Shown: one piece after another, positions 1 through 64,000 of the stretch | Layout of the letters: every line of letters begins with the position of its first letter | How positions within the stretch are numbered: the first letter of the stretch is position 1 | Assembly: GCA_944381495.1 (NCBI GenBank) | Contig: CALWLJ010000002.1 | Span: 124,001 to 188,000, forward strand | Origin: an uncultured Mediterraneibacter sp. | GTDB taxonomy: Bacteria; Bacillota; Clostridia; Lachnospirales; Lachnospiraceae | Reading direction: 5' to 3' | Length of the DNA: 64,000 nucleotides | The notes under the pieces: model-generated | Seen by the model: only the letters and a program-made list of their open reading frames with translations | Told to the model about the DNA's origin: nothing | Databases searched by the model: none | Position numbers and translations under genes: made by a program

Positions 1-750
1 CGTATCGATGGTTGCAAGCGCTTTGCTCATTTTCGCCTGTTCCCAGTATTCCTTTATATTCTTGCTGGCCCGGGGAGGTTTCAGTTCATCAGCATGCGCA
101 TAGGCATTCTCTATATTCTTGTACTGCTGAATGATCTTTGTAGCCGTCTTCTCTCCTACTCCCGGCACACCCGGAATATTATCCGACGTATCTCCCATAA
201 GCGCTTTCACATCGATAAATTCCTCCGGCGTAACCCCGTACCGTTCTTTTACATCCTCTGCGTTGTAATCCTCAATCTCTGTCTTTCCCTGCTTCGTCTT
301 GGGGATGCGTATCTTGACATGATCAGTAGCTAGCTGAAGCGCATCTCTGTCTCCGGATATAATAGAAACATCCATTCCTTTCTCTTCACATATCCTTGAA
401 ATTGTTCCCAACAGGTCATCCGCCTCCAGCCCTGCCTTCTCGACAAGCTCAATATTCATAGCCTTCAGCACTTCCTTAATCACCGGAACCTGCTGACGGA
501 GTTCATCCGCCATAGGCTTTCTTGTCCCTTTATAATCTGCATACATCTCATGCCGGAACGTAGGTGCATGGACATCAAACGTAACCGTCAGATACTCCGG
601 CTTTTCTTCGTCCAGGATCTTAAACATAATATTAAGGAAGCCATACACCGCATTCGTATGCAGTCCCTCTGAATTTGTAAGATCCGGTACGCCGTAAAAA
701 GCACGGTTCAATATACTGTGACCGTCTATCAATACGATTTTATCACTCAT
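1..750 (-). CDS. polA: DNA polymerase I, N-terminal 5'-3' exonuclease part (cut by window edge)
   Basis: The frame is open from ATG at 750 to the window edge, giving the first 250 residues of DNA polymerase I. Visible are the FEN-type 5' nuclease motifs: the N-terminal IVLIDGHSILNRAF, the TFDVHAPTFRHEMYADYKG stretch, the acidic pairs in EADDLLGT and SGDRDALQL, and the helix-hairpin-helix MGDTSDNIPGVPGVGEKTA. This domain removes RNA primers from Okazaki fragments and acts in excision repair. The polymerase domain must lie beyond the left edge. GTGAGGAC upstream is the likely ribosome site. The leader holds a 7-bp inverted repeat (CGGCGCA/TGCGCCG, 773-789). Confidence 0.95.
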   Translation of the reverse strand, partial: MSDKIVLIDGHSILNRAFYGVPDLTNSEGLHTNAVYGFLNIMFKILDEEKPEYLTVTFDVHAPTFRHEMYADYKGTRKPMADELRQQVPVIKEVLKAMNIELVEKAGLEADDLLGTISRICEEKGMDVSIISGDRDALQLATDHVKIRIPKTKQGKTEIEDYNAEDVKERYGVTPEEFIDVKALMGDTSDNIPGVPGVGEKTATKIIQQYKNIENAYAHADELKPPRASKNIKEYWEQAKMSKALATIDT

Positions 751-800
751 CTATAGTCCTCACTTTCAGACCCGGCGCACATTGCGCCGACACTTACTAG

Positions 801-829
801 AGTATACAATAAAATCGCTCTTTTTTAAA
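801..829 (-). promoter_or_regulatory. Putative sigma-A promoter of polA
   Basis: Read on the minus strand: weak -35 TTTAAA (824-829), 17-bp spacer, good -10 TATACT (801-806). The -10 lies inside TTGTATACT, a word that recurs at 1521, 4444 and (as TTGTATACG) 4561. Confidence 0.5.
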
Positions 830-855
830 GGCTGTTTTTGTGTTAAAATGTTGCG

Positions 856-880
856 TGCGGAAATATGGATTGTTTCCGCA
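856..880. promoter_or_regulatory. 8-bp inverted repeat ahead of the HAD gene
   Basis: TGCGGAAA (856-863) and TTTCCGCA (873-880) are perfect complements separated by 9 bases, ending 10 bases before the AGGAG ribosome site of the plus-strand HAD gene. It could be an operator or a leader hairpin. No T-tract follows, so it is not an obvious terminator. Confidence 0.35.
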
Positions 881-902
881 TATTAAATTAAGGAGAAAAA
901 CT

Positions 903-1520
903 ATGGACGGAATTATATTTGACGTAGATGGTACGCTATGGGATTCCACAGATTCTGTGGCGGAATCCTGGAATCTTGCTCTTCGTGAACATTCCTCTCT
1001 GGATCTTGTTATAGACGCCGATATCTTAAGCCGGTTATTTGGAAAAACCATGAACGAAATTGCTGATGCCGTTTTTCCCATGCTGAGTCCGGAAGAACGC
1101 ATGCGTCTGCTGGAAATCTGTTTTGATTACGAGAACAGATATCTGGAAACGCATCCCGGGACTATGTACCCCGGCGCTGTGGACACACTGCGCCGTCTTT
1201 CAAAAAAATATCCCCTCTTTATCGTCAGCAACTGTCAGAAAGGATATATCGAAGCTATGATGAAATCCTGCGGCATGGAATCATATATTACAGATCATCT
1301 CTGCTTCGGTGAAACAGGACAGCCCAAAAGTGTAACAATCCGTTTGCTGATGGAGCGGAACAGCCTGAATGATGTTGTCTATGTAGGAGACACCCAGGGG
1401 GACGCAGATGCATGCCGGGATGCCGGAATTCCGTTTGTTTTTGCTGCATACGGGTTTGGGGAGGTTCCAGATGCAAGCCAGAAAATCGACAGTCTTCCGG
1501 ATTTATGCAATATTTTTTGA
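903..1520 (+). CDS. HAD-superfamily hydrolase (phosphoglycolate phosphatase/beta-phosphoglucomutase type)
   Basis: A 205-residue soluble HAD hydrolase. Motif I DVDGT occupies residues 7-11 (nucleophile Asp7, acid/base Asp9), motif II is in LFIVSNC, the Lys of motif III in GQPKS, and motif IV in VGDTQGDADACRDAG. The helical cap between motifs I and II is C1 type, as in small-molecule phosphatases. ATG 903 is chosen because AAGGAGAAA precedes it by 4-5 bases and it places motif I at the normal distance from the N-terminus; an upstream in-frame ATG at 840 has no ribosome site. The substrate cannot be read from sequence. It is divergent from polA. Confidence 0.85.
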   Translation: MDGIIFDVDGTLWDSTDSVAESWNLALREHSSLDLVIDADILSRLFGKTMNEIADAVFPMLSPEERMRLLEICFDYENRYLETHPGTMYPGAVDTLRRLSKKYPLFIVSNCQKGYIEAMMKSCGMESYITDHLCFGETGQPKSVTIRLLMERNSLNDVVYVGDTQGDADACRDAGIPFVFAAYGFGEVPDASQKIDSLPDLCNIF

Positions 1521-1540
1521 TTGTATACTTGTATGCAATC
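1519..1540. promoter_or_regulatory. Imperfect palindrome after the HAD stop codon
   Basis: GATTGTATAC-TT-GTATGCAATC: two 10-base arms with one mismatch, starting inside the HAD stop codon. The core matches the palindrome at 4561-4577 at 15 of 17 positions, and the two sites flank the glucosaminidase gene. The spacing suits a helix-turn-helix dimer site. A weak hairpin is the alternative. Confidence 0.35.
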
Positions 1541-1652
1541 AAAATTTCTGCTGGCTGCCATCAAAATTCCAGTCATTCCTCTCATATCTGAGGAATCTTT
1601 CTGTATTCGCATCCGCCTGTTGGCAGGCCTGCCCTTACCATAGCCAAAACCA

Positions 1653-1696
1653 AAAGGAAGTATATCCCGCGCTTTGCAGTGATATACTTCCTTTTG
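1653..1696. terminator. Bidirectional intrinsic terminator
   Basis: A 15-bp perfect stem (arms 1653-1667 and 1682-1696, AAAAGGAAGTATATC and its complement) with a 14-base loop sits between the convergent HAD gene and glucosaminidase gene. Stem ends rich in A and T give short U-runs in both directions. Confidence 0.8.
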
Positions 1697-1705
1697 TCTG
1701 TTAAA

Positions 1706-4441
1706 CTATTTCAGTTTCAGAGTTTTCTTTTTCGCGCCGGCTGCCATTCCGACTGCAGCAGCAGATACACACAGCAGCACGATCCAATACGAAAGTCCGC
1801 CAAGATCGTCGCCGGTCTTTGGAACCGCATTCTGACTCTCTCCGCCATTCAGCGCCACAACAAATTTAGACAGCTTGTCAACTGTTATCGTAACACTTCC
1901 CTTTTCTACTTTCGCATTATATTTCTCATAGTGTTCTGTATCAGTATAATGTAGGATCACAACTTCTTTTCCGTTGTATTTTGAATCGATTCGGAATGTC
2001 AGCTGCATTTTCCCATCTGTTCCGTTATGAACGGAAATATCATAAACACCAAGGATTATCTTTCCATCCAGGGGACTTACCAGTCCGGAATATTCTTCCG
2101 TATTTGGCTCAATGGACTTTACAAGGATCATTGCGTCATCCGCGAAACCGCCTGTAACCCCGATTCCAGTTGTCATATCTCTCAGTGTTTTCTCCGAAAC
2201 CGTACTATTCTCTGCACCTTTTAACGCTGTATCATCCGATGCATTCTCCTGCTCTGCCGCAGGCTTTTCCGTAACATTCTGCTCATTATCCGGTTTTTCC
2301 TGAGCGGGCTGCTCTGAATCCGGAGTATCTGCAGGCTGATCAACTGTCGGCTGGTCCACATCCGGAGTATCTGCCGGTTCCTCTGTTGCCGGCTGATCCA
2401 CATCCGGAGTATCCGTCGGTTCATCCACTGTCGGCTGATCCACATCCGGGGTTTCTGTCGGTTCCTCTGTTGCCGGCTGATCCACATCCGGAGTATCCGT
2501 CGGTTCCTCTACCACCGGCTGATCTGCATCCGGAGTATCCGTCGGTTCATCCACTGTTGGCTGATCCACATCCGGAGTATCTGCCGGTTCCTCTGTCGTC
2601 GGCTGGTCTGAAGGATTTTCTATAACCGGTTTGTCTGAATCATCTGTAGCCGGGTCATTCTCTCCAGGCACTGTGCCTTCCGGTTCTGATGGCACGGAAG
2701 GCTCTGCCGCCTTCTCCTTTACTGTAACCGCCTGATCTGCAGTTACTGTCACATCTCCCGCAGTATATGAAACCATAATTTTTGTCGTTCCGACTGCAAG
2801 TGCATCTTTAGAATATACGATCTGGTCTGTCACATCTGTTTCAGATCCATCGCTCCACTTTGCAATAACCTTAATACCGGTCATATCCGGTGTCTCGCCT
2901 TCCTCATATTCCGTCTTTGACGGCGGATCCGCAATGGAAATCGACTCCAGTACAGGCTCTTCCGGCTCCGCTGTTTCCTCGCTGCCCCGGCTCACTACAG
3001 TCACATAATCCGCTGAAATATATGCATACATCGCATCAAAATCATATTCAGAAGAAGAGGAAGTTGCCGTGCGGTCTGCATTCAGCACCGCATCGCTCTG
3101 AATCCTGTAGAACCCGTTTTCAGCTTCAGAATTCAAGACAAGCACCGCATGTGACAGCTGACTTCCCGTAGTATAAAGCTTTGTTGCCGAAGTAGATGCG
3201 CCATTGCGCACGTTAACGCTGGAACTTCCTTCTTTCACTCCGATCGTATATCTGTCCTGATCGGCATTTCCGCCCAGTCCGTCAAGAGTCCAGGCAATTG
3301 CAGCGGCTTTCTCCCCCCAGTACGGATCAGATGCATACTTCACATTGATCCCGCTGGCTTTATTTCCAAGAAATCCTCCATAATACTGCCACTTAGCCGG
3401 GTTCAGATATTTTCCCGACATATAATTTCCCATAAACTGCCGGATACATTCATCTGCACTGGCATATGTACTTGCACTTGTTCCCGGTGAGGCGTCCACT
3501 GCGTTCAGTCCGAACAGGTTATTCTTATTCTGACTGATACTGCTTGTTCCCCATCCGCTCTCATTTGCAGCAACACTCAGACTCAGCAGAGCATTTACGC
3601 CATATGTATTCTGATATTTCACGAAAGAAGAGCCAGTCCCCTTCAGCTTGGATGAACTGGAAACTTTGCCGTTAATAATGGAATTCAGACTGTCCGCACT
3701 GTAAGCCGTCTGACTTCTCAGCGGAAGATACTGATAATAATTATAAAACGGGCTGCCAGAATTTACAGAATTCTTTCTGTTCCCATTCTGATAGTCATTC
3801 AGCATCGTCTGATAATCTTTGTAAAAATAGTGGCCGTCATAGCTGTAGTATTTTGTCCCGGCGCTTAAATATGACGGAGCAGGACCATTGTTCAGCGACG
3901 ACGCATATTTGGAAGAATTCAGATTATATGTAATATAATGAAGCAGTTTTCCTCCGGATACCTCATAGTAGCTGACCGATTCCGCTGTAGAATACTCCAC
4001 AAGTTCCACATCATCCGGATCAACCAGGCCTACCACACCCGCAAGCATAAACTTGATCTTGCCGCCGCTCGTCCCAAGATAAGCAGCATCTGCGCCGTAA
4101 GAACCATTGGTATAACCGGAATCACCGGTCACCGTGTCGGTAAAATCAGTGTTCACGCTGGATGATTTGGTATTGAAATTTACGATCAGCGGCCCTGCTG
4201 TTCTTGCATTGGCATTGACCGTCTCTTCTACCATTCCATCCTCGACTGTCACCTCATAAATCTCGCCGTCCTCTTCCATTCCGGTAATTTCTTCAAGACG
4301 CTGGCTGTTCTCGTCCTGGTTTTCCGACGCGGAAGCGGTCTCCCCTGCTGTCTCCTCCGCATTGCTCTTCATGCCGGGTAAAACAGCCAGTCCCAGACAC
4401 ATGAAAAGCATACATATCAGTAACTTGCTTTTTCGTATCAT
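1706..4441 (-). CDS. Sortase-anchored cell-wall glucosaminidase with Ig-like domain and 14-residue repeats
   Basis: A 911-residue surface protein. A signal peptide covers about residues 1-28 (basic MIRKSK, hydrophobic core). Residues ~270-390 carry an endo-beta-N-acetylglucosaminidase-type domain (SVAANESGWGTS with the likely catalytic Glu, then NNLFGLNAVD and YADPYWGEKAAAIAW-like motifs); an SH3-like stretch (SSVNVRNGAS) follows. Residues ~500-575 match a bacterial Ig-like fold of the WSDGSETDVT type. Residues 615-712 are seven copies of a 14-residue acidic/proline unit. The C-terminus is a sorting signal: VPKTGD, a hydrophobic segment and a KKK tail. It should cleave peptidoglycan while covalently wall-bound. 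TAAGGAGGG precedes the ATG. It is monocistronic. Confidence 0.9.
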   Translation of the reverse strand: MIRKSKLLICMLFMCLGLAVLPGMKSNAEETAGETASASENQDENSQRLEEITGMEEDGEIYEVTVEDGMVEETVNANARTAGPLIVNFNTKSSSVNTDFTDTVTGDSGYTNGSYGADAAYLGTSGGKIKFMLAGVVGLVDPDDVELVEYSTAESVSYYEVSGGKLLHYITYNLNSSKYASSLNNGPAPSYLSAGTKYYSYDGHYFYKDYQTMLNDYQNGNRKNSVNSGSPFYNYYQYLPLRSQTAYSADSLNSIINGKVSSSSKLKGTGSSFVKYQNTYGVNALLSLSVAANESGWGTSSISQNKNNLFGLNAVDASPGTSASTYASADECIRQFMGNYMSGKYLNPAKWQYYGGFLGNKASGINVKYASDPYWGEKAAAIAWTLDGLGGNADQDRYTIGVKEGSSSVNVRNGASTSATKLYTTGSQLSHAVLVLNSEAENGFYRIQSDAVLNADRTATSSSSEYDFDAMYAYISADYVTVVSRGSEETAEPEEPVLESISIADPPSKTEYEEGETPDMTGIKVIAKWSDGSETDVTDQIVYSKDALAVGTTKIMVSYTAGDVTVTADQAVTVKEKAAEPSVPSEPEGTVPGENDPATDDSDKPVIENPSDQPTTEEPADTPDVDQPTVDEPTDTPDADQPVVEEPTDTPDVDQPATEEPTETPDVDQPTVDEPTDTPDVDQPATEEPADTPDVDQPTVDQPADTPDSEQPAQEKPDNEQNVTEKPAAEQENASDDTALKGAENSTVSEKTLRDMTTGIGVTGGFADDAMILVKSIEPNTEEYSGLVSPLDGKIILGVYDISVHNGTDGKMQLTFRIDSKYNGKEVVILHYTDTEHYEKYNAKVEKGSVTITVDKLSKFVVALNGGESQNAVPKTGDDLGGLSYWIVLLCVSAAAVGMAAGAKKKTLKLK
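2306..2599. repeat. 42-bp tandem repeat, seven in-frame copies
   Basis: Seven contiguous 42-bp units encode variants of TVDEPTDTPDVDQP in the glucosaminidase linker. Copies differ in the first four residues (TVDE, ATEE, VVEE, TTEE, TVDQ) and at a few synonymous sites, so expansion or contraction would keep the frame and change wall-spanning length. Confidence 0.95.
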
Positions 4442-4560
4442 TCTTGTATACTTCCCTCCTTAACCTTATCAATCATTTATTGAGTTACATACTGATACAG
4501 TTTCAGCTTAACATGTTCTTTTCGCGGATTCAAGCTAATTTTTGACAAATTCGGATAATA

Positions 4561-4577
4561 TTGTATACGTGTATACA
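4561..4577. promoter_or_regulatory. Perfect 7-2-7 palindrome upstream of the glucosaminidase gene
   Basis: TGTATAC-GT-GTATACA (4562-4577) lies about 120 bp upstream of the glucosaminidase start. Dimeric GntR/MarR-type regulators bind sites of this shape, but the cognate protein is unknown. TTGTATACTT recurs at 4444-4453 just before the start codon. A possible promoter (TTGAAT, 17 bp, TAAGCT) lies between but is weak. Confidence 0.4.
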
Positions 4578-4679
4578 TTTTTCATGATGCATACATCCGT
4601 TATTCTTTCGACTTGTTTTTATCTCCCGGAATCAGCGCAGAACACAATACAAACAGGATTGACAGCACAATTAATAAAT

Positions 4680-4718
4680 AAGGCAGGCTCTTCAGCTTTT
4701 GGCTGAAGAGCCTGCCTT
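4680..4718 (-). terminator. Terminator of tRNA-Leu
   Basis: A 17-bp perfect stem (4680-4696 and 4702-4718) with a 5-base loop lies immediately 3' of the tRNA on the minus strand and is followed by a T-rich TTATTTATTAATT tract. Between here and the glucosaminidase gene (4442-4679) I see only the palindrome and A/T-rich spacer. Confidence 0.85.
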
Positions 4719-4723
4719 CATCA

Positions 4724-4805
4724 TGCCGCTGGCCGGACTCGAACCGGCACGGTGTTACCCGCTTGATTTTGAGTCAAGTGCGTCTGCCAATTCCGCCACA
4801 GCGGC
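4724..4805 (-). tRNA. tRNA-Leu (anticodon CAA)
   Basis: An 82-base gene beginning GCCGCTG on the minus strand. The seven-base acceptor arm pairs with CAGCGGC, followed by discriminator A; CCA is not encoded. The anticodon arm is CTTGA-CTCAAAA-TCAAG with CAA at 34-36 (reads UUG). The variable arm is long, as in class II tRNAs, and the T-loop is GGTTCGAGTCC. No integrase or attachment repeat is visible next to it. Confidence 0.96.
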
Positions 4806-4812
4806 TCACCGA

Positions 4813-4833
4813 TCTGAGAGATCATCTCTCAGA
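4813..4833. repeat. 21-bp perfect palindrome in the tRNA-Leu leader
   Basis: TCTGAGAGAT-C-ATCTCTCAGA lies between the tRNA promoter and the mature 5' end (4805). As RNA only a small loop could form at its centre, so it may be a processing hairpin or a DNA site. Confidence 0.6.
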
Positions 4834-4842
4834 CCGATTAGT

Positions 4843-4871
4843 ATCTTACCATATTTTCCAATGTTTTTCAA
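4843..4871 (-). promoter_or_regulatory. Promoter of tRNA-Leu
   Basis: -35 TTGAAA (4866-4871), 17 bp, -10 TAAGAT (4843-4848), read on the minus strand just downstream of the lysA stop codon. Confidence 0.65.
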
Positions 4872-4880
4872 CACTTAATC

Positions 4881-6170
4881 CTAATCTGTTTTTTTCTCTT
4901 TTCCAATCAGCTTTTTACCGATGTCAAAGCAGTCGAATGTAGCAAAATAATCAGACGGTGTTTCTGCACGTCTGATCAGCTGCACACTTCCATCCTCTTT
5001 CAGAAGGAGTTCTGCTGATCTCAGTTTGCCGTTATAGTTGTATCCCATAGAAAAGCCATGCGCGCCTGCATCATGGATAATGAGATAATCCCCGATATCA
5101 ATCTTCGGAAGTTTACGGTCAATGGCAAATTTATCATTATTTTCACAGAGAGAACCGGTTATATCATATACGTGATCACAGGGAGCGTTTTCCTTTCCTG
5201 CTACCGTAATATGATGATATGCACCGTACATAGCCGGACGCATCAGGTTCGCAGCGCAGGCATCCACACCAATATACTCTTTGTACGTATGTTTCTCATG
5301 AATTGCCTTTGTAACCAGGCAGCCGTAGGGACCCATCATAAATCTTCCCAGCTCTGTGTAGATGGCTACATCGCCCATTCCTGCCGGAACGAGCACCTCT
5401 TCATATACCTTGCGCACGCCTTCACCGATAGCACGGATATCATTGGGTTCCTGATCCGGTCTATAGGGGATTCCTACTCCGCCGGAAAGGTTGATAAATT
5501 TAATATGGACGCCTGTCTCTTCCTTCAGCTTCACTGCCTGCTCAAAGAGAACTTTTGCCAGCATGGGGTAATAATCATTTGTCACGGTATTACTTGCCAG
5601 GAACGCATGAAGGCCGAACTCTTTTGCCCCTTTGCTCTTGAGGATCTTATACGCTTCCACGATCTGCTCTGTAGTCATTCCATATTTTGCGTCTCCCGGA
5701 TTATCCATAATATCATTGCTGATCTTGAACAGTCCGCCCGGATTATAACGGCAGCTGATTGTCTCAGGAATATGTCCGATAGCGCTTTCAAGGAACTCAA
5801 TATGAGTGATGTCATCCAGGTTGATGATTGCTCCCAGTTTATCAGCAAGGACGAAATCCTCTTTCGGTGTATCATTGGATGAAAACATGATATTCTCCCC
5901 GTTTACACCGATAGCGTCTGACAGCATCAGTTCAGTATAGGAAGAACAGTCACATCCGCATCCGTACTCTTTCAGGATCTGGATCAGAAACGGATTTGGC
6001 GTTGCCTTCACTGCAAAATATTCTTTGTAGCCCGGGTTCCAAGAAAAAGCTTCTTTCAAAGCTTTCACATTTTCCCTGATTCCTTTTTCATCATACAGAT
6101 GAAAAGGGGTAGGATAGGTCTTCACGATCTCCTCAATCTGCTCTTTTGTCACAAATGTTTTCTTTTCCAT
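4881..6170 (-). CDS. lysA: Diaminopimelate decarboxylase (PLP-dependent)
   Basis: A 429-residue fold-type III PLP enzyme that converts meso-diaminopimelate to lysine and CO2 in the cytosol. Lys55 in YFAVKATPNP is the expected Schiff-base lysine. The phosphate-binding glycine motif is LSGGVGIPY near 228-236, and Cys342 in TGSLCENND corresponds to the active-site Cys supplied in trans in the dimer. The family's EPGR appears here as ELGR. The start lies 3 bases after the TrmB-family gene, so the two are co-transcribed. A related amino-acid decarboxylase activity (ornithine, carboxynorspermidine) cannot be fully excluded, but the CE-D motif favours LysA. Confidence 0.88.
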   Translation of the reverse strand: MEKKTFVTKEQIEEIVKTYPTPFHLYDEKGIRENVKALKEAFSWNPGYKEYFAVKATPNPFLIQILKEYGCGCDCSSYTELMLSDAIGVNGENIMFSSNDTPKEDFVLADKLGAIINLDDITHIEFLESAIGHIPETISCRYNPGGLFKISNDIMDNPGDAKYGMTTEQIVEAYKILKSKGAKEFGLHAFLASNTVTNDYYPMLAKVLFEQAVKLKEETGVHIKFINLSGGVGIPYRPDQEPNDIRAIGEGVRKVYEEVLVPAGMGDVAIYTELGRFMMGPYGCLVTKAIHEKHTYKEYIGVDACAANLMRPAMYGAYHHITVAGKENAPCDHVYDITGSLCENNDKFAIDRKLPKIDIGDYLIIHDAGAHGFSMGYNYNGKLRSAELLLKEDGSVQLIRRAETPSDYFATFDCFDIGKKLIGKEKKTD

Positions 6171-6173
6171 TAT

Positions 6174-6881
6174 TTATTCTCCTTTTTGTATCTTGATCAA
6201 TTCTATCTCATTGGCAAGAGCGTTTTTAAAAAGCAGCACAAAATTTTTCCGCCCCGAATAGAGACAAGTATTCATACTTCCCTCTCCAAATTCTCCGGAC
6301 AGCACATACCTGGAATCTACTATAACGCCGATCTGACAGCCTTTCGCTTCTGTCAGATACACTCGCGCCCCGGCAATTTCAGAAGGGCCGTCCGTAATCA
6401 GAACAACTTTTCTTCCTTCTGCCGTAAGCTTTTGCAGCAATTCAGAAAAAGTTGCGATGCAAGGCGCTGATGCCGACAGATAGACCCGTTCCTTTGTGCC
6501 CATCAAAAGGTTCGTCAGTTTATCACGGATATTCCCTGAACCTTCTATTGTGATGTATCCGTCCTCATCCTGACTGTTTCCCGTAAGATTTTCAGTCAGC
6601 CAATCCTTCTCTTTCTCCATGCGTCGAATCCGGTTGCCGCAGAACTCTCCCACCGGAATAGGTATATACCTTTTCGCGGACTCCTCCACCAGATAGGCTG
6701 CACCCTTTTCAACCAGAGCGGCAAGTGAAGTATATGCATTGGATCTTGAAATTCCTGCTTCTTTTGCAATTTCATATCCGGTCTGTTTTCCGTACTGGAG
6801 CAGCTTTTCATATACAACAGCCTCCTGCCTAGACAGTCCGAAGTCTGTCAAATATTGTATCTTTTTTGTCTCTTCCTGCAC
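6174..6881 (-). CDS. TrmB-family transcriptional regulator
   Basis: A 235-residue regulator. Residues ~10-75 form a winged helix of the TrmB/sugar-specific type (LSRQEAVVYEKLLQYG, then GISRSNAYTSLAALVEKG). A short coiled linker (~80-95) leads to a C-terminal ligand- or phospholipase-D-like half with the hydrophobic strand KVVLITDG. It starts with GTG, preceded by GGGAGAG. It is first in the operon with lysA (3-base gap), so it probably controls that transcript, though this is inferred only from position. The effector is unknown. Confidence 0.8.
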   Translation of the reverse strand: MQEETKKIQYLTDFGLSRQEAVVYEKLLQYGKQTGYEIAKEAGISRSNAYTSLAALVEKGAAYLVEESAKRYIPIPVGEFCGNRIRRMEKEKDWLTENLTGNSQDEDGYITIEGSGNIRDKLTNLLMGTKERVYLSASAPCIATFSELLQKLTAEGRKVVLITDGPSEIAGARVYLTEAKGCQIGVIVDSRYVLSGEFGEGSMNTCLYSGRKNFVLLFKNALANEIELIKIQKGE

Positions 6882-6925
6882 TTCACCACTCTCCCGGATC
6901 TAATTTAGTAGTACTTTTCAGGAAC

Positions 6926-6954
6926 ACTATATATCAAATATATCCCACTGTCAA
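6926..6954 (-). promoter_or_regulatory. Promoter of the TrmB-lysA operon
   Basis: -35 TTGACA (6949-6954, perfect), 17 bp, -10 TATAGT (6926-6931). The leader is about 40 bases. Confidence 0.75.
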
Positions 6955-6976
6955 TAGGTTTCTACTGTATTTTTTG

Positions 6977-6991
6977 AGAATCATTATCACA
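6977..6991. promoter_or_regulatory. Fur-box-like 7-1-7 palindrome
   Basis: On the minus strand TGATAAT-G-ATTCTCA matches the Bacillus Fur-family 7-1-7 consensus (TGATAATnATTATCA) at all but one position. It lies about 22 bp upstream of the -35 of the TrmB-lysA promoter, so repression by simple promoter occlusion is not obvious. Confidence 0.4.
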
Positions 6992-7007
6992 AACCAGGTT
7001 AAAAAAG

Positions 7008-7033
7008 CTCCGGGAACACGTTCCCGGAGCTCT
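7008..7033 (-). terminator. Terminator of pyk
   Basis: AGCTCCGGGAAC (7008-7019) pairs with GTTCCCGGAGCT (7022-7033). On the minus strand it is followed by TTTTTTAA. Confidence 0.85.
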
Positions 7034-7107
7034 GAATCCATCCATCCGAAACCTCCTGATATTACCAGCACTTGCTGCGCTATCTGCTTCGGAATGCTAT
7101 TTTATAT

Positions 7108-8544
7108 TTATTCCACTGTCGCAATTCTCATCATGTTACTTGTCGTTGTATGCTCCTGTTTGATATTGGTAGACGGGATTCCGGCTGTCAGAACAACAAC
7201 ATCTCCCGGCTCAATATACTGTTTTGCTGTAGCAAGCTCAATCGCATTATTGCAGATATCGTCTGTTGTGTTGAACTGCATGGATTTCAGCGGTCTTACT
7301 CCCCAGTAGATCGACATTCTGCGCAGTGTCCTCTCGTTTGGAGTCACACCGAGAATATCCTGTTTCGGCCGCATATTGGATACAACTCTTGTGGTAGCTC
7401 CCGTCACAGAAGGTGTAATAATACACTTTGCATTCAGATTAGCAGCCGCCAGCACAGAAGAATACCCGATTGCGCTGGAAAGTCCGCTCTTCAGATGTCC
7501 GCCGGCTTTGTTCAGCATCGCATCGTAATCAAGATGCTGCTCTGTATTCTCAATAATATGAACCATCATCTGAAGCGCTTCCACCGGATATTTACCCTGT
7601 GCAGTCTCTCCGGAAAGCATTACAGCATCTGTCCCGTCATACACTGCATTGGCAACATCAGTTACCTCAGCTCTCGTAGGACGCGGATTACGCATCATAG
7701 AATCTAACATCTGTGTCGCCGTAATAACAGTTTTGAAATTGCTGTTACATTTCTGAATCATCATTTTCTGAAGATAAGGCACTTCTTCAGCCGGGATCTC
7801 GACGCCCAGGTCTCCGCGGGCAACCATAATACCGTCCGCAGCACGGATGATCTCATCGATATTGCGGATTCCTTCCGCATTCTCAATCTTGGCAATGATC
7901 GGAATGTACGGAGCATCCAGCTCTTTCAGATAAGCCTTGATTTCGAGGACACACTCTGCATTACGCACAAAGGAAGCGGCAATGAAGTCGATTCCCTGCT
8001 CTACGCCAAATCTGATATCATCCTTGTCTTTCTCAGTGATTGCAGGAAGTCTTACTGGTACGTTCGGCACGTTCACACCTTTACGTTCTCCCAACTCTCC
8101 GCCGTTTACCACTTCACAGACAATATCATTTCCCTTTTTATGGAGAACCTTCAGCGCGATCAGACCGTCATCGATCAGAATTGTCTTGCCTGCATCCACA
8201 TCATCTACAAGACCGGCATAGGAAATGGATACTCTTTTTTCATCTCCGACAATATCTTCTGTAGTCAGTGTAAATGTGGCTCCACCCTGAAGATTGACTT
8301 TCTTTCCGTCTTTCAAAAGACCAGTTCTGATTTCCGGTCCCTTTGTATCGAGCAGGATTGCTGTATTGGTATGCTCTTCCTCACGCAGCTGTTTCAGCAG
8401 ATCCATTCTAAATTTCTGCTCTTCGTGATCACCGTGAGAAAAATTAAATCTCGCAACATCCATGCCGTTTTTGATCAGTTTTCTCATCAGTTCCTTATCA
8501 TTTGTATTAGGTCCCATTGTGCAGACTACTTTTGTTTTCTTCAT
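7108..8544 (-). CDS. pyk: Pyruvate kinase
   Basis: A 478-residue enzyme transferring phosphate from phosphoenolpyruvate to ADP, the last step of glycolysis. The N-terminus KTKVVCTMGPN and RFNFSHGDHEE, the MVARGDLGVEIP substrate loop, the ITATQMLDSM signature and the C-terminal regulatory domain are all present. The length fits the short class, without the extra PEP-utiliser domain found in Bacillus. GGAGAGGG precedes the ATG. The rhomboid-like gene ends 25 bases upstream, so the two are probably co-transcribed. Confidence 0.97.
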   Translation of the reverse strand: MKKTKVVCTMGPNTNDKELMRKLIKNGMDVARFNFSHGDHEEQKFRMDLLKQLREEEHTNTAILLDTKGPEIRTGLLKDGKKVNLQGGATFTLTTEDIVGDEKRVSISYAGLVDDVDAGKTILIDDGLIALKVLHKKGNDIVCEVVNGGELGERKGVNVPNVPVRLPAITEKDKDDIRFGVEQGIDFIAASFVRNAECVLEIKAYLKELDAPYIPIIAKIENAEGIRNIDEIIRAADGIMVARGDLGVEIPAEEVPYLQKMMIQKCNSNFKTVITATQMLDSMMRNPRPTRAEVTDVANAVYDGTDAVMLSGETAQGKYPVEALQMMVHIIENTEQHLDYDAMLNKAGGHLKSGLSSAIGYSSVLAAANLNAKCIITPSVTGATTRVVSNMRPKQDILGVTPNERTLRRMSIYWGVRPLKSMQFNTTDDICNNAIELATAKQYIEPGDVVVLTAGIPSTNIKQEHTTTSNMMRIATVE

Positions 8545-8569
8545 TATGCCCTCTCCTCTTCTTCTATTA

Positions 8570-9421
8570 TTATTTTACATGTTCATGCGTAAACAGATGA
8601 TCCTGGCAGTATTCATAATTGCCTTTACATTTTGAACAGAACCGGAATTCCAGGTTAGGATCATCCAGCTCCGTGCGGCCGCACACTGCGCAGCGGTGCC
8701 TCGCCCCGTTGGTATATGTCATATGAGGACGGGACTGCCGTCGGAATCTTGCCTTGCGCGCCTGTTCTCTTGGGCCGAACCTTCTCATATTCCTGCTGGA
8801 AAAGAAGAAAATAATAAAGTTCAGCAAAGAAGCCGCGATGGCAACGCGGGTCGCCATGCCGCCAGTAATGAAATAGTACAGTGCCATTGCCGCATAAACC
8901 AACGCCATCCACTTCATTTTCACCGGCAGGATAAAGAACAGCAGTACTTCCATGTCCGGATATATCGCCGCAAAGGCGAGGAAGATAGACATGGTAATAT
9001 AGTTCGTACTGATCAGTCCCACAGCGGAAAGGGATACTTCGTACCCATATAGAAGAAAATAAACGCCATAAAGGATAAAAGCAGCTATCACCGTAAAAAG
9101 GATCCCGGAAAAAATATAAACATTATACCGGAACGTTCCCCAGGTTCTCTCAAGGGTTGTGCCAAGAGAATAGTATAAAAGCACAAGAAAAAAGAGAGTG
9201 ACCAGACTGCCCGAAGGCGGAATAAGTACCCATGATATCAGTCTCCATACCTGTCCTCTCAGAATAAGAGCCGGTTCCAGCGTCAGCCATCCCAGCAGAC
9301 TCGGCATCAGCCACGCGACCGCATACCCGATCACATACCCGGCAAGCAGGTAGACGGTCAGATTCGGTATCGCGTAACGGCCTATCTTTCTCTCCAATTT
9401 ATCCAGCCAGTTCAAATCCAC
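8570..9421 (-). CDS. Rhomboid-like membrane protein with C-terminal zinc ribbon, protease residues absent
   Basis: A 283-residue protein with about six membrane segments between residues 18 and 210. GQVWRLISWVLIP resembles the WR motif of the rhomboid L1 loop. The GxSG serine of helix 4 is not present (the region reads SLSAVGLISTNY), nor is the conserved His of helix 6 (GGMATRVAIAAS), so it is probably not a serine protease. The cytoplasmic tail has a zinc-ribbon pattern (CAVC near 246, CSKC near 267, then Cys and His residues). GTG 9421 has AAGGAG only 3 bases upstream; TTG 9415 is an alternative start. It lies upstream of pyk. Function unknown. Confidence 0.7.
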   Translation of the reverse strand: MDLNWLDKLERKIGRYAIPNLTVYLLAGYVIGYAVAWLMPSLLGWLTLEPALILRGQVWRLISWVLIPPSGSLVTLFFLVLLYYSLGTTLERTWGTFRYNVYIFSGILFTVIAAFILYGVYFLLYGYEVSLSAVGLISTNYITMSIFLAFAAIYPDMEVLLFFILPVKMKWMALVYAAMALYYFITGGMATRVAIAASLLNFIIFFFSSRNMRRFGPREQARKARFRRQSRPHMTYTNGARHRCAVCGRTELDDPNLEFRFCSKCKGNYEYCQDHLFTHEHVK

Positions 9422-9451
9422 ATACTCCTTACCTGTTTTTATTTCTATACA

Positions 9452-9480
9452 ATTGTACCGTCAGTGCCCGTGTTTGTCAA
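9452..9480 (-). promoter_or_regulatory. Promoter of the rhomboid-like/pyk transcript
   Basis: -35 TTGACA (9475-9480), 17 bp, -10 TACAAT (9452-9457). The -35 is overlapped by the palindrome GTGTTTG-T-CAAACAC (9470-9484), a possible repressor site. Confidence 0.75.
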
Positions 9481-9599
9481 ACACATGTTGCATGTTTTAA
9501 TTTTCTTTCCATTTCTTTAACATCTGCTTTATATTTCTCTTTATATAATTTACCCATAATGAAAAGGAATTATTTTGAAATCCCGCATAATAATGACAA

Positions 9600-9628
9600 T
9601 TGTCTTTTTTATTTTCCTGTCGTATAAT
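9600..9628 (+). promoter_or_regulatory. Promoter of the activase gene
   Basis: -35 TTGTCT (9600-9605), 17 bp, -10 TATAAT (9623-9628), leaving a leader of about 85 bases. It is divergent from the rhomboid-like promoter. Confidence 0.7.
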
Positions 9629-9718
9629 GTAAATTGTTGTAAATGCGAAAACACATTAAATATGAAGCAACTCATATAAATATTTAACAAAAAGACACAA
9701 AAGATTGGGGATTGTACT

Positions 9719-12700
9719 ATGAATCATCACGAATTACATACTTTGGGAATCGACATCGGTTCCACCACAGTCAAGATTGCGATCCTGGATGAGGAGAACG
9801 AAGTATTGTTTTCCGATTACGAGAGACATTTCGCCAATATCCAGGAAACACTGTCCGATCTTCTCGGCCGTGCTCTCTACAAGCTGGGACCGATCCAGGT
9901 TTCTCCGGTCATCACCGGAAGCGGCGGCCTGACCCTTGCGAAGAATCTGGGCATTCCGTTTGTCCAGGAAGTTATTGCAGTGTCCACTGCTCTGCAGGAC
10001 TACGCTCCGCAGACCGATGTAGCCATCGAGCTTGGCGGCGAGGATGCCAAGATCATTTATTTTGAAGGAGGCAACATTGAACAGCGTATGAACGGCGTCT
10101 GTGCGGGAGGCACAGGCTCTTTTATCGATCAGATGGCATCTCTGCTCCAGACAGATGCTTCCGGTCTGAATGAATACGCTAAAAATTATAAGGCACTTTA
10201 CTCTATCGCTGCCCGCTGCGGTGTATTTGCCAAATCTGATATCCAGCCGCTGATCAACGATGGAGCATCCAAGGAAGATCTGGCTGCCTCTATTTTCCAG
10301 GCAGTTGTAAATCAGACCATCAGTGGTCTCGCCTGTGGTAAGCCGATCCGGGGACATGTGGCATTTCTGGGAGGGCCTCTTCATTTCCTCTCCGAACTCC
10401 GTGCCGCTTTTGTCCGCACTCTGAAGCTGGACGACGAGCACACCATCGCGCCCAACCATTCTCATCTTTTTGCAGCAATCGGTTCCGCGCTGAACTCGAA
10501 AAAGGATACGCCAATGGCTCTCCGGGAGCTGCAGAACCGTCTGGCTGCAAAGATCAAGATGGAGATCGAGGTAGAGCGTCTGGACCCTCTTTTCGCCTCT
10601 ACAGAAGAATATGAGGAATTCAACGCCCGCCACGCAAAGCATCAGGTTCCCGTCAAGGATCTGGCCACTTACAAAGGAAAGGCATTCCTTGGAATTGACG
10701 CCGGATCTACAACTACAAAAGCGGCCCTGGTAGGCGAGGACGGAACACTCCTGTATTCCTTCTACCACAACAACGACGGAGATCCGCTGGGCACCGCCAT
10801 CACTGCCATCAAGGATATCTACAGTCAGCTGCCGGAAGGCGTGGAGATTGTCCACTCCTGTTCTACTGGCTACGGCGAGGCTCTGATCAAGGCAGCGCTG
10901 ATGCTTGACGAAGGAGAAGTGGAAACAGTTGCCCATTACTACGCCGCTGCTTTCTTTGAACCGGATGTAGACTGCATCCTGGATATCGGCGGCCAGGATA
11001 TGAAATGTATCAAGATCAAGAACCAGACCGTAGATAGTGTGCAGCTTAACGAAGCATGCTCCTCCGGATGCGGTTCCTTTATTGAGACCTTTGCAAAGTC
11101 ACTGAACTACTCTGTAGAGGATTTTGCTCACGAGGCTCTTTATGCCCAGAATCCTATCGATCTGGGAACCCGCTGTACCGTGTTCATGAACTCCAAGGTA
11201 AAGCAGGCGCAGAAAGAAGGCGCTTCCGTTGCAGACATCTCAGCTGGACTTGCCTACTCTGTAATTAAAAACGCTCTGTTCAAGGTAATCAAGGTTTCCA
11301 GTGCATCAGAGCTTGGAAATCATATTGTTGTCCAGGGCGGTACTTTCTACAATAACGCCGTCCTGCGAAGCTTTGAGAAGATTGCGGACTGCGAGGCGAT
11401 CCGTCCGGATATTGCCGGTATCATGGGTGCTTTCGGAGCTGCCCTCATTGCCAGAGAACGCTATGTGGAGTGTGAAGGAACGACCATGCTCTCCATCGAC
11501 GATATCAAGTCGCTGGAGTACTCCACTACCATGACCAAATGCAAAGGCTGTACCAATGCATGCCGTCTGACGATCAATCACTTCAGCGGCGGCAGACGGT
11601 TTATCACTGGAAACCGGTGCGAACGTGGTCTTGGAAAAGAAAAATCCAAAAACCAGATGCCTAACCTGTTCGACTACAAGTTCCACCGCTACTTTGATTA
11701 CACTCCTCTGGAGGAATCCGAGGCAAAACGCGGTGTGATCGGCATCCCGCGTGTGCTGAATATGTACGAGAACTATCCGTTCTGGTTTACATTTTTCACG
11801 AAACTGGGCTTTCGGGTTGTACTCTCTCCCGCTTCCACGAGAAAGATCTACGAGCTGGGAATTGAGTCTATCCCGAGTGAATCCGAGTGTTATCCGGCTA
11901 AGCTGGCTCACGGACATGTACAGTGGCTGATTAATGAAGGGATCAAGCATATTTTCTATCCCTCCATTCCTTATGAGCGAAATGAGTTCAAAGATGCAAA
12001 TAACCACTACAACTGCCCCATCGTCACCTCCTACCCGGAGAACATCAAGAACAATATGGATCCGATCGTAAACGGTGAAGTGGACTTTATTCATCCATTC
12101 CTCTCTTTTGCAAGCGAGGAGACCATCTCTTACCGACTGATCGAGGAGCTTGGGAAGAAGTTTTCTCTTTCTGACGATGAGATCCGTTCTGCAGTACATG
12201 ATGCATGGAATGAGCTGGCGGCATGCCGTGAGGATATGAGGAGAAAAGGGGAGGAGACTATCAAGTTCCTGAATGAAACAGGAAACAGGGGTATCGTCCT
12301 GGCCGGCCGTCCGTATCACATTGACCCCGAAGTCAATCACGGATTGCCGGAGATGATCACCTCCTACAACATTGCCGTGCTGACAGAGGATTCCGTCTCC
12401 CACCTGCACCAGGTAGAGCGTCCGCTTAATGTTATGGATCAGTGGATGTACCACTCCAGACTGTACGCGGCTGCCAACTATGTAAAGACAACCGATAATC
12501 TGGAACTGATCCAGCTGAACTCCTTCGGATGTGGCCTGGATGCTGTCACCACTGACCAGGTGGCTGAAATTCTGAACAACTCAGGCAAGATCTACACCAC
12601 CCTGAAGATTGACGAAGTGAACAATCTGGGAGCGGCAAGGATCCGTGTCCGCTCTCTTCTTGCGGCCATCCGTGTCCGCGATCAGAAGCAGAGCCACCGT

Positions 12701-14002
12701 GAAATTCGTCCTTCCTCTATTGAGAAAGTGCCGTTTACAAAGGAAATGCGCAAGACTTACACGATCCTCTGCCCGCAGATGTCACCCATTCATTTCGAGC
12801 TTCTGGAGCCGGCGTTCAAGGCTGCCGGATACAAGATCGAGGTGCTGCCAAACGACAACCGGCAGGCTGTTGATATGGGTCTGAAGTATGTAAACAACGA
12901 CGCCTGCTATCCTTCCTTGATCGTAGTAGGCCAGATCATGGACGCCGTCCTGTCCGGGAACTATGATACAGACCATCTGGCTGTCATCATCAGCCAGACC
13001 GGAGGCGGATGCCGTGCATCTAACTATATCGGATTTATCCGCCGGGCGCTTAAGAAGGCAGGATACGGACATATCCCTGTTATTTCTATCAATCTGAGCG
13101 GTCTGGAAGCTAACCCGGGATTTAAGATCACGATCCCTCTGGCAGTCCGCGTAGCGTATGCCGCCGTATTTGGAGATATTTTCATGAAATGTGTCTACCG
13201 AATGCGTCCTTATGAGGCGGTACCGGGAACCACGGATGCCATGCACCGCAAATGGGCGGAAGTCGTCAAGAAATTTGTATCTGAGGGTTATCCGTCCCGC
13301 CGGAAATTTAAAAAGCTGTGCCAGGATATCATTCATGATTTCGATAATATTGAGATCCTTAACATTAAGAAACCTCGCGTGGGTGTAGTCGGAGAGATTC
13401 TTGTCAAGTTCCTTCCGGCTGCGAATAACCACCTTGTTGATCTGCTGGAAGCAGAAGGGGCCGAGGCTGTTGTACCGGACCTGATCGATTTCATGCAGTA
13501 CTGCTTCTACAACCAGAACTTCAAGGTTTCCCACCTTGGCTTTGCGAAGAGAAAGGCCCTGATCGGAAATCTGGGCATCAAAGCTGTAGAATGGCTGCGG
13601 GCTCCGGCTACAAAAGCATTTGCCGCAAGCAAGCACTTTGATCCGCCGGCACATATCGAGGACCTTGCAAAGATGGCATCTGAGATCGTTTCTATCGGAA
13701 ACCAGACCGGAGAAGGATGGTTCCTGACCGGAGAGATGCTTGAGCTGATCCACAACGGAGCCGGCAATATCGTCTGCACACAGCCCTTCGCCTGCCTTCC
13801 CAACCATGTGGTAGGAAAAGGTGTTATCAAGGAGCTGCGCAGGCTGCATCCTCAGTCAAATATCGTTGCCATCGACTTCGACCCCGGTGCCAGCGAGGTA
13901 AACCAGCTGAACAGAATCAAACTGATGCTGTCCACAGCATTCAAGAATCTGGAAGCAGAGGAAGCTGCTGAAGATCCGGAGAAAAACGAAGCCGCCTCAT
14001 AA
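9719..14002 (+). CDS. Giant 2-hydroxyacyl-CoA dehydratase activase-type protein (two BadF/HgdC ATPase domains, DUF2229, dehydratase-like C-terminus)
   Basis: A 1427-residue cytosolic protein. Domain 1 (~6-255) is a BadF/BadG/HgdC actin-fold ATPase with phosphate loop [10 protein letters not shown]; Cys128 and Cys167 match the two Cys per subunit that hold the [4Fe-4S] cluster of HgdC. Domain 2 (~320-580) repeats the fold ([10 protein letters not shown]) with Cys447 and Cys486. A four-Cys patch (608, 611, 615, 634) follows, then DUF2229 (~670-890) and a C-terminal part (~1010-1400) related to the dehydratase D component. HgdC-type proteins hydrolyse ATP to drive electrons into a dehydratase. 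Fusing everything in one chain is known in anaerobes, but its substrate is not. GGGGATT precedes the ATG. It stands alone. Confidence 0.9.
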
Positions 14003-14015
14003 GGGTGTCTTTATA

Positions 14016-14060
14016 CAGAAAAGAACCGTTCTGTCATTTCGACAGAGCGGTTCTTTTCTG
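14016..14060 (+). terminator. Terminator of the activase gene
   Basis: Arms 14016-14035 and 14041-14060 pair over about 20 bp with one G-T wobble around a 5-base loop. The upper strand ends in GGTTCTTTTCTG. Confidence 0.88.
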
Positions 14061-14163
14061 TGCAGTCATACAGCAGTATTTTCCTGCCGCTGTATATTAA
14101 AGTATAAATTCAGGGAGGTGTAATTGGTAATTTCAAAATGTTGCTGATATTGGGTCGCAAGAT

Positions 14164-14409
14164 CTACAGGTCCAGCCTGTAGAGGAAGAAAGCTCCTCCG
14201 AACAGTCCCAGGATGATCCCGGCATATCCCCCGGCACATATGATTTCCGCCATAGCCTTCACAATATCTGTTCCAGTAGCGGTGCAAACAACAATTCCCG
14301 CCGCTACACCGGCAATAGTCCATCCAAGGATCACCACCGGAAGAAACAGAGAAACTGCGTGACTGTTATCCATATAGCGGGTAATAAATTTCCATAATCC
14401 TCTGTACAT
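14164..14409 (-). CDS. Small two-helix membrane protein, unknown function
   Basis: An 81-residue protein with two glycine-rich hydrophobic segments (about 20-43 and 53-77) joined by a short polar turn, a helical hairpin in the membrane. AGAGGG 8 bases before the ATG supports translation. Downstream, 14061-14163 holds no other gene; an 8-bp inverted repeat (TCTACAGG/CCTGTAGA) overlaps its stop codon. No family was recognised. It follows the HAD gene after about 125 bp on the same strand. Confidence 0.6.
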   Translation of the reverse strand: MYRGLWKFITRYMDNSHAVSLFLPVVILGWTIAGVAAGIVVCTATGTDIVKAMAEIICAGGYAGIILGLFGGAFFLYRLDL

Positions 14410-14533
14410 TCCGAATCCCTCTTTTCAGTCTTTGTAATCTTTCTTTATTCTTATTATAGATACGGAATGTAAAATCTATTCTTTTCTAATTGAAAATTTT
14501 CTGTAAAAAGCAGGGGCAAACTTTATTCCTTTA

Positions 14534-15187
14534 TCAGCCTTGTAATATCAATGCAGCGATATCAGCAGGCGTCTCGGCGATCAGATCCGGGCCTGCAGCC
14601 TCTATCTCCTCCCGGCTCCCATATCCGTAGAGCACTCCCATAGAGGCCAGACCGGCTTTTTGGGCTCCTTCCATGTCATAACGGCGGTCACCGACCATGA
14701 TCAGATCTGTCCGGTCCGACACGCCGCAAGCCTCCAGAACATACTCGATAACCTCCTGTTTGGCTGTCCTTGTACCGTCCATGTTGGCTCCGCCGATGAA
14801 ATCAAAATACTCTGCAAATGCAAAATGATCCGCTATGATCTTTGCAAACTTTTCCGGCTTAGATGTAGCCAGAAGGATCCGGATCCCTGCTTCTTTCAGA
14901 CTCTTCAGCATAGGAATAACCCCGTCATAAACCCGGTTTTCAAAGATTCCCGTGCCACTGTACCTCTCCCGATACAGGCGAACCATCTCCTCAGCCTGTT
15001 CATCTGTAATACCGCAGAAATCGCGGAACTGCTCATGCAACGGCGGTCCGATAAAAGCCCTCAGCTCAGACTCATCCGCCTCAGGCATATCTGATTTCTC
15101 CAGCGCATACCTGACGCAGTTCATGATTCCCGGTCCGGAATCAGTAATTGTCCCGTCAAGGTCAAATAAAACAGTGTGATACTTCAT
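14534..15187 (-). CDS. HAD-superfamily phosphatase (Gph/5'-nucleotidase-like)
   Basis: A 217-residue HAD hydrolase. Motif I FDLDGTITDSG is at the N-terminus, the C1 cap spans ~15-80 with the conserved FIGPPLHEQF, motif II is ATSKPEKFA, motif III includes TAKQEVI and motif IV is MVGDRRYDMEGAQKAG. This is the pattern of the phosphoglycolate phosphatase-like branch with broad phosphatase activity; exact substrate unknown. The greA gene ends 27 bases upstream, suggesting one transcript. Confidence 0.82.
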   Translation of the reverse strand: MKYHTVLFDLDGTITDSGPGIMNCVRYALEKSDMPEADESELRAFIGPPLHEQFRDFCGITDEQAEEMVRLYRERYSGTGIFENRVYDGVIPMLKSLKEAGIRILLATSKPEKFAKIIADHFAFAEYFDFIGGANMDGTRTAKQEVIEYVLEACGVSDRTDLIMVGDRRYDMEGAQKAGLASMGVLYGYGSREEIEAAGPDLIAETPADIAALILQG

Positions 15188-15214
15188 TAATCTCTCTGCC
15201 TCCGATCATCTTTG

Positions 15215-15718
15215 TCAATAGCTCCTGATATGATCCTCATCCTCGCTCTGCGTCTTGACAATCTTCCGGATCACAACATAGTACCCATAATCATTGTTCA
15301 CCTTAATGTAGACTCTGTCTCCCTCTTTATGTCCGAGAAGCGCCTTCCCAATGGGGGACTCGATACTCACCAGTCCGTTCAGAGAACTTCCTCTTACGGA
15401 GGTAACGATCCGGTATGTCTCCACTTCGTCATCATCCTCGCAATAAAGTTCTACCGTATTGTTCAATCCCACTTCATCTGCTCCGGAATGATCTTCCACA
15501 ATTTCCGCCGTCTTAAGCATCCTTTCCAGATAGCGGATCCTGCTCTCGTTTCGGTTCTTCTCCTTCTTTGCGGCATGATATTCAAAGTTCTCGCTGAGAT
15601 CTCCGTGAGACCTTGCTTCTTTCACAGCTTCGATCAGTTCCTTCCGCTCTACCAGCTTCCGGTGCTCAATCTCCGCCTGGATCTTCTCCACATCGCTTTT
15701 TGTCAGCTTTTCACGCAT
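15215..15718 (-). CDS. greA: GreA/GreB-family transcription elongation factor
   Basis: A 167-residue protein. The N-terminal antiparallel coiled coil (~1-80) carries ARSHGDLSENFEYHAAKKEK, the hallmark acidic tip that enters the RNA polymerase secondary channel and stimulates cleavage of backtracked RNA. The C-terminal FKBP-like domain includes SIESPIGKALLGHKEGD. AAGGAG lies 11 bases before the ATG, directly after the gpmI terminator, so it may be read from its own promoter or by read-through. Lachnospiraceae often carry a second Gre-like paralogue; this could be that copy. Confidence 0.88.
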   Translation of the reverse strand: MREKLTKSDVEKIQAEIEHRKLVERKELIEAVKEARSHGDLSENFEYHAAKKEKNRNESRIRYLERMLKTAEIVEDHSGADEVGLNNTVELYCEDDDEVETYRIVTSVRGSSLNGLVSIESPIGKALLGHKEGDRVYIKVNNDYGYYVVIRKIVKTQSEDEDHIRSY

Positions 15719-15744
15719 ATTGTCATTATCTCCTTCTAACAGAC

Positions 15745-15771
15745 AAGAGGCCCGGTCTTACCGAGCCTCTT
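15745..15771 (-). terminator. Terminator of gpmI
   Basis: AAGAGGCCCGG (15745-15755) faces CCGAGCCTCTT (15761-15771) with one mismatch and a 5-base loop, followed on the minus strand by a T-rich stretch. Confidence 0.65.
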
Positions 15772-15801
15772 CCTGCATCCATTTATAACACTCTGAAAAT
15801 A

Positions 15802-17340
15802 TTATTTTACAAGCAGGGATTTGCCTGTCATCTCTTTCGGCTGTTCCATTCCCATCAGTTCGATCAGAGTAGGTGCGATATCTGCCAGGCAGCCGCCCTC
15901 TCTCAGCTTATAGGACGGATCAGCATTCACCAGGATAAAGGGAACCTGATTGGTCGTATGAGCAGTGAAAGGCTCGCCTGTCTCTTCATCAATCAGCTGC
16001 TCTGCATTACCGTGGTCCGCGCAGATGAACATCTGGCCATCCACTTCTTTGATCGCGTCAACCGCTTTTCCAACACACTCGTCAACCGCCTCGATTGCCT
16101 TGATTGCAGCAGCTTCAACTCCTGTGTGACCGACCATATCCGGATTTGCAAAATTGATAATGATCACGTCATATTTTCCGGACTTGATTGCCTCTACCAG
16201 CTTATCACATACTTCATATGCGCTCATCTCCGGTTTCAGATCATAAGTAGCAACCTTCGGAGATTTTACAAGGATTCTGTCCTCTCCCGGATTAGGCTCC
16301 TCTACTCCGCCATTGAAGAAGAAGGTCACGTGAGCATACTTCTCTGTCTCAGCGATACGAGCCTGAGTCATATTGTGAGCGGCAAGGAACTCGCCGAAAG
16401 TATTGGTGATCTCCTCTTTTACAAATGCAACCTGCTTGTTCGGGATCGTCACATCATACTCTGTAAAGCATACATAAGTAGTCTTTACTCTCGGTCCTCT
16501 GTCAAATCCTGTGAAATCATCGTCACAGAACGTTCTTGTAATCTCTCTTGCGCGGTCCGGGCGGAAGTTGAAGAAAATGACGGAATCGCCATCCTTTACT
16601 GTAGCTGTAGGTGCTCCATCCTTCATCACAACCATGGGTTCTACGAACTCATCTGTCTTCTCGTTATCATAGGATGCCTGAATTCCCTCTGTAGCGGAAA
16701 CAGCCTGAACACCTTCTCCTTTTACAAGAGCCTTGTAAGCTTTCTCAACACGATCCCAGCGGTTATCTCTGTCCATAGCATAGTAACGTCCTGCAACAGT
16801 AGCCACCTCGCCTACGCCAATCTCCTTCATCTTAGCTTCCAGTTCCTCTACATACTCTTTTCCGGATGCCGGCGGTGTGTCACGTCCGTCCAGGAAACAG
16901 TGTACATAGACTTTTTCAAGCCCCTGTCTCTTTGCAAGTTCCAGCAGCCCGTAAATGTGTGTATTGTGACTGTGTACGCCTCCATCAGATACAAGTCCCA
17001 TCAGGTGAAGAGCGGAATTATTTTTCTTTGCGTTTTCACATGCTGACAGGAGTGCCTTATTCTTAAAGAAATCCCCGTCCTGGATCGCTTTCGTGATCTT
17101 AGTCAGGTCCTGATACACAATACGTCCTGCTCCCATATTCAGATGTCCAACTTCAGAATTTCCCATCTGTCCTTCCGGAAGTCCTACTGCCATACCGCTG
17201 GCATTCCCTCTCACAAAAGGATATTCTGCCATCAGTTTGTCCATAACCGGCGTTGCAGCTTCTGCGACAGCATTGCCGTGCTTGTCATTTCTTAAGCCAT
17301 AGCCGTCTAATATCATCAATACGGTTGGTTTCTTACTCAT
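15802..17340 (-). CDS. gpmI: 2,3-bisphosphoglycerate-independent phosphoglycerate mutase
   Basis: A 512-residue alkaline-phosphatase-fold enzyme interconverting 3- and 2-phosphoglycerate. [11 protein letters not shown] starts the phosphatase half, and [13 protein letters not shown] holds the serine that is transiently phosphorylated. [11 protein letters not shown], the metal-binding [12 protein letters not shown] and ADHGNAEQ complete the Mn site. ATG 17340 is chosen because AAGGAG lies 7-8 bases upstream and MSKKPTVL is the family N-terminus; longer open frame upstream has no support. It is last in the gap-pgk-tpiA-gpmI run. Confidence 0.97.
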
Positions 17341-17445
17341 ATCCATATCTCCTTTTTTGTACATTTCCGGGTATTTTCCCCGTAGACTATTGTACCTGTT
17401 TTCACTGGATTTTTCAAGACACATGACAGAGATTATCACGTGAAA

Positions 17446-17468
17446 GGACACGGCATTAAGCCGTGTCC
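17446..17468 (-). terminator. Hairpin between tpiA and gpmI
   Basis: GGACACGGC (17446-17454) and GCCGTGTCC (17460-17468) form a 9-bp stem. The following minus-strand sequence has only a short T-run, so partial termination or mRNA end protection is as likely as full termination. Confidence 0.5.
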
Positions 17469-17483
17469 CTGACATTTTGATAA

Positions 17484-18233
17484 TTATTTGTAATTAACGA
17501 TCTTTCCGAAATCAGCCTTCAGAGAAGCGCCTCCTACAAGACCTCCGTCGATATCCGGCTGTGCAAACAGCTCTGCTGCATTTCCTGCATTTACAGAACC
17601 ACCGTACTGGATACGGATTGCATCTGCTGTTGCCTCGTCATAAACCTCAGCGATGCACGCACGGATACCTTTGCATACTTCCTCAGCCTGCTCTGTTGTA
17701 GCCGTCTTTCCTGTTCCGATTGCCCAGATCGGCTCGTATGCGATAACCATCGTCTTAGCCTGGTCAGCTGTTACGTTCTGAAGTCCAACCTTAACCTGCT
17801 GGCGGATGAAATCCATCGTCACACCCTGCTCTCTCTGCTCCAGAGTCTCGCCGCAGCACATGATCGGTGTAATACCGTGTTCAAGAGCTTTCAGGACCTT
17901 CTTATTGACATCCTCGTTTGTCTCTCCGAAGTAGTCTCTTCTCTCGGAGTGTCCGAGAACCACATACTTCACACCTGCGTCAACAAGCATAGCAGGAGCG
18001 ATCTCACCTGTGTAAGCTCCGCTCTCCTCAAAATACATATTCTCTGCGCCAACCTGGATGTTTGTTCCCTTCACAGCTTCCACTACCGGAACGATATCGA
18101 TAGCAGGTACACAGAATACCACGTCAACTTCCTCGTTTACAACAAGAGGTTTTAATTCTTCTACAAGAGCAACTGCCTCGCTGGGAGTTTTGTTCATCTT
18201 CCAGTTGCCCGCGATAATTTTCTTTCTTGCCAT
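17484..18233 (-). CDS. tpiA: Triose-phosphate isomerase
   Basis: A 249-residue TIM-barrel enzyme interconverting dihydroxyacetone phosphate and glyceraldehyde 3-phosphate. GNWKMNKT contains the active-site Asn and Lys, VVLGHSERR the electrophilic His, [15 protein letters not shown] the catalytic Glu and flexible loop, and GGSVNAGN plus GLVGGASL the phosphate site. AGGAGAT precedes the ATG. Its neighbours are pgk upstream (154-bp spacer) and gpmI downstream. Confidence 0.98.
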
Positions 18234-18283
18234 TTCACTTATCTCCTGGAATAAATATTATAGATTGCTTTCTAAGGAATCTT

Positions 18284-18377
18284 CCCTCAACTAACCTCGC
18301 GCCCTTGGCACTCGCTAAGGTTCGGGAAGGGCCTCGCACTAAGCTCAGACTGTGCCTCCGGCTTGTCTTCGCTAAGT
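18284..18377. repeat. Iterated CTCGCnCTAAGG-like motif in the pgk-tpiA spacer
   Basis: Four diverged copies of a 12-13 base word lie on the plus strand at 18284-18296, 18309-18320, 18332-18344 and 18365-18377 (cores CAACTAACC, CGCTAAGG, GCACTAAGC, CGCTAAGT). GCCCTT (18301-18306) and AAGGGC (18327-18332) can pair around one of them. No coding function seen. Confidence 0.5.
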
Positions 18378-18387
18378 TGCTTTCGGC

Positions 18388-19587
18388 CTATTTATCGTTA
18401 GCTGCTGCTACACCCGGCAGTTCCTTTCCTTCAAGGAACTCGAGGGAAGCGCCGCCGCCTGTGGAGATGTGTGTCATCTTGTCGCCGTAGCCGAGCTGGT
18501 TAACAGCTGCTGCGGAGTCACCGCCGCCGATGATTGTAACAGCGTCTGTATTTGCAAGAGCCTCTGCTACTGCTTTTGTTCCATCAGCAAACTTAGGCAT
18601 CTCAAAGCATCCCATCGGTCCGTTCCATACAACTGTCTTTGCTGATTTTACGGCGTCTGCAAACATCTCAGCTGTCTTCGGTCCGATGTCAAGTCCCATC
18701 CAGCCGTCCGGGATCTCGCCCTGTGCGACAACCTGTGTATTTGCATCATTTGAGAAAGCATCTGCAGCGATAGCATCTACAGGAAGAAGAAGTTTCACAC
18801 CTTTCTCCTCTGCTTTCTTGATCATGTCGAGAGCATACTGCAGGTAGTCCTCCTCAAGAAGGGAATTACCAACATTGCCGCCCTGGGCCTTTGTGAATGT
18901 GTAGCACATTCCTCCACCGATGATCAGAGTATCAACTTTTTCAAGCAGGTTATTGATAACAGAAATCTTACTGGAAACCTTGGATCCGCCAAGAATTGCA
19001 ACGAATGGTCTCTCCGGATTTTCAACAGCGTTTCCAAGGAACTTGATCTCTTTCTCCATCAGATATCCTACGACTGCTGTGTCAACATATTTTGTAACGC
19101 CAACGTTTGAGCAGTGAGCTCTGTGAGCTGTACCGAATGCATCGTTTACAAATACATCGCAGAGAGATGCAAGCTCTTTGGAGAACTCCTCTCCATTCTT
19201 TGTCTCCTCTGCTCTGTAACGTGTATTCTCAAGAAGGACAACATCTCCGTCTTTCATCTCTGCAACCGCAGCTTTCGCGTTCGGTCCTACAACCTCCGGA
19301 TCTGCCGCAAATTTCACTTCCTGTCCAAGGAGCTCGGAAAGTCTTACTGCCACCGGTGCCAGTGAAAGTTCAGGCTTTGGCTCTCCCTTCGGTTTTCCAA
19401 GGTGTGAACAGAGGATGATTTTTCCTCCGTCAGCGATCAGCTTTTTAATAGTAGGAAGAGCTGCAACAATACGTGTCTCGTCTGTAATCTGTCCGTCTTT
19501 CAGCGGAACATTGAAGTCACATCTTACAAGGACTCTTTTTCCTTTTACATTAATGTCATCTACTGTTTTTTTATTAAGTGCTGCCAT
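18388..19587 (-). CDS. pgk: Phosphoglycerate kinase
   Basis: A 399-residue two-domain enzyme making ATP from 1,3-bisphosphoglycerate. The N-domain signature [12 protein letters not shown], the substrate arginine in [11 protein letters not shown], the hinge [12 protein letters not shown] and the C-domain nucleotide site [15 protein letters not shown] with GGGDSAAAV are all present. ATG 19587 has AGGAGG 8 bases upstream. It follows gap after about 120 bp and a hairpin. Confidence 0.98.
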
Positions 19588-19622
19588 TTTAATAGCCTCC
19601 TGATCATTTCTAAACTGCATAA

Positions 19623-19649
19623 GGTCCGGTCCTACAACAAGACCGGACC
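19623..19649 (-). terminator. Hairpin between gap and pgk
   Basis: GGTCCGGTC (19623-19631) and GACCGGACC (19641-19649). The T-tract on the minus strand is poor (TTATGC), which fits an attenuating or mRNA-stabilising hairpin that sets gap above pgk. Confidence 0.5.
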
Positions 19650-19709
19650 CTATTGTGAGTCAATTATTCAGAATTGTTCTGAGTGCCTGTCTCCATTCAG
19701 CAGAATGAA

Positions 19710-20729
19710 TTAAGCCTCAAGCAGTTTTCCGAAGTATTTGATTGTTCTTACCATCTGGCTTGTGTAGGAGTTCTCGTTGTCATACCAAGAAACTACCTGA
19801 ACTTCTGTAGTTCCATCGCCAACCGGAAGAGCCATTGTCTGTGTAGCATCGAACAGAGAACCATATGTCATACCAACGATATCGCTGGATACGATCTGAT
19901 CCTCGTTGTAGCCGTAAGACTCGTTAGCTGCTGCTTTCATAGCTGCGTTGATCTGATCAACTGTAACTTCTCCGTCAACAACTGCTGTCAGGATTGTTGT
20001 TGATCCTGTCGGTGTAGGAACACGCTGAGCGGATCCGATCAGTTTTCCGTTCAGTTCAGGAATAACAAGACCGATAGCCTTAGCTGCTCCTGTGCTGTTC
20101 GGAACGATGTTAACAGCTGCTGCACGAGATCTTCTCAGATCGCCTTTTCTCTGCGGTCCGTCCAGAGTCATCTGATCGCCTGTGTAAGCGTGGATTGTAC
20201 ACATGATACCAGATTTGATCGGTACAAGATCATTCAGAGCCTTAGCCATCGGAGCCAGGCAGTTTGTTGTACAGGATGCAGCAGAAATGATATCGTCATC
20301 CTTTGTCAGTGTCTCGTGGTTTACATTGTAAACGATTGTCGGAAGGTCATTTCCAGCCGGAGCGGAGATGATGACTTTCTTAGCGCCTGCCTCGATGTGA
20401 GCGTGAGCTTTCTCTTTCTTTGTGTAGAATCCTGTACACTCGAGAACTACGTCAACACCGATCTCTCCCCAAGGAAGATTCTTAGCGTCAGCCTCAGCAT
20501 AGATCTTGATCTCTTTTCCGTCAACTGTGATGGAATCCTCTCCTGCCTCAACCTTGTCAGCCAGTGCATATTTGCCCTGTGTTGAGTCATATTTCAGTAA
20601 GTGAGCAAGCATTTTCGGAGATGTAAGATCGTTGATAGCCACGATCTCAAATCCCTCTGCTCCAAACATCTGTCTGAAAGCAAGACGTCCGATACGTCCA
20701 AATCCATTAATCGCTACTTTTACTGCCAT
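19710..20729 (-). CDS. gap: Glyceraldehyde-3-phosphate dehydrogenase, type I
   Basis: A 339-residue NAD-dependent enzyme oxidising glyceraldehyde 3-phosphate to 1,3-bisphosphoglycerate. The Rossmann motif [13 protein letters not shown], the catalytic [12 protein letters not shown] cysteine, the GDQMTLDG loop and the C-terminal [14 protein letters not shown] are intact. AGGAGG precedes the ATG. It opens the lower-glycolysis run; no CggR regulator or eno accompanies it, unlike Bacillus. Confidence 0.98.
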
Positions 20730-20762
20730 GATTAATTCCTCCTAAAAGTTTATAAAAATTCT

Positions 20763-20781
20763 ATGACTGTATTACAGTCAT
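20763..20781. promoter_or_regulatory. 19-bp perfect palindrome in the gap leader
   Basis: ATGACTGTA-T-TACAGTCAT ends 34 bases before the gap start and lies downstream of the promoter. It may be an operator bound near +50 or a leader hairpin that stabilises the mRNA. Confidence 0.5.
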
Positions 20782-20833
20782 GGCAATGAACCCTCCGCAA
20801 TACGTAATTGTTAAAGATTCATCAACTAGACTA

Positions 20834-20862
20834 ATTGTACTAAACCAGAAACAAAAATTCAA
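20834..20862 (-). promoter_or_regulatory. Promoter of gap
   Basis: -35 TTGAAT (20857-20862), 17 bp, -10 TACAAT (20834-20839), about 105 bp upstream of the start codon. Confidence 0.7.
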
Positions 20863-21012
20863 GTGGAAAATGTATTTTTATACCACAAGATAGCTGTTTC
20901 TTTCCATTTGTCTGCAGCCTGGCGCCGCAAACTGCATTTTTACATATGCCGTACGCTTTTCCGAACAACTTTTCATTCCAAAGGATATAAGAAACACCTT
21001 CTGTGCGCCCTG

Positions 21013-22083
21013 TCACAGAATGGTTCCTCCTCCCATTACATATTCTCCATCATAAAGGACCAGTGCCTGTCCAGGTGTCACTGCACGCTGGGGCTCCTCA
21101 AAGGTACACGTAATCTCATCCGGACCTGTCCGCTCCGCGGTACACCATGCTCCCTTGTGGTTGTACCGGATCTTGGCGAATACTCTCAGCGGGTGTTCCA
21201 GATCCGCCACAGACATAAAGTTCAGCCGGTCTGCCCGGACTGTGCGGGTCAATGACTCTTCATATGTCCCGATCACTACCTCATTGGTCTCCGGGCGGAT
21301 CTCCAGCACAAAAGCCGGATGCCCCAGGGCCAGTCCCAGACCTTTTCTCTGCCCTACCGTATAGTGGATGATCCCCTTATGCTTTCCCAGGATCTTTCCA
21401 TCCGGAGTGACAAAGTTTCCTTCCGGCAGCTTCTCTCCCACTGTCTCTTCAATAAAAGAAGCATAATCTCCATCGGGTACAAAACAGATATCCTGGCTGT
21501 CCGGCTTAGATGCCACATTCAGTCCGATTTCCGATGCGATCTTTCTGATCTCATCCTTGGAATAGCCTCCTACAGGCATCAGCGTCCTGCTCAGCTGCTC
21601 CTGAGTCAGGTTATAGAGAGCATAAGTCTGATCCTTCGCCAGGGTAGCCGACCGCCGGAGCGCATATCTTCCATTTGGGAGCTGCTCTACTCTGGCATAA
21701 TGCCCGGTAGCAATATAGTCTGCTCCGATAGCAAGACTTCTCGTAAGCAGCGCTTCCCATTTCACATACCGGTTGCAGGCGATACACGGATTAGGTGTAC
21801 GCCCGTTCAGATATTCACCGGTAAAATAATCAATTACATTTTCACGGAATTCCTTTTTGAAATTCATCACGTAGTATGGGATATCAAGCGATGCGGCCAC
21901 GCGTCTCGCGTCATCCACAGCGCTAAGACCACAGCATCCGCCGTTTTCCTCCTGGATATCCTGATCTTCATCCTGCCAGATCTGCATGGTCACGCCGATC
22001 ACGTCATACCCCTGCTCTTTCAGAAGATATGCCGCCACAGAAGAGTCCACGCCCCCTGACATTCCAACAACGACCCTGCTCAT
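21013..22083 (-). CDS. mnmA: tRNA-specific 2-thiouridylase MnmA
   Basis: A 356-residue enzyme that adenylates and thiolates U34 of tRNA-Lys, -Glu and -Gln. The PP-loop VVGMSGGVDSSVAAYLL starts the ATP-pyrophosphatase domain. NPCIACNRYVKW and SQDICFVPDGDY carry the two Cys of the sulfur-transfer disulfide. The C-terminus is a beta-barrel. Its ATG overlaps the iscU stop by one base (TGATG), showing tight coupling to the sulfur-supply genes. Confidence 0.97.
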   Translation of the reverse strand: MSRVVVGMSGGVDSSVAAYLLKEQGYDVIGVTMQIWQDEDQDIQEENGGCCGLSAVDDARRVAASLDIPYYVMNFKKEFRENVIDYFTGEYLNGRTPNPCIACNRYVKWEALLTRSLAIGADYIATGHYARVEQLPNGRYALRRSATLAKDQTYALYNLTQEQLSRTLMPVGGYSKDEIRKIASEIGLNVASKPDSQDICFVPDGDYASFIEETVGEKLPEGNFVTPDGKILGKHKGIIHYTVGQRKGLGLALGHPAFVLEIRPETNEVVIGTYEESLTRTVRADRLNFMSVADLEHPLRVFAKIRYNHKGAWCTAERTGPDEITCTFEEPQRAVTPGQALVLYDGEYVMGGGTIL

Positions 22084-22526
22084 CAGTAATCCTCTTCTTC
22101 CTCTTCCTCGCCTTCATGGATATCGGACTTTGGTTTCTCCAGACCTTCGATCTTGATCCCGTTCTTCTCTGCGTAATCCCACAGCGCCGCATGGATCGCC
22201 TCTTCTGCAAGGAGAGAGCAGTGGACCTTCACCGGCGGGAGTCCGTCCAGCGCTTCCATGACTGCCTTGTTCGTCACCTGCATTGCCTCCTGGATGTTCT
22301 TTCCCTTTACCAGCTCTGTAGCCATGCTGCTTGTCGCTACGGCAGCGCCACACCCGAATGTCTTAAACTTCACATCCCGGATGATCTGGTTTTCATCAAT
22401 ATCAAGATAAATCCGCATAATATCGCCGCACTTGGCATTTCCCACCGTTCCTACTCCACTGGCATTCTCAATCTCGCCTACATTTCTCGGATGCTGAAAA
22501 TGATCCATAACCTTTTCTGTATACAT
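22083..22526 (-). CDS. iscU: Fe-S cluster scaffold protein, IscU/NifU-N type
   Basis: A 147-residue scaffold on which [2Fe-2S] clusters are assembled. Cys33 (NAKCGD), Cys59 (FGCGAA) and Cys103 (VHCSLL) are the three cluster ligands. The C-terminus has an acidic tail (EGEEEEEEDY) beyond the usual fold. CAATAGGAGGAAG precedes the ATG. It lies between iscS and mnmA in the operon. Confidence 0.95.
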   Translation of the reverse strand: MYTEKVMDHFQHPRNVGEIENASGVGTVGNAKCGDIMRIYLDIDENQIIRDVKFKTFGCGAAVATSSMATELVKGKNIQEAMQVTNKAVMEALDGLPPVKVHCSLLAEEAIHAALWDYAEKNGIKIEGLEKPKSDIHEGEEEEEEDY

Positions 22527-22556
22527 GATTTCTTCCTCCTATTGTTACTGTTTCTA

Positions 22557-23738
22557 TTATTTCTGTTTCTTTACAAAATCTTCATACAACGGCGACATTC
22601 CCCGAAGCTGTTCAATGATTTCTTTCAGCTGCTCTACTACATAATCCAGGTCCTCTTTGCTGGTATCTGCTCCCAGCGTCATGCGCAGAGAACCATGGGC
22701 AATCTCATGAGGAAGCCCAATGGCGAGCAACACATGGGACGGATCCAGGGATCCGGATGTGCAGGCAGATCCGCTGGATGCGCAGATTCCTTTCATATCC
22801 AGCATGATCAGCATACTTTCACCTTCAATAAAGCGAAAGCTAAAGTTAACATTATTCGGCAGCCTTTTCTCCCGGTCGCCGTTCAGCCGGCAGTATGGGA
22901 TCTCCTTTTCAATCCTGCTGATCAGATAATCTCTGAGTTCCCGCTCCTTTTCCGCCCGCTCAGCCATGGATCCGGATGCAAGCTCCACTGCTTTTCCAAG
23001 TCCAACGATTCCCGGCACATTTTCTGTTCCGGCGCGCCGCTTTCTTTCCTGTGCACCTCCGTGGATGAAGGAACGGATCTTCACCCCCTTCCGGATATAC
23101 AGAAATCCTATTCCCTTTGGACCGTTCAGCTTATGCCCGCTGGCGCTGAGCATATCAATATGGCACTCATCCACATTGATCGGCACCTGGCAGAAAGCCT
23201 GCACCGCATCTGTATGGAACAGCACTCCGTGTCTGTGCGTAATTTCACCTATCTCACGGATCGGCTGGATACTTCCGATCTCATTGTTGGCATACATAAT
23301 GGATACAAGGATCGTATCCTCTCTGATAGCTTTTTCCACATCTGCCGGGTCGACAAGCCCGTTTTCGTCCACATCAAGATACGTCACCTCATATCCCCTC
23401 TTTTCCAGATATTCGCAGGTATGCAGGATCGCGTGATGTTCAATTTTACTTGTGATGATATGTTTTCCCTTTCCCTCGTATGCTTCAGCCGTAGCGATCA
23501 AAGCCCAGTTATCCGACTCCGTTCCGCCTGCGGTAAAATAAATCTCATTCGCTTTTGCACCAAGTACTTCGGCAATCCTCTCTCTCTGTTTTGAGACCAC
23601 TTCTTTATTTGCCGCAGCAAACCCGTAAATGCTGGACGGATTACCGTAATGTTCTGTAAAGTATGGCAGCATTGCATTTACCACTTCTGGCGCCGTCCTT
23701 GTAGTCGCCGCATTGTCCAGATATATCATTTTCTCCAT
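22557..23738 (-). CDS. iscS: Cysteine desulfurase, IscS/NifS type
   Basis: A 393-residue class V aminotransferase-fold enzyme that takes sulfur from cysteine as a persulfide for Fe-S assembly and tRNA thiolation. [14 protein letters not shown] begins the protein, [10 protein letters not shown] holds the PLP lysine, and [17 protein letters not shown] contains the mobile catalytic Cys. It lies 23 bases after the Rrf2 regulator and 30 before iscU. Confidence 0.96.
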
Positions 23739-23761
23739 TTCTGTACCTCCATTTCAAAAAA

Positions 23762-24223
23762 CTAGTTTCTGCATCCTCTCTGCTCTGTATTCGTCCCTTC
23801 TGGATTCATTTTCCTGCTCTCTTCCACCAGCTGATCCAAATATATTTCATCCACAGTCCGGGCAATACTCTCGTTAATCCGCTGCCAGACGTATTTCGTC
23901 ACACAGCTTTCAGATGCCGCACAGCTTCCGTCAGGCTCCAGTCCCGCACACTCTACCGGTTTCAGGCTTCCCTCCAGAGCTCGGAGAATATCTCCCACAG
24001 AAATGTCTTCCATTTTTTTTGCCAGCATATAGCCGCCGCCTGCTCCTCGTACACTCCGGACCAGCCCCGCCTTTTTCAAGAGAGAAACCAGTTGTTCCAG
24101 ATAACGCTCCGAGATTTCCTGCCTCTCTGATATACTCACAATTGATACAGGGCCTTCATCGCTGTGCTGCGCCAGATCGATCAGTGCTCGCAGCCCATAT
24201 CTTCCCTTTGTCGAAAGTTTCAA
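23762..24223 (-). CDS. iscR: Rrf2-family regulator, IscR-like
   Basis: A winged-helix regulator of the Fe-S operon. The DNA-binding part (LSTKGRYGLRALIDLA, SERYLEQLV, SVRGAGGGYML) is typical of Rrf2. Three Cys in ECAGLEPDGSC and ESC match the Fe-S ligands of IscR in order, though with wider spacing. I place the start at TTG 24223 (153 residues) because it gives the family N-terminus (M)KLSTKGRYG with AAGGGTGAG upstream. ATG 24253 (163 residues) has only a cramped AGGA and lies against the operator. It probably represses its own operon when loaded with a cluster. Confidence 0.88.
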   Translation of the reverse strand: MKLSTKGRYGLRALIDLAQHSDEGPVSIVSISERQEISERYLEQLVSLLKKAGLVRSVRGAGGGYMLAKKMEDISVGDILRALEGSLKPVECAGLEPDGSCAASESCVTKYVWQRINESIARTVDEIYLDQLVEESRKMNPEGTNTEQRGCRN

Positions 24224-24255
24224 AATCTCACCCTTTTCTGTGACAGTTTTCATTT

Positions 24256-24272
24256 CCTAGTTATTTACTAGG
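24256..24272. promoter_or_regulatory. Putative Rrf2/IscR operator
   Basis: CCTAGT-TATTT-ACTAGG, a perfect 6-5-6 palindrome about 33 bp upstream of the TTG start. It resembles Rrf2-family boxes and overlaps where the promoter of the iscR-iscS-iscU-mnmA operon must lie. Confidence 0.6.
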
Positions 24273-24382
24273 ATTTCCTTCTGTAGAATATCATTCAGAT
24301 CCAGTTCTGTCAACCCTGAAAGGAGAATATTAATGTAAAAAGGCAGCTGCACCATATATCGCATAGCAGGACGGAGGCAATC

Positions 24383-25717
24383 ATGACAGTAAAAAATATT
24401 CTAAAACATACTCTGATAAAAGGGACTCTGATTCTGACCACAGCAGGTCTGATCAGCAGATTCATGGGCTTTTTCTTTCGTATTTTTCTCAGTCATGCCT
24501 TCGGCGAGGAAAACGTAGGCCTGTATCAGCTGATTTTTCCCGTTTATACTCTCTGTCTTTCACTGGGAACCGCAGGTATTGAAACAGCTCTTTCTCACAT
24601 TACTGCTAAAAAAATCTCTCTTCAAAAAGGAAAAGAGGTCCAGACAATTCTCTGCGCGGCAATTATTTTGACCGTCTCCCTGTCTTTTGTTGAAATACTG
24701 TTCATTCAGAAAAATGCGGCTTTTATCGCCCGTTCATTCCTTGGAGACGAACGTTGTGCTGAATTACTGGTAATTATTTCTTATGCACTCCCCTGCGCCT
24801 CTATACACTGCTGTATCTGCGGATGCAGTTTTGGCATGCAGCAGACAAGAATCCCCGCTCTTTCCCAGCTCATAGAACAATGCACCCGGATACTTACTGT
24901 CATTCTGCTCTTTTTTTACATACAGTCAACCGGTAAGATTCCTTCCGTTCATCTGGCTGTTGTCGGAATTGTTGCCGGAGAGTTTGCCTCTGCCTTTTAC
25001 TCGGTAAGAGCTTTTTCCTCTATAAATAGGTTTAAGACCCGGCCTGCTTTTTCCGCTCTATTCAGGAATTCCAGAGAACTCTTGATTTTATCGGCTCCAC
25101 TGACTGCTAATCGCACAACTGTCACTCTCCTTCAGAGCATTGAAGCAGCATCCATTCCCGCCTCTCTCAGATTGTTTGGCTGCAGTTCTTCTGAGGCGCT
25201 GAGCACATACGGAGTGCTCACGGGCATGGCTCTCCCCTGCATTCTTTTTCCATCGGCAGTTACCAGCTCTGTAGGTACCATGCTTACCCCCGCTGTAACC
25301 GCCGCCCTTTCTACCGGAACCCGGACTGACGTCCGACGCATTGCAGGAAAAGCTGCAGGCAGCTGTTTTATTCTTGGCCTGTTCTGCTGCCTCTGCTTTC
25401 TGCTGACCGGGAATCTCCTCGGTAATCTGATCTTCCACAGCAGATCCGCCGGGAAATTTATTCTTACACTTGCCTGGATCTGTCCTTTTCTATACACCAA
25501 TACGGCATTGATCAGTACCATTAACGGACTGGGTAAAACCACTACTACCTTTCTGATCAATTCAGCCAGTCTGAGCGTCCGTATATTCAGTGTATACCTT
25601 GTCATTCCACTTCTCGGGATTCAGGGATACCTTCTTGGTCTGCTCGCCAGCCAGATACTGGAATCGATACTAGCACTTGCAGTATTGTCTCATTTTCATA
25701 AAAAACCGGAGCGCTGA
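24383..25717 (+). CDS. SpoVB-like polysaccharide/lipid flippase (MATE-like MVF family)
   Basis: A 444-residue integral membrane protein with about 12-14 helices throughout. The N-terminal KGTLILTTAGLISRFMGFFFRIF and the FGEENVGLYQLIFPVY motif are typical of SpoVB/YtgP-type lipid II flippases, which act in spore cortex or cell-wall precursor export. GGACGGAGG lies 8 bases before the ATG. It is the only plus-strand gene between 14 and 42 kb and is divergent from iscR. Whether it serves the cortex or vegetative wall cannot be told from sequence. Confidence 0.82.
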   Translation: MTVKNILKHTLIKGTLILTTAGLISRFMGFFFRIFLSHAFGEENVGLYQLIFPVYTLCLSLGTAGIETALSHITAKKISLQKGKEVQTILCAAIILTVSLSFVEILFIQKNAAFIARSFLGDERCAELLVIISYALPCASIHCCICGCSFGMQQTRIPALSQLIEQCTRILTVILLFFYIQSTGKIPSVHLAVVGIVAGEFASAFYSVRAFSSINRFKTRPAFSALFRNSRELLILSAPLTANRTTVTLLQSIEAASIPASLRLFGCSSSEALSTYGVLTGMALPCILFPSAVTSSVGTMLTPAVTAALSTGTRTDVRRIAGKAAGSCFILGLFCCLCFLLTGNLLGNLIFHSRSAGKFILTLAWICPFLYTNTALISTINGLGKTTTTFLINSASLSVRIFSVYLVIPLLGIQGYLLGLLASQILESILALAVLSHFHKKPER

Positions 25718-25752
25718 CAGAGGAGTCTTTCCTTTGTCAGCACCCCGGCTTT
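25706..25752. terminator. Bidirectional terminator between the spoVB-like and spoIIM-like genes
   Basis: GCTGACAGAGG (25713-25723) pairs with CCTTTGTCAGC (25731-25741), extended by CCGG at 25706-25709 and 25745-25748. T-runs exist on both sides. The stem overlaps the spoVB-like stop codon. Confidence 0.75.
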
Positions 25753-25769
25753 TCTATTTAGCAAATTTC

Positions 25770-26309
25770 TCACAACACCGCAATAAGCCAGCGAACCAGG
25801 ATTGGATTTATATAGATTTCCATTATCATTCCCATGGAAACCATCAGCACAACAAAAACTGTTTTCTGCCTGTTCCAACGATTCTGCGGATAAGACCAGC
25901 TGTACCATATCAGTACCAGACAAGCAGGAATATACATCAAAAACTGAGGCATCAATCCAACCAGGCAGAAAATGCTTCCTTTTATCCCCATACTCAGTAT
26001 TGCGGAAGATATCAGTATTCCTCCTGAAAGGCCCGTCCACAGAAGGAACAGGACCACAGAGGGCTTTCTCATTTTTGTAAATCCCAGAGCCGCCAGGATA
26101 CCAAAAGGCACAGCCCTTACTCTTAAAAGATACCACAGATAATCTCCCGCTGATATATGTACCGTTCGAAACTGTTCCAAAATGCCGGCGCTGAAAATCC
26201 CCGGCTCCGCCAGATATCTCTTTGCAATAAAATTCACATAAATGATTCCAAGTAAAAATCCCGGCATAAAGAACGCCAGCAGCTGCTTTCTGGTACGAAA
26301 CATTCTCAT
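25770..26309 (-). CDS. Stage II sporulation protein M-like membrane protein
   Basis: A 179-residue protein with about five hydrophobic segments (12-28, 67-80, 84-106, 112-138, 150-178). The layout and the terminal helices resemble the SpoIIM/DUF95 family, a part of the SpoIIDMP machine that degrades septal peptidoglycan at engulfment. GGAG lies 8 bases before the ATG. The family call rests on topology and general similarity rather than a decisive motif. nudF ends 52 bases upstream on the same strand. Confidence 0.6.
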   Translation of the reverse strand: MRMFRTRKQLLAFFMPGFLLGIIYVNFIAKRYLAEPGIFSAGILEQFRTVHISAGDYLWYLLRVRAVPFGILAALGFTKMRKPSVVLFLLWTGLSGGILISSAILSMGIKGSIFCLVGLMPQFLMYIPACLVLIWYSWSYPQNRWNRQKTVFVVLMVSMGMIMEIYINPILVRWLIAVL

Positions 26310-26361
26310 TACAGATTCTCCAATCTTACAAGATATTTCATTATATGCCGGGACAGCTGAT

Positions 26362-26916
26362 TTATTCTTTATTCCTGTACTTCACATCATACGCAAGAAG
26401 AGAGGAAACTGTCTTTGCGTCCTCAATCTCTCCGGAGTAAATTTTTTCTTTCAGTTCGTCAATCGTATACGCCTGAAGCTCAATAAATTCATCTTCATCC
26501 AGATGCTGCTTTGATGGAATCAGATCCTTTGCAACATATACTTCTATTTTCTCGTTGCAGAAAGCCACAGTTGTTCTCAGATTGATCAGCCATTCAAGGT
26601 GTTCACTGCGATAACCAGTCTCCTCTTCCAGCTCTCTTGCCGCGCAGACTGCTCCCGGTTCGTCCGCTTCATCCAGAGCCCCTGCAGGAATTTCCAGGGT
26701 GTAGCGGTCAAGTGCATTTCTGTACTGACGTACCATCAGGATCTTGCCGTCATCCCGCACCGGAACAACCGCCGCAGCGCCTTTATGTTTAATAAAGTCC
26801 CAGATAACCGTATGATCGCCGTTGATTTCCATTGTATCCTGATAGAAATCAATTATTTTTCCTTTAAATTTCAACTCCCTGTTCAGTCGTTTGATTTTTT
26901 CGCTTTTTTCCTTCAT
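26362..26916 (-). CDS. nudF: Nudix hydrolase, probable ADP-ribose pyrophosphatase
   Basis: A 184-residue Nudix protein. The full Nudix box (G-x5-E-x7-RELEEETGY) spans about residues 79-101, with the metal-binding glutamates present. The N-terminal LNRELKFKGKIIDFYQDTMEI strand exchange segment and the position of the box fit the ADP-ribose pyrophosphatase branch (NudF/YqkG). It hydrolyses ADP-ribose to AMP and ribose 5-phosphate. AAGGAGG sits right after the rny terminator, so expression may depend on read-through. Confidence 0.88.
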   Translation of the reverse strand: MKEKSEKIKRLNRELKFKGKIIDFYQDTMEINGDHTVIWDFIKHKGAAAVVPVRDDGKILMVRQYRNALDRYTLEIPAGALDEADEPGAVCAARELEEETGYRSEHLEWLINLRTTVAFCNEKIEVYVAKDLIPSKQHLDEDEFIELQAYTIDELKEKIYSGEIEDAKTVSSLLAYDVKYRNKE

Positions 26917-26932
26917 CGTAATCCTCCTTGAA

Positions 26933-26960
26933 AAGGCCCCTGTCTTTCGACAGGGGCCTT
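26933..26960 (-). terminator. Terminator of rny
   Basis: AAGGCCCCTGTC (26933-26944), loop TTTC, GACAGGGGCCTT (26949-26960): 12-bp perfect stem followed by TTTT, then the nudF ribosome site. Confidence 0.85.
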
Positions 26961-26986
26961 ACCTTATTTTCTGTTAATTATTCCTG

Positions 26987-28546
26987 CTATTTCGCATAAT
27001 CTGTCGCCCGTGATTCACGGATAACATTAACTTTTATCTGTCCTGGATATTCGAGTTCAAATTCAATCTGTTTCGCAATATCCCTTGCAAGAAGCACCAT
27101 ATCATCATCAGATACCTGCTCCGGAACTACCATAACACGAATCTCTCTTCCTGCCTGAATAGCAAAAGATTTTTCAACACCTTTAAACTGATTTGCGATG
27201 TCTTCTAACTGTTTTAATCTGTTTGTGTATGTCTCGATTGTCTCTCTGCGCGCACCTGGCCGAGCCGCGGAAATCGTATCCGCCGCCTGAACTACACACG
27301 CAATCAGAGACTGTGGCTCCACATCGCCATGATGTGCTTCCACAGCATTAATTACGGTTGCGGATTCTTTATACTTTCTGCAAAGATCCACACCAATCTG
27401 GATATGTGATCCCTCTACATCATGATCAATAGATTTTCCTATATCATGAAGAAGTCCTGCACGCTTTGCAACTCTGACGTCCAGCCCAATCTCTGCGGCC
27501 AGTAATCCGGAAAGCTGCGCAACCTCTATGGAATGTTTCAGCGCATTCTGCCCATAACTGGTCCTGAACTTCATACGTCCCAGCAATTTAATTAATTCAG
27601 GATGAATACCAGGCACGCCCACTTCAAGAGCCGCTGCCTCTCCTTCTTCCCGAATCATGGTATCCACTTCTTTCTGAGCTTTTTCTACCATTTCCTCAAT
27701 TCTTGCCGGATGAATTCTTCCATCAACGATCAGCCGTTCGAGAGCAATCCGCGCAACCTCGCGTCTGATCGGATCAAAGCCAGACAAAACGACTGCTTCC
27801 GGCGTATCGTCAATGATCAGCTCAACGCCGGTCAGAGTCTCAAGGGTCCGGATATTTCTTCCTTCCCTTCCAATAATCCTGCCTTTCATCTCATCGCTTG
27901 GAAGCTGAACGACCGAAATCGTTGTCTCGGCGACATGATCAGCTGCACATCTCTGGATGGCGTTGACCACGTATTCCTTCGCCTTTTTGTCAGCTTCTTC
28001 CTTCGCCTGACTTTCAAGCTCCCTGATCATTTTTGCAGTGTCATGCTTAACATCATCTTCAACAGTTTTCAACAGATATTCTTTTGCCTGTTCGGAGGTA
28101 AGTCCTGAGATTCGTTCCAGTTCCTGCACACGTTTCTGACTCATCTCTTCCACCTTGGCTTCTCGCTGACGCAGCTGCTCTTCCTTAGCTGTAAATTTTG
28201 CTTCCCGACGTTCCATTGCATCGGACCGCTTGTCAACTGCTTCTTCCTTATCAAGCACCCGCTTTTCATAGCGCTGCAGTTCTGCTCTTCTTTCCTTCGT
28301 CTCTTTTTCCAGTTCATTCTTTGTTCGAATGGACTCTTCTTTAACTTCCAAAAGAGCTTCTTTCTTTGTCGTCTCTGCAGACTTTACGGCATCGTCAATA
28401 ATCTCACGGGCTCTTGTCTCGGCATTTCCAATCTTGCTTTCCGCATTCTTTTTCAGATTGGAAACCGTAACCAGATGTGAGACCACAGCAGCTATAATTG
28501 CGAGGGCCACGGCAATTACGATACATAAGCCTAAACCTAATTGCAC
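26987..28546 (-). CDS. rny: Ribonuclease Y
   Basis: A 519-residue membrane-anchored endoribonuclease that starts bulk mRNA decay. An N-terminal helix (~3-25) is followed by a long charged coiled coil (~30-200), a KH domain around [19 protein letters not shown], and an HD domain with [12 protein letters not shown] and EAHHGD. The start is GTG 28546, 7 bases after AGGAGG. That ribosome site is the left arm of a small perfect hairpin (28547-28559). Confidence 0.97.
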
Positions 28547-28559
28547 AGGAGCACCTCCT
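28547..28559 (-). promoter_or_regulatory. Ribosome site of rny inside a perfect hairpin
   Basis: On the mRNA AGGAG-GTG-CTCCT places the Shine-Dalgarno core in a 5-bp GC-rich stem immediately before the GTG start; folding would mask it. Confidence 0.5.
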
Positions 28560-28602
28560 TATTCAATTTTCATTGTACATATTATTTAAATACAACAGTT
28601 AA

Positions 28603-28631
28603 ATTTTATACTGTTTTCACAATAATGTCAA
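28603..28631 (-). promoter_or_regulatory. Promoter of rny overlapping the recX stop codon
   Basis: -35 TTGACA (28626-28631), 17 bp, -10 TAAAAT (28603-28608). The -35 overlaps the last codons of recX. Confidence 0.65.
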
Positions 28632-29242
28632 GCATTAGGATAATCATTTTGTATTACCTGACGGATGTCCTCATAGCGATATCCTTTTCTGGCAAGATAC
28701 GCGTATATTTTATGGAGAGTCTGCTCATCTGCCTGTTCCGGATCCAACTTTTTTTTCCTCAGGATCTGCCGGATTGAATCCTGTTCTCCATCCTCGCCAT
28801 ATATCTGTTCCAGTGCTGCCTGAGCTGTGTCCGCCGGCACTCCTTTCTGAGCCAGCAGCGCCTGGATCTCCCGGCGGCTCTTTGAACCTTTCCTGCTCAA
28901 CACAAAATTTTCCGCAAACCGGGTATCATCCAGATATCCAAAGGATCTGACATACGCAACAGCACCGTCTATGGCAGAATCCGGATATCCCCCCTGCCGC
29001 AGTTTATCACGAAGCGCCTTCTCTGTCCGGTCCATATCTTCCAGCAGATGCATGGCTCTTAGCTTTGCCCGCTTTAATATTACTTCTTTATTGATCTTCT
29101 CTACCGTCAGCTCTGATATTTCTTCCTCTTCGGCAATATTAAACCGCTTCAGCTCTCCCTTATACAGTACAAATGCTGGTTCTCCGTCAATATAAATCCG
29201 GAATTTTGTTTTTGTCAGCGGTTCAATCCGTGTAATGATCAT
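28628..29242 (-). CDS. recX: Regulatory protein RecX
   Basis: A 204-residue, Arg/Lys-rich helical protein made of three tandem three-helix repeats ([30 protein letters not shown], then [13 protein letters not shown], then [14 protein letters not shown]). RecX binds RecA filaments and limits their extension. It overlaps recA by four bases (ATGA), so it is translationally coupled. Confidence 0.93.
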
Positions 29243-30402
29243 TCTCCCTTATCCGCCTTAAGCTTCAGATCTCCGGCCGGCTCAGAAACTGCCGCGGCTT
29301 TCGGTTCTGCTTTTAACGATTCCTTCGGGGATTTCTTATCTGCATCTTTTCTTTCAGATGATGAATTTGCATCCGATGCTTCACCTGCTCCCGGGAGATG
29401 ATAGTGGGCACGCACTTTCCGATCCAGCTCTTCCATTATTTCCGGGTGGCTTTCAAGATAAGCTTTGGCGTTCTCACGGCCCTGACCGATCTTTTCCCCC
29501 TCATAGGCGTACCATGCGCCGCTTTTCTTTACCAGATCTATTCCGGCAGCCAGATCAAGTATGTCTCCTGCCCGGGAAATTCCCTTTCCGAACATGATAT
29601 CAAACTCAGCTTCTTTAAACGGCGGTGCGATCTTGTTTTTCACAATCTTGATACGGGTACGGTTTCCAACCATCTCGCCGCCCTGCTTGAGTGTCTCGAT
29701 CCTTCTTACGTCCATGCGGACTGAAGCATAAAATTTCAGTGCTCTTCCGCCCGTAGTAGTTTCCGGATTTCCAAACATCACGCCTACTTTTTCTCTGAGC
29801 TGATTGATAAAGATAACAACACAATTTGACTTACTGATAACCGGAGTCAGCTTTCTGAGTGCCTGAGACATCAGACGCGCCTGAAGTCCCACATGGCTGT
29901 CTCCCATATCTCCTTCAATCTCCTGCCTTGGCACAAGAGCAGCCACAGAGTCGATAACAATTATGTCGATCGCTCCTGATCGAACCATAGTCTCTGCTAT
30001 CTCCAGTGCCTGATCACCGCTGTCCGGCTGAGAAATATAAAGTTCGTCTATATCAACGCCAATATTCTTTGCATAGACCGGATCCAGCGCATGTTCCGCA
30101 TCAATAAATCCGGCAATTCCGCCTCTCTTCTGTACCTCAGCGATCATATGAAGCGCTACCGTGGTCTTACCGCTTGACTCAGGGCCATACACTTCGATCA
30201 CACGTCCCTTCGGCACGCCGCCCAGTCCCAGCGCAAGGTCAAGGCTCAGACAGCCTGTCGGCACTGTTTCCACAGCCACATGAGCACTGGAATCTCCCAG
30301 CCGCATGACCGCTCCTTTTCCGAAATCTTTTTCAAGTTTTGCTATCGCTGCATCCAGCGCTTTTTTCTTTTCTTCCATATTGCTGCTGTTATTATTCGCC
30401 AT
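29239..30402 (-). CDS. recA: Recombinase RecA
   Basis: A 387-residue ATPase for homologous recombination and LexA cleavage. Walker [10 protein letters not shown], the DNA-binding loops ([29 protein letters not shown] and [11 protein letters not shown] regions) and [27 protein letters not shown] are intact. The C-terminal ~40 residues are a charged Lys/Ser/Ala-rich tail, longer than usual. ATG 30402 has AGAAGGAGA upstream. An SOS box overlaps the leader and recX follows. Confidence 0.98.
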
Positions 30403-30424
30403 GCTTATTCTCCTTCTCTTCTCT

Positions 30425-30438
30425 CGAACAGTTGTTCG
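30425..30438. promoter_or_regulatory. LexA/SOS box of recA
   Basis: CGAACAGTTGTTCG contains GAAC-N4-GTTC, the Gram-positive LexA (DinR) consensus. It lies between the -10 and the recA start. Confidence 0.88.
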
Positions 30439-30449
30439 CATCTGTTAAT

Positions 30450-30478
30450 ATACTATTATACCTTTTGTAAAATGTCAA
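30450..30478 (-). promoter_or_regulatory. Promoter of recA
   Basis: -35 TTGACA (30473-30478), 17 bp, -10 TAGTAT (30450-30455). The SOS box is 11 bp downstream of the -10. Confidence 0.75.
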
Positions 30479-30858
30479 CAACATTTCAACTTTTTTGTTA
30501 TACCATTTCACGTGTACAATAAAACGGACTCACCTCCATCCTGGCAGAAAATTTCAGCCGCTGCTTTTCAGAACATCTTCAATATTTTATCTACGGGATC
30601 TTTCCTGAACAGACAGGCCGAATGACCAGAATGTCTACGGATCTGAAAATCTTCTCAAGACAGGAAGCCTGGTCAGCTCCCCAAAACAAAAAATAATCTG
30701 ACTGTCATACTGCCTGAATCCAGAATAGCACACAGGCCGAAAGAATACAAGTAGAAAATCAAAAGAGCAGTTTCTTTTACACATATATTCCGATCTGTTT
30801 CCTAATAGACTTACAAATATTGTGTCATAAAGATACTGCTCTCTTCTGTATTCCATTT
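30479..30858. other. Non-coding spacer between the NlpC/P60 gene and recA
   Basis: No supported gene in 380 bp. A 73-codon minus-strand frame starts 2 bases after the NlpC/P60 stop but lacks a ribosome site. ACTGCTCT (30835-30842) could pair with AGAGCAGT (30764-30771) across a long loop, followed on the minus strand by TTTTGATTTT, a weak terminator candidate for the NlpC/P60 gene. Confidence 0.5.
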
Positions 30859-32124
30859 TTAATATCTGATATAATATGTAGCCCTCACAGATGCAACTCG
30901 AACAACAGCTCCTGTGTGCGGAGCCTCGATCATCTGACCATTTCCTATATAAATCGCCACATGCCCCGGTTTCCAGCAGATATCACCTGGCTGCGGATCA
31001 TCCACAATAGTCCCTTCTGACATGATGTCGCCGCTGTATCTGGGAATAGATATCCCTGCCTGACTGTAGCAATACTGAACCAGACCGGAACAATCCAGAC
31101 CCACGCCCGGTTCCGAACCGCCCCATACATAGGGAACACCCAGCTGAGAATATGCTGCCTGTACAATAATCTCACCCTTGCTCTTATTGTATACAGGAGT
31201 ACTCTGAGACGGCTTTTTCTCCGGTTCGGGATCCGGTGAAGAAGGAGTTGACGTCTCTTCTTCATTCCTGTCCGGTTTCTGTGTCGATGTATTGCCGTTG
31301 CCGCTGTTTCCGCTGTTGTTTCCGGTATTATTCCCGCTGTTCCCGCTGTTGTTTCCGGTATTATTTCCACTGTTGTTCTGTGTGCTGCTTCCTGTTCCGC
31401 TCGCCGGCTTTTTATCTTGATCCTCCGACTTGCTCTGAGTATCCGCAGCTTCTGCTGCCGCCTTCTGAACGGCCTCTTCCGCCGCTTTTTGTTTTGCCTT
31501 TTTTGCTGCTTCTTCTGCTGCTTTTCTTACCGCATCATCAATCTGAATATTCAATCCTGCCAGTTCAGCGCTCTTATCTGTCAGTGTAGCATCCAACTCT
31601 TCCTGACGGGCTGTAAATTCAGTCTGAGATTGTTCCAGCTCATTCTGTTTTTCCTGCAGAGACGTCTTCAGTTCTCTCACTTTCTGAACTGTCTCGGCAT
31701 ATTCCGTCAATTTCCTTCGGTCATACTCATGTACCTGCTGGGAATACTCTGCCTCCGACAGCAGACCTGACATATTACCCGATGACAAAACCCGCTCCAG
31801 AGATGCCATACCTGTCCCGCTCTCGTACATATACTTGATCCGCAGCTTCATGGACGTATACTGGCTCTCTTCTTCTTTCTCCGCTTCGGCCAGATCATCC
31901 TGTGTCCTGGTGATCTCTTCGCCGGTCTGGACAAGCTGACGCTCAAGCTCGGTAATCTTGGATATAATACCGTTCAGCTGCGACTGAAGGTTTTCCACTT
32001 CGCTTTCTGTCTGTTGTTTCTGTTCCTTCAGGTCATCTACTTCATCCGCCATGACTGGAGTAACAGCCAGCGCGCAGGAAAGCACTGCAGAAAGAATTAC
32101 TGTAACTGCCTTTTTCAATTTCAT
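30859..32124 (-). CDS. Secreted NlpC/P60 peptidoglycan endopeptidase with N-terminal coiled coil
   Basis: A 421-residue exported hydrolase. The signal peptide covers about residues 1-26 (ending PVMA). Residues ~28-210 form a coiled coil of the CwlO/PcsB kind, which usually keeps such enzymes under FtsEX control. An Ala/Lys stretch (200-230) and an Asn/Gly/Ser linker (240-280) follow. The NlpC/P60 domain (~315-421) has Cys345 (DCSGLV) and His388 (GHVAIYIG) of the catalytic set. It should cut gamma-D-Glu-DAP bonds during growth. No ftsEX is present here. Confidence 0.92.
   Translation of the reverse strand: MKLKKAVTVILSAVLSCALAVTPVMADEVDDLKEQKQQTESEVENLQSQLNGIISKITELERQLVQTGEEITRTQDDLAEAEKEEESQYTSMKLRIKYMYESGTGMASLERVLSSGNMSGLLSEAEYSQQVHEYDRRKLTEYAETVQKVRELKTSLQEKQNELEQSQTEFTARQEELDATLTDKSAELAGLNIQIDDAVRKAAEEAAKKAKQKAAEEAVQKAAAEAADTQSKSEDQDKKPASGTGSSTQNNSGNNTGNNSGNSGNNTGNNSGNSGNGNTSTQKPDRNEEETSTPSSPDPEPEKKPSQSTPVYNKSKGEIIVQAAYSQLGVPYVWGGSEPGVGLDCSGLVQYCYSQAGISIPRYSGDIMSEGTIVDDPQPGDICWKPGHVAIYIGNGQMIEAPHTGAVVRVASVRATYYIRY
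31308..31373. repeat. 33-bp tandem duplication in the NlpC/P60 linker
   Basis: Two adjacent 33-bp units (31308-31340, 31341-31373; 30 of 33 bases equal) encode the NNTGNNSGNSG repeat. Confidence 0.85.
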
Positions 32125-32173
32125 CTTCTATCATCCCTTATCCCAATCCCCGTTAACCCGTAACAATAGTTTT

Positions 32174-32202
32174 ATTGTAATGAATTCTGGCAGTTTTTTC
32201 AA
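32174..32202 (-). promoter_or_regulatory. Promoter of the NlpC/P60 gene
   Basis: -35 TTGAAA (32197-32202), 17 bp, -10 TACAAT (32174-32179). Confidence 0.7.
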
Positions 32203-32231
32203 TATATTTTGTCAGTTTTCCACATTTTTCC

Positions 32232-32258
32232 GCAACAGCTCAGCCTTGGAGCTGTTGC
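32232..32258 (-). terminator. Hairpin after the symporter gene
   Basis: GCAACAGCTC (32232-32241) and GAGCTGTTGC (32249-32258) form a 10-bp stem 8 bases past the symporter stop. It lacks a T-tract, so termination would be weak. Confidence 0.45.
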
Positions 32259-32266
32259 ATTTCCCG

Positions 32267-33805
32267 TCATGACTGCCCCTGTTCCAGAGAGCGTTTCTTT
32301 GTAATGGTCACTTTTTCATCATAACAGGTAAATATCTCCTCTACTGTCTCTTTCTTCATCTTCGGCGTCACCAGGCTGACAACCGGAACCACGATCAGTC
32401 CGGCCAGCATAGCAACTGCTCCCGCATTGATAGACGACTCGATAAATCCGATAAACATATTAGAAACTGTAATACCTACACCTGCGATAAATCCTGCCCA
32501 CACACCAGCTCTGGTAACTTCCTTCCAGTACAGGCCGTACAGGAACGGTGCCAGGAAGGCGCCTGCAAGGGCTCCCCAGGATATTCCCATAAGCTGTGCG
32601 ATAAATGTAGGCGGATCCAGGGCGATCACGACAGATACGACAATAAAAAACACGATCAGAAGCTGCATAGTAACTATCTGCTTTTTTTCGCTCATTTTTT
32701 TCAGGATATTGCCTTTTAACAGATCCAGCGTCATGGTGGAACTGGATGTCAGCACCAGAGACGAAAGAGTGGACATTGAAGCAGACAATACAAGGACAAC
32801 GACAATTCCGATCAGTATATCCGGAAGTGCGGACAGCATATGCGGTATAATACTGTCATATACAACTGCTCCTGTCGACGCATCGTAGATCGCCGGATCA
32901 TCAAAAAGCCGTCCGAACCCTCCCAGGAAATAGCAGCCGCCGGATACTACAACAGCAAACAATGTGGATATGACTGTTCCTGTATTGATGGATTTCTCGT
33001 CCCGGATCGCATAGAACTTTCCGATCATCTGGGGAAGTCCCCATGTTCCCAGTGATGTCAGGATCACTACCCCCAGAAGATTGGCAGGATCCGGTCCAAA
33101 AAAGGAAGTAAACGCCCCTGGCTGTCCTTGTGTAACTGCCACGTCACTGGGAATCTGGGCCATCTCATACACTGCATTCATAAATCCTCCCTGACCGTAC
33201 AGCACTGCAGCAATCACAGCCACGATCCCGATCAGCATGATAATTCCCTGAATAAAGTCATTGATAGCAGTCGCCATATATCCTCCCAGAATGACATATA
33301 CAGCCGTAAATACTGCCATTCCGATCACACACCATGTATACGGAATGTCAAATGCCATCTCAAAAAGTCTGGACAGCCCATTATACACAGACGCGGTATA
33401 TGGGATCAGGAACACAAATACGATCACCGACGCTGTGATCTTAAGCGCCTTGCTGCCGTAGCGTTCTCCGAAAAAGTCCGGCATAGTCTTGCTTCCGAGA
33501 TGCTGTGTCATGACTTTCGTCCTTCTGCCCAGTACAACCCAGGCGAGCAGACTTCCCAGCACAGCATTTCCGATACCGATCCATGTACTGGCAAGTCCGT
33601 ATTTCCATCCGAACTGCCCCGCGTACCCCACAAATACAACTGCCGAAAAATAAGACGTACCATAGGCAAAAGCCGTCAGCCACGGCCCTACAGACCTGCT
33701 GCCCAGCACAAATCCATCCACCGTTGTAACGTGCCTTCTGGAATAAATCCCTACGCCTACCATTACGGCAAAAAATAAAATAAGCAGTGCAATTTTAATC
33801 CCCAT
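32267..33805 (-). CDS. Sodium:solute symporter (SSS family, proline/pantothenate type)
   Basis: A 512-residue membrane protein with about 13 helices. The LeuT-fold core is evident from GSRSVGPWLTAFAYGTSYFSA in helix 1-2, the GGYMATAINDFIQG segment, and the helix 8-region SASMSTLSSLVLTSSS, where the Ser residues bind Na+ in this family. PutP-like proline uptake is the usual activity, but substrate specificity cannot be read here. A charged C-terminal tail of about 35 residues is cytosolic. It is monocistronic with its own promoter and palindromic leader. Confidence 0.9.
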   Translation of the reverse strand: MGIKIALLILFFAVMVGVGIYSRRHVTTVDGFVLGSRSVGPWLTAFAYGTSYFSAVVFVGYAGQFGWKYGLASTWIGIGNAVLGSLLAWVVLGRRTKVMTQHLGSKTMPDFFGERYGSKALKITASVIVFVFLIPYTASVYNGLSRLFEMAFDIPYTWCVIGMAVFTAVYVILGGYMATAINDFIQGIIMLIGIVAVIAAVLYGQGGFMNAVYEMAQIPSDVAVTQGQPGAFTSFFGPDPANLLGVVILTSLGTWGLPQMIGKFYAIRDEKSINTGTVISTLFAVVVSGGCYFLGGFGRLFDDPAIYDASTGAVVYDSIIPHMLSALPDILIGIVVVLVLSASMSTLSSLVLTSSSTMTLDLLKGNILKKMSEKKQIVTMQLLIVFFIVVSVVIALDPPTFIAQLMGISWGALAGAFLAPFLYGLYWKEVTRAGVWAGFIAGVGITVSNMFIGFIESSINAGAVAMLAGLIVVPVVSLVTPKMKKETVEEIFTCYDEKVTITKKRSLEQGQS

Positions 33806-33851
33806 ATCTTGTTCCTCTCTTTCTCTTAGTCAACCGCTTTTCGCTCGTTCG

Positions 33852-33874
33852 CTTTAAAGCGCAACGCTTTAAAG
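33852..33874. promoter_or_regulatory. 23-bp perfect palindrome in the symporter leader
   Basis: CTTTAAAGCG-CAA-CGCTTTAAAG lies about 20 bp downstream of the -10 and 47 bp before the start codon. It could be a repressor site or an RNA hairpin. Confidence 0.55.
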
Positions 33875-33893
33875 TGTTAAAGCATTTGACAAA

Positions 33894-33923
33894 AGAATAG
33901 CACGGGCAGTATACCCGTGTCAA
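33894..33923 (-). promoter_or_regulatory. Promoter of the symporter gene
   Basis: -35 TTGACA (33918-33923), 18 bp, -10 TATTCT (33894-33899). CACGGG (33901-33906) and CCCGTG (33914-33919) form a second inverted repeat inside the spacer. Confidence 0.6.
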
Positions 33924-34012
33924 GGAATTTCAGAGCTCTCAGAAATGTCAGTCCAAAGGATTCGTTCCAGCTCTTTCTGCCACTAGATTTTCCTCCTGTG
34001 TTTACAAAAATA

Positions 34013-34040
34013 TGCCGGCAGAAAATCAATCCTGCCGGCA
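34013..34040 (-). terminator. Terminator of mgsA
   Basis: TGCCGGCAG (34013-34021) and CTGCCGGCA (34032-34040), followed on the minus strand by TATTTTTG. Confidence 0.82.
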
Positions 34041-34050
34041 CATTCTTCAT

Positions 34051-34530
34051 TTATTTCTCCATCCGTTCTACCCGTTCCTGAATCGCACGATTATAATTCT
34101 CGATCTTCCTGCTGTAAGGCTCGTTCATATACTTAGAGCTCAGCATGAAATCTGCTGTCGCCAGATTATTTGCAATTGGAATATCATATACTACTGCAAT
34201 TCTGAGCAGAGCTTTCACGTCAGGATCATGAGGCTGGGCCTCCAGCGGATCCCACAGGAAAATCACAAAATCAATCTGCCCCTCCACGATCTTGGCGCCA
34301 ATCTGCTGGTCACCGCCAAGAGGGCCGCTGCAGTAACCTTTCACAGGAAGTCCGGTGCGGTCTGCGATCAGACGCGCTGTGGTCCCCGTTCCGCAGAGGA
34401 AATGGCATTTAAGTATCTCTTTATTTCTGTCGCACCACTCTACCAGTTCCTTTTTTTTCCCGTCATGAGCAACGAGAGCAATATGTTTTGCTTTTTCAAT
34501 CTCCATTGTTACGTATTTGTCATCAAGCAT
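34051..34530 (-). CDS. mgsA: Methylglyoxal synthase
   Basis: A 159-residue enzyme converting dihydroxyacetone phosphate to methylglyoxal, a phosphate-releasing bypass of lower glycolysis. HIALVAHDGKKKELVEW, the phosphate site CGTGTTARLI, SGPLGGDQQIGA with the catalytic Asp, and DPLEAQPHDPDVKALLR are all family signatures. ACAGGAGGT precedes the ATG. A 123-bp gap separates it from the beta-helix gene upstream. Confidence 0.97.
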   Translation of the reverse strand: MLDDKYVTMEIEKAKHIALVAHDGKKKELVEWCDRNKEILKCHFLCGTGTTARLIADRTGLPVKGYCSGPLGGDQQIGAKIVEGQIDFVIFLWDPLEAQPHDPDVKALLRIAVVYDIPIANNLATADFMLSSKYMNEPYSRKIENYNRAIQERVERMEK

Positions 34531-34653
34531 GTTCTAACCTCCTGTCATATGCTGCGCCTCATCCCTGCGGCTGTCCAGACAATCTGTTAATCGGACAGGG
34601 AAATGCAATTCCCCCCTGCCTTATATCATACTACAGATCAGTGCCTTTGAAAA

Positions 34654-35319
34654 TTAAAACTTTTCTACTACCTCTCCCTGTTTCTTGTAAATGCTGTTTC
34701 CAGGAACGAACCCCCGGACAGAAGACAGAGGATAAATATTACTGTGGCTTCCAACAACAGTTCCGGGATTCAGGACACTGCCGCATCCGACTTCTACTTC
34801 ATCCCCGAGCATGGCGCCGAACTTCTTCATGCCAGTCTCGATATTCCCCTCCGGAGTCTTTACTACTACCAGTTTTTTATCGGATTTCACATTGGATGTG
34901 ATGGATCCGGCGCCCATATGTGACTTATATCCGAGAATGGAATCTCCTACATAATTGTAATGAGGCACCTGCACCTTGTTAAACAGGATCACATTTTTCA
35001 GCTCCGTCGAGTTTCCCACCACAGCGCCTTCGCCGACGATAGCGTTTCCACGGATAAACGCGCAGTGTCTGATCTCCGCGTCTTTTCCGATGATAGCCGG
35101 CCCGTTGATGTATGCCGTCGGCGCCACCTTTGCAGACTTTGCGATCCATACGTTTTCTCCCTTTTTCTCGTACTCATCACTGCTCAGTGTGCTGCCAAGC
35201 TCAAGGATAAAACTGCTGATCTTCGGGAGAACCTCCCAGGGATAGGTCACGCCCTCAAAAATATCTTTTGCAATCGTCTCCTCCAGTGTATAAAGCTCTT
35301 TTACTGTTAATGCTTCCAT
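34654..35319 (-). CDS. Left-handed beta-helix (hexapeptide) protein, sugar-nucleotide acyltransferase-like
   Basis: A 221-residue protein. An N-terminal helical part (1-45) precedes hexapeptide-repeat rungs (~55-205: VWIAKSAKVAPTAYINGPAIIG, CAFIRGNAIVGEGAVVGN, HMGAGSITSN, VGCGSVLNPGTVVG). This resembles the C-terminal acetyltransferase half of GlmU and is often annotated as UDP-GlcNAc pyrophosphorylase, but there is no nucleotidyltransferase domain here, so an acyltransferase or binding role is more likely. It starts 18 bases after topB. Confidence 0.78.
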   Translation of the reverse strand: MEALTVKELYTLEETIAKDIFEGVTYPWEVLPKISSFILELGSTLSSDEYEKKGENVWIAKSAKVAPTAYINGPAIIGKDAEIRHCAFIRGNAIVGEGAVVGNSTELKNVILFNKVQVPHYNYVGDSILGYKSHMGAGSITSNVKSDKKLVVVKTPEGNIETGMKKFGAMLGDEVEVGCGSVLNPGTVVGSHSNIYPLSSVRGFVPGNSIYKKQGEVVEKF

Positions 35320-35337
35320 TTATAACAATCTCCTTTC

Positions 35338-37500
35338 TTATTTTGCGTCCGCTGCGGCCTGCTTTTTCCGTGTTCCTGTTCTGGTCCGGGCTGCTCTGGA
35401 ACGGCCGTTTGCCGGATCGGATTTTTCTCCGGAGCTTTCCTGCGGTTTTTTATAATAAGCAGCAGCACGGTCATAGCACGCCCGAAGCTGATACTGGTTA
35501 TTAAGACCTTTGACACCTTCTGTCCTGCTGGTAATAAAATGGTCTAGCTTGACCATATATTCATCTTCTGTGATCGTTCCCTCCGCCACGTAAGTCAGTC
35601 CTTTTTCCCAGCTGGCTGTCAGTTCCGGGTTCAGCAGGGACCGGATGGAATGATCCACCACATCGTATACCATCTCGCCCTGCAGAGTTGGCGTGATGAC
35701 CTGGGTCTTTTTATTCAGTCCCAGATATTTGATATGGATCAGTTTTTTCAGGATCTCAGCTCTGGTGGCGCTGGTCCCGATCCCGCTTCCCTTGATCTGA
35801 GCCCGCAGTTCTTCGTCCTCAATGAGCTGCCCTGCATTTTCCATGGCAAGGATCATTGAACCTGAATTATAACGCTTCGGCGGAGACGTCTCACCTTCCC
35901 GGATATCCAGACTCTTTACAGAAAGAGTGCTTCCCTTCCGGAGAGTTTTGATGATGTCAAACAGGCCCGTATCAAGATTCTGCTCTTCTGCCTCCTCTTT
36001 TCCCTCCGCTCTGCTTTCGGTGTTCTGCTCCTGTGTTTCGCTCTTTTCACCTTTTACATCAGAACCGGAACCTTTCTTCTGGCGCGGCAGTCCCGCAACC
36101 TTCAGATAACCTTCTTCTGCCAGTACTTTAAATCCGGAGAAAAAGTATTCCCCTTTCATCTCTGTAACAAGAGATACTTTCTGATATACGGCCGGAGGAT
36201 AAAAAATGCTGAGGAATCTCCTCACGATGAGATCATAAACCTTCTGTGACACCGGGGCCACAGATTTCAAAGCTCCCAGACCCTGTCCGGTCGGAATAAT
36301 CGCATAGTGATCCGTAATCTGTTTGTCGTTGACATACCGGGTCTTCACCAGGTTTTTATAGCTGCCGAATCCAAGAATATCCTGCAGATAAGGAGCAGCC
36401 ATGGGGTATTTGGACAGACCGTTCAGATTCCGGCTGATTTCCTTCGCCACAGCAGTAGAAAGTACCCGGGCGTCCGTTCTCGGATAGGTGACCAGTTTTT
36501 TTTCATACAGTTCCTGTACGATCCTCAGTGTCTCATCCGGACTGATCTTAAAACGTTTGGAACAATCATTCTGCAGCTCTGCCAGATTGTAGAGCAAAGG
36601 CGGATTTTTCTTTTCTTTTTTCTTTTCTACCGATCGGATCGTACACGTAAGGGGCTGCTCATCTGACAGATATGCAATCAGCTCCTGTGCCTTTTCCCGG
36701 GCCTTGAATCCATTTTCTTTATACAGATCAAAAGATTCAAAATATCTGGATCCTTTTACAGCTCTCCACTCGCCCTCAAAGGTATGTCCGGAGGCGTCAA
36801 TAGTGCTGACAACCCGGTAAAAAGGCGTTTTCACAAATTCTCTGATTTCCCTTTCTCTGCGCACTACCATTCCCAGGACACATGTCATGACACGCCCCAC
36901 AGAAATAACAGCATATTTCGTATGGAGAAAAGAAGAGATACTGTTTCCATATTTCAGGGTAAGAAGGCGCGAGAAATTAATCCCCATCAGGTAATCTTCC
37001 TTTGCCCGGAGGTAGGCGGACGCGCCAAGATTATCATACTCGGACAGATCCTTGGCTTCCCGGATTCCCCTCAGGATTTCCTCCTCGGTCTGGGAATCAA
37101 TCCACACTCTGCGCCGCTCCTTTCCCGTCACATGCGCTTCCTGCTCTACCAGGCGGTATATGTACTCTCCTTCTCTTCCGGAGTCGGTACAGACATAGAT
37201 GGTATCGACATCCTCCCTGTTGAGGATGGAACTTACAATCTTGAACTGCTTTGCTACTCCCGGAATCACCTCATATTTAAACTCCGACGGAATAAAGGGC
37301 AATGTCTGAAGACTCCACTTTTTCAGAGCAGGATCGTATTCCTCCGGATAACTCATCGTCACCAGATGTCCTACACACCAGGTGACAATAGCTTCTCCTG
37401 ACTCCAAATACCCGTCTCTTCTGCTTGTATTTAATTTTAATGCTTTTGCAAATTCCTGAGCCACACTTGGCTTCTCCGCAATGTATACTGATTTTCCCAT
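35338..37500 (-). CDS. topB: DNA topoisomerase III (type IA)
   Basis: A 720-residue type IA topoisomerase. The Toprim domain begins VYIAEKPSVAQEFAKAL and includes CTDSGREGEYIYRL. SVGRVMTCVLG is the domain II motif, and Tyr339 in KLVTYPRTDARVL is the DNA-cleaving residue. An acidic, Glu/Gly/Ser-rich insertion lies near 470-510, and the tail is basic (RSRAARTRTGTRKK), likely for DNA binding. The ATG at 37500 fits the family N-terminus but has no clear Shine-Dalgarno, suggesting low or coupled translation. Confidence 0.93.
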   Translation of the reverse strand: MGKSVYIAEKPSVAQEFAKALKLNTSRRDGYLESGEAIVTWCVGHLVTMSYPEEYDPALKKWSLQTLPFIPSEFKYEVIPGVAKQFKIVSSILNREDVDTIYVCTDSGREGEYIYRLVEQEAHVTGKERRRVWIDSQTEEEILRGIREAKDLSEYDNLGASAYLRAKEDYLMGINFSRLLTLKYGNSISSFLHTKYAVISVGRVMTCVLGMVVRREREIREFVKTPFYRVVSTIDASGHTFEGEWRAVKGSRYFESFDLYKENGFKAREKAQELIAYLSDEQPLTCTIRSVEKKKEKKNPPLLYNLAELQNDCSKRFKISPDETLRIVQELYEKKLVTYPRTDARVLSTAVAKEISRNLNGLSKYPMAAPYLQDILGFGSYKNLVKTRYVNDKQITDHYAIIPTGQGLGALKSVAPVSQKVYDLIVRRFLSIFYPPAVYQKVSLVTEMKGEYFFSGFKVLAEEGYLKVAGLPRQKKGSGSDVKGEKSETQEQNTESRAEGKEEAEEQNLDTGLFDIIKTLRKGSTLSVKSLDIREGETSPPKRYNSGSMILAMENAGQLIEDEELRAQIKGSGIGTSATRAEILKKLIHIKYLGLNKKTQVITPTLQGEMVYDVVDHSIRSLLNPELTASWEKGLTYVAEGTITEDEYMVKLDHFITSRTEGVKGLNNQYQLRACYDRAAAYYKKPQESSGEKSDPANGRSRAARTRTGTRKKQAAADAK

Positions 37501-37623
37501 TCGCCGGCCAACGCGGATATGGGGAATCCGCCAAACTCCTTTCTCTCTTTCCGGTACAGATTTCCGGAATGCCGCAGGTCAGATGCACTGGCCTCTTCCT
37601 CTTCCGGTCAAGTACAGATAGAT

Positions 37624-38679
37624 TTATTTTTCTTCCGTCAGAAAACGGTACGCAGTACGTGTATCATATTTTTCTCCCGCTTTGCATACCGGTCCCGGGA
37701 AATTGTCGTGATGGATGGCGTCCGGATAATACTGAGTCTCCAGGCAGACCGCATTTCTCTTTCCATAGACAGCGCCGTCCTTTCCCGCAACTCCGTCCAG
37801 GAAATTAGCTGTATATATCTGCACACCCGGCAGATCCGTCAGGACCTCCATCCTGATCCCGCTCTTTTCTGAGGATACTTCTGCTACTTTAACAAATCTG
37901 CCCTCGTTTTTCAACACCCAGTTGTGGTCGTAGCCGCCTCCGAAGTTTAACGGTTCAAAGTCTTCATCAATCCTGGCGCCGATCTTCTGACCGTTGCGGA
38001 AATCCATAGGAGTACCGTCAACCGGACGGATCTCACCGGTGGGAATGGACTCGGCATCTGTTGGAGTAAAATAATCCGCATCCAGCGTCACAACATGGTC
38101 CAGGACATCCCCGCTGTCATGTCCGTTCAGATTGAAATAGCTGTGGTTTGTCATATTGATGACTGTATCCTGATCCGGCACCGCCTCATAATGAATGGTA
38201 ATGGTATTATCTTCATCCAGACTGTATGTCACATACATATCAATGGTTCCCGGATACCCCTGATCGCCGTCCGGGCTGTGAAGCATAAACGTTACGTGGT
38301 CGTCGCCATTCTCTGTGACTTCCCACATTCTCTTATTGTAATAGTCGGGACCGCTGTGGAGATTATTGTGTCCATTGTCGTTTTTATCCAAATCATAGCG
38401 TCTGCCGTCCAGTTCAAAGGTGGCACCACCGATCCGATTTGCATTTCTTCCAACAGTAGCTCCCAAATGATCCCCGTTTTTCTCATATCCGTTGACATTA
38501 TCATATCCGAGTACCACATCTTTTATTGTTCCATTTTTGTCTGCTACCAGGACATTCACAAGAGAGGCGCCGTAATCTGTCACCGTGACAACTGTCCCTC
38601 TGTCATTTTTCAGCACATACAGATAAGGCTTGTCCCCGTTCTCTGTTACTCCGAATTTCTTTACTGTCAATTTATCCAT
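37624..38679 (-). CDS. galM: Aldose 1-epimerase (galactose mutarotase)
   Basis: A 351-residue beta-sandwich enzyme interconverting alpha and beta anomers of aldoses. GRNANRIGGATF, the NLHSGPDYYNKRMWEV loop with one catalytic His, NMTNHSYFNLNGH with the second His, and the C-terminal CLETQYYPDAIHHDNFP with the catalytic Glu are intact. ATG 38679 is preceded by GGAGG at 8 bases; the upstream in-frame TTG is the ribosome site itself. It follows ppk1 after 18 bases. Confidence 0.95.
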   Translation of the reverse strand: MDKLTVKKFGVTENGDKPYLYVLKNDRGTVVTVTDYGASLVNVLVADKNGTIKDVVLGYDNVNGYEKNGDHLGATVGRNANRIGGATFELDGRRYDLDKNDNGHNNLHSGPDYYNKRMWEVTENGDDHVTFMLHSPDGDQGYPGTIDMYVTYSLDEDNTITIHYEAVPDQDTVINMTNHSYFNLNGHDSGDVLDHVVTLDADYFTPTDAESIPTGEIRPVDGTPMDFRNGQKIGARIDEDFEPLNFGGGYDHNWVLKNEGRFVKVAEVSSEKSGIRMEVLTDLPGVQIYTANFLDGVAGKDGAVYGKRNAVCLETQYYPDAIHHDNFPGPVCKAGEKYDTRTAYRFLTEEK

Positions 38680-38697
38680 TTTCTTTTCCTCCAACTG

Positions 38698-40815
38698 TTA
38701 TTTTTTTCCAAACCATCCCAGCACACGGGCCAAAATACTTTCCCTTTTCTTTTTTTCTAAAACATCCGGCCCTTTTGCTTCCAGAGCTTCCTTCATAAAT
38801 ATTTCCTGGGCATTGACGACTTTTCCGTTTATGCTTTTCTTATGATATGTACCATCCATTTCCATCTCCCGCGCCTTCACATTATCCGCCAGCATTATAT
38901 GAAGATCATGAAGAAGCCTTCTCTTTATATCCTCATTCCAGACCGGGCAGGCCACTTCTACACGGTTTTCCGTATTGCGGGTCATCATATCTGCAGATCC
39001 AATATATACTTTAGCGTCTCCGCCTTTTCCAAATACAAACACCCTGGGATGCTCCAGATATCTGCCGACTATACTTGTTACTGTAACATTCTCCGTACGC
39101 TCTGGTATTCCCGGCAGAATACAGCAGATTCCCCGAACGATCAGATCTACTTTCACGCCCGCCTGAGATGCTTCGGAAACCTTCCGTATAAAATCCATAT
39201 CCGTCAGAGAATTCATTTTCATAAGGACATACCCATCCTGTCCCTTCCTGATCTCCCCGTCAATCAGAGCCAGGACTCTTCTTTTTAAATTTACAGGCGC
39301 AACCAGAAGATGATGATACACGCCTTCCAGATTTCCTATAGACATATTCTGGAAAAACGCGACTGCATCCTCGCCGATCTTCTGGTTCCCCGTTATCAGG
39401 GAGTAATCCGTATACATTTTTGCAGTCTTTTCATTGTAATTGCCTGTTCCGATCTGAGTAATGTAACGGATTTCATTTTTACTCCGGTACGTAATCAGAC
39501 AGATTTTGGAATGGACTTTATATCCCTCAAATCCGTAGAGCACTCTACATCCCGCTTCTTCCATCCGTTCTGACCATTCGATATTATTCTGTTCATCAAA
39601 CCTGGCCCTGAGTTCAATCAGTACTGTGACCTCTTTGCCGTTTTCCGCTGCTGCACAGAGATATTCCACCAGTCTGGCCTTCTTTGCCAGACGGTAAATA
39701 GTGATCTTAATAGTCATTACGTCCGGATCTGTAGACGCTTCTCTGATCAGCTTCAGGAAGGGCTCCATGCTTTCATACGGATAGGAAAGGAGTATATCTT
39801 TTTTCTTTGCCTGCGCCATCACACTGCCCTCTCCAACCATACGTGGAGGCTGAGGAGAAAACGGAGGGTCTGTAATTGCCTTTTTCAAAGATTCCGGCAG
39901 TTTATCTGCGATAGCGAAGATAAAATCCAGTTTCATCGGCATCTTCGTCCGAAAAATACATTCCGATGTGATATGGAATTTTTCACAGAAAAACTTCTCC
40001 ATTTCTTTTGCCAGAGGATAGGCCGTCTCCAACCGCACCACAGCCATCCGTCTCCGTTTATGAAGAGTTTCCAGCATTACGCTCCGGAAATCATCATTAT
40101 CCGCATAAGCCTCGTCATCCGGGGAAATGTCCGCATTTCTCGTAACGCAGATATAATTCTTATCAGACACCTGATATTTTTCAAAGACCAGATCCAGATA
40201 CTCCATGATTACTTTCTCCATACGGATGTAACGGATGTCATGTCCGGGTAGATAAAGAACATTAGAAATATACTGCGGAACAGGCACAATTCCCATCATG
40301 GTACGATTCCCCTGTTTCAGGCTGGCGACCACATAAAGCTCTTTATTAAGAAGATGAGGGAATGGATGATTAACGTCCACGATCTGAGGGGAAAGCACCT
40401 GCATAACCTGTTCTTTGAAATATTTCTTTACGAACTTCTTTTCCTGCTGCTCCAGTTCTTTAAAATCCAGACCGCAGACACCATATGGCTGAAGCTGTTT
40501 CTTTATCTCCAAATATGTTTTATCCCTCTCTTTATAAAGAGGTGCGACCGCACGGTAAATAGCTCCAAGCTGCTGTACAGGTGTCATTCCGGATCTGAGA
40601 TCGATCTTCCTGCTGTCTGCTGCAGCCATATCATAGAGGCTGCCCACCCGGATCATAAAAAACTCATCCAGATTGCTGGTAAAGATAGCAACAAATTTCA
40701 TACGTTCCATCAGCGGAACAGACTCATCTCTTGCCTCCTCCAGCACTCTCCTGTTAAATCTGAGCCAAGACAGTTCCCTGTTCTGTGTATAATCCAAAGG
40801 TTCTGCTTTTTCCAT
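38698..40815 (-). CDS. ppk1: Polyphosphate kinase 1
   Basis: A 705-residue enzyme that reversibly polymerises ATP gamma-phosphate into polyphosphate. The N domain starts NRELSWLRFNRRVLEEA, followed by FVAIFTSNLDEFFMIRVG; the middle PHP-like and two phospholipase-D-like C domains include GYKVHSKICLI (the autophosphorylated His) and a second His motif near the end. PPK1 length is normal. It lies between patatin (36-base gap) and galM, probably on one transcript. Confidence 0.97.
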   Translation of the reverse strand: MEKAEPLDYTQNRELSWLRFNRRVLEEARDESVPLMERMKFVAIFTSNLDEFFMIRVGSLYDMAAADSRKIDLRSGMTPVQQLGAIYRAVAPLYKERDKTYLEIKKQLQPYGVCGLDFKELEQQEKKFVKKYFKEQVMQVLSPQIVDVNHPFPHLLNKELYVVASLKQGNRTMMGIVPVPQYISNVLYLPGHDIRYIRMEKVIMEYLDLVFEKYQVSDKNYICVTRNADISPDDEAYADNDDFRSVMLETLHKRRRMAVVRLETAYPLAKEMEKFFCEKFHITSECIFRTKMPMKLDFIFAIADKLPESLKKAITDPPFSPQPPRMVGEGSVMAQAKKKDILLSYPYESMEPFLKLIREASTDPDVMTIKITIYRLAKKARLVEYLCAAAENGKEVTVLIELRARFDEQNNIEWSERMEEAGCRVLYGFEGYKVHSKICLITYRSKNEIRYITQIGTGNYNEKTAKMYTDYSLITGNQKIGEDAVAFFQNMSIGNLEGVYHHLLVAPVNLKRRVLALIDGEIRKGQDGYVLMKMNSLTDMDFIRKVSEASQAGVKVDLIVRGICCILPGIPERTENVTVTSIVGRYLEHPRVFVFGKGGDAKVYIGSADMMTRNTENRVEVACPVWNEDIKRRLLHDLHIMLADNVKAREMEMDGTYHKKSINGKVVNAQEIFMKEALEAKGPDVLEKKKRESILARVLGWFGKK

Positions 40816-40851
40816 TCTCTACTCCTTTCCTTCCCTTCTTTCTTCAACAGA

Positions 40852-41715
40852 CTACTTTTCAAGATATGCGAGAAGATCGTCCATCTTTCTCTCCATCAGC
40901 TTATAGCCATGTTCATAAAATGCCATCAGAGTTTCCCTGTTTCTCTCCAGCCTTGCCACCGGTTTCACCTGAGGTCTCAGAACAAATATCTCCCCTTTCT
41001 TTTCCAGCTGATCCAGATAATTCATTGTCTTATTGTACTCAAAACTTCTGCGAAGGATCGTGCGGACCAGTTCCGGATAAGAGCGGTATGCTCTGCGGTA
41101 AATTTTCTGAAGAGCCGGCGAAGGAACCTTTTTCCTGTATCCCCGGTTCTTTGTCAGAACAACGATAATCTTTTCGTTTCCGATCTTATGCGCCCGTCCG
41201 ATGGGAACAGAATCTGCAAGACCGCCATCCAGGTAGGGGACACCGTCCACATTCACGATCGGTGTCAGAAGCGGCATACTGCATGAGGCGCGGCAGATCT
41301 TCATCAGCCTTTCCCTGTCACTGTTCTCCGTCATATATTCCGCTTTCCCTGTGAGGCAGTTGGTCGTAACAATCTCGCACCGCATATCTGAATGAAAATA
41401 CGTCTCATAATCAAATGGAAGTTTTTCATTCGGGTATTTGTCAAAAATCAGATCCATATTCATAACACTCTTTTCTTTGACAAAATCGCGTAATCCATAG
41501 TAATAGTTACCACTTTTATCTTCCGGTATCATACAGTCCCTTGTTCTTCCAGGCTGTTTCGAAACATAATCCACAGCATTGCAGGAGCCGGCCGAAACAC
41601 CGATCACATCTGTTACATACAGATCCTTTTCCATAAGGTAATCCAGAACACCGGAAGTAAACACGCCCCTCGTGGCGCCGCCTTCCAGTACAACTGTCGC
41701 TTTTTTCAACTCCAT
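40852..41715 (-). CDS. Patatin-like phospholipase
   Basis: A 287-residue cytosolic acyl hydrolase. The oxyanion glycine motif is EGGATRGVFTSGVLD, the nucleophile Ser41 is in GVSAG, and the catalytic Asp163 is in YLDGGLAD, completing the Ser-Asp dyad. This is the YjjU/RssA-like bacterial branch. It has GAGGAG before the ATG, is divergent from the ABC-F gene and heads the run ppk1-galM-topB-hexapeptide protein. Its lipid substrate is unknown. Confidence 0.9.
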   Translation of the reverse strand: MELKKATVVLEGGATRGVFTSGVLDYLMEKDLYVTDVIGVSAGSCNAVDYVSKQPGRTRDCMIPEDKSGNYYYGLRDFVKEKSVMNMDLIFDKYPNEKLPFDYETYFHSDMRCEIVTTNCLTGKAEYMTENSDRERLMKICRASCSMPLLTPIVNVDGVPYLDGGLADSVPIGRAHKIGNEKIIVVLTKNRGYRKKVPSPALQKIYRRAYRSYPELVRTILRRSFEYNKTMNYLDQLEKKGEIFVLRPQVKPVARLERNRETLMAFYEHGYKLMERKMDDLLAYLEK

Positions 41716-41899
41716 ATTAATCTCCTCTTTCTTTTCGGAAATGCTTTTTGCTGTTCCTGCGCCGGCACAGAACCGTCCGCTCCCTTCTATTTTCCGGGCG
41801 CCGGGGATTCTGCCGCCGTACTCTGTTATTATATAACGTTTTCATTCTTTCGAAAACACTTTTTTCATGCAGATAGTTTCTCAATCTTTTTACTCTGCC

Positions 41900-41928
41900 T
41901 TGCATTTTTCCACTTTACTTGGTAATAT
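41900..41928 (+). promoter_or_regulatory. Promoter of the ABC-F gene and structured leader
   Basis: -35 TTGCAT (41900-41905), 17 bp, -10 TAATAT (41923-41928). The leader of about 75 bases folds into a GC-rich hairpin (41940-41947 with 41953-41961, one bulge) before the AAGGAG. Confidence 0.7.
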
Positions 41929-42007
41929 AGGCGTTAGGTCACGGGGCGTTCCGCTCCGGTGTCCGCACCCTTTGAACGGTTTTAATTTATATAAGGAGAA
42001 ATGTATC

Positions 42008-43642
42008 ATGATCAGTGCAAATAATGTATCTCTGCGCGTCGGAAAAAAGGCGCTGTTTGAAGATGTCAATATTAAGTTTACAGAAGGCAACTGCTACGGT
42101 CTGATCGGCGCCAACGGTGCAGGAAAGTCAACATTCCTCAAGATCTTGTCCGGTCAGCTGGAGCCTACCAGCGGAAGTGTTGCCATCACTCCGGGGGAGC
42201 GTCTTTCCTTCCTGCAGCAGGATCACTTCAAATACGATGAATATCCTGTTCTGGACACGGTAATCATGGGAAATGCCCGCCTCTATGAAATCATGAAAGA
42301 AAAAGAAGTTATCTATGCCAAAGAAGACTTCACCGATGAAGACGGCATAAAAGCAAGTGAACTTGAGGCTGAATTTGCTACAATGAACGGCTGGGAAGCC
42401 GAATCAGACGCGGCGTCCCTGCTGAACGGCCTCGGAATAGAGACAGAACTCCATTACAAACTTATGAAAGACCTGACCGGTCCTGAGAAGGTGAAAGTCC
42501 TGCTGGCACAGGCCCTGTTCGGCAACCCGGACATCCTTCTCCTGGATGAGCCTACCAACCATCTGGATCTGGATGCTATTGCATGGCTTGAGGAATTCCT
42601 GATTAACTTTGACAATACTGTCATCGTTGTCTCCCATGACCGGTATTTTTTAAATAAAGTATGTACACAGATTGCTGATATTGATTACGGAAAAATCCAG
42701 CTCTACGCCGGAAACTATGATTTCTGGTATGAGTCCAGCCAGCTTCTTATCCGTCAGATGAAAGAAGCCAATAAAAAGAAGGAAGAAAAGATCAAAGAAC
42801 TCCAGGAATTTATTTCCAGATTCAGCGCCAACGCATCCAAGTCCAAACAGGCCACATCAAGAAAGCGCGCGCTGGAAAAGATCCAGCTTGATGAAATCAA
42901 GCCTTCCAGCAGGAAATATCCATACATTGATTTCCGTCCCAACCGTGAGATTGGAAATGAAGTGCTGACCGTAGAAGGACTCTCCAAAACGATTGACGGA
43001 GAAAAAATCCTGGACAACATCAGCTTCACACTGGGACATGATGATAAAGTAGCATTTGTGGGCGGAAACGAAACAGCAAAAACGGTCCTCTTCAAGATCC
43101 TGATCGGCGAGATGGAACCTGACGAAGGAACATACAAATGGGGAATCACAACTTCCCAGGCATACTTTCCAAAGGACTTCGGCGGGGAATTTGACAACGA
43201 TTATACCATTACAGAATGGCTAACCCAGTATTCCGAAAATAAGGACGCCACTTATGTCCGCGGATTCCTCGGCAGAATGCTTTTTTCAGGCGAAGACGGA
43301 GTAAAACGCCTGAAAGTGCTGTCCGGAGGAGAGAAAGTACGATGCCTTCTGTCCAAGATGATGATTTCAGGAGCAAACGTCCTCATCTTCGACGAACCCA
43401 CCAACCATCTGGACATGGAATCCATTACCGCTCTCAACAACGGAATGATCAAATTCCCGGGCGTGATCCTCTTCACCTCCCGCGATCATCAGATTGTCCA
43501 GACAACTGCAAACCGCATCATGGAAATTGTACCAGGCGGACAGCTCATCGATAAGATTACCACCTATGATGAGTATCTCGAAAACGATGAAATGGCAAGA
43601 AAGAGACAGACCTACTCCGTACAGACTGAAGAAGAAGACTGA
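42008..43642 (+). CDS. ABC-F family ATPase (YkpA/YbiT-like)
   Basis: A 544-residue soluble protein with two ATPase domains and no membrane segment. NBD1 has Walker A GANGAGKST, signature LTGPE and Walker B LLLDEPTNHLD; the ~70-residue charged linker (QMKEANKKKEEKIKEL...) is the arm that contacts the ribosomal P-tRNA in this family. NBD2 has a deviant Walker A (GGNETAKT), an intact LSGGEKV and LIFDEPTNHLD. ABC-F proteins resolve stalled ribosomes. Start 42008 is chosen over longer open frame because of AAGGAG at about 9 bases. Its TGA stop overlaps the foldback element. Confidence 0.9.
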   Translation: MISANNVSLRVGKKALFEDVNIKFTEGNCYGLIGANGAGKSTFLKILSGQLEPTSGSVAITPGERLSFLQQDHFKYDEYPVLDTVIMGNARLYEIMKEKEVIYAKEDFTDEDGIKASELEAEFATMNGWEAESDAASLLNGLGIETELHYKLMKDLTGPEKVKVLLAQALFGNPDILLLDEPTNHLDLDAIAWLEEFLINFDNTVIVVSHDRYFLNKVCTQIADIDYGKIQLYAGNYDFWYESSQLLIRQMKEANKKKEEKIKELQEFISRFSANASKSKQATSRKRALEKIQLDEIKPSSRKYPYIDFRPNREIGNEVLTVEGLSKTIDGEKILDNISFTLGHDDKVAFVGGNETAKTVLFKILIGEMEPDEGTYKWGITTSQAYFPKDFGGEFDNDYTITEWLTQYSENKDATYVRGFLGRMLFSGEDGVKRLKVLSGGEKVRCLLSKMMISGANVLIFDEPTNHLDMESITALNNGMIKFPGVILFTSRDHQIVQTTANRIMEIVPGGQLIDKITTYDEYLENDEMARKRQTYSVQTEEED

Positions 43643-43670
43643 TGTTGAAAAATCAGTCTTTGACACAGAG

Positions 43671-43831
43671 AAAACTTCCGTTATAGATTGAAAATTATAG
43701 TCGACTATACTGACGCACGAATACAGGTGTTACTCCCGGCTCAGGACGCTTCGCTCTAATTCGCCGTCCGCAACACCTGTATTCGTGCTGTGAGTTCAGA
43801 TCAGTAATTTTCTATCCATAACGGAAGTTTT
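43671..43831. repeat. Foldback module A
   Basis: Outer arms 43671-43697 and 43805-43831 match at 25 of 27 bases (14 perfect at the base, AAAACTTCCGTTAT). An inner 17-bp perfect stem follows (43715-43731 with 43772-43788), then an apical GGACG/CGTCC stem (43744-43748 with 43765-43769). The palindrome TAGTCGACTA (43698-43707) lies in the internal loop. Confidence 0.85.
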
Positions 43832-43860
43832 TCTTATGGTCAAAAATACTCTTTTTCGGG

Positions 43861-43911
43861 AGGCATCCGGGGCGGATGCAGCTGCCGGCATGTACCTGGC
43901 CGGGGATGCCT
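43861..43911. repeat. Foldback module B
   Basis: AGGCATCC (43861-43868) pairs with GGATGCCT (43904-43911). CCTGGCC (43895-43901) can instead pair with GGCCAGG (43920-43926), an alternative fold. Confidence 0.65.
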
Positions 43912-43947
43912 GCTGAAAAGGCCAGGCTTCCGTCTTGGATAAAGTGA

Positions 43948-44133
43948 GTCCCCGGACAGGGCATCACGTGAGCAGAATATTCCGCGGGAGCGTTCCGAAA
44001 AGCATTTGCTTCGGATGTTAGCCGGAATCAAATGGAGTGTCCTTACACGAGCATTTGGTTCCGGCGTTACATCCGGTCAAATCTTTGAGGTAGAGCGGAG
44101 CGGATTCTGCGATGTGATGCCCTGTCCGGGGAC
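43948..44133. repeat. Foldback module C, long rod hairpin
   Basis: A 20-bp perfect GC-rich stem closes it (43948-43967 with 44114-44133). Inside, GCAGAAT (43972-43978) pairs with ATTCTGC (44104-44110). A 23-24 base arm (44012-44034 with 44052-44075) pairs at about 20 positions, and the tip is GTGT-CCTT-ACAC (44037-44048). Confidence 0.88.
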
Positions 44134-44176
44134 GGACCTTTATCGATATTTGAAAGTCTGATTTTTCAACATCCCT

Positions 44177-44821
44177 TCAGACAGTTTTCCATTTTTTTAC
44201 TTTTTCTTTGTAGAAGATCATGCCTTCTTTTTTTATTTCTGCTTTTCCGTTTTTGATTTCTACCAGGGTTACGGAGCAGTTGGGGGGTACTTCGTCTTTC
44301 CAGAAGTGTTCGACTGAGAGGTTGCCTTTTATCCGGTTCAGGAGTGCTGTCATGGCGGCGCCATGGGTGGAGACGAGTATGTTTTTCTCTGCCAGGTCGT
44401 CTCTGGAGCGCATCTCATCCAGAAATGCTCCTGTACGTTCATAGAGCTGAGCAACCGTCTCTCCGTCTTCAGGAGCCGTGTAGTTTCCCGTATCTGTAAA
44501 GAACCGGTTGAATTCTATACTCTCCGGCGTCTGATCCTTTCCTCCCGAACATATTCCCTCATATCTTCCAAAGCCGATTTCCTGTATCCTTTTATCCTCG
44601 ATCAGCTCCGCTTTTCTGTCTCCCATGATGATCTGAGCAGTCTCTTTTGCCCGCAGAAGCGGGCTCGTATACCCCAGATCAATTCGGATGTCCTTCATTC
44701 CTTCCGCAGTCTCCCGGGCAAGGTGCCTCCCGTAATCATTTAAAGGGATATCTGTATGTCCCTGGACTTTGTGCTGTCTGTTCCATTCAGTTTCCCCATG
44801 TCTTACTATATATAACATCAT
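44177..44821 (-). CDS. Histidine phosphatase family protein (phosphoglycerate mutase-like)
   Basis: A 214-residue cytosolic phosphatase. LYIVRHGETEWN contains the phosphorylated His and catalytic Arg; LGYTSPLLRAKETAQIIMG the second Arg; EIGFGRYEG the acid Glu region; and LVSTHGAAMTALLNRI the second His. Such proteins dephosphorylate small sugars or cobalamin precursors; the substrate is unknown. The start is ATG 44821 (or 44818), with AAAGGAGG about 9 bases upstream. It is convergent with the ABC-F gene across the foldback element. Confidence 0.88.
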   Translation of the reverse strand: MMLYIVRHGETEWNRQHKVQGHTDIPLNDYGRHLARETAEGMKDIRIDLGYTSPLLRAKETAQIIMGDRKAELIEDKRIQEIGFGRYEGICSGGKDQTPESIEFNRFFTDTGNYTAPEDGETVAQLYERTGAFLDEMRSRDDLAEKNILVSTHGAAMTALLNRIKGNLSVEHFWKDEVPPNCSVTLVEIKNGKAEIKKEGMIFYKEKVKKWKTV

Positions 44822-44953
44822 AATCTGTATCCTCCTTTGAAGAATAAATGATGGACGGTCTGTCATCTTCGCTTTCTGTTATTTCTATACAGGTTACTGT
44901 TATGGCGGACGTCTGAAAACAAATGAACAGCGACCTGTACAGATCCATATATA

Positions 44954-44982
44954 AGTATAGTATTTTCCGGCTCTTGTGTCAC
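44954..44982 (-). promoter_or_regulatory. Promoter of the histidine phosphatase gene
   Basis: -35 GTGACA (44977-44982), 17 bp, -10 TATACT (44954-44959). Its -35 shares bases with the -35 of the opposing luxS promoter. Confidence 0.65.
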
Positions 44983-45002
44983 TGTTTTTTTTCAGCTATA
45001 AT
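44974..45002 (+). promoter_or_regulatory. Promoter of luxS
   Basis: -35 TTGTGT (44974-44979), 17 bp, perfect -10 TATAAT (44997-45002). Confidence 0.7.
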
Positions 45003-45058
45003 GGGAGACGGAAAAGCAGAATGCTGATCCGATCATACATGAAAGGATTGATAATATT

Positions 45059-45544
45059 ATGGAAATGGAGAAGATTACCAGTTTTACAGTTGACCATATC
45101 CGCCTTGTACCGGGCCTTTATGTTTCGAGGAAAGACCGGGCCGGGGACGCAGTGATCACAACCTTTGATATCCGCATGACAAGTCCGAACGATGAGCCGG
45201 TCATGAATACAGCGGAAGTACACACCATTGAACATCTGGGAGCCACCTTTCTCAGAAATCACCAGGAGTATAAGGACCGGGTGCTTTACTTCGGTCCCAT
45301 GGGATGCCGTACAGGCTTTTATCTCCTTCTTACCGGAGACTACAGTTCCAGTGACATTGTACCTCTTATGAAAGAAATGTTTGCCTTCATTGCCACATAT
45401 GAGGGAGAAGTTCCCGGCGCTCAGGCAAAAGACTGCGGCAATTATCTTGACATGAATCTCCCGATGGCACGATTTCTGGCAAAAAAATATCTCCAGAACG
45501 TACTGGAAGATATACAGGTCAATCAGTTAAATTATCCAGAGTAA
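45059..45544 (+). CDS. luxS: S-ribosylhomocysteine lyase (AI-2 synthase)
   Basis: A 161-residue metalloenzyme that cleaves S-ribosylhomocysteine to homocysteine and DPD, the precursor of autoinducer-2. HTIEHLGATFLRNH supplies the His-x3-His metal ligands and catalytic Glu, GPMGCRTGFYLL the catalytic Cys and Arg, and AKDCGNYLDMNL the third metal ligand region. ATG 45059 has AAAGGA at about 11 bases. It is monocistronic, so its job is probably mainly recycling of the activated methyl cycle. Confidence 0.97.
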   Translation: MEMEKITSFTVDHIRLVPGLYVSRKDRAGDAVITTFDIRMTSPNDEPVMNTAEVHTIEHLGATFLRNHQEYKDRVLYFGPMGCRTGFYLLLTGDYSSSDIVPLMKEMFAFIATYEGEVPGAQAKDCGNYLDMNLPMARFLAKKYLQNVLEDIQVNQLNYPE

Positions 45545-45626
45545 TCAGATAGGAACCGGATTCTGGCGCGGGATTCAGCTTGGCCTTAGCCGGCAATACC
45601 TTTTCGAATCCCCGCACTCCATGTTT

Positions 45627-45673
45627 CACTGCAGGGCGCAAGATATCCAATGGGCATCTTGCGCCCTGCAGTG
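45627..45673. repeat. 18-bp perfect hairpin between luxS and the DUF5662 gene
   Basis: Arms 45627-45644 and 45656-45673 (CACTGCAGGGCGCAAGAT and its complement) around 11 bases. Neither side has a T-tract, unlike the terminators elsewhere in the window, yet its position between convergent genes suggests transcript-end formation. Confidence 0.7.
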
Positions 45674-45708
45674 TATCTGTTCCAGTGTTATATTCCAGAA
45701 GGTAATTT

Positions 45709-46275
45709 TTATTTCCGATATACGTTCTCTGTCTGATCAATCGTTTTGTTTTTCAAAATCTGATGCTTTATATAGGAATAGGTCTTCTCTTCCCCTTCCT
45801 CTGCCAGCATACACAACAGCTTTTCCAGAAGCTCCCTCGTCTCGGGATGCATTAGTCCGCCTGCTTTTCCGTTCCGGTAATATTCCAGAGGATCACTGTC
45901 CCGGTAGGCACTGTCTTTATATACCTTGCTTGCCGCGATTCGGTCAAGGAACATTTCCACAACATATTTCACGGGCATTTTCATTCCTACCATTCTTCCG
46001 GTTCCGTCCATACTGTAATCCAGCCAGTATTCATAATGATGTTTGTTTCTTCCTTTATGATGAAGCCATGCAGAAGAATAGCCCCGGTCTTCTCTCTCAG
46101 CATTGTTCGGACTTCGATTTCCTTGATAATATCTGCATCCTACACGAAATTCCGTCCAGCTGTATTTTGAGAGATCATGTAAAATTCCCTGCCTGTAAAG
46201 TCCGACACGGAAACATTCCTTCATTACAAGTATCTTATGCTTTGTTATCGTGCAGAAATGTTTTGCTGCCTTCAT
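45709..46275 (-). CDS. DUF5662 family protein
   Basis: A 188-residue soluble protein of unknown function. Residues ~10-60 (HKILVMKECFRVGLYRQGILHDLSKYSWTEF) contain a His-Asp pair reminiscent of small HD-type metal sites. WLHHKGRNKHHYEYWLDY is a second His-rich motif, and ALHP-like LMHPETRELLEKLL ends the core. Homologues occur in Firmicutes and phages. Start 46275 has GGAAAGG upstream and overlaps the end of the GlgX-like gene by 41 bases, so it is the last gene of that operon. Confidence 0.72.
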   Translation of the reverse strand: MKAAKHFCTITKHKILVMKECFRVGLYRQGILHDLSKYSWTEFRVGCRYYQGNRSPNNAEREDRGYSSAWLHHKGRNKHHYEYWLDYSMDGTGRMVGMKMPVKYVVEMFLDRIAASKVYKDSAYRDSDPLEYYRNGKAGGLMHPETRELLEKLLCMLAEEGEEKTYSYIKHQILKNKTIDQTENVYRK

Positions 46276-48073
46276 TATTACCAACCTTTCCGGCATCTGC
46301 TTGCTTTTTGGACTTTTTTCTTCTAGATCTGCGTGCTGCAGAAGGCTCAGCTTCCGTATCCTCATCATTTTTTCTGCCAATCATAACAGCGATGCTGCGT
46401 TCTGGCAGCTCTGTGCTCTTCTGATTTTCAAGAAGAACAGGTTCTTCCAGAATCCCTCTTGCTGTATCAGCAGCCAGAAACCATGCCTTCTTCTTTCCCG
46501 GGAAAGGAAGCGCATAAGAATGTGGAATCCAATGCATATTATAAGCGATAAAACACTCGTCATCATCAACTTCAGACCCTGAATACATAACTCCCAGCTG
46601 TCTGCTTGAGAAATCAGATCTGACCTGCCATGCATTTTCTCCATGGAAAGAAACATCCGGCACTCCACAAGCAGTGCGGTCCAATCCTCTCAGGGGCTCT
46701 GACTTATGAAGACAGGGATGCGCCCTGCGAAAAGCAATGAGAGATTGTACATATCTGAACAGCGAATCATCCGTCTTCAATCTGGTCCAGTTCACCCAGC
46801 CCGTCTCATTATCCTGACAATATACATTATTGTTTCCCTTCTGAGAATTGAAGAATTCATCCCCTGCCAGAAGGCAGGGAGTCCCCTGTGCGGTCAGCAG
46901 AAGAGCAAACGCATTCATCATCTGATTCTTTCTCAGAGCAATGACCGCCCTCTTTCTGCTGGGTCCTTCCGCTCCACAGTTCCAGCTGAAATTACAATCC
47001 GGGCCGTCTGTATTATTCTCTCCATTTTCCTCGTTGTGTTTACTGTCATATGAGACAAGATCAAAAAGCGTAAAACCGGTCTGCGCGGTAATGTAATTGC
47101 ATTTTCCATCCTGAGCCGAGTTGTGGCAGAGTGCCCACATCACATCATTGACCATATTCTCGTCTCCTTTCAGGAAACGCCTCATAACATTCTGAAAGCC
47201 GTCATCCTTACACATAAGCTTGATATCTTTGAGAAGAGGATCTTCAACGAGAAGATTCCATGGTACATTATATGGATTGACTACAAAACCGTCCACATGA
47301 TACTCCAGCATATAAAATCTCAGGCATTCCAGTGCTGTCTGAGCAGGAATTCCGGTACAGAATGGCATCTCCAGCACAACTTCTATACCTGACCTGTGGC
47401 AGGACTTTATCATATCCTTTAGTTCACTTACCGCACTCTTGCCGGCCGCATATGCTTCCTTAGGCGCAAAGAAATGACCAGGTCCATATCCCCAGTAGTT
47501 GATTTTCCCTTTTTCACACTCTTCAAATTCATATACAGGCATGCACTGAATCTGATTGATTCCCAATTCTTTCAGATATGGGATTTTCTCGATTACGCCC
47601 TGATAGGTTCCTTTATGCGCCGCCTTAGATGAAGGATGTTTTGTAAATCCGCGTACATGAAGGCTGTATGCGATTACTTCATTCCAGGGAATATGAAGTC
47701 TTTCATCCTCTTCCCAGTCATATGCTTCGGAAACAAGTTTTCCCCGGACCTCATGCTTCTGAACGTCGCGTTTTACACCAAATTTTTCTTTTCCCGCCAC
47801 TTCCTTCGCATAGGGATCAACACACACTTTTCCGTCTATCATAAAATTGTATTCAAACCGTGACGCTTTGATTCCTTCCACTGCAAGGAAGCGTACCTCG
47901 CCTACTCCTTCTTCTTCCGGCATATCAAACCGATATGCCGGCTCTTTTCTTCCTGCTCTGTACAACAGCAGTTCACACTTTTTACCTCCAGGGACCCGAA
48001 CCGCAAAATTCACCCTTTCATTGTCTACTTCCGCTCCAAAAGGCTGCGGATAACCACTTTTTTTCTCCATCAT
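46235..48073 (-). CDS. GlgX/isoamylase-like protein (GH13) lacking all catalytic residues
   Basis: A 612-residue homologue of glycogen debranching enzyme. The N-terminal CBM48-like sandwich (~8-90), the barrel (INYWGYGPGHFFAPKEAYA, KHNEENGENNTDG, SWNCGAEG, GTPCLLAGDEF, NNNVYCQDNETGWVNW) and C-terminal sandwich are clear. The nucleophile slot of VDGFRFD reads VDGFVVN (Asn266), the acid/base slot of KLIAEPWD reads KLMCKDDG (Lys289), and TAHDGFTL reads TAQTGFTL (Thr332). Region I (normally DxxxNH) is EMPFCT. It should bind but not cleave glycogen-like glucans. It sits 11 bases after the sugar-binding lipoprotein gene. The C-terminal ~40 residues are highly charged. Confidence 0.88.
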   Translation of the reverse strand: MMEKKSGYPQPFGAEVDNERVNFAVRVPGGKKCELLLYRAGRKEPAYRFDMPEEEGVGEVRFLAVEGIKASRFEYNFMIDGKVCVDPYAKEVAGKEKFGVKRDVQKHEVRGKLVSEAYDWEEDERLHIPWNEVIAYSLHVRGFTKHPSSKAAHKGTYQGVIEKIPYLKELGINQIQCMPVYEFEECEKGKINYWGYGPGHFFAPKEAYAAGKSAVSELKDMIKSCHRSGIEVVLEMPFCTGIPAQTALECLRFYMLEYHVDGFVVNPYNVPWNLLVEDPLLKDIKLMCKDDGFQNVMRRFLKGDENMVNDVMWALCHNSAQDGKCNYITAQTGFTLFDLVSYDSKHNEENGENNTDGPDCNFSWNCGAEGPSRKRAVIALRKNQMMNAFALLLTAQGTPCLLAGDEFFNSQKGNNNVYCQDNETGWVNWTRLKTDDSLFRYVQSLIAFRRAHPCLHKSEPLRGLDRTACGVPDVSFHGENAWQVRSDFSSRQLGVMYSGSEVDDDECFIAYNMHWIPHSYALPFPGKKKAWFLAADTARGILEEPVLLENQKSTELPERSIAVMIGRKNDEDTEAEPSAARRSRRKKSKKQADAGKVGNNEGSKTFLHDNKA

Positions 48074-48084
48074 TCTGTCCTTTC

Positions 48085-49080
48085 CTACTGCCAGCCGTCT
48101 GTTCCGTACATTTCAACATTGTCTCTGTTGATAAAAAAAGTTTCCACGCAGATCTCTTTCTCATAATCATCCCTGTTCAATATTGCTTCCGCTGTCCTCG
48201 CCGCTGACTTACCCATGTCAATAGGCGACTCTGCTCCGATTCCTGCCACCGGACTTCCAGATTTGCTCAGCATACTCTTGATCTCAGGAGATCCGTCCAC
48301 ACTGTATACAAGGACATCCGTCCTGCCGGCTTTCTTCAGTGAATCCAATGTCTGCAGAGCCATTCTGTCATTTGCACACATAATCGCGTCAACCTCTTCA
48401 TCCTCCTGAAGGATCTGGTTCATTTTACTTTTTATTGCATCAAGATCATCTCCGACGCTGATGCGGGTAACCACCTCAAATCCTGCATCTGCTATGGCTT
48501 CTTCAAATCCTGTGATCCGCTCATTAAGGGAACTCACTTCTGGATTTTCCACAATCACGATCCTTCCGCCGTCCGGTCTGCGGGCGATCAAATCTTCGCC
48601 GCATACATAGCCCGCATTGGCATTATCCGCGCCAATGAATGCGTCTGTCAGATCCGTTTCCGCCACACGTATATCCAAATTCACCACGGGAATTCCCGCT
48701 TCATCCAAAGCTTCCAGGGCAGGAGTAATTTCTTCTGCATCTGCCGGACATAGAAATACCGCAGCCACCCCCGCATCAATCATGTCCTGGATCTGACTGA
48801 TCTGCGTATTCACATCAGATTTCGGATCCTTGACAATCAGTCTGTATCCCTGTTCCTCCAAAGTCGTCCTGACTGACTCTTCGAGCGTCTCATAGAAGGG
48901 ATTTGACAAGTCCGTTGAGCTAAAGCCAAATACCCTTGCCTCGTCGTCCTGTTCTTTTTCGTCGTCTGTTTCCTCTACAACTGCATTATCTTCCGGTGTT
49001 CCTACATTTTTCTTACATCCTGCCACTGCCGACACTGCAAAAACAGCTGTCATCAATATGGCAAAAAACTTTTTCTTCAT
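48085..49080 (-). CDS. Orphan sugar-binding lipoprotein (ribose/galactose type, periplasmic-binding family 1)
   Basis: A 331-residue lipoprotein. The signal ends in a lipobox (AVSAVAGC, Cys22), followed by an acidic linker to ~48. The two-lobe fold is typical of RbsB-like proteins: VFGFSSTDLSNPFYETLEES, DPKSDVNTQISQIQDMIDAGV, IPVVNLDIRV, ICANDRMALQTLDSLKKAG, YSVDGSPEIKSML. No permease or ATPase gene is adjacent, so it may lend substrate to a distant transporter or act as a sensor. It is first in an operon with the GlgX-like and DUF5662 genes. Confidence 0.87.
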   Translation of the reverse strand: MKKKFFAILMTAVFAVSAVAGCKKNVGTPEDNAVVEETDDEKEQDDEARVFGFSSTDLSNPFYETLEESVRTTLEEQGYRLIVKDPKSDVNTQISQIQDMIDAGVAAVFLCPADAEEITPALEALDEAGIPVVNLDIRVAETDLTDAFIGADNANAGYVCGEDLIARRPDGGRIVIVENPEVSSLNERITGFEEAIADAGFEVVTRISVGDDLDAIKSKMNQILQEDEEVDAIMCANDRMALQTLDSLKKAGRTDVLVYSVDGSPEIKSMLSKSGSPVAGIGAESPIDMGKSAARTAEAILNRDDYEKEICVETFFINRDNVEMYGTDGWQ

Positions 49081-49122
49081 CCGTTATCCCTCATTCTGTC
49101 TGTCATCTGAGTTTTCTATTTC

Positions 49123-49150
49123 ATTCTACCTTCTTTCCATGGAAAGTCAA
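49123..49150 (-). promoter_or_regulatory. Promoter of the sugar-binding lipoprotein operon with embedded palindrome
   Basis: -35 TTGACT (49145-49150), 16 bp, -10 TAGAAT (49123-49128). The 14-bp perfect palindrome CTTTCCATGGAAAG (49133-49146) fills the spacer, a classic repressor position. Confidence 0.6.
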
Positions 49151-49267
49151 TAGCCGCCGGCTGAACTTATTGCCAGAAACAGCGTCATAACTTTAAATCA
49201 GGTGAAGTTCATCTTGCAATTTCACCTGCGATTTGTTAACATCATTTTAACAGAAAGGAGAAACTAT

Positions 49268-49573
49268 ATGAGCGAAACAGATGCACTCACAGTTACACTG
49301 ACACTGGATAATGATGAAGAGCTGGAATGTTCCGTACTGACCATCTTCGAAGCAGATGAATATCAGTATATCGCCCTGCTCCCGATGGATGAAAACGGCG
49401 ACAGCAGCGACAGTCCTGTTTATCTCTACCGTTTTTTGGACGGCGGAGAGGATGGTGAACCGGAGATAGAAAATATTCTGGATGATGACGAATACGAACG
49501 CGCATCCGAGGCATTTAATAACTGGATGGAAGAACAGGCTTTCGGTGACATTGATCTTGACGATCCCTATTGA
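49268..49573 (+). CDS. DUF1292 family protein (YrzB-like)
   Basis: A 101-residue, strongly acidic protein. LTLDNDEELECSVLTIFEADEYQYIAL is the DUF1292 core, and YLYRF and the DDDEYERASEAFN tail are typical. Its function is unknown; in other Firmicutes relatives often sit near mgtE or yrrK-yqgF. Start 49268 has AAAGGAG 8 bases upstream. A small 8-bp inverted repeat (CAGGTGAA/TTCACCTG, 49199-49228) lies in the leader. Confidence 0.85.
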   Translation: MSETDALTVTLTLDNDEELECSVLTIFEADEYQYIALLPMDENGDSSDSPVYLYRFLDGGEDGEPEIENILDDDEYERASEAFNNWMEEQAFGDIDLDDPY

Positions 49574-49583
49574 CCGCAGCCCT

Positions 49584-51416
49584 TCAGCTGTTATCCAGCA
49601 GCTCCTCTACAAAACGGGAAGGATCCGTATCCTTTCCGTTTTTTGTTTTTACATAACAGATTCTCAACAGATTTTTTGCTCTTGTCATCCCCACATAAAA
49701 GAGACGCCGCTCTTCTTCAGTCTCAGCCTCAGTACGGGCCTTCTTGTATGGAATCCTTCCTTCATTTGCCTCGATCAAAAATACTGTATCAAACTCCAGC
49801 CCCTTTGCTGCATGCAGCGTCATAAGGCGGACGCCCTCCTGAACAGTACTTCTCTCCTTTTCCTTCTTTCGAAGCATCTCCGTATATTCCCGCACATGGT
49901 CAAACCACTCTTCAATCGTCTGGAACGGCCTGGAGGCCTCCTCGATCTCTGCCAGGATCTCTGTCAGATCCGCCTTATTGATATGCCTTGTAAAGGCGTA
50001 ATCCTTCAGGTAATCGTCATATCCGATCCGTTTGCGTATAAACCGGATAGCCGCATATGGAGCCATCTTCTTCAGCATCTTCACATCCCACTCAAACTGA
50101 TCGATCCGGTCTATCATCCAGTCCTTATCACAGTAGAATTTTCTCATCTCCTCAAAGGAAGGCTGTGCCGATGAAAGACAGTCCCTGCCGAGATAACGCT
50201 TGGGGCGGTTCATGACCTGCAGAAAATCCTGACGTCTTCCATTTCCCAGTGCGAGACTGAAATATGCACGGATATCTTTCGCAATAAAATGATCATAAAT
50301 ATTCGGCAGATGTTCCCTCATCTGAAACGGAATCCGCTTTTCCGTAAGGATCTCCACCAGTGGTCTGGCATCCGTATGGATCCGGAAAAGCACTGCGATC
50401 TCTTCCGGCCGGATTCCGTCCCGGATCCTCTTTAAGATCTCATCTAGAACATATTCTGCCTCTTCATTTGGATCCTTCAGTTCCTGCACATGCAGACATG
50501 CGCCCTTTTCCCGTACTGCCTTCAGATCCTTGTCAAATCTCTTCTCATTGTTGCAGATCACCTTGAGAGAATTGGTGACAATATTTCCGGAAGAACGGTA
50601 ATTCATCCCCAGAAGAATCTGCTCCGCCCCGGGATAATCCTCCAGGAACCGGAACATCAGTCCAGAATCCGCTCCCCGGAATCCGTAAATTGCCTGATCA
50701 TCATCCCCAACTACAAACAGATTATCCTCCGGCGCCGCCAGCATACGGATCACATCATACTGAATCCGGTTAATGTCCTGGAACTCATCAATCAGGATAT
50801 ATCTGAATTTCTTCTGCCACATAGCCAGCACGTCTGGCCTGGAACGAAACAGCTCATAGCAGAGTACAAGCATGTCGTCAAAATCAATTTTCCGCAGCTG
50901 CTTTCTCCGTTCTTCAAATCCCCTGTAAATATTGCGGAATGCATCAGCGCTGCATTTTTCCGATACAAATTCCTCAACATCGAGCCGGTTGTTTTTAATC
51001 TTTCCGATTTCCGCAGCTATATCCTTCAGAAAATCTTCCTCATCAAAAACTTCCATCTTCTGTTCAGAGACCACGCCTCTCAGGATCTGATATTTCTCAT
51101 TTTCAGAAAGGATATTCTCCGTCCCCATCCGATAAGCCCATTTTAGGATTCCATAATAAATCCCGTGAAAGGTTCCCATGGTAACGGGAAGATCCCGGCG
51201 TCCCATCAGGGAACAGAGCCGGGATCTCATCTCCGAAGCAGCAAAACGGGTAAATGTGACAACCAGAATCTGCTCCGGTTTTACCTTTCTTTTCTCTATA
51301 AGATACTTGATCCTGTTTACGATTGTCATCGTCTTTCCGGATCCGGGCCCCGCAAGTACAAGGCAGGGTCCCTCAGCGTGAGCGGCAGCTTTCTTCTGTG
51401 CCTGATTCAAACTCAT
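49584..51416 (-). CDS. UvrD/Rep-type superfamily 1 DNA helicase
   Basis: A 610-residue 3'-5' helicase, shorter than UvrD/PcrA (~720). The Q motif LNQAQKKAA, Walker A AGPGSGKT, motif Ia VTFTRFAASEM, Walker B ILIDEFQDIN, motif III GDDDQAIYGFRGA, motif IV NYRSS, and the C-terminal GVRLMTLHAAKGLEFDTVFL and YVGMTRAK are all present. It likely acts in repair or replication restart. Start 51416 lies 2 bases after the gltX stop codon, so it is translationally linked to gltX. Confidence 0.92.
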   Translation of the reverse strand: MSLNQAQKKAAAHAEGPCLVLAGPGSGKTMTIVNRIKYLIEKRKVKPEQILVVTFTRFAASEMRSRLCSLMGRRDLPVTMGTFHGIYYGILKWAYRMGTENILSENEKYQILRGVVSEQKMEVFDEEDFLKDIAAEIGKIKNNRLDVEEFVSEKCSADAFRNIYRGFEERRKQLRKIDFDDMLVLCYELFRSRPDVLAMWQKKFRYILIDEFQDINRIQYDVIRMLAAPEDNLFVVGDDDQAIYGFRGADSGLMFRFLEDYPGAEQILLGMNYRSSGNIVTNSLKVICNNEKRFDKDLKAVREKGACLHVQELKDPNEEAEYVLDEILKRIRDGIRPEEIAVLFRIHTDARPLVEILTEKRIPFQMREHLPNIYDHFIAKDIRAYFSLALGNGRRQDFLQVMNRPKRYLGRDCLSSAQPSFEEMRKFYCDKDWMIDRIDQFEWDVKMLKKMAPYAAIRFIRKRIGYDDYLKDYAFTRHINKADLTEILAEIEEASRPFQTIEEWFDHVREYTEMLRKKEKERSTVQEGVRLMTLHAAKGLEFDTVFLIEANEGRIPYKKARTEAETEEERRLFYVGMTRAKNLLRICYVKTKNGKDTDPSRFVEELLDNS

Positions 51417-51418
51417 GA

Positions 51419-52879
51419 CTATCGCTCCAGTTTCTCGATGCCGGCACGAATCCGTCTCAGGGATTCCTCTTTTTCCAGCACTTCCATAATCTCTGTAGCG
51501 CCGCCGGGCGTATTCTGCTTTCCAGAAACAGCTGTACGTATGGGCCACATTACATATCCGATCTTATACCCCTTCTCTCCGGCATAAGCTTTCAGCGTTT
51601 CGAAAAGAGCATCATTACTGAAATCATCCTGTTTCTCCAGGAGCGGAAGAACTTCTTTCAACAGACTCAGTGCTTTTTCCGGATCTGTCTTCATCTTTTT
51701 GTGGTTATAAAGAGAGATATCATATTCCGGAAGCTCCTGGAAGAAATCAATCTGCTCACGGATATCCGGAAAGATTTCAATCCTGGTCTTTACCAGAGCC
51801 GCGATTTTCTTCTTATCATAGTCCTTTGTGACTACCTCCCGGATATATGGCTCTGCCATCTCGTAAAACCGGTCAAAATCCATGGCTTTCAGATACTCTC
51901 CGTTCATCCATTTTAATTTAACAGTATCGAAAACAGCCGGGGATTTGCTCATGTGGTGATAATCAAAGGCTTCCACAAGTTCCTGAAGGGAGAAGATCTC
52001 CCGGTTATCTGAAGGGCACCATCCGAGAAGCGCCACGTAATTTACAACAGCTTCCGAAACGAATCCCTGATCGATCAGATCTTCGTAAGAAGAGTGTCCG
52101 CATCTCTTGCTGAGCTTTTTGTGATTTTCATCTGTAATAAGCGGACAGTGAACATACACCGGAATATCCCACCCAAACGCTTCGTACAGTCTGTTGTACT
52201 TCGGCGCCGAAGAAAGATATTCATTTCCTCTTACCACATGTGTGATCCCCATAAGATGATCATCCACCACATTTGCAAAATTATAAGTAGGAAATCCGTC
52301 CGACTTGATCAGGATCATGTCGTCCAGTTCATTATTCGGCACTGTAATGTCTCCGTAAATCTCATCATGAAATGTAGTTTCGCCTTCATTCGGGACATTC
52401 AGGCGGATCACCCAGGGCTTTCCTGCTGCCAGATTTGCCTCAACCTCTTCTTTACTCAGCCCGAGACAGTGTTTGTCATAGACAACAATTTCCGTTCCAT
52501 TCTCTGAAACAGAAGTACGCAGGGACTCCAGCCTCTCTTTGTCACAGAAACAGTAATATGCATCTCCCTGCTCCACAAGCTGCTTCGCATATTTCAGATA
52601 AAGACCGGAAGCATTCCGCTCACTCTGAACATATGGACCATATCCACCATCCTTGTCCGGACCTTCATCGTGAACCAGACCGGTTTTCTCCAGTGTTCTG
52701 TATATAATATCCAGGGCTCCGTCTACAAAACGTTCCTGATCCGTATCCTCTACGCGAAGGATAAAATCCCCGCCTTCATGTTTTGCGATCAGATACGCAT
52801 ACAGCGCAGTCCTCAGATTTCCAACATGCATCCTGCCTGTGGGGCTTGGTGCAAATCTTGTTCTCACTTTGTTGCTCAT
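51419..52879 (-). CDS. gltX: Glutamyl-tRNA synthetase
   Basis: A 486-residue class I synthetase charging tRNA-Glu (and perhaps tRNA-Gln for transamidation). [19 protein letters not shown] contains the HIGH-like motif (HVGN) and KKLSKRCG the KMSKS-like loop. Start 52879 has GGAG 9 bases upstream. It follows the sirtuin-like gene by 29 bases. No glnS is seen in the window. Confidence 0.97.
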
Positions 52880-52908
52880 CTTTTCAATCTCCAATTCCAG
52901 TATATATT

Positions 52909-53658
52909 TTAACAGCCACTCCGCTCATATTCCGCCACGAGCTGATTCAAAAACTCGTCGCATCTTCCATAAACTACAATATCCGCCTGCTGATCCGTAT
53001 AGTGTTCTTTGTCTGTCACAAGGATCAGGTTAGATCCGGTATAATACTGCAGCATCTGAATACAGAGGGGAGAATGAAGAGTTGTGCCAAGCACGATCAG
53101 CACCTCGGCTTTGGCAACCTCTTCCGCCACTCTGGTCATGACGCCATTGTCGATCATCTCGCCAAACAGGCATACCTTCGGGCGAATCGGAACCATACAT
53201 TTTTCACAGAGAGGAACACCACTGGCATTCTTCATATATTCCACAGAATATTCCCGTCCGCATGAAGGACAGACATTGTGAAAGACCGTTCCCTTCATAT
53301 TGATCACATTCCGGCAGCCGGCGCGTTCCTCCAGTCCGGCAATCCGTCTTGTAATGATCGAATGGACAAGGCCAAAATCCTGAAGTTTCTTCAAATCAAA
53401 AAATCCCTGCCCGGGTTCCATCTCCGAGGCCTTAAGAATCACTTCCTTATAGAAACGGAAAAACAGTTCTTTCCTGGCGGAATAAAAGCCGCTGCTGAAT
53501 ATCTCCTCAAAAGAATAACCGTATTTTTCCTCAATTTCATAGGATTCCTGACCATCGCGGAGCAAAGGATAACCGCTCTCCTGCATCATACCGACTCCGC
53601 TGAGCACAACAGTATATCTGCTGTTTTTCAGGATCTGAAGCATGTTCTTCTCTCTCAC
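52909..53658 (-). CDS. Sirtuin-fold (Sir2) protein with degenerate NAD and catalytic residues
   Basis: A 249-residue protein. Zinc-finger Cys130, 133, 151 and 154 (CPSC, CEKC), [18 protein letters not shown] and the C-terminal DEFLNQL fit the Sir2 fold. The NAD motif GAGxS reads GVGMM; TQNID reads TRRIA (104-107), losing the Asn and Asp; and the catalytic His of the ELHG motif is Lys122 (NMKG). It is thus unlikely to be a normal deacetylase. GTG 53658 is the start: AAAGGAGG lies 7 bases upstream. It heads the transcript sirtuin-gltX-helicase. Confidence 0.85.
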
Positions 53659-53846
53659 GAAATCCCCTCCTTTCTGAGACTGAAATAGCCAGTCGACAGA
53701 ATCATATATATGCGGTAATGGCCTGGCCGGCTCTGTACAGCACTCCGTCCTGCCCGTACAGCCGGCGTCACATTCTCCTGACTGGAAAATGTATGCCATT
53801 ATTATAAAACAAGTCCGGTGATTGTTCAACAAACGAAGGGCAATTC

Positions 53847-54929
53847 CTACCGCAGAATTTCAATACTGTCCGGTAAATTTCCTGTATCTGTAACATCGGC
53901 GGCTCGCAGATCCAGTTTACTGAGGGCGGATCCTGCAAATGCATCTGCAGCAAAGCGGACCACACCGGAAGGAACTGCATAAGCGCCGATCCGGGCTGAC
54001 GGAAATGCCAGAAGGCATGAACCATTCTCCGAGAACAAAATACCATCTATTGTTTCATATCCGGATTGAGAGGAAGGGACATCATACCACAAGACTTCAT
54101 TCAGACCCAGAAAAGCTCCCGGCTGTATGGTCGTGATATTCGCAGGTATATGTACCTCTATGATTCCTGCCGGTGCATCGCTCAGCGCCCCTGCCCCAAT
54201 ACCGCTGCAGCCTTCTGAAGGAAGGATCATGACTCCATCCTCCACTACAGCCTGAGGATCTGAAATGCCACGGATTATTCCATATTCATCAATCAGAAAT
54301 CCACCCACTGTTTCCATCTCATCTGCTGCCGAATCTTCTTCAGGCAAAAATATATCCTCATTGTCTGTTTCACCTGAAGAATCCTGCGCATTCCCATGAT
54401 CAATATCCGTACCTTGCTCAGCGTCAGGAATGATCTCTATAGCGTCCTGAAATTTACTGTCTGGATTTGCAACGGTTTCCGATAGATTTTCTTGTTCCTG
54501 TATTTCTGGAAGGCTCATCTCCGCATTTATTGACTCATCTCCCACAGATTCTAACATCGCTGCAGATGATATATCTTTTCCTTTTTCAGATGTCGTCTCC
54601 CAGAGCCCGGACACCTCCTCTCTTTTATCCTCCGTTTTCTCTCTTAACAGAGTTCCGTCGGGATGTATCTGGTCTTGTCCGCTTCGAGACGCCAGCGCTT
54701 TCTTGCAATCTGACATTGACATATCCATAATATCGAAGACAGAATCTGCTCCGCTTATTCCTGATATTTTTCCGGATAAAGCCGGATCTTCTCCTGATCC
54801 AAACATACTTTCCGGAAGTCCGCCCGTCAGCAACATACAAAATATAAGCAGCATTGCCAGTATTTTTCCGAACACATGCTGCAGCTTATCCATTTCCCAC
54901 TCATTATAAAGGTATTCACTCTGTTCCAT
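53847..54929 (-). CDS. Exported leucine-rich-repeat (BspA-like) surface protein
   Basis: A 360-residue protein. A short charged N-terminus (1-20) precedes one hydrophobic segment (22-40), then a Ser/Glu/Asp-rich low-complexity region (~45-215). LRR_5/BspA-type repeats occupy ~225-360 (IIEVHIPANITTIQPGAFLGLNE; IGAYAVPSGVVRFAADAFAGS). It ends inside the repeat pattern (LPDSIEILR) with no anchor, so it may be a shortened member of a larger family. GGAG lies 8 bases before the ATG. Role probably adhesion or wall interaction; unknown. Confidence 0.75.
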   Translation of the reverse strand: MEQSEYLYNEWEMDKLQHVFGKILAMLLIFCMLLTGGLPESMFGSGEDPALSGKISGISGADSVFDIMDMSMSDCKKALASRSGQDQIHPDGTLLREKTEDKREEVSGLWETTSEKGKDISSAAMLESVGDESINAEMSLPEIQEQENLSETVANPDSKFQDAIEIIPDAEQGTDIDHGNAQDSSGETDNEDIFLPEEDSAADEMETVGGFLIDEYGIIRGISDPQAVVEDGVMILPSEGCSGIGAGALSDAPAGIIEVHIPANITTIQPGAFLGLNEVLWYDVPSSQSGYETIDGILFSENGSCLLAFPSARIGAYAVPSGVVRFAADAFAGSALSKLDLRAADVTDTGNLPDSIEILR

Positions 54930-55012
54930 TTTCGTATCTCCGTCCTTTCTTCACCACATCTGTAATGGAAATATTTTCCATATCCACTTTCACATGTTAA
55001 AGTAACAGAGAA

Positions 55013-55046
55013 AAAGGAATGCCGCAATCAAATGCAACATTCCTTT
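55013..55046 (-). terminator. Terminator of purB
   Basis: AAAGGAATG (55013-55021) and CATTCCTTT (55038-55046) with TTTTTC following on the minus strand. A 14-bp palindrome ATTGTCCGGACAAT (55059-55072) lies between it and the purB stop. Confidence 0.65.
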
Positions 55047-55107
55047 GCATTATTTTGTATTGTCCGGACAATGCCACGGATTTAAATCCCACAATTATAC
55101 ATTCACA

Positions 55108-56541
55108 TTACACATTAATTTCAGCCTTAATGCCGAGATCATCTTTATTTTTTTCAAGAAGCGGGCGAATCACCTTTTCAAGATAGGATTCTACCTGTTC
55201 TTTTGCTCTTCCTGTATATCTTGCAGGATCCATAGTTTTCTGCAGATCTTCCAGGCTCAGATTGAAGGCCGGATCTGCTGCGATCAGCTCCAGCAGATTA
55301 TTATCCAGTCCCTTTTCTTTCACATTCCTTCCGGCCTCCATGGACAGCTCACGGATCCTCTCATGAAGTTCCTGTCTGTCTCCGCCGGCCTTTACCGCAT
55401 CCATCATTATATTTTCAGTAGCCATAAATGGAAGTTCGGCCAAAAGATGTTTCTCAATAACCTTCGGATATACAACAAGACCATCCACCACATTCAGACA
55501 AAGATCCAGAATTCCGTCAATAGCAAGGAATCCTTCCGGTATGCTCAGCCGCTTATTTGCAGAGTCATCCAATGTACGTTCAAACCACTGCGTTGCGGAA
55601 GTGATAGCCGGATTCAGTGCGTCAATCATCACATATCGTGAAAGAGACGCGATCCGCTCACTTCTCATGGGATTTCTTTTATATGCCATGGCAGAGGAAC
55701 CGATCTGTGTCTTTTCAAAAGGCTCTTCAACCTCTTTCAGGTGCTGAAGAAGACGGATATCATTGGAGAATTTGTGGGCGCTGGCGGCAATACCAGCCAG
55801 TATATTCAATACTCTTGTATCTACTTTTCTGGAATAGGTCTGCCCAGATACGGGATAACAGGCTTTGAATCCCATTTTCTCCGCGATCATTGGATCAATC
55901 TTGTCGATAGTCTCCTGATCTCCATCGAAGAGTTCAAGGAAACTTGCCTGTGTTCCGGTTGTTCCCTTGGAGCCAAGCAGCTTCAGACTGCCCAGCACAT
56001 AATCCAGATCCTCCAGATCCATCTCAAACTCCTGCATCCACAAAGTAGCACGTTTTCCAACAGTAGTCGGCTGTGCAGGCTGAAAATGAGTAAATGCAAG
56101 AGTAGGCTGCGCCTTATACTCATCAGCAAATTTAGCAAGTTCCGCGATCACGTTCACCAGTTTTTTTCTCACCAGCTTCAGTGCCTCAGACATAATGATA
56201 ATATCCGTGTTGTCACCCACATAGCAGGATGTAGCTCCAAGATGGATGATTCCTTTTGCCTTGGGGCACTGCACACCATAGGCATAAACATGGGACATAA
56301 CGTCATGGCGGACTACTTTCTCCCGTTCTTTTGCCACATCATAATTAATGTCGTCTGCATGAGCTTTCAGCTCCTCGATCTGTTCGTCAGTAATGTTCAG
56401 TCCAAGCTCCTTCTCAGTCTCAGCCAGCGCAATCCAGAGTTTCCTCCATGTGCGGAACTTCTTGTCCGGAGAAAAAATATACTGCATCTCCTTGCTTGCG
56501 TAACGTTCGGACAGGGGGCTTACATAACGGTCATTGCTCAT
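55108..56541 (-). CDS. purB: Adenylosuccinate lyase
   Basis: A 477-residue fumarase-fold enzyme acting twice in purine synthesis (SAICAR to AICAR, adenylosuccinate to AMP). The signature GSSAMAYKRNPMRSE loop, HLGATSCYVGDNTD and AFTHFQPAQPTT with the catalytic His are all there. It starts 27 bases after purF, with AGAGGAG before the ATG. Confidence 0.97.
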   Translation of the reverse strand: MSNDRYVSPLSERYASKEMQYIFSPDKKFRTWRKLWIALAETEKELGLNITDEQIEELKAHADDINYDVAKEREKVVRHDVMSHVYAYGVQCPKAKGIIHLGATSCYVGDNTDIIIMSEALKLVRKKLVNVIAELAKFADEYKAQPTLAFTHFQPAQPTTVGKRATLWMQEFEMDLEDLDYVLGSLKLLGSKGTTGTQASFLELFDGDQETIDKIDPMIAEKMGFKACYPVSGQTYSRKVDTRVLNILAGIAASAHKFSNDIRLLQHLKEVEEPFEKTQIGSSAMAYKRNPMRSERIASLSRYVMIDALNPAITSATQWFERTLDDSANKRLSIPEGFLAIDGILDLCLNVVDGLVVYPKVIEKHLLAELPFMATENIMMDAVKAGGDRQELHERIRELSMEAGRNVKEKGLDNNLLELIAADPAFNLSLEDLQKTMDPARYTGRAKEQVESYLEKVIRPLLEKNKDDLGIKAEINV

Positions 56542-56568
56542 AAAATAATCTCCTCTTCTTTTTTCAAA

Positions 56569-58008
56569 TCAATAATCTCCTGTTTCTATGGCAAAACTGA
56601 TATCCTTATCAGGCACCTCCATAGGATAGCGGCCTGTAAAGCACGCATCGCAGAACTTCAGGTCACCGACCATATTCTTCAGCTTGCTGATCTCCATATA
56701 GCCCAGGGAATCGGCTCCGATCATCTCACGGATCTGTTCTGTCGTATGTGAGTGAGCGATCAGCTGCTCATTGGAGGGCACGTCCACGCCGAAATAACAC
56801 GGATAGAGGAAAGGCGGCGAACTGATGCGGACATGCACTTCTGTTGCCCCTGCTTTTTTCAGCATTTTGATGATATTGGCGCAGGTTGTTCCCCGGACGA
56901 TAGAATCATCTACCATGACGATCCGCTTTCCTCTCACCACCTCAGGGATCACGTTCAGCTTCACTTTTACGCTGGATTCACGGTCGCTCTGCTTGGGTTT
57001 GATGAATGTCCGGCCTACATAACTGTTCTTGTGAAAGGCCATTCCACATGGGATCCCCGACTCTTCAGCATATCCTCTGGCCGCTACAAGACCGGAATCC
57101 GGCACGCCTACGACCAGATCCGCGTCCACCGGATAGGACTGAGCCAGAGCTCTGCCCGCTGTAATCCGGGAATGATATACGTTCACCCCGTCAATGGTAC
57201 TGTCTGTTCTTGCAAAATAAATATATTCGAATATGCATCTTGCCTCCTGCTCCGCGGGAAGGGCCATGCTCATATCAGAATGAATCCCGTCCTTTGTGAT
57301 CGTGACGATCTCCCCCGGGCGTACATCCCGGATAAACTCTCCGTCAACCGCAGCAATAGCACAGCTCTCAGATGCCAGGAAATAAGTGTTGTCACGTTTT
57401 CCGATGCAGAGAGGACGGAGTCCGAAGGGATCTCTCGCTCCGATCATCTTCCGCGGACTGATCACTACCAGAGCATATGCTCCCCGTATCTTTCGCATAG
57501 CGCTTCTTACCGCAGATTCGGCATTCGGCTCGTTGAGCCTCTCTCTGGCAATGTGGTAAGCGATCACTTCCGAGTCAATTGTGGTCTGAAAAATGGCTCC
57601 GGTATACTCCAGTTCCCGTCTCAGCTCCAGGGCGTTGACCAGGTTCCCGTTATGAGCGATAGCCAGCGTTCCCTTCACATAATTAATAACAAGAGGCTGC
57701 GCATTTTCCACCCGGGTTCCTCCGGCGGTTGAATAACGTACATGGCCTACACCAAGATTCCCCTTCAGTTCGGAAAGATCCTCCTCATTGAACACCTCAT
57801 TGACCAGACCAAGTCCCTTCCTGGAAAGGACTTTTCTCTGCCCGAAAGTATCTGTCACTGCAATCCCACAGCTTTCCTGTCCCCGGTGCTGCAGGGCAAA
57901 CAGCCCGTAATAGACAGACGCGGCAACATTGTGCCCGTCCATATCGTAAGCCCCAAAAACACCGCACTCTTCTCCCAGCCCGGTAGAGGCTTTCTCAAAA
58001 TCATTCAT
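56569..58008 (-). CDS. purF: Amidophosphoribosyltransferase
   Basis: A 479-residue enzyme for the first committed step of purine synthesis (PRPP plus glutamine to phosphoribosylamine). Cys15 in GEECGVFG becomes the N-terminal nucleophile after removal of a 14-residue propeptide. The glutaminase domain has ALQHRGQESCGI; the PRTase domain has IVMVDDSIVRGTT. Cys in ARCIFEYIYF, YPCYFG and FCDACFTGRYP match the four [4Fe-4S] ligands of the Bacillus enzyme. It is first in purF-purB. Confidence 0.97.
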   Translation of the reverse strand: MNDFEKASTGLGEECGVFGAYDMDGHNVAASVYYGLFALQHRGQESCGIAVTDTFGQRKVLSRKGLGLVNEVFNEEDLSELKGNLGVGHVRYSTAGGTRVENAQPLVINYVKGTLAIAHNGNLVNALELRRELEYTGAIFQTTIDSEVIAYHIARERLNEPNAESAVRSAMRKIRGAYALVVISPRKMIGARDPFGLRPLCIGKRDNTYFLASESCAIAAVDGEFIRDVRPGEIVTITKDGIHSDMSMALPAEQEARCIFEYIYFARTDSTIDGVNVYHSRITAGRALAQSYPVDADLVVGVPDSGLVAARGYAEESGIPCGMAFHKNSYVGRTFIKPKQSDRESSVKVKLNVIPEVVRGKRIVMVDDSIVRGTTCANIIKMLKKAGATEVHVRISSPPFLYPCYFGVDVPSNEQLIAHSHTTEQIREMIGADSLGYMEISKLKNMVGDLKFCDACFTGRYPMEVPDKDISFAIETGDY

Positions 58009-58093
58009 CTGGTACTAACTCCTTATCTGTTTGATGCCTGCTTATGTCTGAGCAGGCAGGCTTATGTGTCTAAAACTAATCTAACCAAATCCG

Positions 58094-58122
58094 ATTATAA
58101 TATAAGGCAGAGGGAAAATCAA
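58094..58122 (-). promoter_or_regulatory. Promoter of purF
   Basis: -35 TTGATT (58117-58122), 17 bp, -10 TATAAT (58094-58099). The -35 falls in the loop of the preceding terminator. The leader holds a GCCTGCT/AGCAGGC hairpin (58036-58057). No guanine riboswitch was recognised. Confidence 0.65.
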
Positions 58123-58135
58123 CATTCCCTCTGCC
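58106..58135 (-). terminator. Terminator of the amino-acid ABC operon
   Basis: GGCAGAGGGAA (58106-58116) and TTCCCTCTGCC (58125-58135), 8-base loop, followed on the minus strand by TTATATT. Confidence 0.7.
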
Positions 58136-58224
58136 CTGTATCCCATCTGGTTCATTATTTTATCAACGCGATATATATAAGAATCGCTAATATATATCAC
58201 TACTTTTTTTGTTTTTCTTATTGA

Positions 58225-59010
58225 TCACCCATTGGTAAACCTGGACAGGAACTGCTTTGTCCGCTCTTCTTTGGGATGTTCAAATACTTCTGACGGCGTT
58301 CCCTGTTCCAGGATACATCCGTCATCCATGAAAAGAACATGACTGGACACATCTCTGGCAAACGCCATCTCATGAGTGACGATGATCATCGTTGTCTCCT
58401 GATCCGCAAGACCTTTGATGACCTTGAGCACTTCTCCGGTCAGCTCCGGATCCAGAGCTGAAGTCGGTTCATCAAAACAGAGGATATCGGGTTTCAGCGC
58501 CAGAGCTCTTGCGATAGCCACACGCTGACACTGCCCCCCTGAAAGCTGATGAGGGTAGTTGGTCATCCGGTCTGCCAGGCCCATCTGCTTCAGCAGGCTT
58601 TTTGCCTCCGATTCGATCTCGGCATGAATCTCTTTTTTCCGCGCCTTATAGTCCGGCTGAGCCTTAGCCAGCAGCTCCTTGGCCAGCATTACATTTTCCA
58701 GAGCCGTATACTGTGGAAACAGATTAAAGGACTGGAACACCAGCCCGAAATGCAGCCTCTTTTTCCTGATCTCGGACTCCTGCATGCTCCCCGGATCTTC
58801 AGCATCAAACAGAGTCTCACCATTCACACGGATTCTACCTCCACCGGGTTTCTCAAGGAAATTCAGACATCTGAGCAATGTAGTCTTCCCGCTTCCCGAG
58901 GAACCGATTATGGAAAGTACCTGTCCTTTTTCCAGGGAAAAAGATATATCCTTCAGCACTTCCGTATTTTCAAAATTCTTATGTAAATGTTCTACTTCCA
59001 GAATCGCCAT
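58225..59010 (-). CDS. Polar amino-acid ABC transporter, ATP-binding protein
   Basis: A 261-residue ATPase of the GlnQ/HisP class. Walker A GSSGSGKTT, Q-loop VFQSFNLFPQ, signature LSGGQCQR, Walker B ILCFDEPTSALD and the His switch VTHEMAF are intact. It energises amino-acid import with the permease 10 bases upstream and the lipoprotein above it. Confidence 0.96.
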   Translation of the reverse strand: MAILEVEHLHKNFENTEVLKDISFSLEKGQVLSIIGSSGSGKTTLLRCLNFLEKPGGGRIRVNGETLFDAEDPGSMQESEIRKKRLHFGLVFQSFNLFPQYTALENVMLAKELLAKAQPDYKARKKEIHAEIESEAKSLLKQMGLADRMTNYPHQLSGGQCQRVAIARALALKPDILCFDEPTSALDPELTGEVLKVIKGLADQETTMIIVTHEMAFARDVSSHVLFMDDGCILEQGTPSEVFEHPKEERTKQFLSRFTNG

Positions 59011-59020
59011 GCTCTTCCTC

Positions 59021-59704
59021 CTACCTGAAATAATCCAGTTTTTTCTCCAGCCTGCCCAGAAGGACGGTCAGGACGCCATTAAAGATAAGATAATATACAG
59101 CGGTAAAGAACAGCGGCCATATCTGTCCTGCAATTCCCTGAGATCCTTTCAGGAAAGACTGTCCCGCCCAGATAATCTCCTGAAGCGCGATGATACGCGC
59201 CAGAGAAGTATCTTTTACCAGTGTAATGATCTCATTCGACATCGGAGGAACAATCCGCTTGATCATCTGAAGAAGGGTAACCTTGAAAAAGATCTGGCTC
59301 TTTGTCATACCAAGCACCAGACCTGCTTCTTCCTGCCCCTTTGGAACCCCCTGGATTCCGCCGCGGTAGATCTCCGAAAAATAACATGCATAGTTAAAGA
59401 TAAATCCGACCGATGCAGCCACAAACCGCCCGGTCTCGCCAATCCATATCGAATTACCAAAAACCAGCCCCGGAAAATAATAGATGATCAGAAGCTGGAT
59501 CATAAGGGGGGTTCCCCTGATGATCCAGACGATCACCTTCATAAGATAACTAAGGGGCCGGAACTTAGACATCGACCCAAACGCAATAAGCAGCCCCAGC
59601 GGTACAGCGCCCAGAAGTGTTACAAAAAACAGTTTCAGCGTCTGTATAAAGCCAATATTCAGCGAGTGGATCACTATAGGAAATTGTTCTGTTATCAGTT
59701 CCAT
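59021..59704 (-). CDS. Polar amino-acid ABC transporter, permease
   Basis: A 227-residue permease with about five helices. The HisMQ-type start (NIGFIQTLKLFFVTLLGAVPLGLLIA) and the EAA loop (EEAGLVLGMTKSQIFFKVTLLQ) that docks the ATPase are clear. A single permease gene suggests a homodimer. GGAG lies 8 bases before the ATG. Confidence 0.95.
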   Translation of the reverse strand: MELITEQFPIVIHSLNIGFIQTLKLFFVTLLGAVPLGLLIAFGSMSKFRPLSYLMKVIVWIIRGTPLMIQLLIIYYFPGLVFGNSIWIGETGRFVAASVGFIFNYACYFSEIYRGGIQGVPKGQEEAGLVLGMTKSQIFFKVTLLQMIKRIVPPMSNEIITLVKDTSLARIIALQEIIWAGQSFLKGSQGIAGQIWPLFFTAVYYLIFNGVLTVLLGRLEKKLDYFR

Positions 59705-59757
59705 GTCACAGCTCCATCCATATTTTATTTCATGTGGTTCAGATCACAGAATGAGTT

Positions 59758-60588
59758 TTACTGCTCGATCAGCGCTGCCTGAACGCCATATGTTTCCGCG
59801 ATCTCCTGCATGGTTCCGTCTTCATAGCTCTGTGCGAAGAAATTGTTCAGCTCTTCTGCAAGGTCAGATCCCTTACGGAAACCTACGCCGTATTCCTCAC
59901 TGTTCAGTCCGACAGTGTATGTCAGATCTGCATAGGCAGTTCCTTCTCCGATCATGGCGCCTGCCATCAGGGAATCGATCACAGCCGCATCAGAAGTACC
60001 TGCAGCCACTTCCATCAGCGCATCTGCCTGAGCCGTCACCGGAGTATAGTCAAGTCCAAGAGCCTTGACCTGTTCCTCTCCTGCGCTTCCCGCCTCAACA
60101 GCAAAGCTTAATCCGGACAGACTGTCCACATCCTGGTACTGATCTGCCACATCAGAAGGAACAACCACAACCTGTGCATTATTCAGATATGCATTGGTGC
60201 ATTCCATGGAACTTGTCACTTCGTCTGTTAATGTCATTCCATTCCATACGCAGTCAATAGACTTTGCTTCCAGCTCCAGGATCTTGTTATCCCAGTCAAT
60301 CTCAACAAACTCAGCCTGAACACCAAGACTCTCAGCAAATGCCTTTGCCATATCCGCGTCAAATCCTACCCATTCGCCGCTCTCATCCTTGTAGTCCATC
60401 GGTTCAAAGTTGGTAATCCCTACTATCAGAGTACCCTTATCCTTTACATACTGCATATCACTGGTCTCAGCCGCATCGCTGCCGGACTTGGAACCACCTG
60501 TGTTCCCTCCGTCATTTGATCCGCATCCTGCCAGAACAGAAACAGCAAGTCCTGCACATAATAAGACACTTAATACTTTTCTCTTCAT
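59758..60588 (-). CDS. Polar amino-acid ABC transporter, substrate-binding lipoprotein
   Basis: A 276-residue lipoprotein. The signal MKRKVLSVLLCAGLAVSVLAGC ends in a lipobox; a Gly/Ser/Asp linker follows. The SBP family 3 signature GFDADMAKAFAESLGV and the arginine-free VEIDWDNKI loop point to glutamine, cystine or a similar polar amino acid; the exact ligand cannot be read. Start 60588 has GGGAGG 5 bases upstream. It heads the operon with permease and ATPase and has a palindrome on its -10. Confidence 0.94.
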   Translation of the reverse strand: MKRKVLSVLLCAGLAVSVLAGCGSNDGGNTGGSKSGSDAAETSDMQYVKDKGTLIVGITNFEPMDYKDESGEWVGFDADMAKAFAESLGVQAEFVEIDWDNKILELEAKSIDCVWNGMTLTDEVTSSMECTNAYLNNAQVVVVPSDVADQYQDVDSLSGLSFAVEAGSAGEEQVKALGLDYTPVTAQADALMEVAAGTSDAAVIDSLMAGAMIGEGTAYADLTYTVGLNSEEYGVGFRKGSDLAEELNNFFAQSYEDGTMQEIAETYGVQAALIEQ

Positions 60589-60659
60589 TTCTTCCTCCCA
60601 CTGCCGGAAATCCGGCATTTGCTTTTTTTCTCTATCAATGAGTCACTGCACCACGATAA

Positions 60660-60699
60660 AGTACCGTTGTATTCTAACACAACGGTACTGCTATGTCAA
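60660..60699 (-). promoter_or_regulatory. Promoter of the amino-acid ABC operon with palindromic operator over the -10
   Basis: -35 TTGACA (60694-60699), 17 bp, -10 TAGAAT (60671-60676). AGTACCGTTGT (60660-60670) and ACAACGGTACT (60679-60689) are perfect 11-bp arms that bracket the -10. The same repeat could end transcripts of the gene upstream. Confidence 0.65.
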
Positions 60700-60746
60700 A
60701 CCTTTCTGTTGTCAATCCGTTCAGCTGTTTAAATAAACAGTAACAA

Positions 60747-61514
60747 TCAGCCATGACTGCGGCGGTGCTGTCTCTTCCACTTTTCCAGAAGGACCGGACT
60801 TGGCTCAATCTGAAGATGATTGCGGATCTCATCAATCTCCCGGCGCATCTGAGCATTTACTTCCATATAATCATCATGTTTTGTGATCAGAATATGGTAC
60901 TCCTCCATAGACATATATTTATAAGATGCATAAAGATAAGGCTTAAGCAGCTCCTTATCTCCGCAAATCTGATATGCCCGGTCATACATGCGTGCTGCTT
61001 CCTGATAAAGGAACAGACGTCCATATGCCGCTCCCAGCCCCGCATAAATCTTTCCGTAGAACTTCTCATCCACGCTTTCATCCTTCTCCTGATTTAATAT
61101 GGCCTGATAGACAAGGATTGCCTCTTCCACCTCACCGCTTTCAAGAAGATTGTCTCCTTTATATTTCTGCCGTTCAATATCTTTCTGATTCTTAAGATGT
61201 TCCAACACATTCTGAATGCGGATCATCTCCGGCTCCCGGTAGATCTTGGAAGCCTTCAGAATAGTCAGCACAAACTTTTCCACCGACCCTTTCAGCCTCA
61301 GTACATCTCTTAAATTGCCCGCAAGCTCCGTCATGCCCAATTCTTCATCCAGCCAGGTGCAGAGCTGCTCATTCATAATCGTATAATCAATCAGGTATAG
61401 ATTATTGCACAGATAATAGCAAAGCTCTTCTATTGTAAAGATCCGGCAATGGATCCGGGTAATCTCATACGGATGCGTTGCATGAATATCATGACAAAGA
61501 ATTAAACTTCCCAT
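60747..61514 (-). CDS. TPR-like helical protein of the DUF5716/DUF5717 cluster
   Basis: A 255-residue, mostly helical soluble protein. Residues ~110-215 look like tetratricopeptide-type helix pairs (YKGDNLLESGEVEEAILVYQAIL; YAGLGAAYGRLFLYQEAARMYDRAY). The N-terminal 60 residues are Cys/His/Tyr-rich (HATHPYEITRIHCRIFTIEELCYYL), probably a separate small domain. The second of two adjacent ATGs (61514) has the better spacing to AGGAGG. It overlaps the DUF5716 gene by 26 bases, so the two are coupled. Function unknown; perhaps an assembly or scaffold partner. Confidence 0.7.
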   Translation of the reverse strand: MGSLILCHDIHATHPYEITRIHCRIFTIEELCYYLCNNLYLIDYTIMNEQLCTWLDEELGMTELAGNLRDVLRLKGSVEKFVLTILKASKIYREPEMIRIQNVLEHLKNQKDIERQKYKGDNLLESGEVEEAILVYQAILNQEKDESVDEKFYGKIYAGLGAAYGRLFLYQEAARMYDRAYQICGDKELLKPYLYASYKYMSMEEYHILITKHDDYMEVNAQMRREIDEIRNHLQIEPSPVLLEKWKRQHRRSHG

Positions 61515-62772
61515 CATTGCCTCCTAAATGAATAATTTTTTCCGCCTGGAAATCAGTGGGCAGGAAAAAGTCTCCGAACCCTGCATCACGGACCGTGATC
61601 TTGCACGTCTTTTCATCCAGAAACAAGGTCTCTATCTGAAGGCGCATGGAATATTCCGCCCGTTTCGGGAACTTGTCCAGAGATATCTTCTCTGTCCTGA
61701 CATTTCCCTGGATGAGTGACTCAATATGGAATTCAATGTCCTCCACATCTTCCAGAATCACTTCCCACTGGTTGTTGGATTCATACCAGTGAGCTCCCCA
61801 GGAAACAATAGGATACCACATTTCCTGTCCGTCAACACGCATGTTCACTGTAATCTGATCAGTCAGCTTGTCTTCAGAGAGATAAACTGGATTTTCGATA
61901 TGCATATAAAGTTTCCGGTAGGCTGTATAACAGGCTCCTTTGCTGTAAAGATTATTTCCGATAAATGCACGGCGTCCGTTACAGAGCACTCTCAGTGATC
62001 TGGGATACCAGTTATTTTCGAATCCCTCGCCGGTCAGAAACACGGAAGACACAATCCGCTTGTCAAATACGCTTTCAATAAAACGACAGAACATAGCGTC
62101 TGCTTCTTTCGCTTTATCTTCATTTAAGACCGGATAAACCATGGCAAGTTCTTTCATATGGGCGCTGGCCACCTCATCTACTGTAACAAATGTGGTCTTT
62201 CCGCCACCCAGCCCCGGTTTCAATCTTCTTAACATATATGCTTTTATCTCATTTCTGTCACAGGAAAACAGTGCTGCATCATACTGCCACAGCTCCTTTG
62301 ACTGATAGAACAGATAGTTGCAGAAGCTTTCCTTATAATCCTGAATAAAAATGTGGCGCTTGTCAATATTCATACGCGCAGCAATGCCCCGAAGCATCTG
62401 AGCCAGCTCCTCTGTCAGAACAGGAACCGTGAATACGATACCGTCAATCTCCGGGAACGGCTGAAGCGACATCTGAATAAACTGGGAAAGAAGCCACACT
62501 GCGTCGTAAGATTCCTCTCCGAACTCGATCCGATCCCCGGCCAGACTCCTGCTCAGGAGCCTGGTCACCGTGAAACCTTCCTTAATGGAGACCAGACGTT
62601 TCGCCTCTTTTCCATATGCCCAGGTATCCCGCAGCTTTCCTATAATAAGCGGGATCTGATAATTATCCGATTCTGCCTCAAGAGTCTCCGGCTCCAGCTG
62701 CTGATCATTATAATAACTGATCTGGCATGTCTTTTCATTTATTTCATATCCTATGATACTGCCTTGCCCCAT
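61489..62772 (-). CDS. DUF5716 family protein, Hsp70/actin-like fold suspected
   Basis: A 427-residue soluble protein. The N-terminus IIGYEINEKTCQISYYNDQ could be a diverged actin/Hsp70 phosphate-1 strand, and IDGIVFTVPVLTEELAQMLRGIAARMNIDKRHIFIQDYKESFCNYLF parallels the Hsp70 connect region (VPA..R.A...AG). GGGKTTFVTVD and VFLTGEGFE fit later motifs of the same fold. The C-terminal ~110 residues are beta-rich. ATP residues are not clearly conserved. AAGGAGGG precedes the ATG. It lies between the DUF5717 gene (15-base gap) and the TPR gene. Confidence 0.72.
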   Translation of the reverse strand: MGQGSIIGYEINEKTCQISYYNDQQLEPETLEAESDNYQIPLIIGKLRDTWAYGKEAKRLVSIKEGFTVTRLLSRSLAGDRIEFGEESYDAVWLLSQFIQMSLQPFPEIDGIVFTVPVLTEELAQMLRGIAARMNIDKRHIFIQDYKESFCNYLFYQSKELWQYDAALFSCDRNEIKAYMLRRLKPGLGGGKTTFVTVDEVASAHMKELAMVYPVLNEDKAKEADAMFCRFIESVFDKRIVSSVFLTGEGFENNWYPRSLRVLCNGRRAFIGNNLYSKGACYTAYRKLYMHIENPVYLSEDKLTDQITVNMRVDGQEMWYPIVSWGAHWYESNNQWEVILEDVEDIEFHIESLIQGNVRTEKISLDKFPKRAEYSMRLQIETLFLDEKTCKITVRDAGFGDFFLPTDFQAEKIIHLGGNDGKFNSLS

Positions 62773-62787
62773 ATCAGGACGCCCTCC

Positions 62788-64000
62788 TTAATACTGCAGG
62801 AACATGTGGGCAGCCACTGCGTCCTCCAGGGCGTAATCCCGCATTTTCCTCTCGCGTTCTTTTTTCTCCTCCGTCAGAAGGATATCATTCAGTCTTCCGT
62901 ACCTGCCCTGTTCACCCGGAGTCACCTCACGGATACAGGTTTCTTTATCGCTCCGGTAGGAATTGCCGTCAATCGTTTCTTTAAAATAATATTTCAGTTG
63001 TTCATTAGCAAAAAGCACAAACTTTTTCACATAAATATTTTCATACATAGGCGTGAGTACCTCTGTCGAATAGTCTGCCGCTTCGCTCCTGCCTTTCTGA
63101 AGCTGGTAATAAAGCATGACTCTGCTTCCTTTCTGGCCTTTATACTCGATCAGAGTCTTATCCCACAGCTGAAGTTCAATCAACCACTCTTTCTCATATG
63201 CAAGGAAAAACGGAAAATAAATCTGTTTGCCGCAGAGTTCCTGCATAAATTTATGGAGTGTCTTTCTCGTCTGAGAGTTATACTCCCGCGTAGAATAATA
63301 TTTAAGAACAGCTATCTTGCAGACATCTATGGTAACCTCGCCCTTCTCATATTCTCTGCAGATAATATCGATCACACTGCGGCCGATCTTCCGTTCTTCC
63401 ACAACATATTCTCTGGATACATAAGCCAGATAAGCCTGCTGAAGACGGAAATAAGCGCCTTCCGCATAGTATTCCTCAAACACCTGCGCCTCCTGAAACA
63501 GTTCCTCGGAAAACAACATTTGAGTCAGGATACGCTCTGTCAGCTTATGGGTATGAACCTCATAATCCCTCGCCTCTCTCCAGAGCTGCTTCATCTCCAG
63601 TGTGGCGCCACAGTAATAATTTGCAAGATATGTCAGGATTACTTTATCGTATTGATGCTTTTTAAACAGATCAAAGCAGACATAAGTCAGGAAATCATCA
63701 TTTTCATAATTATTTTCCCTGATTGTCCTGCTGCAGAGAGTAAAGATCTCTTCCTCCGGGAAATTTTCCAGTCCTCTCTTCTGTACGACCTCCAGCGTCA
63801 GCTCCTCATCTTCTGCTTCATCCCTTCTTCTTCTGAGTCCGCTCAGATACTTTCTGCACATATCCAGATATCTCAGTTCATAAAACAGACGTTTGCTTTC
63901 ATAGGGTATGGAGTCTGTATAATGTCTTCCGTCCTTTGCCTCCCAGACGAGCCGGTCCGTCTTATTATAAAGAAATACCCGGGCGCCATTCTCCGTATAA
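62788..64000 (-). CDS. DUF5717 family protein, C-terminal part (cut by window edge)
   Basis: The frame is open from the window edge to a TAA at 62788, giving the last ~404 residues. It is helical and rich in Tyr, Glu and Arg, with repeat-like helix pairs (KHQYDKVILTYLANYYCGATLEMKQLW; EELFQEAQVFEEYYAEGAYFRLQQAYLAY), suggesting a long solenoid. The C-terminus ends LEDAVAAHMFLQY. No catalytic motif is visible in this part. It is the first visible gene of the DUF5717-DUF5716-TPR operon. Confidence 0.72.
   Translation of the reverse strand, partial: YTENGARVFLYNKTDRLVWEAKDGRHYTDSIPYESKRLFYELRYLDMCRKYLSGLRRRRDEAEDEELTLEVVQKRGLENFPEEEIFTLCSRTIRENNYENDDFLTYVCFDLFKKHQYDKVILTYLANYYCGATLEMKQLWREARDYEVHTHKLTERILTQMLFSEELFQEAQVFEEYYAEGAYFRLQQAYLAYVSREYVVEERKIGRSVIDIICREYEKGEVTIDVCKIAVLKYYSTREYNSQTRKTLHKFMQELCGKQIYFPFFLAYEKEWLIELQLWDKTLIEYKGQKGSRVMLYYQLQKGRSEAADYSTEVLTPMYENIYVKKFVLFANEQLKYYFKETIDGNSYRSDKETCIREVTPGEQGRYGRLNDILLTEEKKERERKMRDYALEDAVAAHMFLQY

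Follow-up and report, generated by a model that had tools for sequence, protein, structure and literature searches.

Between the convergent genes for an ABC-F family ATPase and a histidine-phosphatase family protein, in the 64-kb stretch of DNA analysed here (the window), lies a 533-base element that is one copy of a multi-copy family of large hairpin-shaped DNA repeats (Table 1). A preliminary description, made from the sequence alone, had recognised the extent and main parts of this foldback, and these stood up to re-examination: the 16-bp perfect terminal inverted repeat (TIR; 43641-43656 and 44158-44173, continued by one mismatch and four matches, and perfect over 21 bp in the orthologue of genome G029), the three foldback modules, the 27-base arm pair with two mismatches in module 1 (43671-43697 and 43805-43831, 25 of 27 or 93%), the 17 perfect pairs of its inner stem, and the 186-nt rod closed by 20 perfect pairs (43948-44133). 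The ends coincide, as described, with both stop codons (positions 43642 and 44177), and no frame looks coding, the longest open reading frame wholly inside the element having 63 aa (frames of 60 aa or more were listed). In a scan of the window for inverted repeats with arms of 18 nt or more within 600 bp, the four arm pairs of the element were the longest among the seven repeats found.

Table 1. Features of the 533-bp element and its flanking genes (window positions).
Feature	Coordinates	Strand	Remarks
Whole foldback element	43641..44173	.	Between 3' ends of two convergent genes
Left TIR	43641..43661	+	First 16 bp perfect; 20/21 matched
Right TIR	44153..44173	-	Partner of left TIR
Module 1 hairpin	43671..43831	.	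27-nt arms, 17-bp inner stem; lineage-specific
Central spacer hairpin	43851..43921	.	29 pairs in MFE fold
Rod (module 2)	43938..44144	+	Bounded by GATAAAG...CTTTATC; genus-conserved part
Rod, best conserved 5' stretch	43988..44008	+	GAGCGTTCCGAAAAGCATTTG
Rod, best conserved 3' stretch	44078..44096	+	CAAATCTTTGAGGTAGAGC; opposite 43988..44008
Left flank gene, ABC-F family ATPase	41867..43642	+	TGA overlapped by element's left end
Right flank gene, histidine-phosphatase family	44177..44866	-	Stop 3 bp from element's right end

Folding and covariation of the rod

RNA folding of 571 nt gave minimum free energies (MFE) of -279.3 (+ strand) and -259.8 kcal/mol (- strand), against means of -170.3 and -156.0 for shuffled sequences (z = -13.5 and -16.0), and on each strand none of 100 shuffles folded as low. 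About half of the bases had been estimated to pair; the pairing is there, but its extent is higher, with 408 of the 533 bases of the element paired in the + strand MFE fold.

A MAFFT alignment of 37 rods yielded, with RNAalifold, a consensus of 65 pairs in which 97.4% of the cells are paired. Covariation among homologues, a check proposed in the preliminary description, is pronounced: 50 of the 65 pairs change on both sides, a value reached in none of 500 shuffles and to which slid structures came nowhere near. To classify pair cells we used 47 representatives, reduced from a model-fitted alignment of the best 136 of 150 rods (90 bits or more; the remaining rows are weaker antisense readings), and counted 2802 Watson-Crick, 112 G-U, 30 A-C and 55 other combinations. 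On the earlier suspicion of selection at the RNA level, based on mismatches that keep G-U pairing, these counts point both ways. G-U exceeds A-C (on the rod strand still 86 against 30 when pairs dominated by G-U are left aside), as would be expected if one strand were the more important, but G-U makes up only about 4% of the cells, a low share that fits selection or repair at the DNA level too; covariation in a palindrome can also come from hairpin-templated DNA repair. The two best conserved stretches of the rod face each other, and such paired conservation is what a sequence-specific binder would need.

The absence of a match to known RNA families also held, since neither element nor rod scored above a gathering threshold in Rfam 15; the three sub-threshold matches were to eukaryotic families, far below their cut-offs. 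A simple scan for intrinsic terminators (loops of 3-8 only) returned none at 43400-44400, and promoter-like sites were near chance (two found, 1.1 expected).

Copies and distribution of the family

Searching the element's own genome (G000; 3.19 Mb in 39 contigs) with its DNA sequence yielded 17 matches. After merging of antisense readings these make up nine sites, of which three hold full-length copies (in the window and on contigs C9 and C4), five partial copies and one a remnant from which the rod is deleted. A covariance model of the rod built from 37 rods (R1) adds three more sites (C10:56957 with C10:56574, C10:25987 and C5:105704), giving a total of at least 12, the paralogues being 83-88% identical to the window element. 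The copy-number check suggested in the preliminary description therefore came out positive, as did its search for homologues, which occur across the genus. As the element is multicopy and its homologues share a covarying fold, the refutations that the description had named, a lack of both homologues and transcript or descent from a decayed coding gene, do not apply.

Among 99 genomes searched with the DNA sequence (the own genome included), 36 matched, all of the same genus, and R1 found a rod in 45 of the 58 Mediterraneibacter genomes examined. In the family at large, a single weak match (42 bits) appeared among 199 other genomes, from a draw of 200 that included the own genome. A 22-base degenerate pattern run over GTDB r220 hit 65 stretches, 64 of them in records of Mediterraneibacter or other Lachnospiraceae, many with names that point to chickens; in the 65th (Roseibium, L231) R1 finds no rod, and we regard it as a chance match. 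Six pattern matches in viral contigs likewise contain no rod by R1, and plasmid and phage collections had no match at E 1e-5. In these searches the repeat family is restricted to the genus Mediterraneibacter and its kin; Mediterraneibacter catenae SW178 and M. glycyrrhizinilyticus An427 are two named carriers of rods. No such element is described in the titles and opening lines of abstracts of the openly licensed papers surveyed.

Rod numbers differ widely between genomes. Given as lower bounds, with the best 42 candidates scored per genome in the genus and the best 12 in the family draw, they are at least 42 in G028, 34 in G004, 33 in G005, 31 in both G037 and G057, and 27 in G015; other R1-positive genomes have at least 1-14 each, and in 13 none was found among the candidates scored. 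Genome G028 carries at least 37 sites, and among the matches listed for it 19 are complete copies, 86-100% identical to the query and with the same, sharply defined ends of AAATTTGTAGTTGTTGG type.

Architecture, spacers and cargo

The preliminary reading lacked the two-rod architecture, the inversion in place and the exchange of modules at a site, all of which emerged from the comparison of copies. Among 135 unique elements, 76 have two rods and 59 have one, the latter class taking in the chance match L231, rods separated by more than 700 bp, copies truncated where a contig ends and copies that carry a different hairpin. In all 76 two-rod elements the rods face outward ('-+'). Elements are mostly 500-800 bp long, with rods of about 205 nt and a spacer of about 50-270 bp between paired rods (one of the two surveys behind this range took in 84 of 112 loci); by eye, a terminator-like hairpin occupies the centre of the G028 elements and of L053.

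In the window element, a variant of this layout, module 1 takes the position of one rod. This module is present in the own genome and in its near relative G029 and is matched weakly and in part in G034 (3 of 58 genomes in all), and two sites in the own genome hold module 1 without a rod (C10:34937 and C2:89715).

Most copies have no gene between their rods. One site, seen in three species (L047, L049 and L050), has different genes bracketed by rod pairs: a ParE/RelB pair with DUF2000 in L047, and, in L049 and L050, a protease of CAAX type (weakly matched, at 9.4e-5) with or without a DUF2000-like gene. At L055 a 6-kb segment between rods holds, by eye, an XRE-type regulator and an ABC transporter. 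The two rod arms of this locus, 99% identical over 313 nt, point in opposite directions and enclose several genes, at a distance of about 6.2 kb from each other.

Location at gene 3' ends

With flanking genes called naively, the 127 elements that have at least 500 bp on both sides lie between 76 convergent, 45 codirectional and 6 divergent gene pairs (the last including the Roseibium match L231), compared with 11, 24 and 12 among the 47 gene pairs of the window, and at least one flanking gene ends toward the element in 121 of the 127. The fit to stop codons is close. In G028 the stop of an open reading frame of 100 aa or more falls within 6 bp of the element end in 36 of 68 cases and within 15 bp in 44 of 68, whereas random positions gave 13 and 27 of 2000. 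Nine of the 19 complete G028 copies have stop codons at both ends, and at such sites the host spacer is therefore missing on both sides.

Sites that persist while their contents change

Downstream of the ABC-F gene, other genomes of the genus present a series of different structures. G028 has its own two-rod element there (L146). Four genomes (G007, G041, G045 and G047) have a further hairpin type, in which R1 scores at best 11.6 bits (G007). By eye, terminator-like hairpins stand at this position in G023 and G018, and in G003 a short spacer without an evident terminator. We also noticed in G001 (L193) another foldback, unrelated and about 540 bp long, with the TIR AAATTTAAC/GTTAAATTT, which occupies the gene-end space that the window element fills in the own genome. 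The hairpin type of the four genomes was seen at loci L184, L194, L195, L204 and L170 (G007, G047, G045, G041 and G016, in that order), and its loop, of the form GCACAACTCGC..GCTCA, was read by eye in some of these five loci.

Relatives of G004 give the same picture in a comparison that covers four of six sites searched and nine of eleven stretches. Where G004 has an element, G057 has a single rod at two sites and no rod at one, G037 has a small terminator-like hairpin and, at one site, a rodless mosaic of other hairpins, and G002 and G020 have such mosaics at two sites each. These contents mostly span the distance from stop codon to stop codon, often with similar ends. Sites without an element contain diverged spacers, terminator-like hairpins or other foldbacks. 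The sites persist across species, and their contents change.

Inversion in place

The orthologue of the window element in G029 (L018/L066) is 95% identical and lies between the same flanking genes, but is inverted, with both junctions between gene and TIR kept. At six sites inspected in the own genome and G029, three elements are inverted (in the window and on C12 and C19) and three have the same orientation. Extending the comparison automatically to 119 elements gave 79 orthologous pairs, of which 29 have the same orientation, 19 are inverted and 31 are unclear; at least one inversion was found at 10 of the 16 sites with clear pairs, the window site included, and the site of the L233/L277 group looks like two inversion events. 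These comparisons are between species, with one genome per species and many metagenome-assembled genomes. The breakpoints, inspected by eye in eight pairs, lie at short TIRs, the repeat being AATTCGTGTTTGTT at the L229/L242 site and imperfect at L040/L041.

The inverted copies L229 and L242 are 99.3% identical, while the flanks of the two species are 84-93% identical and 22 other loci of these genomes match the element at 82-88%. Here and at the window site (95% against the 83-88% of paralogues) orthologues are closer to each other than to paralogues, which argues for vertical descent and flipping in place and disfavours independent insertion in opposite orientation. The orthologues L253 and L254, at 86.8%, are no closer than paralogues, and at sites such as this one independent re-insertion may have occurred.

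Search for a mover or partner

We searched the genus for two families that might move the elements, Rpn (PF04754) and RAYT (PF01797), and neither fits. All six PF04754 (Rpn/YhgA-like) genes of G028 (340-385 aa; L117, L123, L127, L128, L138 and L143) have elements or remnants of elements on both sides. The upstream border is the same and exact in all six; on the stop-codon side it is exact in three, and in the other three a truncated element or a remnant of 71 bp forms the border. G004, G015 and G037, which have at least 27-34 rods, gave no match to PF04754 at E 0.001, and the three PF04754 genes of the own genome are far from its sites, the nearest being about 45 kb away on the same contig.

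Y1 genes of RAYT-like type are widespread in the genus, and one of eight Y1 proteins was checked as RAYT (NF047646, 68 bits, below the NCBIfam cut-off of 80). None of eight Y1_Tnp gene neighbourhoods (genes of 252-301 aa; L302-L309) contains a rod, and in all three loci searched the gene adjoins small palindromes of GGGACGTAGT type. G028, the genome richest in rods, has one Y1 match only, a 159-aa frame. The DDE_3 transposase genes, which we take to be IS630-type, were rejected as movers as well: by eye they are nested insertions with their own ends in two G028 copies. In these copies (L136 and L141) two different DDE_3 genes have, by eye, entered the central hairpin at one and the same CTAG, beside another nested hairpin repeat, about 190 bp long. 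No autonomous transposon sharing the element's ends was present among the loci examined, where the open reading frames enclosed by rods resemble cargo or insertion sequences nested in the element, and no target duplication was seen at the ends of G028 elements.

Interpretation

We consider it reasonably probable that the family is a genus-restricted mosaic of giant palindromes, comparable to BIMEs, which lies at the 3' ends of genes, flips at its TIRs and acts as a 3'-end structure in both directions. The copies, the fold, the placement, the flips and the changes of module rest on the comparisons above, the role and the enzyme on inference. An element would probably be a symmetric end structure shared by the two convergent genes; it would block, process or protect both convergent transcripts. 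Such action would be near-symmetric and orientation therefore indifferent, so that flips would be tolerated. Inversion could occur when folding back brings the TIRs together, through a site-specific recombinase or through template switching in replication, and copies might spread occasionally via a trans-acting factor for which the rod or the TIR is the recognition site. The terminator-like hairpins found by eye where the foldback is absent speak for this account. Against this reading stand the 45 of 127 elements between codirectional genes, the G003 site without an evident terminator and the empty terminator scan.

A bolder version, which we put forward tentatively and think unlikely, holds that these are mobile, invertible 3'-end elements whose rods of about 200 nt are recognised as folded single strands by a putative recombinase or nuclease, with modules, and sometimes cargo such as a toxin-antitoxin pair, being flipped or exchanged at fixed stop-to-stop sites throughout the genus.

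The preliminary description had proposed either a MITE-type element or a structured non-coding RNA. The multiple copies and the covarying fold agree with it; a MITE in the strict sense does not emerge, as neither a target duplication, a clean empty site nor an autonomous relative was seen. A broader MITE-like family, in which an ordinary transposase moves non-autonomous copies and inserts them near terminators or stop codons, would account for the 16-bp TIR, the want of any frame over 63 aa and the multiple sites of G028 with the same ends (ends differ between species). We nevertheless hold it to be improbable, because the DDE_3 genes are nested at CTAG with ends of their own, because both element ends are often at stop codons with the host spacer gone, and because some sites stay occupied between species as their contents change.

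It is somewhat less probable still that the elements are mobile cassettes, with rods as attC-like single-strand recombination sites that allow the cargo or modules they enclose to be swapped at fixed positions at gene 3' ends. Rod pairs do bracket either about 50-270 bp or genes (L047, L049, L050 and L055), the six PF04754 genes of G028 lie in comparable positions, and modules differ at fixed sites; but neither of the families searched genus-wide, PF04754 and PF01797, links a recombinase to the rods, most copies are without a gene, and three of the rod-rich genomes are without PF04754. We are equally doubtful that the palindromes are passive, ancestral terminators grown by replication slippage and homogenised or flipped by template switching, with neither mover nor function. 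Two-sided changes dominate in the rod, inversions occur at short and sometimes imperfect repeats, and the location is of terminator type, all as such growth would have it, but the rod is conserved in a sequence-specific way across the genus and copies have expanded in some species, and something more than passive growth is therefore called for. Least probable of all is a structured RNA family expressed from the element and selected for its rod fold at the RNA level, to which the strong covariation, the conserved rod stretches and the excess of G-U over A-C lend colour, but against which speak the low G-U share, the placing of an element's two rods on opposite strands, the flipping of the whole element, the near-chance number of promoter-like sites and the lack of an Rfam match.

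Relation to known systems

In some species a genome holds tens of copies, which amount to natural replicates that can be compared to learn whether palindromes at gene ends control convergent transcription and which enzyme flips or copies large palindromes. In gut Lachnospiraceae the elements may, besides, mislead the assembly of short reads and surveys of invertons.

Inverted pairs of DNA uptake signals are reportedly used as terminators, and our elements resemble them as repeats in inverted orientation at gene 3' ends, but are far larger and structurally conserved. With MITEs they share a TIR, multiple copies, an intergenic position and the lack of coding capacity. Bacterial MITEs are put at 70-300 bp with TIRs of 15-30 bp in passages of PMC3733652; the present elements, unlike these, are mostly 500-800 bp long, conserve the internal rods rather than the TIR, and showed neither target duplication nor autonomous partner.

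REP sequences and BIMEs are characterised, in the same passages (PMC3733652), as extragenic palindromes, often close together in opposite orientation, that form mosaics and lie mainly between convergent or unidirectional open reading frames. Like REPs, BIMEs and REPINs, the elements consist of palindromic units in inverted pairs (76 of 76) at extragenic 3' locations (121 of 127). They differ in that their arms are about 205 nt, against 20-40 bp for REP units, in that they do not lie beside the RAYT-like gene of the genus in the eight neighbourhoods examined, in the inversion of the whole element and in their reach to the stop codons. REP units have a GTAG or CGTC foot; by eye, the G028 element end does contain GTAG. 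Invertons, in parts of a 2025 survey (PMC11892184), are stretches of DNA between short inverted repeats whose orientation differs, and the same parts mention that some inverton motifs lie downstream of genes, with a possible link to termination. Here, too, DNA between short inverted repeats is inverted, though between species only, and unlike an inverton the flipped segment is itself built of giant hairpins, lies at gene 3' ends and has no clear promoter. Since some features of REPs or BIMEs and of invertons are present and others are absent or left open, we regard the element as a new variant and a member of neither group; by its size, its covarying fold, its filling of the space between gene ends and its flipping over the time scale of species, it joins three subjects that are mostly treated separately, REP-type repeats, invertons and terminators.
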